Virus record (IMG/VR): IMGVR_UViG_3300029309_000210 | Span: 1-30,818 of that record | Length of the DNA: 30,818 bases | Source: a virus | Reading direction: 5' to 3' (one strand) | In this document: positions 1 to 30,818 of the stretch, piece by piece | Position numbering within the stretch: the stretch's first letter is position 1 | Layout: the number at the start of each line of letters is the position of its first letter | The notes under the pieces: generated by a model | What the model saw: the letters and a program-made list of their open reading frames with translations, nothing else | Databases searched by the model: none | Told to the model about the DNA's origin: nothing | Made by a program: the position numbers and the translations under genes

Positions 1-17
1 CGTAGTTTTTGTGCAGT

Positions 18-170
18 GCACAATAGTACATAATATATGCTGTACAAAATTTGTACATCGGACCGTAGTGGTCAAAAATTGTACAATTAAATGGAGTGAT
101 CAAAATTTGTACAGTCAAAATGGGATGATCAAAAATTGTACAGCTAATACGGGTACTGTAAATTTATACA
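18..170. repeat. 28-nt periodic TTGTACA (iteron-like) array
   Basis: Near-identical 13-mers of the form CAAAAWTTGTACA end at positions 57, 85, 113 and 142. A diverged copy ends at 170 (10 of 13 matching) and a weak one at 30, so the spacing is 27-29 nt throughout. The sequence between copies is also partly alike (GGAGTGAT, GGGATGAT). The copy at 41-57 is a perfect inverted repeat around a single central A, and 77-88 (AATTGTACAATT) is a perfect palindrome. Such spacing and symmetry fit an array of protein-binding sites, either replication iterons or repressor operators. No binding protein can be assigned from this window. Confidence 0.75.
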
Positions 171-198
171 GTATGGTTCATATGTTCAGGCCAAAAAC

Positions 199-234
199 AT
201 AGGCTTCATATAAAGCCCGCTACTGGGAGCCTAT
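199..234 (+). other. inverted repeat ATAGGCT/AGCCTAT
   Basis: A perfect 7-bp stem (199-205 with 228-234) has an inner CCC/GGG pair (216-218 with 225-227) that would stack on one side. It lies just after the 28-nt repeat array. There is no T-run, so it is not a standard terminator. Confidence 0.35.
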
Positions 235-277
235 CAAATCCGGGTAGGGTAGTATTAAAAGAAAAAGATCGTGGTTT

Positions 278-292
278 TGCGAATGATTCGCA
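278..292. promoter_or_regulatory. 15-nt palindrome, operator candidate
   Basis: TGCGAATGATTCGCA is a perfect inverted repeat around one central G, in an otherwise AT-rich, gene-free stretch. This shape is typical of a dimeric repressor site. No adjacent promoter is clear. Confidence 0.35.
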
Positions 293-497
293 TCTAAAAG
301 TTTTATCAATAGAATCAATAACTTAGGTGTGTTAGTTAAAATCGCTAAAAAAATTGGCATGATTATTATGTTATATAAATCAATGACTTACCGCACTGCA
401 CCATTGTTGCACTGCACAACAAAATTTCATGCGGCATTGCACAAAAAACTTGGCACGGAAAATGCTTGTAGTGATGGTGCACTGCACAATGGGGGTG

Positions 498-585
498 GTG
501 TTTGAACACAGTGAGTGTAGGGGTATAGGTGCACACTCACTTAGATGACTAAGTATTTTTAGATTTCGAGTCTATTGTGTGACTC
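498..585 (+). other. cluster of consecutive hairpins with a T-run
   Basis: Four inverted repeats follow each other: GTGTT/AACAC (498-502 with 505-509), a perfect 8-bp GTGAGTGT/ACACTCAC (511-518 with 533-540), ACTTAG/CTAAGT with a 4-nt loop (539-544 with 549-554) followed by ATTTTT, and GAGTC/GACTC (568-572 with 581-585). The second and third stems share bases 539-540 and compete slightly, as attenuators do. The third stem plus T-run resembles a weak intrinsic terminator. No known RNA family is recognised. Confidence 0.45.
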
Positions 586-684
586 AATGGGTGCAAGTGT
601 TTTGATATCATTTGATTATTGGGCATGAAATGCACTACTGGCGCGGGTCTCAGGCCATGAAATCCCCCAGAATCCGTGACCGTA

Positions 685-704
685 GTACAAAAATTGTACA
701 ATAG
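685..704. repeat. isolated extra copy of the TTGTACA element
   Basis: GTACAAAAATTGTACAATAG repeats the core of the array at 18-170 more than 500 nt downstream, in the same orientation. The segment 685-699 is an inverted repeat. It may be a separate operator near promoter P1. Confidence 0.55.
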
Positions 705-865
705 GGCCGCGAGGGCCACCCGGGGTGTCTACGTATACGTATATACAGATATACACAGAAGTGAATTTTCAGTTGTAAACCACTTTTGGTCTGACCACTT
801 AGTCGCAAACACTATATATGCCCTTAAACTATGACTATTTTCGTTATTTTAGTCACAAATATCTC

Positions 866-893
866 TTGACAACCTTTATGAAATACATATAAC
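866..893 (+). promoter_or_regulatory. sigma70-like promoter P1
   Basis: TTGACA at 866-871 and TATAAC at 888-893 are separated by 16 nt, preceded by CTC and followed by T. The same arrangement recurs at 1102-1129 and 11630-11657, which argues against chance. The predicted start is near 899-900, inside a small hairpin (893-905). It points toward the small-gene block at 1131 onward. Confidence 0.8.
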
Positions 894-898
894 TACGG

Positions 899-1091
899 AG
901 CGTAGCGACATACAGATAATATGCCCCATAAAAAGGTCTCCAAAAATTCTTGTAAAAGTCATAGGCAACTGGATATTGTAAATGAAGCATATTATATGTA
1001 AGGATCTGTACATTTTTGAATGAACCCTTGCGTAGCAAGGAAGTTCGTGCTAAAATACAACAAACATTCCGGGTGATACACTCGTATTACC
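899..1091 (+). ncRNA. candidate structured RNA or leader downstream of P1
   Basis: Between P1 and P2 the + strand can fold strongly. TACAGATAATATGC (911-924) pairs with GCATATTATATGTA (987-1000) in 13 of 14 positions. CCTTGC/GCAAGG (1026-1031 with 1035-1040) forms a tight hairpin, which GAAC/GTTC (1022-1025 with 1043-1046) extends across a 2-nt bulge. GGTGATAC/GTATTACC (1072-1079 with 1084-1091) forms an 8-bp stem with one G-T pair. No protein-like frame lies on this strand. It could be a small RNA or a regulatory leader for the early small-gene operon. The ends are guesses. Confidence 0.45.
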
Positions 1092-1101
1092 TACAAATCT
1101 C

Positions 1102-1129
1102 TTGACAATTAAAAATTTAGAAGTATAAC
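1102..1129 (+). promoter_or_regulatory. sigma70-like promoter P2
   Basis: TTGACA at 1102-1107 and TATAAC at 1124-1129 have 16-nt spacing and the same flanks as P1 and P3 (CTC before the -35 box, T after the -10 box). The -10 box ends one base before the ATG at 1131. A transcript starting the usual 6-8 nt downstream would therefore lack that start codon. Confidence 0.8.
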
Positions 1130-1130
1130 T

Positions 1131-1331
1131 ATGCGTACTCGTGAAGGATTAGTAGAAGAAGTCTACGATTGTGTCCGAACCAGAACCCCTCTAAGCAGTA
1201 TTCACATCCCACATTCCGATGTATTCTTTGTGAGGGAGGCGTTAGAAGCTCGCTTTGACTGTGAGCTTTCGTTATTTCAAGTAGAAGAATATATGCGCGA
1301 AGCAGGATGGAAGGATAGTGGCGACAACTAA
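1131..1331 (+). CDS. small hypothetical protein (66 aa)
   Basis: I do not recognise this protein. Its composition looks real: a mixed helical protein with a conserved-looking C-terminal half (a VREALEARF segment, then VEEYMREAGW), as in many small phage regulators. ATG at 1131 is the only in-frame start before residue 30. It lies immediately after the -10 box of P2 and has no clear Shine-Dalgarno sequence. It would have to be read from the P1 transcript, or as a leaderless message if P2 starts unusually early. The downstream gene overlaps it by 14 nt, which supports coupled expression. Confidence 0.6.
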   Translation: MRTREGLVEEVYDCVRTRTPLSSIHIPHSDVFFVREALEARFDCELSLFQVEEYMREAGWKDSGDN

Positions 1332-1602
1332 AGATGTTAAGCGCACTGAAAGCGGTAGACTTACCTATCGTGGTGAAACTTTCAGTGGGTATAACAAACC
1401 TAAGCGTACTCCCGGTGCAAATAAGAAGTTTGCCGTACTCGCCAAGAAAGGTGATCAGGTTAAGATAGTCCGTTTTGGTGATCCGAATATGGAGATCAAG
1501 AAGGATAACCCTGAAAGACGTAAGTCGTTTCGTGCTCGTCACAAATGTGATACAGCGACAGACAAGTTTTCGGCCAGATACTGGTCGTGTACAAAATGGT
1601 GA
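1318..1602 (+). CDS. conserved basic phage protein, small Cys/His-containing
   Basis: The 94-residue product starts at GTG 1318, overlapping the previous gene, with GGATGG upstream as a binding site. It is rich in Lys and Arg. Its C-terminal half carries the segment VRFGDPNMEIKKDNPERRKS, then RARHKCDT and RYWSC. From memory, this MEIK-DNPERR-FRARH-C-YWSC pattern recurs in many phage genomes as a protein of unknown function. The His and two Cys residues could bind metal, but that is inference. It probably belongs to the virion or packaging module, given its place in the run of small genes leading to the terminase. Confidence 0.8.
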   Translation: MATTKDVKRTESGRLTYRGETFSGYNKPKRTPGANKKFAVLAKKGDQVKIVRFGDPNMEIKKDNPERRKSFRARHKCDTATDKFSARYWSCTKW

Positions 1603-1612
1603 TATAGACTAT

Positions 1613-1879
1613 ATGCCTTCCTCACCCGGATACAAACGTAATTACAAGCAGGAAGCTAAATACGACGGTCAGCCTGCTGTACGTAAGAAAAGAGCCTCTC
1701 GCAATGCCGCACGTAGGAAGATGGCTAAAGCTGGATTAGTACGTAAAGGTGATGGTAAAGATGTTCATCACGTAGGTGGTAACGCATTGAACAACAAGAA
1801 GCTGGCGGTTAAGTCAGCATCAGCAAATAGGTCTTACGCTCGTACTAAGACTGCACGTAAAAAGAATCCACGGAGTTAA
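1613..1879 (+). CDS. degenerate HNH-nuclease-like basic protein
   Basis: I start this 88-residue protein at ATG 1613, after the stop of the previous gene and with GGTGA at 1598-1602. A longer frame from 1475 only overlaps the upstream gene. Residues 44-72 (GKDVHHVGGNALNN, then KLAVKSASANRSY) match the layout of an HNH homing-type endonuclease: Asp-x-His-His, then an Asn-rich loop, then a basic helix. The usual spacing before the LAV strand looks shortened and there are no zinc-ligand cysteines. The rest is very basic, including RKKRASRNAARRKMAK. HNH proteins next to terminases assist packaging in several phages. Whether this one is catalytic is uncertain. Confidence 0.7.
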   Translation: MPSSPGYKRNYKQEAKYDGQPAVRKKRASRNAARRKMAKAGLVRKGDGKDVHHVGGNALNNKKLAVKSASANRSYARTKTARKKNPRS

Positions 1880-1882
1880 ACA

Positions 1883-2215
1883 ATGGAAAAAGTAAATCCA
1901 GAACGTGCGAAGATGATTAAAGATCTTCAAGATGAAAAAGCTAAGTATGAAGCTGAACTTCGTTCTGACCCAACGGACAAGGCCGCTCAGATGAATTTAA
2001 AACAAGTCAACAGTGTGCTCAAGCGGTACGGCGTTAACATCGATGAAGATAATTCTAAACTGAAAGATGGCGGCATGGCTGGCGGTAAAAGAACTCCACA
2101 CAGGTACGTGGGCGGCGGTGTTGTAGTAGATAACCTACCAAATCCCGGACTGAAAGAACTAGCTAAATCCCCAAAAGGAAGAAAAGCTGTTCGCAAAATG
2201 GGCTTTGATGTCTGA
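1883..2215 (+). CDS. small hypothetical protein with coiled-coil N-terminus
   Basis: The 110-residue protein starts at ATG 1883, three bases after the preceding stop. Residues 5-50 are charged and helical (KMIKDLQDEKAKYEAELRS) and fit a coiled coil. The second half contains GGMAGGK and a VGGGVVV stretch, then a basic tail (KSPKGRKAVRKMGF). The GGMA-K motif echoes the repeat protein at 2728-2949. Its stop overlaps the next start by 8 nt (ATGTCTGA). Function is unknown; a small virion-associated or DNA-binding role is plausible from context. Confidence 0.65.
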   Translation: MEKVNPERAKMIKDLQDEKAKYEAELRSDPTDKAAQMNLKQVNSVLKRYGVNIDEDNSKLKDGGMAGGKRTPHRYVGGGVVVDNLPNPGLKELAKSPKGRKAVRKMGFDV

Positions 2216-2738
2216 CATTGAAGATGAGATACGAAAGTGGTCTCGTGAATTTTTAGAAGTTCCTTGTGATAACCTAAACGGATTACCACCCTGCCCTTAT
2301 GCAAAGAGGGCGTGGCTAGAAAACAAAGTTAAGTTTTCTGTGAACACAGGTCTTGATGGCCTGACACAACAAGTAAAAGAATACGATACACACGATTTCG
2401 ATATTGTCATCTGGGCTGATGAAGAATATCCAGAAATGGAATATTTAGATGGCTTTTGTGACGGTATCAACGAGGCACTGTCGGTGGCTGGTATTGATCT
2501 TCATTTAATGTTGTTTCATCCAGATTACAGTCCCTCAGAAGCAGGTCTGCATTTTCTAGAAGAGGTAGAGTGTTTAGAGGACTCAGAACTCGAATACGCT
2601 ATGGTCTTTGTTCAACGTCTGTCTATTCTAGATGATGCGGCATTAAGTCTGGAGAAAAGTGGGTACTACAAACACTTTCCAAAAGATACATACGAAAGTC
2701 TAGTTCTATATAGAAGAGGATTACGAAATGAAAGGTAA
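2208..2738 (+). CDS. acidic hypothetical protein, possibly DUF1415-like
   Basis: I choose ATG 2208 over TTG 2205 because it gives the 8-nt overlap with the preceding gene. The 176-residue product is visibly acidic, unlike its neighbours. Near the N-terminus GLPPCPYAKRAW resembles, from memory, the NLCPFAK signature of the bacterial DUF1415 family, and LMLFHPDYSPSEAG in the middle resembles that family's FHPQY segment. Overall similarity is weak and I would not assign a function. It sits between basic-protein genes and overlaps the next start by 11 nt. Confidence 0.65.
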   Translation: MSDIEDEIRKWSREFLEVPCDNLNGLPPCPYAKRAWLENKVKFSVNTGLDGLTQQVKEYDTHDFDIVIWADEEYPEMEYLDGFCDGINEALSVAGIDLHLMLFHPDYSPSEAGLHFLEEVECLEDSELEYAMVFVQRLSILDDAALSLEKSGYYKHFPKDTYESLVLYRRGLRNER

Positions 2739-2949
2739 AGCAAAAACCGCCAAGAAAAAGATGATGCGCGGCGGTGGTATGCCCATGAAGAAAAAGATGA
2801 TGGGTGGCGGAATGGCTAAGACTGCCAAGAAAAAGATGATGGGTGGTGGAATGGCTAAGACTGCCAAGAAAAAAATGATGGGCGGCGGCATGGCTAAGAC
2901 GGCTAAAAAGAAAATGATGCGCGGCGGAATGGCAAAAAAGAAAAAGTAA
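2728..2949 (+). CDS. Lys-rich tandem-repeat protein, histone-tail-like
   Basis: The 73-residue protein is built almost entirely from the unit MAKTAKKKMMGGG, present in three nearly exact 13-residue copies (residues 29-66), preceded by two variant copies and ended by MAKKKK. Lys makes up over a third of the residues and there is no acidic residue. ATG 2728 follows GAGGA with good spacing and overlaps the preceding stop. Similar KKKMM-GGG proteins occur in marine phage genomes, as I recall. The composition suggests disordered nucleic acid binding, for example DNA condensation or a packaged protein. The SET methyltransferase gene starts immediately after its stop. Confidence 0.75.
   Translation: MKGKAKTAKKKMMRGGGMPMKKKMMGGGMAKTAKKKMMGGGMAKTAKKKMMGGGMAKTAKKKMMRGGMAKKKK
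2812..2928 (+). repeat. 39-bp tandem repeats inside the Lys-rich gene
   Basis: Units of 39 bp begin at 2812, 2851 and 2890, each coding for MAKTAKKKMM followed by Gly-rich residues. The third unit is slightly shortened. Third-position differences show that the copies are not a very recent duplication. Confidence 0.85.
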
Positions 2950-3351
2950 TTGCTAAATATTGCCGTACAACCATCAAAACTTCATGGCTATGGGGTCTTT
3001 GCTACATCTGTAATCAAAGAGGGGGACACAATTGAAATGTGTCCTTATGTCGTCTTAGACGATGGACAGGTTGAAGAAACTAGCATCCTCCGCGATTATT
3101 TATTTGGTACCCCATTTGAAGATGAAGAATGTTTGCTGTCACCTTTTGGGTACGCTATGGTATATAACCATTCATCCAAACCGAATGCTGAATGGATCGT
3201 GGAAGAAAAGAAAGTAGACTTTGTCCGTTTTTTTGCTTTGCGTGATATTCAGAAAGGTGAAGAAATAACACACGATTATGGTGTGGCGTATTGGGATAGC
3301 AGGGAAGATGGAGGGGATTATCCAGACTTTGTTAGCAGAGATGAGATTTAA
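2950..3351 (+). CDS. SET-domain protein-lysine methyltransferase
   Basis: The 133-residue protein is a minimal SET domain, which transfers methyl groups from S-adenosylmethionine to protein lysines. The AdoMet-binding GYGVFA lies at residues 13-18, the signature YNHSSKPNAEW at 72-82 (NHS-x-x-PN, with Ser for the usual Cys) and GEEITHDYG at 103-111, so the knotted active site and catalytic Tyr look intact. Its length matches stand-alone viral and bacterial SET proteins. The start is TTG 2950, directly after the stop of the Lys-rich repeat gene, with no clear Shine-Dalgarno sequence, so translation is probably coupled. Its substrate is unknown; the neighbouring Lys-rich protein is an obvious candidate (inference). 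Confidence 0.88.
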   Translation: MLNIAVQPSKLHGYGVFATSVIKEGDTIEMCPYVVLDDGQVEETSILRDYLFGTPFEDEECLLSPFGYAMVYNHSSKPNAEWIVEEKKVDFVRFFALRDIQKGEEITHDYGVAYWDSREDGGDYPDFVSRDEI

Positions 3352-3354
3352 GAA

Positions 3355-3732
3355 ATGATTAACACTAATAAAAATTCTAGATTTCGCACAGTTAACAAAG
3401 AGGCGGGTACAACAGGTCAGGAAGTTACACTGTACACTTGTCCATCTAACTGTCGCACTGTCGCTAATTCTTTGTGGGTTAGTAACTCAAGCACAGGTAA
3501 TGCTGATGTAGATCTTAAATTTACCCGCGCTGATACCACAAGCAATTCACAACACATGAGTTTATTAGTTAGTAAAACTTTGGCAACTGGAGAACACCTG
3601 ACTTTTCCCGATGATAAGTTTATACTAGAACCAAGCGACACCATTAAATTCACTGCAACAGGCAGTAACACGATACACGTAGATTTAATGGTAACTGTTG
3701 AAGAATTTTTCTTACCATCGGATGCATTCTAA
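3355..3732 (+). CDS. small beta-rich structural protein
   Basis: The 125-residue protein has the pattern of a phage capsid or tail decoration protein. It opens with an extended N-terminus, then QEVTLYTCPSN, NSLWVSNSSTGNADVDLKF, a Leu-rich strand pair, and DTIKFTATGSN near the C-terminus. Similar small beta-sandwich proteins (tail accessory or spike-like) are common in marine phages. It has no signal peptide or membrane segment. ATG 3355 lies 3 nt after the SET gene stop, and its stop overlaps the next start by one base. Confidence 0.65.
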   Translation: MINTNKNSRFRTVNKEAGTTGQEVTLYTCPSNCRTVANSLWVSNSSTGNADVDLKFTRADTTSNSQHMSLLVSKTLATGEHLTFPDDKFILEPSDTIKFTATGSNTIHVDLMVTVEEFFLPSDAF

Positions 3733-3986
3733 TGAAGAAAGTTAAAAAGATGATGAGTGGCGGCACGGCTAAGACAAGCCCGATGAACGCTGTTAATATG
3801 GCGAAAGGAGGTACGAAGAGTCGTGTTAATGAGTCCGGCAATTACACCAAGCCCGGTATGCGCAAAAACTTATTCAACCGCATCAAAGCCGGTGGAAAAG
3901 GTGGCTCACCCGGACAATGGAGCGCAAGAAAGGCTCAGATGCTTGCCGCACAATACAAGCAAAAGGGTGGCGGATACAAATCGTGA
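3732..3986 (+). CDS. conserved basic phage protein (KAGGKGGSPGQWSARKAQ motif)
   Basis: The 84-residue basic product starts with MKKVKKMMSGG, echoing the repeat protein at 2728. It then has a conserved block at residues 40-82: KPGMRKNLFNRIKAGG, KGGSPGQWSARKAQML, and a KGGGYKS end. I recall this block from many phage and some algal-virus genomes, always without known function. The start TAATG overlaps the preceding stop. The stop TGA overlaps the next GTG start (GTGA). It is likely DNA- or virion-associated, by composition and position. Confidence 0.75.
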   Translation: MKKVKKMMSGGTAKTSPMNAVNMAKGGTKSRVNESGNYTKPGMRKNLFNRIKAGGKGGSPGQWSARKAQMLAAQYKQKGGGYKS

Positions 3987-4228
3987 AAGCTCCTCAACGC
4001 AGTCTGAAAAATTGGACAAAGCAAAAATGGCGTACCAAGAGTGGCAAGCCATCTACACAAGGACCGAAAGCTACCGGGGAGCGTTACCTACCGGAGAAAG
4101 CTATCAAGGCTCTTTCATCGCGAGAGTATGCCGCTACTACGAAAGCCAAGCGGAAGGGGAAAGCCGCGGGCAAACAATTTGTAAAACAGCCTAAGCGTGT
4201 AGCAAAGAAAACATCGAGGTTTCGTTAA
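3983..4228 (+). CDS. conserved basic phage protein (WTKQKWRTKSGKPS motif)
   Basis: I start at GTG 3983, which overlaps the preceding stop by 4 nt and follows AAGGGTGGCGGA. A longer frame from 3917 only covers the upstream gene. The 81-residue product carries a recurrent phage motif order: SLKNWTKQKWRTKSGKPSTQ, GERYLPEKAIKALS, EYAATTKAKRKG and a C-terminal KQPKRVAKKTSRFR. It is strongly basic, with no membrane segment. The function is unknown; I recall close relatives beside terminase genes in marine phages. Confidence 0.75.
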   Translation: MKAPQRSLKNWTKQKWRTKSGKPSTQGPKATGERYLPEKAIKALSSREYAATTKAKRKGKAAGKQFVKQPKRVAKKTSRFR

Positions 4229-4374
4229 TGGCGATTAATAAAAAAAGTGCTAAAAGAATTAAGACTGTAGTCAAAGGATTACAAAAAGCCGTTAGGTCTC
4301 ATGCAAAGCAATCGCGAGTTTTATCTGGAGTTTTAAGTGAAAGCAAAAAAAGATCCGGCAAAAGGAACAGGTAA
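4228..4374 (+). CDS. very small basic protein (48 aa)
   Basis: ATG 4228 overlaps the preceding stop in a TAATG junction, and the frame reads 48 codons to TAA at 4372. The product begins MAINKKSAKRIKTVVKGLQK and continues helical and basic (VRSHAKQSRV). Its size and composition match the other small basic proteins in this block, and I recall relatives at the same position in marine phages. The next gene overlaps it by 38 nt in another frame. Its small size makes it easy to miss. Confidence 0.7.
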   Translation: MAINKKSAKRIKTVVKGLQKAVRSHAKQSRVLSGVLSESKKRSGKRNR

Positions 4375-4621
4375 AAAACCAAAGGGAAGTGGAAGAAGAT
4401 TGTATACGGATGAGAATCCACAAGATACAGTTTCGATCGCGTATGCAACTGTAGCCGATGCTAAAAGGACGATTACAAAAGTTAAAAAGATTAAAAAGCC
4501 CTTTGCCAGAAAGATACAAATATTAACTGTGCTAGAGCAAAGAGCTAAAGTTGCAAATAAACCTGAACAGGCCAAGCTAGCAAAATTAGCTAAAGAGCAA
4601 TTGAGAAAACAAAATGCGTAA
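4337..4621 (+). CDS. conserved basic phage protein (RRLYTDENPQDTV motif)
   Basis: GTG 4337 follows GGAG at 4327-4330 with 6-nt spacing. The 94-residue product has a basic N-terminus (KAKKDPAKGTGKKPKGSG), then RRLYTDENPQDTVSIAYAT, a Lys-rich helix (TKVKKIKKPFARKIQILTVL) and a helical C-terminus. This order recurs in phage genomes as a protein of unknown function, as I recall. It overlaps the 48-residue gene upstream and terS downstream (8 nt), so it lies in the same transcription and translation unit as packaging. Confidence 0.75.
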   Translation: MKAKKDPAKGTGKKPKGSGRRLYTDENPQDTVSIAYATVADAKRTITKVKKIKKPFARKIQILTVLEQRAKVANKPEQAKLAKLAKEQLRKQNA

Positions 4622-4982
4622 TTTAACTGAAAAACAGCAGAAATTTTTAGACGCTCTTTTTGGGGAAGCTCGTGGTAATCCAACTGAAGCTAAAAAAATA
4701 GCGGGATATTCTGCGACGCATTACACCGGCAGTATTGTGGAGTCTTTAAAAGACGAAATACTAGAGCACACTAATATGTACTTAGCAGGCAATGCGCCAC
4801 GTGCGGCAATGGCTATGGTCGGTGCACTAGCAGACCCTACAGAAATGGGTATTAAAGAAAAGATGATGGCGGCAAAAGAAGTAATGGATCGTGTTGGCAT
4901 TATCAAATCAGAAAAACTTCAAGTAGAAGCAACAGGCGGTGTGATGATACTTCCACCGAAAAAATCTGAGGATGACAACTGA
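4614..4982 (+). CDS. terS: terminase small subunit
   Basis: This is the DNA-recognition subunit of the packaging motor. The 122-residue protein opens with LTEKQQKFLDALFGEARGN, the standard start of this family, where PTEAKKIAGYS forms the helix-turn-helix. A helical oligomerisation core follows (APRAAMAMVGALADP, then KEVMDRVGI). The C-terminus has the short VEATGGVMILPPKK segment seen in many relatives. Size is typical. It overlaps the upstream gene by 8 nt and the downstream HTH gene by 11 nt, and terL follows one gene later. Confidence 0.85.
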   Translation: MRNLTEKQQKFLDALFGEARGNPTEAKKIAGYSATHYTGSIVESLKDEILEHTNMYLAGNAPRAAMAMVGALADPTEMGIKEKMMAAKEVMDRVGIIKSEKLQVEATGGVMILPPKKSEDDN

Positions 4983-5406
4983 TAGGGGCGCGGGTAAGTG
5001 GATACTTGCCCAGCCTGAAAATATAATTAAAGATGAGGATTTTCTTCCCATACCTAAAATAGCTAGAACTATTCCATTTGGTTATAAAGAAGATCCCGAA
5101 GATGATGACGTACTGTTACCAATACCCAGAGAGCTTAGAGCACTAGAAAAAGCTAAAGAATATTTACAACAGTATAGTTATAGAGAAGTTGCGAATTGGC
5201 TTACTAAACAAACAAATCGCAGTATTTCTCATATGGGATTAAAGAAAAGAATCGCAAATGAGCAGTCCAACAAAAGACGAAGCGCAACTCTCCGCCAGTG
5301 GGCCGAAAGGTACAAGACGGCGATCAGGAAAGCGGAGGAAATCGAGCGCACGAGGCTTGGCGCAAGAGAATCGCAAATCACAGAAGTTGAGTCAGCCGCG
5401 AATTGA
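4972..5406 (+). CDS. HTH protein between terS and terL
   Basis: The 144-residue protein has an acidic N-terminus (EDPEDDDVLLPIP), then a helix-turn-helix at about residues 62-90 (YLQQYSYREVANWLTKQ, then SISHMGLKKRI) like resolvase-type or terminase-associated HTH domains. It ends in a long charged helix (RQWAERYKTAIRKAEEIER). An HTH gene at this position is common in related phages, as I recall. It may assist recognition of the packaging site. ATG 4972 overlaps the terS stop by 11 nt, with GAGG directly against it, so coupling is likely. Its last 149 nt overlap the predicted N-terminus of terL. Confidence 0.75.
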   Translation: MTTDRGAGKWILAQPENIIKDEDFLPIPKIARTIPFGYKEDPEDDDVLLPIPRELRALEKAKEYLQQYSYREVANWLTKQTNRSISHMGLKKRIANEQSNKRRSATLRQWAERYKTAIRKAEEIERTRLGARESQITEVESAAN

Positions 5407-6859
5407 AGTTCGCCAAGATCCGCAACAAGAACCTGAATTTGAGCCTATAGCTCCTGAAGAAGAATACAACGTAATATTTAAACCCAATGCTGGACCACAA
5501 ACAGAGTTCCTAGCATCGGGAGAACGGGAGGTTCTATATGGAGGTGCCGCAGGCGGTGGTAAGTCTTATGCTATGCTGGCTGACCCGTTACGATTTATGG
5601 GACATCCATCTTTCAGCGGACTGTTGCTACGACATACAAACGAAGAACTAAGAGAACTTGTTTGGAAATCTCAAGAGATGTATCCAAAAATCTGGCCCGG
5701 TATAAAATGGTCAGAAAGAAAGATGCAGTGGACTGCCCCTTCAGGCGCAAGGTTGTGGTTTTCGTATCTCGACAGGGACGAAGACGTGTTAAGATACCAA
5801 GGTCAGGCTTTTAGCTGGATTGGTTTTGACGAATTAACACAGTGGCACACGCCATTTGCATGGGATTACATGCGCTCTCGCCTACGTAGCACAGCGACAG
5901 ATCTACCTACATATATGAGAGCAACTACAAACCCCGGTGGACCCGGGCACTCGTGGGTTAAAAAGATGTTTATTGATCCTGCACCACCGGGTCAATCATT
6001 TAACGCGAAAGACATAGAAAGTGGTAAAACATTAATCTATCCAAAAGGACATTCTAAGGAAGGCGTACCGCTTTTTAAGCGCAGATTCATACCCGCAATG
6101 TTGACCGACAATCCACATTTGTACGAGCAGGGCGACTATGAAGCGATGTTATTATCTTTACCAGAGCATCAGCGTAAGCAATTATTAGAAGGCAATTGGG
6201 ATGTTGCAGAAGGCGCGGCGTTTCCTGAGTTTAACAGACAGATCCACGTTATTGATCCTTTTGACGTACCTAGGAATTGGGTTAAGTTTCGCGCCTGCGA
6301 TTATGGGTATGGCTCTTATTCTGCTGTCGTTTGGTTTGCTTGTACTCCTGATGAACAGCTTATTGTTTATCGCGAGTTATATGTTAGTAAGGTTTTGGCA
6401 ACTGATCTCGCGGATATGGTTCTCGATCTGGAATCGGGAGACGGCAGGATCAGATATGGAGTATTGGACAGTTCATGTTGGCATCGCAGAGGCGATACTG
6501 GACCTTCGCTTGCGGAACAGATGATTCAAAAAGGTTGTCGCTGGAGACCCTCTGATAGATCAGGCGGTTCTAGAGTTGCAGGTAAAAATGAATTGCACAG
6601 ACGATTACAAATTGATGAGTTTACGGAACAACCAAGAATACAATTTTTTAACACCTGTACAAATATAATTGCACAACTCCCTGTATTACCACTGGATAAA
6701 AGAAACCCAGAAGACATAAACACAAAAGCAGAAGATCATTTGTATGATGCATTACGTTATGGTATAATGAGCAGACCGCGATTTTCAATTTGGGATTACG
6801 ATCCTGCCCATCAAAGACCTTCTAACTTTGTTCCCGCCGATAGTACATTTGGATATTAA
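5258..6859 (+). CDS. terL: terminase large subunit
   Basis: This is the ATPase-nuclease that pumps and cuts DNA during packaging. Walker A GGAAGGGKS is at residues 95-103, Walker B WIGFDE at 187-192 with catalytic Glu192, and the coupling motif TTNPGG at 223-228. The RNase-H-like nuclease domain shows acidic residues at D348 (RACDYG), D404 (GVLDSS) and D493/D497 (EDHLYDALRYG). At 533 residues the length is normal. The first 45-50 residues are a basic Ser/Arg/Lys segment that overlaps the upstream HTH gene. TTG 5387 or a nearby start could be the real one, giving about 490 residues. Confidence 0.93.
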   Translation: MSSPTKDEAQLSASGPKGTRRRSGKRRKSSARGLAQENRKSQKLSQPRIEVRQDPQQEPEFEPIAPEEEYNVIFKPNAGPQTEFLASGEREVLYGGAAGGGKSYAMLADPLRFMGHPSFSGLLLRHTNEELRELVWKSQEMYPKIWPGIKWSERKMQWTAPSGARLWFSYLDRDEDVLRYQGQAFSWIGFDELTQWHTPFAWDYMRSRLRSTATDLPTYMRATTNPGGPGHSWVKKMFIDPAPPGQSFNAKDIESGKTLIYPKGHSKEGVPLFKRRFIPAMLTDNPHLYEQGDYEAMLLSLPEHQRKQLLEGNWDVAEGAAFPEFNRQIHVIDPFDVPRNWVKFRACDYGYGSYSAVVWFACTPDEQLIVYRELYVSKVLATDLADMVLDLESGDGRIRYGVLDSSCWHRRGDTGPSLAEQMIQKGCRWRPSDRSGGSRVAGKNELHRRLQIDEFTEQPRIQFFNTCTNIIAQLPVLPLDKRNPEDINTKAEDHLYDALRYGIMSRPRFSIWDYDPAHQRPSNFVPADSTFGY

Positions 6860-6861
6860 AT

Positions 6862-8985
6862 ATGGAAGAAAATGAAATTTTCGGCTCTGAGTCGGATGTT
6901 CAAGTTACACTTGATGATGTAGAAGAAGTTTCTTCTGAGCCTACTGAGCTTAAATCTTTATCGGGACATGTCATTGATCGATATCAAAAAGCTGAAGATG
7001 CCAGAAGACAAGACGAGGAACGATGGTTACAGTCGTACAGAAATTACAGAGGTTTGTACGGCCCCGATGTTCAATTTACCGAAGCTGAAAAATCTAGAGT
7101 ATTTATTAAGGTAACTAAAACTAAAACATTGGCCGCTTATGGGCAGATAATCGATGTTTTGTTCGCTAATCAAAAGTTTCCAATCTCAGTAGAACCAACC
7201 GTATTACCTGAAGGTGTAGCAGAGTCTGTGCATTTTGACATGCAACAAAAGCCTGAAAGTAGTGCTCCTGAAAGTGAGGATTCGCTTTTTGGTTTTGCGG
7301 GGGACGGCAAGGACTTTCCTCCCGGTGCGACAGCAGACAGTCTGCGAGAAATGCTGGGGCCATTAAAAAATAAACTTGCTGATGTTGAAGGCCTGACTGA
7401 GGGACCGGGCTTAACGGGAACTCAAGTTTCTTTTGAGCCTGCTTTAGTAGCGGCCAAAAAAATGGAAAAGAAAATAATGGATCAGTTAGAGGAAGCTCAT
7501 GCCTCTAAACAACTAAGATCTACTTCATTTGAAATGGCGTTGTTTGGCACAGGGATTATGAAAGGTCCGTTTGCCACTGATAAAGAATATCCAAACTGGG
7601 ATGAAGAGGGAGAATATAATCCTGTAATTAAAACAGTTCCTTCTACATCACATGTTTCTGTCTGGAATTTTTACCCAGATCCTGATGCGGCAAATATGGA
7701 CGAAGCGCAGTACGTTATTGAGCGGCATAAGATGTCTCGTGCTCAACTACGTGCATTGAAAAAACGTCCATTTTTCCGTGCTCAAGTTATTGACGATGTC
7801 ATTTCTGAGGGAGAAGGATATTATAAAAAGTATTGGGAAGATGATTTAAGAGACTATCAAACCGATTATGATGTTGATCGTTTTGAGGTTTTAGAATACT
7901 GGGGCACAGTCGATAGAGAAATATTAGAAACTGCGAATATCGAAATACCAGAGGAGTTTGGAGAGGGCGATGAAGTTCAAGCAAACATTTGGTATTGTAA
8001 TAACCGCATTATTCGTACTGTGCTAAATCCGTTTAAGCCTGCTCACATACCATACTATGCAGTCCCTTATGAGCTAAATCCTTACTCATTCTTTGGTGTG
8101 GGTATCGCAGAAAACATGGACGATACTCAAACGCTGATGAACGGCTTTATGCGTATGGCAGTGGACAATGCTGTTTTGTCTGGTAACTTGCTCATTGAAA
8201 TCGATGAGACTAATCTTGTTCCCGGTCAAGATCTCTCAGTGTATCCGGGTAAGGTTTTTCGTCGTCAGGGCGGTGCACCGGGTCAAGCTATCTTTGGAAC
8301 AAAGTTTCCAAATGTATCTAATGAGAATATGCAATTGTTTGACAAAGCCCGTGTACTTGCGGATGAGTCAACAGGCTTCCCCTCATTTGCACACGGACAA
8401 ACAGGTGTGTCTGGTGTAGGCCGTACAGCATCTGGTATTTCGATGCTAATGAATGCGGCGGCTGGGGGCATTAAGACTGTCATTAAAAATGTTGATGATT
8501 ATTTGCTTGCGCCATTAGGTAAAGCAATGTTTTCATTTAATATGCAGTTTGACTTTGATCCAGAAATTAAAGGAGACTTAGAGGTCAAAGCGCGTGGCAC
8601 AGAGTCATTGATGGCTAACGAAGTACGTAGTCAACGGCTAATGCAATTCATGCAAGTTGCGTCTAATCCGACTCTCGCTCCTTTTGCTAAGTTCCCTTAC
8701 ATTGTACGTGAAATTGCAAAGTCAATGGATCTTGATCCTGACAAGGTTACAAATAGCTTTGAAGAAGCCGCACTGCAACAAAAACTTATGCAACAAAATG
8801 CACCGCCCGCGCCTGCTCAGCCTGCGACAGGAGCGCCAGCAGTGGACGATCCCACAGGTTCTGGCGGGGCTAATATTGGTGTAGGGCAAGCCCCTGTACC
8901 GGGAGAACAAGGATTTACAGGCAATGACCAATCAGGACAACCACCGGCAGAAGGTGGTGAGCAAGCTCAAGTCCCTTTGCAGTAA
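6862..8985 (+). CDS. portal protein
   Basis: This should form the dodecameric ring through which DNA enters and leaves the head. The 707-residue protein follows terL by 2 nt. After an acidic N-terminus it has DRYQKAEDARRQDEERWLQS and NYRGLYGPDVQF, which I recall from large portals of marine short-tailed phages. In the second half YELNPYSFFGVGIAENMDD and a long helix precede a Gln-rich coiled tail. The last 60 residues are low-complexity Pro/Gly/Gln (from about QQNAPPAPAQ). Length fits large portals with extended C-termini. The binding site is weak (GGA at 6850). Confidence 0.85.
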   Translation: MEENEIFGSESDVQVTLDDVEEVSSEPTELKSLSGHVIDRYQKAEDARRQDEERWLQSYRNYRGLYGPDVQFTEAEKSRVFIKVTKTKTLAAYGQIIDVLFANQKFPISVEPTVLPEGVAESVHFDMQQKPESSAPESEDSLFGFAGDGKDFPPGATADSLREMLGPLKNKLADVEGLTEGPGLTGTQVSFEPALVAAKKMEKKIMDQLEEAHASKQLRSTSFEMALFGTGIMKGPFATDKEYPNWDEEGEYNPVIKTVPSTSHVSVWNFYPDPDAANMDEAQYVIERHKMSRAQLRALKKRPFFRAQVIDDVISEGEGYYKKYWEDDLRDYQTDYDVDRFEVLEYWGTVDREILETANIEIPEEFGEGDEVQANIWYCNNRIIRTVLNPFKPAHIPYYAVPYELNPYSFFGVGIAENMDDTQTLMNGFMRMAVDNAVLSGNLLIEIDETNLVPGQDLSVYPGKVFRRQGGAPGQAIFGTKFPNVSNENMQLFDKARVLADESTGFPSFAHGQTGVSGVGRTASGISMLMNAAAGGIKTVIKNVDDYLLAPLGKAMFSFNMQFDFDPEIKGDLEVKARGTESLMANEVRSQRLMQFMQVASNPTLAPFAKFPYIVREIAKSMDLDPDKVTNSFEEAALQQKLMQQNAPPAPAQPATGAPAVDDPTGSGGANIGVGQAPVPGEQGFTGNDQSGQPPAEGGEQAQVPLQ

Positions 8986-9154
8986 TCACAAGCAATGGGA
9001 TGCGTTTTGTGAGTATTTAGATATTATGATATCCGAAAATCACAAAAAGCTGGAACAACTAGATGACATAGCATCTATTCATCAAGCGCAAGGTGCAGTC
9101 AAGGCGTTGCGACAAATGAAGTATCTACGAGACGAGGCGTTATCAGATGTCTGA
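8924..9154 (+). CDS. small helical protein overlapping the portal end
   Basis: The 76-residue protein starts within the portal gene in another frame (62-nt overlap), with AAGGA at 8909-8913 as its binding site. It is all helical and charged: RQKVVSKLKSLCSNHKQWDA, YLDIMISENHKKLEQL, then QAQGAVKALRQMKYLRDEA. I recall relatives of this size and order beside portal genes in many phages, with unknown function. A small assembly factor or minor head protein is plausible. It overlaps the next gene by 8 nt (ATGTCTGA). Confidence 0.75.
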   Translation: MTNQDNHRQKVVSKLKSLCSNHKQWDAFCEYLDIMISENHKKLEQLDDIASIHQAQGAVKALRQMKYLRDEALSDV

Positions 9155-10679
9155 TGTAAAAGTACAAATGGAAGGCATAGTTACGCCGACTTATGATAAG
9201 CGGCGAAAAGGCTACAAATTCAAAGCGGACGGCATGGAAATATTTATAAAGGGTGCTGATACCGACGCCGGTAAAAAAGCCGCTGTAGATCAAATGTCTC
9301 GTTTATTGGAAGAACAAAAAGAAGAAAAGAAAGAAACAAAAACACGTGTTTTCGCAGAGGGCGGACTTAAAGACGAAGGAGGAACAGTTGACCCAATATC
9401 CGGTAATGAAGTCCCCGCAGGATCTACTAAAAAAGAAGTCAGAGATGATATTCCTGCACAACTTAGCGAAGGCGAATTTGTGTTTCCTGCTGATGTTGTT
9501 CGTTATATCGGCCTAGAAAATTTAATGGAGCTTCGTCAAAAAGCTAAAGCTGGCCTTTTTAAAATGGAAGCAATGGGCCAAATGGGCAATTCGGAAGAAG
9601 CAACTATGGATGATGAAGGTGCTTATGACGATGAAATTGATCAGCTTATCGATAGATTTGATCCTAATGATCCTGAGACGATGAAGTTTGCGCAAGGTGG
9701 TATTGTATCTGCGAGCAACGGTGTGTACCTGCCCGGACAACAATTTACCACTGGTTATATGCCCACAACAGGATACAACCCAACACAGTCTGCCCCACCG
9801 CAACAGACTTCTTATGTAACAAACCCAGCTAGACAAGCTGTTGGTCAAGCACCTATTTCTCCAGAGCTTCGTAGATATGTTGGCCCCAATGGTGAAATAT
9901 TAATGGTGCCTTTCTATGATGGCAAACCTATGCAGGGTTACACTATTCCTGCTAATTATAAATATCAGCCAGCAGAAGAGACTGTAGCACAGGCACCTGA
10001 AATTGCTCAGCCTACCGTGCAGGATGACGGCAGGGACGGCACTGATGAAGTAAAAGACGAACGAGAAGCAGAACGTCAAGCTCAAATGGCTGTGGATAAA
10101 CAGATAAATACTACTTTAGCTTCTTTAGATCCTGAATTTGCTAAGCTAACAACAAAAGATCCGTTTATGACAGGAGAGCCTACATTAAATGTAAAGAGTG
10201 CGATATTCTCAGGCGTACAAACAACTTTAGGTAGAACTGCCGCTATAGAAAGAATTGCTAGTAATTTAGGTCTCGATCTAGATCAGTACAAAAACACTGG
10301 ACTTGAAGGTGTTTTAAGTAAATATGACGACAAAAGATTTGCTGATGACATAAAAGCAATGCAAGAAGATGAGAACTTTGCAGAAAAAGCCAAAGCAAGA
10401 AAAGATTTGAAGAAAGACTACTTTAAAGGTGGCGATGAAGACAGCCCACTTGGTGGAATGACCAAAGCTGAGGCCACGGCGCAAATGCAAAACGACATGG
10501 ACGAAATAGCAGATGCGATTGACGCGGCCTCAGAAGATTCAGACTCAGAAGATTCAGGCACAGGAGATTTTGGAGGATACAGCCAAGATGATTTTTCAGA
10601 TGAAGGTGGAATATCGTTCTCCAAAGGCGGCGTAGTAAAACAAACACAACGTGCATTGAAATCATCACGTAAAAAGTGA
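9147..10679 (+). CDS. large virion-associated protein (SEGEFVFPADVVRY motif)
   Basis: The 510-residue protein has a short beta N-terminus, then a conserved block at about residues 71-142: EGGLKDEGGTVDPISGNEVP, then DDIPAQLSEGEFVFPADVVR and LENLMELRQKAK. I recall this block from many marine phage virion proteins. The middle is Pro/Gln/Tyr-rich (about 200-290). The C-terminal third is helical with an acidic Asp/Ser/Glu tract near residue 460, and the last residues are basic (LKSSRKK). GAGG at 9134-9137 serves ATG 9147. The position between portal and scaffold suggests a structural or assembly role. The exact function is not known. Confidence 0.7.
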   Translation: MSDVKVQMEGIVTPTYDKRRKGYKFKADGMEIFIKGADTDAGKKAAVDQMSRLLEEQKEEKKETKTRVFAEGGLKDEGGTVDPISGNEVPAGSTKKEVRDDIPAQLSEGEFVFPADVVRYIGLENLMELRQKAKAGLFKMEAMGQMGNSEEATMDDEGAYDDEIDQLIDRFDPNDPETMKFAQGGIVSASNGVYLPGQQFTTGYMPTTGYNPTQSAPPQQTSYVTNPARQAVGQAPISPELRRYVGPNGEILMVPFYDGKPMQGYTIPANYKYQPAEETVAQAPEIAQPTVQDDGRDGTDEVKDEREAERQAQMAVDKQINTTLASLDPEFAKLTTKDPFMTGEPTLNVKSAIFSGVQTTLGRTAAIERIASNLGLDLDQYKNTGLEGVLSKYDDKRFADDIKAMQEDENFAEKAKARKDLKKDYFKGGDEDSPLGGMTKAEATAQMQNDMDEIADAIDAASEDSDSEDSGTGDFGGYSQDDFSDEGGISFSKGGVVKQTQRALKSSRKK

Positions 10680-10691
10680 TTTCACTTAACT

Positions 10692-10723
10692 GGCTACCTA
10701 ACGCCCTTCGGCAACCGTTAGCC
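10692..10723 (+). other. intergenic hairpin before the scaffold gene
   Basis: CTAACG (10698-10703) pairs with CGTTAG (10716-10721). GGC at 10692-10694 can extend the stem with GCC at 10721-10723 across a bulge. The loop contains CTTCGG. No T-run follows, so an RNA processing or translation-control element is more likely than a terminator. Confidence 0.4.
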
Positions 10724-10743
10724 CCAGACATAAAGGAAACAAC

Positions 10744-11625
10744 ATGTCAACCCCAGCAACTGAAATAGTAGAAAAAGTAGAGCAAGTAAAAGTCGCATCT
10801 GGCTTTGCTAAGCGCAACGCAAACAAGCAACGCATTGAAGAAGAAGAAGCGGAACTTCAAGAGCTATTAAAAGCAAAAGAAGAACCGCAAAAAGAAGTTA
10901 AAGAAGAGGACGACGGCCCAGAGCCAAAAGGTGCAGAGGAAAAGACCTTCAAGAAAAGATACGGCGACTTGCGTAGACACGCTCAGAAAACTGAAAGTGA
11001 ATTAAAAGAACAGATTGACGAATTGCGTGTACAGCTAGACGCATCTACAAAAAAAGAAATTGCCTATCCCAAGTCAGAATCTGAATTAGAAGCATGGATG
11101 GAACAGTATCCAGACGTTGCGCAGATTGTAGAAACAATTGCTATGAAAAAGGCGCATGAACAAGCGTCTGAATTTGAAAGTAAATTTAAACAAATAGATG
11201 AAATGAAGCTTGAGGCAAAACGTGAAAAAGCTGAAGCAGAACTTATGCGATTACATCCAGACTTTGAAGAAATTAGAGAAACTGAAGAGTTTCATAGCTG
11301 GGTTGATGAACAGCCTAAATGGGTGCAGGATGCGCTGTACGACAATGATACAGACGCAATATCAGCGGGTCGAGCAATTGATTTGTACAAAGCTGACAAA
11401 GGTATCAAAGCTACTAAAAAGTCTAGTAAAGTAAAAGGTGCCGCAGAGGCTGTAAATGCTAAAACAGAAAGATCTTCGCCGGATAGTGACGAATCTAAAT
11501 CCTACATTAAAGAATCTGATGTAGCAAAAATGACAGCACAACAGTATGAAAAAGATCAGGACAAAATTGCAGATGCGATCCGTGCTGGAACTTTTGTTTA
11601 TGATTTGTCTGGATCAGCGCGATAA
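10744..11625 (+). CDS. capsid assembly (scaffolding) protein
   Basis: The 293-residue protein lies directly upstream of the capsid gene and looks like a scaffold. It is highly charged and helical, with EEEEAELQELLKAKEEPQKE near the start, a coiled coil around residues 78-100, and a second helical region (ESKFKQIDEMKLEAKREK). No enzyme motif is visible. The C-terminal helix (YEKDQDKIADAIRAGTF) may be the coat-binding part. An AAAGGAAAC site precedes ATG 10744. In phage heads this protein templates shell assembly and leaves before or during packaging. The assignment rests on composition and gene order. Confidence 0.75.
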   Translation: MSTPATEIVEKVEQVKVASGFAKRNANKQRIEEEEAELQELLKAKEEPQKEVKEEDDGPEPKGAEEKTFKKRYGDLRRHAQKTESELKEQIDELRVQLDASTKKEIAYPKSESELEAWMEQYPDVAQIVETIAMKKAHEQASEFESKFKQIDEMKLEAKREKAEAELMRLHPDFEEIRETEEFHSWVDEQPKWVQDALYDNDTDAISAGRAIDLYKADKGIKATKKSSKVKGAAEAVNAKTERSSPDSDESKSYIKESDVAKMTAQQYEKDQDKIADAIRAGTFVYDLSGSAR

Positions 11626-11629
11626 ACAC

Positions 11630-11657
11630 TTGACAAATTTATGTTTGCGAATATAAC
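11630..11657 (+). promoter_or_regulatory. sigma70-like promoter P3 for the capsid gene
   Basis: TTGACA at 11630-11635 and TATAAC at 11652-11657 have the same 16-nt spacing as P1 and P2. The bases after the -10 box (TATACGC) closely match those after P2 (TATGCGT). The -35 box starts just 5 nt after the scaffold stop. It would give extra transcription of the major capsid gene, starting near 11664. Confidence 0.85.
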
Positions 11658-11663
11658 TATACG

Positions 11664-11904
11664 CATTAATATCAATCAGGTGGCCCCCTTTTAGGAATAC
11701 CCACCGCCTAGGATAAGCAAAACTGTTACTTATTATCTCAGGCCAGAGATATGCGGTAATGGTTGCGCTCGTCCGCCCTTCTCAGAATACCCTACCTACT
11801 CAGGCCGCGACTCACTTTGGCCGGTGAGATAGCCACCCTGATGTTAGATGGCCTCTGGCGGAGTTACGTAAACCTTAAACCTACGCAATAAAGGAGTGTC
11901 TATC
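11664..11904 (+). other. long structured 5' leader of the capsid gene
   Basis: About 240 nt separate the P3 start from the capsid ATG, and no reading frame fills it. It is visibly more GC-rich than its surroundings and holds several inverted repeats: GGTGG/CCACC (11679-11683 with 11701-11705), TATCTC/GAGATA (11734-11739 with 11746-11751) and CTCAC/GTGAG (11811-11815 with 11824-11828). CCCTTTTAGGAATACCC (11686-11702) recurs diverged at 11776-11792. A stabilising or regulatory leader is likely. I recognise no known riboswitch or ribozyme. Confidence 0.55.
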
Positions 11905-13002
11905 ATGGCATTTTCAACAGCGGCGGGTTACGGTAACCTACCTAATGGTAACTTTAGCCCCGTAATATATTCAAAGCAGGTACAACTTGCTTTTCGTAAG
12001 TCTTCTATTGTAGAAAGTATTACGAACAACGATTATTTTGGTGAGATTGCTCAGATGGGTGACTCAGTCAAGATTATCAAAGAGCCTGAAATCACAGTCA
12101 AAGATTATGCTCGTGGTACAACTATTACTCCACAAGATATCGATGACGAGGATTTTTCTCTCACAATTGACAAAGCAAACTACTTTGCTTTCAAAATTGA
12201 TGACATTGAAGAAGCACATTCTCATGTCAACTTTATGCAAATGGCTACAGATCGTGCCGGTTATCGCCTGCGTGATCAGTATGATCAAGAAGTCCTTGGC
12301 TACCTGTCAGGTTTCAAACAGTCTGCAATTCACGGCACACCTAATGCCGTTAACACAACTGTTAATGGAAACAAGGCTGTTACGTCTGCATCTGACGGTG
12401 CAAACTTAGTTGGTGCTGAACTTTTAGCTTCTATGTCTTTGGATGCGTCAGACTTTACGCAAGCAGACGGCACTGCCGGTACTGCAAATCAGTGCATTGG
12501 TCTCGAGCCTCGTGCTGGCGGAGCAACTAACGCCAAGTCTGGCACAACAGGTAATGCGTTCCCACTGCAAGTTATTGCACGTATGGCACGTTTACTTGAC
12601 CAACAAAACGTAGATACTCAAGGACGTTGGCTTGTTCTCGATCCAGTATTTATCGAAATGCTGAAAGACGAAGATTCACGTCTTCTAAATGCAGACTTCG
12701 GTGGTTCTGGACTTCAGAATGGTCTTGTTGTTAATAATCTGCACGGTTTCCAAGTTTATAGTTCTAACAACCTACCTGCACTAGGCACAGGCCCGGCGAC
12801 AGTAGGTGGTATGAATGCTAGTAATATGGGAATAATCGTGGCTGGTCATTCTTCTGCTATCGCAACTGCTCAGCAGATTAATAAGACTGAAACTTACCGT
12901 GATCCTGACAGCTTTGCTGACATTGTTCGTGGTATGCACTTGTATGGTCGCAAGATTCTTCGTCCTGAAGCAATCGTTACTGCGGCATACTGCTTAGCAT
13001 AA
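11905..13002 (+). CDS. major capsid protein
   Basis: This is the main shell protein of the head, probably HK97-fold. I start it at ATG 11905, 8 nt after the strong AAGGAG at 11891-11896. The GTG at 11896 overlaps that site. The 365-residue product opens with MAFSTAAGYGNLPNGNFSP and has YSKQVQLAFRKSSIVESIT, the N-terminal arm seen in many marine phage coat proteins. KIIKEPEITVKDY and FKIDDIEEAHSH follow. The C-terminus (HLYGRKILRPEAIV) is also typical. It follows the scaffold and has its own promoter and leader, as expected for the most abundant protein. Confidence 0.9.
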   Translation: MAFSTAAGYGNLPNGNFSPVIYSKQVQLAFRKSSIVESITNNDYFGEIAQMGDSVKIIKEPEITVKDYARGTTITPQDIDDEDFSLTIDKANYFAFKIDDIEEAHSHVNFMQMATDRAGYRLRDQYDQEVLGYLSGFKQSAIHGTPNAVNTTVNGNKAVTSASDGANLVGAELLASMSLDASDFTQADGTAGTANQCIGLEPRAGGATNAKSGTTGNAFPLQVIARMARLLDQQNVDTQGRWLVLDPVFIEMLKDEDSRLLNADFGGSGLQNGLVVNNLHGFQVYSSNNLPALGTGPATVGGMNASNMGIIVAGHSSAIATAQQINKTETYRDPDSFADIVRGMHLYGRKILRPEAIVTAAYCLA

Positions 13003-13015
13003 GGGGGATTGAGAA

Positions 13016-13495
13016 ATGGCTACAATTACATCTACTCTCAAATCTGCTACTGGCAACTCTCAACGTGGGCGTAATCCGTACATGGTTGAAAATACTATTG
13101 ACCTGACTGCACAGGCAATTTCTTCTACTGCTGGAGACGTGGTACAAGCTATCACTGTTCCTGCTAATACGAAGATTCTGACCGCAGGCTTTCAGGTTGT
13201 AAATAGTGCAACCATGAATTCTGGTACCAACGCTACTGCAACTTTGGGTACAGCAGATGCAGATGAGTATGTTACAGCGTTTGACATTGACGGTGCGTCT
13301 GATGGTGCTTATGCTCCTAGCGTTACTGTTTCTGCGGATGTTGTTTTGTCTACTGCGGATACGCTAGACCTAACTTTCGCTGGTGACGGCGCAACATATA
13401 CTGCTGGTAAAATTCGTGTTTACGCAGTGATGATGGACGTTAGTGAAATAGGTGACACCTCTGCCGATGAGGTAGACCGCGATACTCTCGCTTAA
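13016..13495 (+). CDS. head decoration-like protein
   Basis: The 159-residue protein follows the capsid gene after a strong AAGGGGG site. It is a Thr/Ala/Asp-rich beta protein with no charged core: VVQAITVPANTKILTAGFQV, then repeated Gly/Ala-rich strands and an acidic tail (DTSADEVDRD). Its size and position fit a protein bound to the outside of the shell or stabilising head and tail joints. I recall relatives beside capsid genes in marine phages. The hairpin terminator follows its stop. Confidence 0.7.
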   Translation: MATITSTLKSATGNSQRGRNPYMVENTIDLTAQAISSTAGDVVQAITVPANTKILTAGFQVVNSATMNSGTNATATLGTADADEYVTAFDIDGASDGAYAPSVTVSADVVLSTADTLDLTFAGDGATYTAGKIRVYAVMMDVSEIGDTSADEVDRDTLA

Positions 13496-13509
13496 TAAAA
13501 CTGAGTCGG

Positions 13510-13534
13510 GGGGCTTCGGCCCCTTGATTCTTTT
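13510..13534 (+). terminator. intrinsic terminator after the head genes
   Basis: GGGGC-TTCG-GCCCC (13510-13523) is a very stable UUCG hairpin, followed by TTGATTCTTTT. It separates the promoter P3 capsid unit from the tail genes and probably reduces downstream transcription. The next gene's AGGAG site starts right after it. Confidence 0.8.
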
Positions 13535-13545
13535 AGGAGATATAT

Positions 13546-14175
13546 ATGAGTAAATCCAATTACCTTGAGGACAAGATTCTAGATCACGCCCTTGGTACAA
13601 CTGCGTTTACACAGCCTACCAATCAGTACCTTGCTTTGCACACTGCTGATCCTACAGATGCCGCATCGGGAGCAGAACTTTCTGACGCATCAGAAGCTAA
13701 CAGGACAGGTTATGCTAGAGCCGCTATTGATTTTAACGCCGCTTCTAGCGGGACTGCGACAGGACCAGATGGCAGTAACACAATAGAGTTTACAAACTCC
13801 CACGGCAGTTCGTCTTGGACTGAAGTAACACACTTTGGTATATATGATGGCTTAACCGATGTGCCCGCAACTGTTAACGGTGCCGTGTCAAGTAGCACGA
13901 GCGTTACAGTAGATGGCAAGACAGGAACAATTGCTGTAGGAATGAAAGCTACTGCCACGGGAATATCTGGAGATGTTTTTGTTGCTAGTATTTCGTCACA
14001 GGCCAGCACCACGGCGACAGTTGTTCTAGATACCGCGGTAAGTATTAGCGATGATGTGTCTATAACATTTTCAACAAATTTATTATATCACGGCGCATTG
14101 ACTACCCCTAAAACAATTGCGGCAGGTGATACGTTACGTTTCACTGCTGGTTCTATTTCTATATCTGAGGCTTAA
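13546..14175 (+). CDS. tail/fibre-base protein with inserted beta domain
   Basis: The 209-residue protein starts at ATG 13546, 6 nt after AGGAG. Its frame is the conserved phage pattern YLALHTADPTD, then GYARAAIDF, WTEVTHFGIYDG and LLYHGALTTPKTIAAGDTLR, which I recall in many tail-tip or fibre-associated proteins. Between FGIYDG and LLYHGAL lies an extra segment of about 70 residues (107-176) in Ser/Thr/Val-rich strands (SSSTSVTVDGKTGTIAVGMK). This looks like an inserted immunoglobulin-like module. It opens the fibre gene block. Confidence 0.7.
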   Translation: MSKSNYLEDKILDHALGTTAFTQPTNQYLALHTADPTDAASGAELSDASEANRTGYARAAIDFNAASSGTATGPDGSNTIEFTNSHGSSSWTEVTHFGIYDGLTDVPATVNGAVSSSTSVTVDGKTGTIAVGMKATATGISGDVFVASISSQASTTATVVLDTAVSISDDVSITFSTNLLYHGALTTPKTIAAGDTLRFTAGSISISEA

Positions 14176-14178
14176 TCA

Positions 14179-17100
14179 ATGGCTCTTGCAGTTGCTGATC
14201 GTGTAAAAGAATCCACGACAACAACGGGAACTGGTACAGTTAGTCTTGCAGGTGCGGAAACTGGGTTCCAGACGTTTGTTGCGGGCATAGGTAATTCAAA
14301 TACTACCTACTATGCAATCGTGGACGGAAATACTGGCGACTTTGAAGTTGGCATCGGTACAGTTACTGATGCATCTCCTGATACTCTTTCTCGCGATACA
14401 ATCCTACAATCGTCAAACAGTGACAGTGCGGTTAACTTTGGCGCTGGCACTAAGTCCGTGTTCTGTACACAACCCGCTGATAAGGCGGTGTTTAAGGATG
14501 CTGACGGCCATGTTGCGTTGCCTGATAGCGCGGAGATACGACTTGGTAATAGATCTGGGGGCGACTTAAAAATTCGTTATAATGGTAGTAACAATCAAAT
14601 ACAAGGTTTTACTGGCGCTCTTCAACTAACAAATTTTGCAAACGATCAAGATGTCAGAATTTTATCGGATGATAGCAGTGGAGGCGTAACAGACTATTTC
14701 AGAGCCGATGGTAGTAATGGTGAAGCTGTTTTGTATCATTACGGTACAGAAAAACTTGCCACCAAATCTACCGGGGTCGATGTCGTAGGAAATATAACAG
14801 TTTCTGGCACAGTCGATGGACGCGATCTTGCCACGGATGGTACAAAGTTAGATGGCATAGAAGCTTCTGCGGATGTAACAGATACAGCCAACGTGACATC
14901 CGCTGGCGCATTGATGACTTCTGGTGGAGCAATCACCTCTGCAACTACTCCACTTACCGCGACAACTAGTTCAAGTTCTGGCGAGTCGGCGGCCCATTTT
15001 AAACGATCCGCAAGTAACGGTTCATTAGTTACTTTTGAAAATAGTGCGAATGTTACTGTCGGTGTCATATCTACTACTTCTAATGATCTTTTGATTGGTA
15101 CAGGAGACACTGGGTTATATTTTGAGGACAGCACAAATGAAATTGAGCCATTCAATCCAACAAATAGAACCTCTACAAACGGCGTAATTAGCTTAGGAGC
15201 ATCGAATAGAAAATTCAAAGACTTTTATCTTGGCGGTAATATTACCGTCGATGGCACAGTAGATGGCAGAGACCTTGCTACGGATGGCACTAAGTTAGAT
15301 GGCATCGAGTCTAACGCAACAGCAGATCAGACAGCCGCAGAAATTAGAACACTAGTAGAGTCGGCCTCAGATTCAAATGTATTTACGGATGCAGATCATA
15401 CTAAACTAAACGGCATAGCCTCATCTGCTACAGCCAACCCAAATGCTTTAGACAATATATCTGAAGACACTACACCACAACTTGGTGGGAACTTAGATGT
15501 TAACGGGAATCAAATACAATTAGACCAAACTAGTGGCGTTGCAATTAAAACTGTTGGTGATCTTTCTAGTGCTGACTTAACTCTTTTACAAGCAAGTCAC
15601 AATAATAGTGGACAGTACGGATTCAACATCAACTACATGGGTTCGCGTAGTGGTAATGCAAATTCATTCGCACTTGAAATGCACAATCAAAACGGTACGA
15701 ATGTAGAAGCAATTACAGTTTATCAAGATGGTAAGGTTGGTATCAACAACACAGCACCAACTGCTCCACTGGATGTTACAGGTAATATTGTTGTATCCGG
15801 AACAGTAGACGGACGCGATCTTGCAACTGATGGTACAAAGCTTGACGGTATCGAAGCATCCGCAGACGTAACTGACACGGCAAATGTAACATCTGCTGGC
15901 GCATTGATGACAACAGGCGGCACGATGACGGGTGCTGTGTTGTTTAATGACAGTGTTAATGCGAATTTTGGTACAGGTACTGATTTAAGTATTACACACA
16001 ACGGTACTAATACACAAATAATAAACCGCACTGGCGTTCTTCAAATTCTCCAGCAAAGTGGTTCTGATGTTGTTATTAAAGGTGACGATAATTCTGGTGG
16101 TAGTAGTGCGGACTATTTTAGAGCAGACGGCTCTACTGGTGAGGCAATGCTTTATCACTATGGCACAGAGAAGCTAGCCACTAAATCTGGTGGCGTAGAT
16201 GTTTCTGGCAACATCACGGTATCTGGCACAGTCGATGGTCGAGACCTCGCAACTGATGGTACTAAGTTAGATGGCATCGAGGCTTCCGCAGATGTAACTG
16301 ATACAGCCAACGTGACATCTGCCGGTGCACTGATGGATTCAGAAGTTACAAACCTCGCGCAAGTAAAAGCTTTTGATTCTTCTGATTACGCTACAGCCGC
16401 ACAGGGTACAACCGCAGATGCGGCACTGCCTAAAGCTGGCGGTACGATGACCGGCAATATCAAGTTAAACGATGATGTTGATATACGTATGGGAGCCGGA
16501 AATGACTTTAAGTTATTTCATAATGGCACTAACTCAAAAATAAATAATAGTACCGGCGCTCTTCAAATTTCTAACTTTGCAAACGATCAAGACGTGACAA
16601 TTGCAACTGATGATGGCTCTGGCGCAACCGCAGTATACTTTAGAGCAGATGGTTCTACTGGTGATGCAATCCTTTCGCACTACGGCACTGAAAAAATAAA
16701 GACTCAGTCTGGTGGTATTGACGTAACAGGTAACATTACGGTATCTGGCACAGTCGATGGCCGTGACGTAGCGGCTGATGGAGCTACTGCTGATGCGGCA
16801 CTTCCTAAAGCTGGCGGCACCCTCACAGGCGATCTGGCGTTTGGTGATAACGTCAAAGCTAAGTTTGGCGCAGGTAATGACCTCAAAATTTACCATGATG
16901 GAGCTAAGTCTGTAATAGAAGATCAGGGTACAGGTGCATTACAAATAAGAGGGACTGATCTAAAGCTAAGATCTTCTGGCTCAGAAGAATATATTGAATG
17001 TATTGCAAACGGCGCAGTCACTCTTTACCATGACAACTCTGCCAAACTAGCCACCGCATCATCTGGCATTGATGTAACAGGCAACATCACTGTCTCTGGC

Positions 17101-17703
17101 ACTGTCGATGGACGAGACGTAGCCGCAGACGGTGCAACGGCTGATGCGGCACTGCCTAAAGCCGGTGGCACAATGACAGGTAACATTTCTCGTGGTGACA
17201 ATGTTAAGTCAATTTATGGTGCAGGCAATGACTTAGAAATTTATCACACGGGCACCAATAGTATTGTCAATGATGTTGGCACGGGCAACTTAGTGCTTTC
17301 TACTAACGGAACGTCAGTAAGAATTGCTCATTCAACAAACGCTGAAGCAATGGCGGTCTTTACTAAGAATGGCTCTGCTCTTTTAAATCACGACGGATCA
17401 AATAAATTAGAAACTTCTTCATCTGGCGTAGACGTAACAGGAGACATTGCTGTTACTGGAAGTGTTGTGTTTGAGGGAGCAACTGCTGATGCCCATGAAA
17501 CAACATTAGCAGTCACTGATCCTACAGCCGACAGAACGATCACACTCCCGGATGCTACAGGTACAGTTATATTAAATAGCAATTTAAACTTTCCATTTTT
17601 TAAAGCAGACGGTAGCTCTGACACAATTGCGCTAACAGCAGATAACAAATTACCTTTTGTTAAATCAGATGGAAGTGCTAGCAATATAGCATTAACGACA
17701 TAG
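14179..17703 (+). CDS. long repetitive tail fibre protein
   Basis: At 1174 residues this is one of the two largest fibre-like genes. The sequence is a chain of modules: six copies of GNITVSGTVDGRDLATDG, usually followed by KLDGIEASADVTDTAN, alternate with YFRADGSTGEAMLYHYGTEK and TGALQISNFANDQDV blocks. Such shafts are typical of trimeric phage fibres. The N-terminus (about 1-100) is not repetitive and probably attaches to the tail. Near the end one FEGATADAHETTLAVTDPTA module matches the fibre at 24945-27374. GAGG at 14167-14170 serves ATG 14179. Confidence 0.82.
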   Translation: MALAVADRVKESTTTTGTGTVSLAGAETGFQTFVAGIGNSNTTYYAIVDGNTGDFEVGIGTVTDASPDTLSRDTILQSSNSDSAVNFGAGTKSVFCTQPADKAVFKDADGHVALPDSAEIRLGNRSGGDLKIRYNGSNNQIQGFTGALQLTNFANDQDVRILSDDSSGGVTDYFRADGSNGEAVLYHYGTEKLATKSTGVDVVGNITVSGTVDGRDLATDGTKLDGIEASADVTDTANVTSAGALMTSGGAITSATTPLTATTSSSSGESAAHFKRSASNGSLVTFENSANVTVGVISTTSNDLLIGTGDTGLYFEDSTNEIEPFNPTNRTSTNGVISLGASNRKFKDFYLGGNITVDGTVDGRDLATDGTKLDGIESNATADQTAAEIRTLVESASDSNVFTDADHTKLNGIASSATANPNALDNISEDTTPQLGGNLDVNGNQIQLDQTSGVAIKTVGDLSSADLTLLQASHNNSGQYGFNINYMGSRSGNANSFALEMHNQNGTNVEAITVYQDGKVGINNTAPTAPLDVTGNIVVSGTVDGRDLATDGTKLDGIEASADVTDTANVTSAGALMTTGGTMTGAVLFNDSVNANFGTGTDLSITHNGTNTQIINRTGVLQILQQSGSDVVIKGDDNSGGSSADYFRADGSTGEAMLYHYGTEKLATKSGGVDVSGNITVSGTVDGRDLATDGTKLDGIEASADVTDTANVTSAGALMDSEVTNLAQVKAFDSSDYATAAQGTTADAALPKAGGTMTGNIKLNDDVDIRMGAGNDFKLFHNGTNSKINNSTGALQISNFANDQDVTIATDDGSGATAVYFRADGSTGDAILSHYGTEKIKTQSGGIDVTGNITVSGTVDGRDVAADGATADAALPKAGGTLTGDLAFGDNVKAKFGAGNDLKIYHDGAKSVIEDQGTGALQIRGTDLKLRSSGSEEYIECIANGAVTLYHDNSAKLATASSGIDVTGNITVSGTVDGRDVAADGATADAALPKAGGTMTGNISRGDNVKSIYGAGNDLEIYHTGTNSIVNDVGTGNLVLSTNGTSVRIAHSTNAEAMAVFTKNGSALLNHDGSNKLETSSSGVDVTGDIAVTGSVVFEGATADAHETTLAVTDPTADRTITLPDATGTVILNSNLNFPFFKADGSSDTIALTADNKLPFVKSDGSASNIALTT
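14788..17181 (+). repeat. six intragenic fibre-module repeats
   Basis: Copies start at 14788, 15235, 15781, 16207, 16729 and 17080. Those at 14788, 15781 and 16207 run 43 codons with the full DGTKLDGIEASADVTDTANV segment. Those at 16729 and 17080 share instead a 34-codon form ending DAALPKAGG-TG. The protein is more conserved than the DNA, so selection acts on sequence, with many silent changes between copies. Confidence 0.9.
17470..17568 (+). repeat. fibre module shared with the collar fibre (copy 1 of 3)
   Basis: The 33-codon unit (FEGATADAHETTLAVTDPTA followed by DRTITLPDATGTV) recurs at 25320-25418 and 25635-25733 in the other fibre gene. The DNA of the three copies differs mostly at third positions. 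Exchange of modules between the two fibres is likely. Confidence 0.8.
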
Positions 17704-17711
17704 GATAAAAA

Positions 17712-18119
17712 ATGGCTACATTAGTCAAATCAATTTTAAGTGGTAGCGATGTAACAAGTCTTGGTGAGCTTACCTCTAGCGATACTGTAGATCCAGTACG
17801 TGGTGCTACGCTGACAGATACAAGCAACAGCGGGAGCGTTACATTAGATTTTAGCGCATCTCAAAATTTTGTATTGACTCTTACCGGCAACGTCACATTA
17901 GCCAATCCCTCAACTGAGGCTGTAGGACAATCCGGGTTTATCGTTCTTATCCAAGATGGCACAGGCGGTAGGACTCTTTCGCTGGGCACTGACTACGAGA
18001 CAGCCGCAGGTGGAGGCATAACACTGTCTACAGCGGCTAGTGCCACAGACATTGTCCCATACGTTGTTGCGGCCTCAAATCGAATATTGCTTGGCGCACC
18101 GCAGTTGGCATTTAGTTAA
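17712..18119 (+). CDS. small beta-rich fibre-associated protein
   Basis: The 135-residue protein is Ser/Thr/Gly-rich and all beta, with no membrane segment. Its centre has LDFSASQNFVLTLTGNVTLA and then VGQSGFIVLIQDGTGGRTLS, a pattern I recall from tail-fibre C-terminal or adhesin domains in marine phages. AGGA at 17702-17705 (overlapping the TAG stop of the big fibre) is its binding site. The stop overlaps the next ATG in a TAATG junction. It is likely a fibre tip or cap. Confidence 0.65.
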   Translation: MATLVKSILSGSDVTSLGELTSSDTVDPVRGATLTDTSNSGSVTLDFSASQNFVLTLTGNVTLANPSTEAVGQSGFIVLIQDGTGGRTLSLGTDYETAAGGGITLSTAASATDIVPYVVAASNRILLGAPQLAFS

Positions 18120-20542
18120 TGAGTATTGTCGGTTCAGAACAATGGATGTACAACTCTGGCACAGAGTTCTATCCGCATTCTATAGATCAGTCGTTAAGAT
18201 TCAACAGCGGTGACAACCCTTACCTAGAACGAACAATGGTTACGCCCACCAATAATAAAAAGTTCACGATTTCAATGTGGATCAAAAGAGCAGATTTGGG
18301 CGGCTCTCAGATGATTATATCAGCGGGGACTAGTGGTGTTAGTTACATGCAGTTCCAAACTGACAATACTATAAAAGTCAGAGGCAGTGGTAATCTCGAA
18401 ATCGAAACAGTTATGAAATTTCGAGATGTAGGAAGCTGGTATCACATTGTCTTCGCGTATGACTCCGCGCAAAGCACAGATACAGATCGAGTTAAATTAT
18501 ACGTAAATGGCACAGAAGTAACCGATTTTTCTCCCTACACAAAGCCCGGCTTAAATGAAGCGATTGTACTTAACAGTGCTGTAGTACATCACATTGGTAA
18601 CTATTCCTTCAATGAGAACTTTGATTTTGACGGCTACCTCGCAGAGATGTATTTGGTCGATGGTCACGCTTTAGCACCAAGCACTTTTGCCGAAACGAAA
18701 AACGATATATGGGTTCCAAAAGATGCAAAAGACGACATCATAGGTTTAACCAATGGTTTTGGAAACAATGGTTTTTACCTGACTTTTTCAGATAGTTCAG
18801 ATGTTGGGGCGGATTCGTCTGGTCAGGGACACAACTTCACAGATGACGATAATAATTTCACAGCAAGCGACGTGGTAAATGATAGCCCAACAAACAATAT
18901 TCCCACCCTTGGGGCGCAACGAATTATAACTCACACCCTGTCAGAAGGTAATTTGAAAAGCACAAACACCAGTGGTACTCATGGTGGAACCACGGCAACC
19001 ATGAATTATCCAACATCGGGTAAGTGGTATCACGAAGTAACAATTGATGCTACGGATAGTAGTACAGGCAACGGTGCGGCAATAGGGAATCAAATAGACA
19101 GGGATTCTTCTGATTGGGGTAGTTATACGAACTTAGTAGCGTATAACGGAAACGGACAAAAATTTACCGAAAATAGTTTTCAAACCTATGGGTCAGCCCA
19201 AAGCGCCGGTAATATCATTGGTGTAGCTTATAACGCCGACGATCAGGAATTAGAGTTTTATTTAGCTAGTTCTGCTGGTCAAACTGCTTCAAGTCAAGGA
19301 ACAATAACCACGTCAGAAATGGATGGTGTCCTCGATTTTAACAACCTGTGTCCAGTAGCCTTTGGCAGGGACACTACAACAACATTTAATTTCGGACAAA
19401 GCGCATTTAATGGCACGGATGGTTCAGGAACATTACCTACCGGGTATAAAGCACTAAATACAGCTAATTTACCTAACCCTGCGATTGATCCCAACAAAAA
19501 CGAAACACCAGATCAATACTTTGATACAACCTTATACACAGCAAACAATGGAACACTAACAATCACAGGTTTGGAATTTCAACCAGATTTCGTATGGATT
19601 AAAGGCAGAAGCATAGATATTGCACACGGGTGGTTCGATGTACTTCGAGGTACAGCCACCGCAGGGTCAACCAATACGGCTATAGGTTCTAACAGGACTG
19701 ATGCACAAGGTAATGGTAACGGCGTGTTATCTGCGTTCACCTCTGATGGTTTTACGGTCGCAGGGGGAAGCTCTGGATCGAATCCTCGAAACCTAGTTAA
19801 CAAGGGCACAAACACATACGTGGCGTGGACTTGGAAAGCAGGGGGGTCTGGAGTAACCAATAATGACGGAACAGGAACATCTACCGTCAGCGCAAGTGAC
19901 GAGTCAGGTTTTAGTCTAGTTAAGTATACTGGCAATGGCTCAAACCAAACACTTGGACACGGGTTAAGTTCTGCTCCAGATGCAATCTGGATAAAAGAAA
20001 TTAACAGTACATCCGGTTGGATGTGTTATTACAGTGCTTTAGGCGAAGGACAATTTTTATCTCTTCATAGCACTTCCGCAAAATCGTCTAGCACTACGGC
20101 TTTTAATAACACTGCCCCAACAACTTCGGTGTTTTCAGTAGGCGGGAGTAATGCTACCAATCAGTCAAGTCAGGATTATATCGCGTACTGTTTTTACAAT
20201 TTAGACGGGTACCAGAAAATTGGACTGTATGAAGGAAATAACTCGACTGATAATGCGTTTGTTTTTACCGGCTTCCGTCCCAGATTTCTTATGATAAAAA
20301 ATATTGATTCGACTGGTAACTGGGGTATGTGGGACACAGCACGTAACACGTCTAATGTTGCAAGTAGCATTCAAAGGGCCGACACATCCGACGTTGAAAA
20401 TACTACGTCAACTAATAACGATGTAGACATACTGTCAAACGGGTTTAAGGTACGAGGGAATACGAGTGTGTCTGGCGATGCTGTGACTTACGTTTATATG
20501 GCTATAGCAGAGCAACCTTTCAAATACTCTAACGCAAGATAG
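18119..20542 (+). CDS. large adsorption protein: LamG/SPRY-like plus C-terminal repeats
   Basis: The 807-residue protein likely sits at the tail as a receptor-binding or adhesion protein. Residues about 25-200 look like a concanavalin/LamG fold (FTISMWIKRADLGG, WYHIVFAYDS, VKLYVNGTEVTDF, YLAEMYLVDG). Residues about 260-425 resemble a SPRY-like beta sandwich (GKWYHEVTIDATDSS to FGRDTTTTFNFGQSAF). The rest holds three similar units with FQPDFVWIKGRS, APDAIWIKEINSTSG and RPRFLMIKNIDSTGNW. The multi-domain layout is common in marine phages, as I recall. Its start overlaps the previous stop by one base. Confidence 0.75.
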   Translation: MSIVGSEQWMYNSGTEFYPHSIDQSLRFNSGDNPYLERTMVTPTNNKKFTISMWIKRADLGGSQMIISAGTSGVSYMQFQTDNTIKVRGSGNLEIETVMKFRDVGSWYHIVFAYDSAQSTDTDRVKLYVNGTEVTDFSPYTKPGLNEAIVLNSAVVHHIGNYSFNENFDFDGYLAEMYLVDGHALAPSTFAETKNDIWVPKDAKDDIIGLTNGFGNNGFYLTFSDSSDVGADSSGQGHNFTDDDNNFTASDVVNDSPTNNIPTLGAQRIITHTLSEGNLKSTNTSGTHGGTTATMNYPTSGKWYHEVTIDATDSSTGNGAAIGNQIDRDSSDWGSYTNLVAYNGNGQKFTENSFQTYGSAQSAGNIIGVAYNADDQELEFYLASSAGQTASSQGTITTSEMDGVLDFNNLCPVAFGRDTTTTFNFGQSAFNGTDGSGTLPTGYKALNTANLPNPAIDPNKNETPDQYFDTTLYTANNGTLTITGLEFQPDFVWIKGRSIDIAHGWFDVLRGTATAGSTNTAIGSNRTDAQGNGNGVLSAFTSDGFTVAGGSSGSNPRNLVNKGTNTYVAWTWKAGGSGVTNNDGTGTSTVSASDESGFSLVKYTGNGSNQTLGHGLSSAPDAIWIKEINSTSGWMCYYSALGEGQFLSLHSTSAKSSSTTAFNNTAPTTSVFSVGGSNATNQSSQDYIAYCFYNLDGYQKIGLYEGNNSTDNAFVFTGFRPRFLMIKNIDSTGNWGMWDTARNTSNVASSIQRADTSDVENTTSTNNDVDILSNGFKVRGNTSVSGDAVTYVYMAIAEQPFKYSNAR

Positions 20543-20551
20543 GAAATTTTT

Positions 20552-21112
20552 ATGTGGCAATACAACGGCAGGACAATTAAAGAAGGGAAATCTTGGGTCT
20601 CTGCCGACGGTGTTAAACATCCAACAAACTGGGCTGTGTGGTCGGACGAGGTAAAAAAATCTTTTGGGTTGATTCAGGTTGCTGACCCAAAGACTTGGGA
20701 TAACCGATTCTATTGGGGCTGGGACTCAGAAGAAAAAAACTTGGTTGAAAGAAAGATTGACGATGAAGATGCAACGGACGAAAGCGGCAATAAACTGAAG
20801 GATGAAGACGGCAATCAAGTTGTCAACTACGGACTCAAGTCGGTCGCAATTAATAACACTAAAACTGTTGCGAGAGGAAAGCTATCCCACACCGATTGGT
20901 ATGTTACGCGTAAAGCAGAGACAGGAACTGATCTACCATCTTCCGTCACAACTTACAGGACGGCTGTCCGCACTGCGTGTAAAACCATTGAAGATGCCAT
21001 AACCGCTTGTGACACTCATGCAAAATTCATGGCTCTGTATGATGCGCCTGTTGACGGCAGTGGGAATCGAACGGGCAATGCGCCGATCAACGATTGGCCT
21101 GACGAGATCTAA
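20552..21112 (+). CDS. tail fibre assembly-like protein
   Basis: The 186-residue protein resembles fibre assembly or chaperone proteins that follow fibre genes. An N-terminal Trp-rich part (MWQYNGRTIKEGKSWVSAD) binds no obvious ligand. A middle segment is charged (KIDDEDATDESGNKLKDED). The end has GKLSHTDWYVTRKAETG, then a helix (YRTAVRTACKTIEDAI), the order seen in many tail fibre assembly proteins as I recall. TAGGAA lies just upstream of ATG 20552. Function is by resemblance and position. Confidence 0.6.
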   Translation: MWQYNGRTIKEGKSWVSADGVKHPTNWAVWSDEVKKSFGLIQVADPKTWDNRFYWGWDSEEKNLVERKIDDEDATDESGNKLKDEDGNQVVNYGLKSVAINNTKTVARGKLSHTDWYVTRKAETGTDLPSSVTTYRTAVRTACKTIEDAITACDTHAKFMALYDAPVDGSGNRTGNAPINDWPDEI

Positions 21113-21114
21113 GC

Positions 21115-22269
21115 ATGACGTTTTCCGTAGCCGCATTCTCTGAAATACCATTTGCTGTTGGCACCGCAGGTGCTACGAGTACGGCGAATGGTTCAGCATC
21201 AGGTGTCGCTACAGTTTCTTCTGTTGCCGCAAGAAGTGTTGGTGTCGGTGCTGGTACAGTTTCTGCAAGTGGTTCAGTTGCATCGACTGCCGCAAAAGCT
21301 GTAGCGAATGTTTCACCCACATCTTCCGGGACATCTACGAGTGCATCTACAGCGGTAGGTGTTGCAACAGTTCAAGCTACTGTTAGTGCGGATGCAACAA
21401 GTACGAGCACAATTACAGCCGTAGCTAATGTTACTTCATCTGCTACGGGCAGTGCTGTTTCTGCGCCATCTACAGCCAGAGCGATTGCAAACCTGCAAGC
21501 ATCTGCTACGGCTACCGCAACTACGACGGGTACAGTAGTTACACGACAACTCGCTGGTGCAACGATAACAGGCACTGCGACAGTTGCGGATGTAAATCAA
21601 GTTGCTGTTGCTAATACCGGCGGCGCGATTAGCGCAACCTCTACAGTCGCGGATGTCAATGAAGTTGTTGTAGCTAAAGCAGAAGGCACAATAAGTGCAA
21701 CTTCAACTGTTGCTGATGTAGACGAAGTTGTCGTAGGAAAAGGGCAAGGCTCTTCTTCTGGTACGACAGCCACATCAGGTGTCGCTCTTCAGATACACGT
21801 TGGCGCGATTGACGCATCGACAACGGCAACAGTAGCAAACGTATCAGCAAGAAGTATTGCTAACCCAAGTGTATCTAGCACAGGTAGTGCAACCGTCGCG
21901 GATGTAAACGAGGTAGCTGTTGCAAATGCAGGCGCGAGTGCATCTGGTGAGGCAACAATAACAACAAGCAATATTCGGCATGTGCATATATTAGATACAC
22001 AAGCTGAAGTGCCTACCATAGTTGGCGCGGCTACAGTAAGCGCACTATCAACTAAAATCAACTTCTTTAATCCTGCACTCTACGACAGACAAAATGTTGT
22101 TTATGTGCCAGCAGAGACTATAAGACGAGTAAGCGTAGAAAGAGAGATCGAGCATAACGTGGTATATATAACCTTTGATAACCCACGGACTGTGTTTGTT
22201 GAACTTGATGAGTCAAGAACAGTTAGTATTGATTCTCCAGAATTTAGAAAGATACAGGTGGCCGCATAA
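21115..22269 (+). CDS. Ala/Ser/Thr/Val repeat protein with conserved C-terminus
   Basis: The 384-residue protein has no recognised domain. Residues 1-310 are nearly all Ala, Ser, Thr, Val and Gly, built from a VADVNEVVVAKAEG-like unit of about 21 residues. The last 75 residues are different: FNPALYDRQNVVYVPAETIR, then VVYITFDNPRTVFVELD, ending in a beta-rich part similar to C-termini I recall from tail-tip proteins of marine phages. It is probably an extended or fibrous virion protein. It lies between fibre assembly and tail adaptor genes, with only GACGAG as a weak site. Its stop overlaps the next ATG. Confidence 0.6.
   Translation: MTFSVAAFSEIPFAVGTAGATSTANGSASGVATVSSVAARSVGVGAGTVSASGSVASTAAKAVANVSPTSSGTSTSASTAVGVATVQATVSADATSTSTITAVANVTSSATGSAVSAPSTARAIANLQASATATATTTGTVVTRQLAGATITGTATVADVNQVAVANTGGAISATSTVADVNEVVVAKAEGTISATSTVADVDEVVVGKGQGSSSGTTATSGVALQIHVGAIDASTTATVANVSARSIANPSVSSTGSATVADVNEVAVANAGASASGEATITTSNIRHVHILDTQAEVPTIVGAATVSALSTKINFFNPALYDRQNVVYVPAETIRRVSVEREIEHNVVYITFDNPRTVFVELDESRTVSIDSPEFRKIQVAA
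21571..21920 (+). repeat. 63-bp intragenic repeats (VADVNEV unit)
   Basis: VADV codons begin at 21583, 21646 and 21709, exactly 63 bp apart, and again at 21895 (186 bp on). The units encode about 21 residues each. Third positions differ between copies. The sequence before 21571 is equally low in complexity but less regular. Confidence 0.7.
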
Positions 22270-22652
22270 TGGCGTTTAAATTTCCAGATAAAGATCCAGA
22301 CGAAAAGTTGGACTACACAGTAGATTGGTCACGTTACTTAGATCGAGATAGTCTAACTATTAATTCCGTACAGTGGAAAATACAAAAAGCAGACGGTACG
22401 TTTATAGCTTTTACTGAAGGCTCCTCTTTTGAAAGCGATGCTTTGTCTGTAAACAGCGGAACCACGGTAGGATTAACCTCCAGTGTAATTCCAGCACCAA
22501 CAGATACCACAGCAACAATTGTTTTGTCAAAGGGTGAGGCAGGAGTCTCGTATACACTGTTGTGTGAAATAACAACTACTACTTCCTCTAAAACAACAGC
22601 ACCCATCGTAACAAATAGAAAGATTAAGATAAAAGTTAGGGAGCGTATATAA
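22269..22652 (+). CDS. fibre-tail adaptor protein
   Basis: The 127-residue protein begins FKFPDKDPDEKLDYTVDWSR, then NSVQWKIQKADGTFIAF, and ends in a basic strand (NRKIKIKVRERI). I recall this order from proteins annotated as phage fibre-tail adaptors, which connect fibres to the tail. It is an immunoglobulin-like beta protein with no membrane segment. TAATG junctions link it to both neighbours, with AGGTGG at 22256-22261 as its binding site. Confidence 0.7.
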   Translation: MAFKFPDKDPDEKLDYTVDWSRYLDRDSLTINSVQWKIQKADGTFIAFTEGSSFESDALSVNSGTTVGLTSSVIPAPTDTTATIVLSKGEAGVSYTLLCEITTTTSSKTTAPIVTNRKIKIKVRERI

Positions 22653-23401
22653 TGGCGTATGATTTTTTAGCCCTGACAAACGAAATTTGTAGCAGGCTTA
22701 ACGAAACAAGATTGACCACAACCAACTTTGCAACTGCTACTAATTTTTATCAAACAATTAAAGACTCAATTAATGCGGCAATTCGTGATATTAATCATCA
22801 GGAATATAACTATCCGTTTAATCACACTAGCACTGAAATTATATTAGATGTTAACACTGCTAGATATCCTATTCCTCAGAATGCAAAGATCGTAGATTAT
22901 GAAAGCGTAAGAATACTCAGGGATTCTAGTTTAAATGTTTCTACGCATATACTAAAACATATTCAGTATGATGAGTATGTAAAAAGTTATTTAGATCAGG
23001 AAATAAATACAAATGCTACTGGGGCTGTTCCACGATTTATCGCAAAGACACAAACTAATGATTTTGCCGTAGCCCCTAAACCAGATAAAGCGTACACGTT
23101 AGAAGTAGAATATTTTATTATTCCTGCCGACTTGTCATTGTTTGACGATGTGCCCACTGTTCCTGAATCATTCAAGCATGTCATATTAGACGGTGCAATG
23201 TATCACTGTTACATGTTTAGGGACAATGCTCAGTCCGCAACATTAGCAAAACAAAAGTTTGACGAGGGGCTAAAAGCAATGCGAAGTCTTCTTATCAATG
23301 AATATATTAATGTCATAGATACTAGAGTAAGCAGAAATATAAATACTTTTGCATTGGGTACGCCGATAGCAAATGCAGGTTCATCGCGGGATAATATCTA
23401 A
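22652..23401 (+). CDS. tail adaptor (gp4/gp11-like) protein
   Basis: The 249-residue protein matches the pattern of short-tail adaptors that bind the portal: an N-terminal helix (YDFLALTNEICSRLNET), a second helix (YQTIKDSINAAIRDIN), then a beta part with TARYPIPQNAKIVDYESV and LEVEYFIIPADLSLFDD, and a C-terminal helical bundle (KQKFDEGLKAMRSLLIN). T7 gp11 and P22 gp4 share this fold. GGGAG lies at 22640-22644. The gene for the nozzle-like protein follows in a TAATG junction, as in podoviruses. Confidence 0.75.
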   Translation: MAYDFLALTNEICSRLNETRLTTTNFATATNFYQTIKDSINAAIRDINHQEYNYPFNHTSTEIILDVNTARYPIPQNAKIVDYESVRILRDSSLNVSTHILKHIQYDEYVKSYLDQEINTNATGAVPRFIAKTQTNDFAVAPKPDKAYTLEVEYFIIPADLSLFDDVPTVPESFKHVILDGAMYHCYMFRDNAQSATLAKQKFDEGLKAMRSLLINEYINVIDTRVSRNINTFALGTPIANAGSSRDNI

Positions 23402-24942
23402 TGGCTGACGGATGGCAGACATACCCTGTTGAATTTAGAGGTGGATTAGTAACTAACTTGTCGCCTATTCAACAAGGAATTAACTTGCCCGGTAGTGCAA
23501 GACAGCTTAGAAATTTTGAACCGTCTGTTGAGGGTGGCTACAGAAGAATTCTAGGCTTTCAAAAATTTGATTCTAACGCAGTTACAGGTGCAACAGATGC
23601 GTTAATGCGGGGTGTCCATTACTATAGTGGTAATGCTTATGCAGTTCGTAATAACGCGAGTGGTGGACAAGGCGAACTTTACAAATCAGGCGGATCGGGT
23701 TGGACAAGGATAACAACTGATTCGATTAGATTCTCTGCAACTAACACTAAAGTAAGATTTGCCAAGTATAATTTTAATGGTACTGAAAAAATATTCATGG
23801 TGGATGGTTCTAATACCCCGTTGTATTACGACGGCACCACCATAGCACAGCTTCCTGCTAACGCCGCTTACAATAATTCTAGTCACGTAGCTGTATACAG
23901 AGATCATATATTTGTTGCTAAAGGAGGAACATCTTTAGCATTTTCAAGCTTGTTAAGTGACACAGATTGGACTGCGGGCAGTGGAGCAGGAGAGTATCAA
24001 TTTAACGATACTATCACAGGTCTTCAGGTATTCCGGGACACGTTGTTTATATTTACTAAAACACAGATACATAAATTACAGGGAACTACTTCCTCTGATT
24101 TTGTTAGACAACCTGTTTCTACTGACTTAGGTTGTGTTCAAGAAGACACGATTCAAGAAATAGGTGGTGACGTAATCTTTATGGGTCCAGACGGATTGAG
24201 ATTACTTTCTGCTACAGAGCGAATCGGTGACGTTGGGCTTGGCTCAATTACTAAAAACATTCAGTCAGAAGCTACAGACTTTTTAAATGGCAATAGTTCG
24301 TTTTCTAGTTTAGTTGTTCGCGGCAAATCTCAGTATAGAATTTTTGGATTTGATTCTGGGGATGCACTATCTGAGTCTCAGGGCTTAATAGCAACGCAGT
24401 TTGCTTCACAAGGTGGAGAGGGAATTGCGTGGTCAGAAACCAGAGGAATTAAAGCTTTTAGTGCATATGGAGAATACTCCGGGACAGAAGAGTTTTTGTT
24501 ATTCGCACACACAGATGGGTATGTATATAGATTAGAACAAGGCATTTCGTTCGACAGCACAGATATAGATGCGTCATTTTTTACTCCATACCTACCTGTA
24601 TCTGATTCGACAGTTCGCAAAACAATTTACGTTGCGCACAACTATGTAGATCCAGATGGTAATTTTACAGCTTCAATGGCAATTGACTACGATTTTAGCA
24701 CTGGCATTAGACCATCGCCTATAACATTAAGTAATAACATCGCATCAAGTGGTCAGACGGGTATCTATGGAACATCCCTATACGGCACAGGTATTTTTGG
24801 AGAAGCATTACAAGTGCAATTAAGAGATCAATTAACAGGATCTGGTTTTGTTGTCTCATTGGAGTACACCTCTTCTGGTTCAACCCAGCCTTTTTCATTA
24901 GACGCTGTGGCATTGGAATATGCTACTGAGAGTAGGAGATAA
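23401..24942 (+). CDS. tail nozzle/stabilisation protein
   Basis: The 513-residue protein looks like the hub or nozzle that closes a short tail (T7 gp12 or P22 gp10 type). It opens with WQTYPVEFRGGLVTNLSPI, then ARQLRNFEPSVEGGYRRILG. A series of blades follows, each with a repeated strand pattern (VHYYSGNAYAVRNN, HVAVYRDHIFVAKGG, GLQVFRDTLFIFTKTQIHKL, GDVIFMGPDGLRLLSATER), as in a beta-propeller. The pairing with the adaptor gene upstream supports this. ATG 23401 overlaps the preceding stop by one base. Confidence 0.8.
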   Translation: MADGWQTYPVEFRGGLVTNLSPIQQGINLPGSARQLRNFEPSVEGGYRRILGFQKFDSNAVTGATDALMRGVHYYSGNAYAVRNNASGGQGELYKSGGSGWTRITTDSIRFSATNTKVRFAKYNFNGTEKIFMVDGSNTPLYYDGTTIAQLPANAAYNNSSHVAVYRDHIFVAKGGTSLAFSSLLSDTDWTAGSGAGEYQFNDTITGLQVFRDTLFIFTKTQIHKLQGTTSSDFVRQPVSTDLGCVQEDTIQEIGGDVIFMGPDGLRLLSATERIGDVGLGSITKNIQSEATDFLNGNSSFSSLVVRGKSQYRIFGFDSGDALSESQGLIATQFASQGGEGIAWSETRGIKAFSAYGEYSGTEEFLLFAHTDGYVYRLEQGISFDSTDIDASFFTPYLPVSDSTVRKTIYVAHNYVDPDGNFTASMAIDYDFSTGIRPSPITLSNNIASSGQTGIYGTSLYGTGIFGEALQVQLRDQLTGSGFVVSLEYTSSGSTQPFSLDAVALEYATESRR

Positions 24943-24944
24943 GT

Positions 24945-27374
24945 ATGGCAGGCTATACTAGGCAAAGTACAGCAGGCATTGTTGACGGTGGAGTAATCAG
25001 TGCTTCAGACCTGAATAATGAATTTAATCAAGTTCAAACAGCAATGGGAACTAGCGGTCACGATCACAGTGGCACCGCCGGTAATGGTCCTAAGATTACA
25101 GCAACAGGACTTGCTGATAATGCTGTTACAACAGCTAAGATTAATGCAGATGCTGTCACCAATGCTAAGATAGCGGATGACTCAATTGACTCTGAGCATT
25201 ACGTAGATGGATCAATTGATACTGCCCACTTAGCTGACAACGCAGTTACTGCCGCCAAGCTGGATGAAACAGGGTCGTACACAGTTGCAGGACTTACTGT
25301 ATCTAGTGCTTCTATTGTTTTAGAAGGAGCTACAGCAGATGCACACGAGACTACAATAACTGTTGCAGATCCTACGGCAGACAGAACAGTCACAATTCAA
25401 GATGCTACAGATACTCTCGTAGGCCGTGCAACAACCGATACGCTGACCAATAAATCCGTTAGCCTTGCCAGTAACACAGTCACAGGTTCGTTAGCGCAGT
25501 TTAATACTGCGTTGTCCGATGACAATTTTGTATCGCTGACAGGTTCAGAGACGTTAACTAATAAAACATTAACATCTCCGACTATAACATCACCGACAGC
25601 TTCTGGTCTGTCTTTATCTGATTCGTCTGTAGTATTTGAAGGTGCTACTGCAAACGATTTCGAGACAACGCTCACAGTCACAGACCCAACAGCAGATCGT
25701 ACCGTAACTATAAAAGATGCATCAGGAACTGTTGCTCTCACCAGTGACATCACACTGGGTACATTGAGCGTAACCGCCACTGCATCAGAATTGAACATAG
25801 TGGATGGTGATACGTCCGCCACTGGTACAACCTTAGCTGATGCAGATCGTGTGGTTGTTAATGACGCAGGCACGATGGTACAGGTCGCCTTGACTGACTT
25901 TGAAACATACTTCGAAAGTGCATTAGACACACTCTCAAATGTGACAACCGTGGGTGCTTTAAATGCAGGTTCCATTACAAGCGGCTTTGGTAATGTAGAC
26001 GTAGGCTCTAGTAACTTAACTGCAACAGGCACTGTATCACTAGGTGCTACATCTTTTAATGACAACGCAATTACTAACGTAGGTGATATCGCACTAGATT
26101 CTATCAGTGCAGACGGAACGGATATTAATGTAGCAGTATCAGATAATTCTGCAACTGCTTTTACAATTAAGCAAGGCTCAGATAATTATTTAGTTATTGA
26201 TACTGGAGACAGCAGTGAATCTATATCAATAGGCACAGGTGTATCGGGAACTGCAATATCTATAGGACATGGCACATCTCAAACTACTGTTAACGACAAC
26301 CTTACAGTTACAGGCAATTTAACTGTCAATGGGGATACAACAACTGTATCTACATCTAATACCACTGTTGAAGATAATTTGCTTGAGCTTAACTCCGGTG
26401 CTTCTAGCAATGCTAATGATAGCGGAATTATTATCGAGCGCGGTAGCACAGGTGACAATGCCGTTATGCTTTGGGATGAAAGCGCAGATAAATTTGCTTT
26501 CGGAACAACTACAGCTACAGCAGATTCTACTGGCAATATTAGCTACACAGCCGCAGGACTTACGCTGGGAAGCGTTGATGTAGATAATATAAATGTCAAT
26601 GGTAACGCAATCACAAGCACTGATACTAATGGTAACATTACCATAACGCCAAATGGAACTGGCGAAGTTGATATTAGTAAAGTAGACATTGACTCTGGCG
26701 CAATTGACGGAACAACAATTGGAGCTAACAGTGCCGCCGCTGGTACGTTCAGTCAAGTTACACTTGCAAGCGGTGCATCGGTAACTAGCATTCTGGACGA
26801 AGACAACTTCGCATCAGACAGTGCTACGGCTCTTGCTACACAGCAGTCAATTAAAGCGTACATAGCAAGTCAGCTAACTGCATCGGTTCCTGCTGGTGTT
26901 GTAAGCCCGTATGCTGGTACATCTGCCCCAACTGGCTATTTATTATGTTTTGGACAAGCAGTTAGCCGTAGCACATACTCAGATCTATTTAGTGCAATCA
27001 GTACAACTTACGGTGTTGGAGATGGCTCGTCAACTTTCAATCTACCTGATCTACGTGGTCGTGTTGTTGCTGGTCAAGACGATATGGGAGGTTCTTCAGC
27101 AGACCGTCTTACAGGTCTATCTGGTGGCATAGACGGAGATACACTTGGGGCAACTGGCGGTTTACAAACACACACTTTAACAGTAGCTGAATTACCTGCA
27201 CACAATCACTTTACTAATATTACTAGAAATTCAAACTCATCAGGAAGTAATATCACTGCCAAAGAAGACGAATTAAATAACGCAGGCAATATTAACACAG
27301 CCGACACAGGCGGTGGCGACGCACACAACAACGTACAGCCTACAATAATCCTCAACTACATCATCAAGACGTAA
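24945..27374 (+). CDS. tail fibre with collar domain
   Basis: The 809-residue protein is a second long fibre. The N-terminus (about 1-60) has DLNNEFNQVQTAMGTSGHDH, typical of fibre attachment parts. The shaft has ATADAHETTITVADPTADRT modules, two of them shared with the fibre at 14179-17703. The C-terminus has a collar (microcystin-like) domain: GVVSPYAGTSAPTGYLLCFG, then TFNLPDLRGRVVAG, GLQTHTLTVAELPAHNHF and VQPTIILNYIIKT at the very end. The His-rich part probably binds metal. A strong AGGAG at 24934-24938 serves ATG 24945. Confidence 0.88.
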   Translation: MAGYTRQSTAGIVDGGVISASDLNNEFNQVQTAMGTSGHDHSGTAGNGPKITATGLADNAVTTAKINADAVTNAKIADDSIDSEHYVDGSIDTAHLADNAVTAAKLDETGSYTVAGLTVSSASIVLEGATADAHETTITVADPTADRTVTIQDATDTLVGRATTDTLTNKSVSLASNTVTGSLAQFNTALSDDNFVSLTGSETLTNKTLTSPTITSPTASGLSLSDSSVVFEGATANDFETTLTVTDPTADRTVTIKDASGTVALTSDITLGTLSVTATASELNIVDGDTSATGTTLADADRVVVNDAGTMVQVALTDFETYFESALDTLSNVTTVGALNAGSITSGFGNVDVGSSNLTATGTVSLGATSFNDNAITNVGDIALDSISADGTDINVAVSDNSATAFTIKQGSDNYLVIDTGDSSESISIGTGVSGTAISIGHGTSQTTVNDNLTVTGNLTVNGDTTTVSTSNTTVEDNLLELNSGASSNANDSGIIIERGSTGDNAVMLWDESADKFAFGTTTATADSTGNISYTAAGLTLGSVDVDNINVNGNAITSTDTNGNITITPNGTGEVDISKVDIDSGAIDGTTIGANSAAAGTFSQVTLASGASVTSILDEDNFASDSATALATQQSIKAYIASQLTASVPAGVVSPYAGTSAPTGYLLCFGQAVSRSTYSDLFSAISTTYGVGDGSSTFNLPDLRGRVVAGQDDMGGSSADRLTGLSGGIDGDTLGATGGLQTHTLTVAELPAHNHFTNITRNSNSSGSNITAKEDELNNAGNINTADTGGGDAHNNVQPTIILNYIIKT

Positions 27375-27385
27375 GGGACTAAGCA

Positions 27386-27571
27386 GTGGATTTACCGCAG
27401 ATGACTCAGGGTCAACTAGAAAAGCACGAGGCTGAGTGCGCTATCCGTTATCAGTATGTACAGGATAGCCTCAAATCCTTAGATAAACGTATGTGGCGCA
27501 TGGAAGCCATGATTATGTGTTCAACCTTAGCTGTTATTGGAACTGCTGTAGCATTATTGGTAAATCTCTAA
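27386..27571 (+). CDS. XhlA-like membrane protein, holin-related
   Basis: The 61-residue protein starts at GTG 27386 after AAGGGA. A charged helix (RYQYVQDSLKSLDKRMWRME) is followed by one membrane segment (residues about 42-60, MCSTLAVIGTAVALLVNL). The layout matches XhlA-like holin-associated proteins. It opens a lysis cassette with the muramidase downstream, overlapping the next start by one base. A role in membrane permeabilisation is likely by context. Confidence 0.6.
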   Translation: MDLPQMTQGQLEKHEAECAIRYQYVQDSLKSLDKRMWRMEAMIMCSTLAVIGTAVALLVNL

Positions 27572-28020
27572 TGTTCGTAGAAACGATTGCCGTAATCCAA
27601 CTTGCTAACGAGGCGATCAACGGTATTAAAGAGCTTGCAGGTCATGTCACATCTGTAGGGCAAATGGGTAAGCACCTCACTAAGCTCGCGGATGCAGAAG
27701 AAGAAATACAGCGGAAAGCAGAAGCAGGATGTATGGATCACTTCTGGGCTTTAGAGGATATAAAGCAAAGAAATTATGAGATAAAACAAATGTTTATCTA
27801 CGCCGGTCGCCCCGGCTTGTGGGACGACTACCAAACATTTATTAAAAACAGGAAAAAGTTAAAAGAAAATGCAAGAAAACGAGAAGAAGCTAAAAGAGCT
27901 AGAAGAAAGAAACTCATTAAAGAATGGAGTATTGGCATTGCTGTTACCTGTGCCGCCCTTTCTGCTATTGGCCTTAGCGTCTATATCTTATATTGGATCA
28001 TAAGTACGAAAGGTAAATAA
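27571..28020 (+). CDS. helical membrane-anchored protein, lysis cassette
   Basis: I use ATG 27571, which overlaps the preceding stop by one base. A longer frame from 27493 only overlaps that gene. The 149-residue product has an N-terminal helix (TIAVIQLANEAINGIKELAG), a charged region (KLADAEEEIQRKAEAG), a conserved-looking YAGRPGLWDDYQTFIKNRKK, a basic helix (KREEAKRARRKKLIKEW) and a C-terminal membrane segment at about 121-144. I recall close relatives in marine phages at this position. It may be a holin or spanin-like protein. Topology and role are inferred. Confidence 0.65.
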   Translation: MFVETIAVIQLANEAINGIKELAGHVTSVGQMGKHLTKLADAEEEIQRKAEAGCMDHFWALEDIKQRNYEIKQMFIYAGRPGLWDDYQTFIKNRKKLKENARKREEAKRARRKKLIKEWSIGIAVTCAALSAIGLSVYILYWIISTKGK

Positions 28021-28049
28021 AATGGAATGGCAAAAGTGGGCGCAATAAT

Positions 28050-28235
28050 ATGTGGACTGTAATTGGAATAATCACTCTCGCTGTACAACCGGGCTTATTA
28101 CAGGTAGTAGGGCGTGAAGAGTTTGAAAGTCCACAGGACTGTTTTGAAAAAGCAATGATGTTGATGAACGACGCAGAAGACCCTAGAGGTATGGCGTGTG
28201 TACCAATACCACCTGAATGGAAGACAGACGCATGA
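28050..28235 (+). CDS. small exported or membrane protein (61 aa)
   Basis: The 61-residue product opens with a hydrophobic stretch (MWTVIGIITLAVQPGLLQVV) that could be a membrane anchor or signal, followed by an acidic part with two Cys residues (DCFEKAMMLMNDAEDP, then GMACVPIPPEWK). A disulfide in the periplasm is possible. No clear binding site is visible. The stop overlaps the next ATG (ATGA). It lies inside the lysis cassette and is not recognised as a family. Confidence 0.5.
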   Translation: MWTVIGIITLAVQPGLLQVVGREEFESPQDCFEKAMMLMNDAEDPRGMACVPIPPEWKTDA

Positions 28236-28558
28236 CAGAACTAGAAAAGTACGATTTAAATGGCGATGGAGTCTTAGACGCCGAAGAACGTAAGCTAATG
28301 CTGGAAGATCGCCGTCGCCGTCTTGAGGACGATGACAAACAACGTGACCAAATTCGGGTCATGGTTTGGTATGCGCTCGCAGGGATGTTATTATACCCGT
28401 CTGGAATCTTTCTTTGCGATCTTTTTGGTCTTACTAATGCCGCTACTATTCTAGGTAATATTTCTGGCACTTACTTCATTTCGGTGTCCGCCTTAGTTGC
28501 CAGTTTCTTCGGCGCATCAGCTTACCAAGCAAAGAAAAAAGGCAACTGTAAATGCTAA
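28232..28558 (+). CDS. two-TM protein with a perfect EF-hand, holin-like
   Basis: I use ATG 28232 (ATGA overlap with the preceding stop, GGAAG at 28219-28223). ATG 28217 adds only five residues. Residues 8-19 (DLNGDGVLDAEE) are a canonical EF-hand calcium loop with all ligands in place (D8, N10, D12, D16, E19). A charged helix (RKLMLEDRRRRLEDDDKQRD) leads into two membrane segments, about 44-67 and 73-98. The 108-residue size and position fit a holin. The gene order beside a 3TM-type holin and muramidase supports a lysis role. Calcium control is inference. Confidence 0.65.
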   Translation: MTELEKYDLNGDGVLDAEERKLMLEDRRRRLEDDDKQRDQIRVMVWYALAGMLLYPSGIFLCDLFGLTNAATILGNISGTYFISVSALVASFFGASAYQAKKKGNCKC

Positions 28559-28929
28559 ATTTAATTATTGGGCCTGCAATAGATCTTGCAAAAGATTTTA
28601 TTAAGGGAAAGGCAGACGAAAAGAAAGCAATCCAAGAGCGAAAAATTGCAACAATTCAGAACGATGCCAATTGGGAAGCCAAGATGGCATCTGGCGCTGA
28701 GAAAAGCTGGAAGGACGAATGGTTTTCAATACTGCTAAGCCTGCCTTTGATTGGTGTAGCATATGGTGTCGTGATGGGTGACCCCTCTATTATTCAAAGA
28801 GTTAATGAAGGTTTTGCCTCATTAAACACTCTTCCCGAATGGTATCAGTATTTACTTTTTATTGCGGTCACATCGAGTTTTGGCATACGTGGTGCCGATA
28901 AAATAATGAATATGAAGAAAGGTAAATAA
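28552..28929 (+). CDS. 3TM-type holin
   Basis: The 125-residue protein matches holins of the gene-transfer-agent type: an amphipathic N-terminus (LIIGPAIDLAKDFIKGK), a charged linker, then SGAEKSWKDEWFSILLSLPL leading into a membrane segment (about 57-77), and a second near 97-118 (WYQYLLFIAVTSSFGIRG). The EKSWKDEW motif before the membrane segment is the family signature I recall. Holins make the membrane lesion that releases the endolysin. ATG 28552 overlaps the preceding stop by 7 nt and the muramidase gene follows. Confidence 0.72.
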   Translation: MLNLIIGPAIDLAKDFIKGKADEKKAIQERKIATIQNDANWEAKMASGAEKSWKDEWFSILLSLPLIGVAYGVVMGDPSIIQRVNEGFASLNTLPEWYQYLLFIAVTSSFGIRGADKIMNMKKGK

Positions 28930-28930
28930 C

Positions 28931-29431
28931 ATGAGTTTCTCTTCTGTAATAGAAATGGTCCTTCACCACGAAGGTGGCTATGTCAATCATCCGAATGATC
29001 CGGGTGGTGAAACTAAGTATGGCATAAGTAAACGTGCCTATCCAGAAATTGATATAGCTAATTTAACGGAAGAAAATGCAGGAGAAATATATTTTAAGGA
29101 CTATTGGTCCAAGATTAAAGGTGAGGATTTGCCTAGGGGCGTTGCTTGTGTTGTTATGGACTACGGTGTCAACTCAGGCATCAGTCGTGCGTCCAAAGCA
29201 TTACAATGTGCCTGTGGAATCAAGGAGGGTGACGGCATCATCGGCCCCCACACACTTGCCGCAGTATGGACTACTGTTGAAAACGAAGGTCAAGACTACG
29301 TGGTAAACGAAGTTACTCGTCTTCGTAGAGAATTTATTCGTGGTCTAGGTATCTACGACACATTCGGTAAAGGATGGGAGCGTAGGATTGATGAGACACG
29401 TGCTAAGGCAATGGAGTTAATCGATGTTTAG
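28931..29431 (+). CDS. endolysin, GH108 N-acetylmuramidase
   Basis: This enzyme should cut peptidoglycan between N-acetylmuramic acid and N-acetylglucosamine and release progeny. The N-terminal HHEGGYVNHPNDPGGETKYG carries the catalytic Glu14 (HEGG) and the conserved Asp-Pro-Gly-Gly turn. A second part (residues about 85-166, CACGIKEGDGIIGPHTLAAV) is the peptidoglycan-binding region typical of this family. No signal peptide is seen, so it depends on a holin. At 166 residues the length is normal. GAAAGG precedes ATG 28931. Its stop overlaps the next gene by 8 nt. Confidence 0.9.
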   Translation: MSFSSVIEMVLHHEGGYVNHPNDPGGETKYGISKRAYPEIDIANLTEENAGEIYFKDYWSKIKGEDLPRGVACVVMDYGVNSGISRASKALQCACGIKEGDGIIGPHTLAAVWTTVENEGQDYVVNEVTRLRREFIRGLGIYDTFGKGWERRIDETRAKAMELIDV

Positions 29432-30818
29432 CGAAAAACAAATGAGCCGAATCGCTAAGAAGCTAGGGTATGACGGTCCGCCTCATAAATTTAATGAGTT
29501 CTTACAAAGTAACCCCGGTGCCAGACAAGCTTATATGGGGCTACAGAATAGGGCAAACATGTTAAAAATGAATGCCGGTGGATACGTGCGTATGCTACAA
29601 GAAGGCGGCGATGTGCAACAAGCGGGAGAGGGTGTAGGTGCTCCTATCACAGGTGCGGCTGTACCACAGCAACCAGCATATGGCCCTAAAGTAGATGCCG
29701 AAGGTAATACTATACAAGAACAAGTGTTAGACACTGAAGGTAATCCAGTACTAGATCCTGAAGGCAATCCTATGATGCAGGATGTTATGCCTAATATTGT
29801 AGATACAACTGCTCAGCGCATATTTCAACCGGGCCTTCCTGCCGGGGGGACTCAAATAGCACAAGGTATAGAAAATACCGATGAGCAAAATATTGCAGAA
29901 GGAACAGGTCAGGTTAGTGACACTGCACCACAGGCTAGTGCACCCGATACAGCCGCAACACAAAAAGCTACGGCACCAGTAACACCCACGGCAGAGCAAT
30001 ATGAAGCAATGCTAGCATCTGGACAGGTGCCCTCTACTGCACCCGCAGTTGGTACTGTTTCAGCCCCAATGGAAGCGCAGACAACTGTTCCAACTTCTAC
30101 TGAGGTTGCTAATCAACAGGCCGCACAACTAGAAGGTTCTGTTCGTATACAGGCACCTGATGCAAGACAGCTTTCTCCCGAAGAGCTAGTGTCGGCACCA
30201 GCAAGCGCAAGAGCGGCGGCAATGTTTGCGGAAGAAGTTGAAGCCGCACAGGGACAACCTTCTGAAAAGGCTACTGTACAGGGACAGTTAGCCAATATGA
30301 TGGCGCAGTTTGAAGAAGGGCAAACTCCTCCGTGGGCGGCAGGGGCGATGCGTAATGCATCTGCTATCATGGCGCAACGTGGTTTGTCTGCTTCTTCGAT
30401 GGCGGGACAAGCACTGATACAAGCGGCTATGGAATCTGCCTTACCTGTTGCTATGGCTGATGCACAAACATTTGGACGATTTGAAATGCAGAATCTGTCA
30501 AACAGACAGGCTCGTGCAATGCTTGCGGCAGAACAACGTGCTGGATTTATCGGCCAGCAGTTTGATCAAGAATTTCAAGCCCGTGTAATTAATGCATCTA
30601 AGATCAGCGATATTGCCAATTTAAACTTTAACGCTGAACAACAGATTGCATTAGAAAATGCTAAAATGGCGCAAACTGTTGATTTAGCTAACTTATCTAA
30701 CCGTCAAGCTGTTACAATGGCTAGTATTGCGCAGATTGCAAATTTAGAAACTACTAATCTAAACAATCGTCAGCAAGCGGCTGTACAAAACGCACAAGCA
30801 TTTTTACAGATGGATATA
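29424..30818 (+). CDS. large internal virion protein, cut by window end
   Basis: The frame starts at ATG 29424 and runs open to the window edge, 465 codons so far, so the C-terminus is missing. After a mixed start (MFSEKQMSRIAKKLGYDGPP) it has DxEGNP repeats (DTEGNPVLDPEGNPM), a long Pro/Ala/Gln-rich stretch, then a conserved block: GQTPPWAAGAMRNASAIMAQ, RGLSASSMAGQALIQAAM and repeated NLSNRQA units (at least three). I recall this block in many marine phage virion proteins, probably internal or tail-associated. It overlaps the muramidase stop by 8 nt. Confidence 0.75.
   Translation, partial: MFSEKQMSRIAKKLGYDGPPHKFNEFLQSNPGARQAYMGLQNRANMLKMNAGGYVRMLQEGGDVQQAGEGVGAPITGAAVPQQPAYGPKVDAEGNTIQEQVLDTEGNPVLDPEGNPMMQDVMPNIVDTTAQRIFQPGLPAGGTQIAQGIENTDEQNIAEGTGQVSDTAPQASAPDTAATQKATAPVTPTAEQYEAMLASGQVPSTAPAVGTVSAPMEAQTTVPTSTEVANQQAAQLEGSVRIQAPDARQLSPEELVSAPASARAAAMFAEEVEAAQGQPSEKATVQGQLANMMAQFEEGQTPPWAAGAMRNASAIMAQRGLSASSMAGQALIQAAMESALPVAMADAQTFGRFEMQNLSNRQARAMLAAEQRAGFIGQQFDQEFQARVINASKISDIANLNFNAEQQIALENAKMAQTVDLANLSNRQAVTMASIAQIANLETTNLNNRQQAAVQNAQAFLQMDI

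Follow-up and report, generated by a model that had tools for sequence, protein, structure and literature searches.

A vSET-type methyltransferase gene directly behind a lysine-repeat gene in HMO-2011-type marine phages: a possible enzyme–substrate pair

Introduction

Why would a marine phage carry a gene for a SET-domain protein immediately behind a gene for a small lysine-rich repeat protein, and might the first protein modify the second? The SET enzyme family and its action on Lys-rich proteins are already known: cpnSET of Chlamydophila pneumoniae methylates the Lys-rich, histone H1-like protein Hc1 and Go1-SET of Methanosarcina mazei methylates the DNA-binding protein MC1-alpha (PMC3980110), and the viral enzyme vSET, which virions carry, has histone H3 of the host as its target (PMC7019647). 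The first-pass annotation of the locus knew of no described phage system of such a design, and in the literature that we searched we found neither such a pair encoded by a phage nor anything relevant on phage SET proteins; SET domains go unmentioned in the description of the HMO-2011 group (PMC9038755).

If the SET protein does methylate its neighbor, a very abundant group of marine phages would possess its own histone-tail-like substrate together with its own lysine methyltransferase, and the pair would offer a compact two-protein system in which to study the tuning of a basic protein by methylation in a bacterial virus. If the target is instead a host protein, the link to SAR116 described below would make it possible to test directly for a lysine-methylation step that dominant bacteria of the ocean have in common with their phages.

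Results

An intact SET gene follows the lysine-repeat gene without a gap

The window, by which we mean the whole stretch of DNA analyzed, is a 30.8-kb IMG/VR virus record (30,818 nucleotides). The locus contains the following features:

2208–2738, plus strand: acidic protein of 176 aa with a net charge near −21, assigned to phrog_28122 (PHROG match 3.9e-67)
2715–2720, plus strand: AGAGGA, a Shine-Dalgarno-like site 7 nt 5' of the Lys-repeat ATG, recognized by eye from the sequence
2728–2949, plus strand: Lys-repeat protein with tandem MAKTAKKKMMGGG units, putative substrate (ORF, synonymous substitution pattern, presence in relatives)
2950–3351, plus strand: SET-domain protein of 133 aa read from a TTG, predicted lysine methyltransferase of the vSET type (Pfam, PDB, fold, relatives)
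2986–3003, plus strand: GYGVFA, SAM-binding motif of SET (G15 and A18 invariant, F17 nearly invariant in 25 relatives)
3166–3186, plus strand: NHSSKPN, catalytic-core motif of SET (N73 and N79 invariant, H74 nearly invariant in 25 relatives)
3268–3294, plus strand: THDYGVAYW, C-terminal active-site motif of SET (alignment to 1n3j; Y110 and G111 invariant in 25 relatives)

The Lys-repeat ORF starts with an ATG and overlaps the acidic gene by 11 nt. Its product, MKGKAKTAKKKMMRGGGMPMKKKMMGGGMAKTAKKKMMGGGMAKTAKKKMMGGGMAKTAKKKMMRGGMAKKKK, is a small, highly basic protein of 73 amino acids built of Lys/Met/Gly repeats, with 34% Lys and a net charge of approximately +27. Between the window and a second locus (L004), the gene displays 15 synonymous and 2 non-synonymous changes (dN/dS 0.02). 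This substitution pattern and the conservation of the ORF rule out a chance reading frame; the Lys-repeat ORF is a real gene.

The TTG start of the SET gene directly follows the TAA of the Lys-repeat gene, such that the gap between the two ORFs is 0. The SET product matches the Pfam SET domain (PF00856) over residues 13–111 (5.6e-17; 62.5 bits against a curated cut-off of 22.4), confirming the initial description of a 73-residue repeat protein followed without a gap by an intact SET domain with GYGVFA, NHSSKPN and HDYG. All 25 aligned relatives match the same Pfam family. The GxG, NH and GEE..Y motifs are present, and among the 25 relatives G15, N73, E105, Y110 and G111 never vary and H74 almost never does. 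The first-pass annotation had named a lack of active-site conservation as evidence against its reading; these residues are conserved. The gene evolves under purifying selection (dN/dS 0.06–0.20), which together with the conserved active-site residues rules out a degenerate SET. More generally, both the Lys-repeat and the SET genes vary mostly at synonymous sites, indicating that both code for proteins under purifying selection.

By sequence and by its model, the SET product is a vSET-type single-domain protein with intact fold and active site. vSET (PBCV-1 A612L) is its best sequence match in the PDB (1n3j, 2.7e-13) and the best fold match of its model (3kma, Foldseek 2.7e-9), and hence the nearest solved structure on both counts. 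Both proteins are small, single-domain viral SETs without pre- or post-SET modules, and their NHS and Y...YW active-site patterns align; in the alignment to 1n3j, Tyr110, Tyr114 and Trp115 of the phage protein fall on Tyr105, Tyr109 and Trp110 of vSET. vSET is a homodimer specific for Lys27 of histone H3. The two enzymes differ in that they are only about 31% identical in the structural alignment, and in that vSET targets Lys27 of a eukaryotic host's histone H3, whereas the phage infects a bacterium, which has no H3, and its candidate substrate is the product of the adjacent gene.

The gene pair is conserved in a group of HMO-2011-type phages

The acidic gene of the window is 67.6% identical to that of HMO-2011, and the Lys-repeat ORF behind it and the surrounding basic block are likewise common to both. 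By these sequence features, the window is from an HMO-2011-type marine phage. HMO-2011, a Puniceispirillum (SAR116) phage, is the nearest isolate. There, an unannotated Lys-repeat ORF of 50 aa (NC_021864.1 50628–50780, minus strand, corresponding to L013 4503–4655) lies directly behind gp66 and is followed by no SET gene. CRP-345 has the same arrangement of an acidic gene and an annotated gene of the Lys-repeat kind (gp77), again with no SET behind it. A SET query against the phage collection matched only uncultured large phages and Stenotrophomonas phages, and this SET was in no isolate of that collection.

We collected loci from IMG/VR by searching with the acidic protein (62 loci) and with the SET protein (the best 80 of 260 relatives). 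Of the loci gathered in this way, 69 distinct ones carry an HMO-type SET, and 64 of these include at least 150 nt of upstream sequence. In every one of these 64 clade loci, drawn on the SET side from the best 80 of 260 relatives, a Lys/Gly-rich repeat ORF lies immediately 5' of SET; random points in the SET loci have such an ORF on their 5' side in only 2.8% of cases. (The scripted count was 63 of 64; we added L041, in which a longer repeat protein at −4 falls just below the Lys threshold.) Conservation of the adjacency across phage genomes, a check suggested when the locus was first read, is thus confirmed within the clade. SET usually overlaps the Lys-repeat gene or sits within a few nucleotides of it, and the genes 3' of SET vary. 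In six loci (L039, L044, L076, L078, L150 and L153) a further 150–200 nt separate the two genes, with a small ORF in some of them. In L109, L111 and L131, the Lys-repeat ORF directly 5' of SET is enlarged to about 150–195 aa and has a non-repeat insert between two repeat arrays.

SET was probably gained once, and the repeat gene outlasts it

We labeled a tree of 85 acidic proteins by the presence of SET, which needs 4 changes on this tree. They are most simply read as a single acquisition on the branch that leads to the HMO-2011 clade (branch support 99/99), followed by three losses; the change count by itself does not separate gain from loss, and the more distant relatives are all without SET. 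The three loss lineages are HMO-2011, L034–L037 with L040, and L043 with L045–L047. All three keep the acidic gene and the Lys-repeat ORF, and the survival of the latter through every SET loss indicates that the repeat protein has a SET-independent function. We also considered a joint loss of Lys-repeat and SET genes in L043/L045–L047, and rejected it: the repeat ORF is present there, starting further upstream.

A single gain also changes how the adjacency is to be read. It makes the arrangement in the clade one historical event rather than 64, and its conservation may be plain descent. Outside of this single descent there is a second, distant pairing, in L007 and L008. There, a vSET-type gene on a separate branch (36% identical) shares nucleotides with the beginning of a K/R-rich ORF, inside a comparable basic block. 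This block holds, besides the SET gene and the K/R-rich ORF of 75 aa, an HNH-like gene and a gene for a Lys/Pro-rich, histone-H1-like protein of 366–377 aa (L007 2042–3175, with 24% Lys; L008 3184–4284).

A histone-tail-like motif accompanies SET

Upon comparison of the repeat proteins, we noticed that phages with and without SET differ around the lysines. The motif A[KR]3-4M, which we defined post hoc with the sequences already seen, is present in 56 of 56 distinct repeat proteins of SET phages (again from the best 80 of 260 relatives), at a mean of 2.82 copies against a shuffle expectation of 0.08, and in none of 9 relatives outside the SET clade. In the loss lineages its copy number is 0 in HMO-2011 and averages 0.8 in the second lineage and 1.2 in the third. 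In HMO-2011 and the second lineage, Ser, Gln, Ala or Pro frequently takes the place of the basic residue ahead of the lysine (ASKKM, AQKKM, AAKKM, APKRM). An independent ranking of every k-mer over a reduced alphabet puts +++M, A+++ and A+++M within its first four. A second pattern, K-x-A-[KR]-K, likewise occurs in 56/56 SET-phage repeat proteins (within the same SET search, best 80 of 260) and in 0/9 outside. Histone H3 reads KQTARKS around Lys9 and KAARKS around Lys27, and in sequence the K-x-A-[KR]-K of the repeat units resembles both sites.

The tracking of SET presence by the motif suggests that SET acts on the repeat protein. It is suggestive only, given the post hoc motif and the phylogeny: within the clade, phylogenetic regression under full Brownian covariance yields a slope of 1.9 copies with a t of 1.7, which is not significant, and the number of independent pairs is at most 4. 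At lambda 0.7, t rises to 3.6, with a poorer fit than full covariance.

SAR116 bacteria carry related SET genes, and a host target is the main rival

The closest cellular relatives of the phage SET are chromosomal genes of SAR116/Puniceispirillales, 35–50% identical to it. A vSET-type gene occurs in 54 of 136 genomes of this order (L156–L194 and L209 among the loci), standing alone in varied, non-phage surroundings. In the SET tree, the SAR116 proteins join part of the HMO-phage SETs (90/96) inside a larger clade (96/99), both values being based on few alignment columns. This joining makes exchange of the SET gene between phage and host likely, in either direction.

These chromosomal enzymes differ from the phage gene in their genomic company. 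A Lys-repeat query found no match in the 136 SAR116 genomes; the same query finds divergent repeats in control phages and misses the two most distant controls. Likewise, five types of SET in other phages (L006, L009, L016, L017 and L155) have no Lys-rich neighbor. The first-pass annotation had named SET genes without such a neighbor as evidence against its reading; they are absent among the 64 clade loci and do occur outside of the clade, on SAR116 chromosomes and in several other phages. SETs of this type therefore need no Lys-repeat partner, and a host target stays a rival.

According to this alternative, the phage SET would be the counterpart of the SAR116 host enzyme and would, during infection, methylate some conserved protein of the host, such as one belonging to the ribosome, the nucleoid or the transcription machinery, and its place next to the repeat gene would be inherited from a single insertion and have no functional meaning. 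We regard this as quite possible, if on the whole somewhat doubtful. The SAR116 genes just described argue for it, as does SAR116 being the host of the nearest isolate (HMO-2011), which is not necessarily the host of the window phage, and so does the precedent of vSET, itself an enzyme directed at a host protein. A host target leaves unexplained, however, why A-K-K-K-M tracks the presence of SET.

The acidic protein may have an enzyme-like fold

In HMO-2011-type phages, the Lys-repeat gene constantly has the acidic gene on its 5' side. From our reading of the sequence, its start is better placed at the ATG at 2208 than at 2205. Besides HMO-2011, its relatives include, at a greater distance, the roseophages CRP-345 and CRP-810 and cyanophage S-SSM7. 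In S-SSM7, the genes after the acidic gene are not Lys-rich. In CRP-810 (L015 4435–5694), the acidic gene overlaps a 2OG-Fe(II) oxygenase gene on its 5' side and an Arg-rich tandem-repeat ORF on its 3' side. No cellular relatives appeared in 385 genomes of the class, a set without a positive control, and we found no homology between the acidic protein and SET.

The family carries invariant C-P-Y-A and FHP motifs, and the cysteine of the former (Cys29) is invariant in 31 sequences. The model of the protein (pLDDT 86) gave no significant Foldseek match (best E 0.2). In a second fold comparison, the top two rows were AglA (Z 6.2 over 144 residues and Z 5.7 over 141), with the next unrelated row at 4.5. 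AglA is a thiolate-heme arginine N-hydroxylase of the YqcI/YcgG type with Cys44 as its heme ligand (PMC12866846). The alignment begins with residue 1 of the model at residue 16 of the AglA chain; should it contain no gap in this region, Cys29 would fall at Cys44 of AglA, and members of the YqcI/YcgG family contain a look-alike PC-x-x-A-K. The likeness is one of predicted fold, and profile–profile comparison gives no significant match: hhalign against four YqcI/YcgG members was not significant and a reversed control scored higher, PF08892 did not match, DUF6875 matched weakly in 15 of 31 family members (best E 0.018), and a profile search of the PDB was empty. Sequence homology to YqcI/YcgG or DUF6875 was thus rejected, and the model resembles AglA-type heme-thiolate hydroxylases inconclusively. 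The initial suggestion that the acidic protein could be a third partner holds insofar as it constantly accompanies the Lys-repeat gene; the fold predicted for it hints at an enzyme more than at a protein that partners by charge alone.

Discussion

We tentatively favor the view that the Lys-repeat protein is a substrate of the phage SET methyltransferase, a reading from sequence and analogy to which we give not quite an even chance. In this model, one message would probably serve both genes, with translation of the SET protein directly following that of the Lys-repeat protein. The SET protein would be an active vSET-type protein-lysine methyltransferase, with the Lys-repeat protein as its main phage-encoded substrate. 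The methylated positions would lie in the lysine triplets, which every repeat presents as part of A-[K/R]-K-[K/R]-M, a setting similar to the A-R-K-S sites of histone H3. Methylation could then alter the binding of the Lys-repeat protein to nucleic acid or to a partner, or protect its lysines. We infer the catalytic activity, the substrate, the site of methylation and any influence on the packing of DNA alike.

Prokaryotic systems offer partial parallels. cpnSET and Hc1 likewise combine a prokaryotic SET with a Lys-rich basic partner, in the phage a putative substrate; they differ in being encoded by bacterial chromosome genes rather than a phage gene pair, and Hc1 is likened to the Met/Gly-rich repeat by description. 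Go1-SET and MC1-alpha resemble the phage pair as a prokaryotic SET with a DNA-binding protein, and differ in that MC1-alpha is archaeal, chromosomal and folded rather than a tandem repeat.

A further alternative takes SET for an accessory gene whose point of insertion lies just 3' of the Lys-repeat gene and ahead of whatever follows, with an unrelated phage protein as its target and the motif correlation as a phylogenetic accident. The single gain and few independent losses, the post hoc motif and its t of 1.7 all fit such an accident; moreover, the genes after the Lys-repeat gene differ among SET-less phages, and the basic block of the window encodes many other basic proteins near the pair. 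Against this, SET keeps its place directly after the repeat gene in every member sampled (within the best 80 of 260 of the SET search) while the downstream genes vary, and we consider the accessory-gene explanation improbable. A bolder extension of the substrate model, in which a constant, AglA-like heme-thiolate enzyme (the acidic protein) and an optional vSET-type methyltransferase would both modify the histone-H3-tail-like repeat protein, making it a phage 'chromatin tail' with its own writers, we likewise deem unlikely.

Two further observations concern repeats elsewhere in the window. The short K/F/M-x-GG-[M/V/I/T]-type motif of the Lys-repeat units recurs in the proteins encoded at 1883–2215, 3732–3986 and 9147–10679, and it may be a linear motif common to proteins of these phages. 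Separately, a tail-like protein of 1174 aa (14179–17703) contains repeated modules, ITVSGTVDGRDLATDGTKLDGIE.
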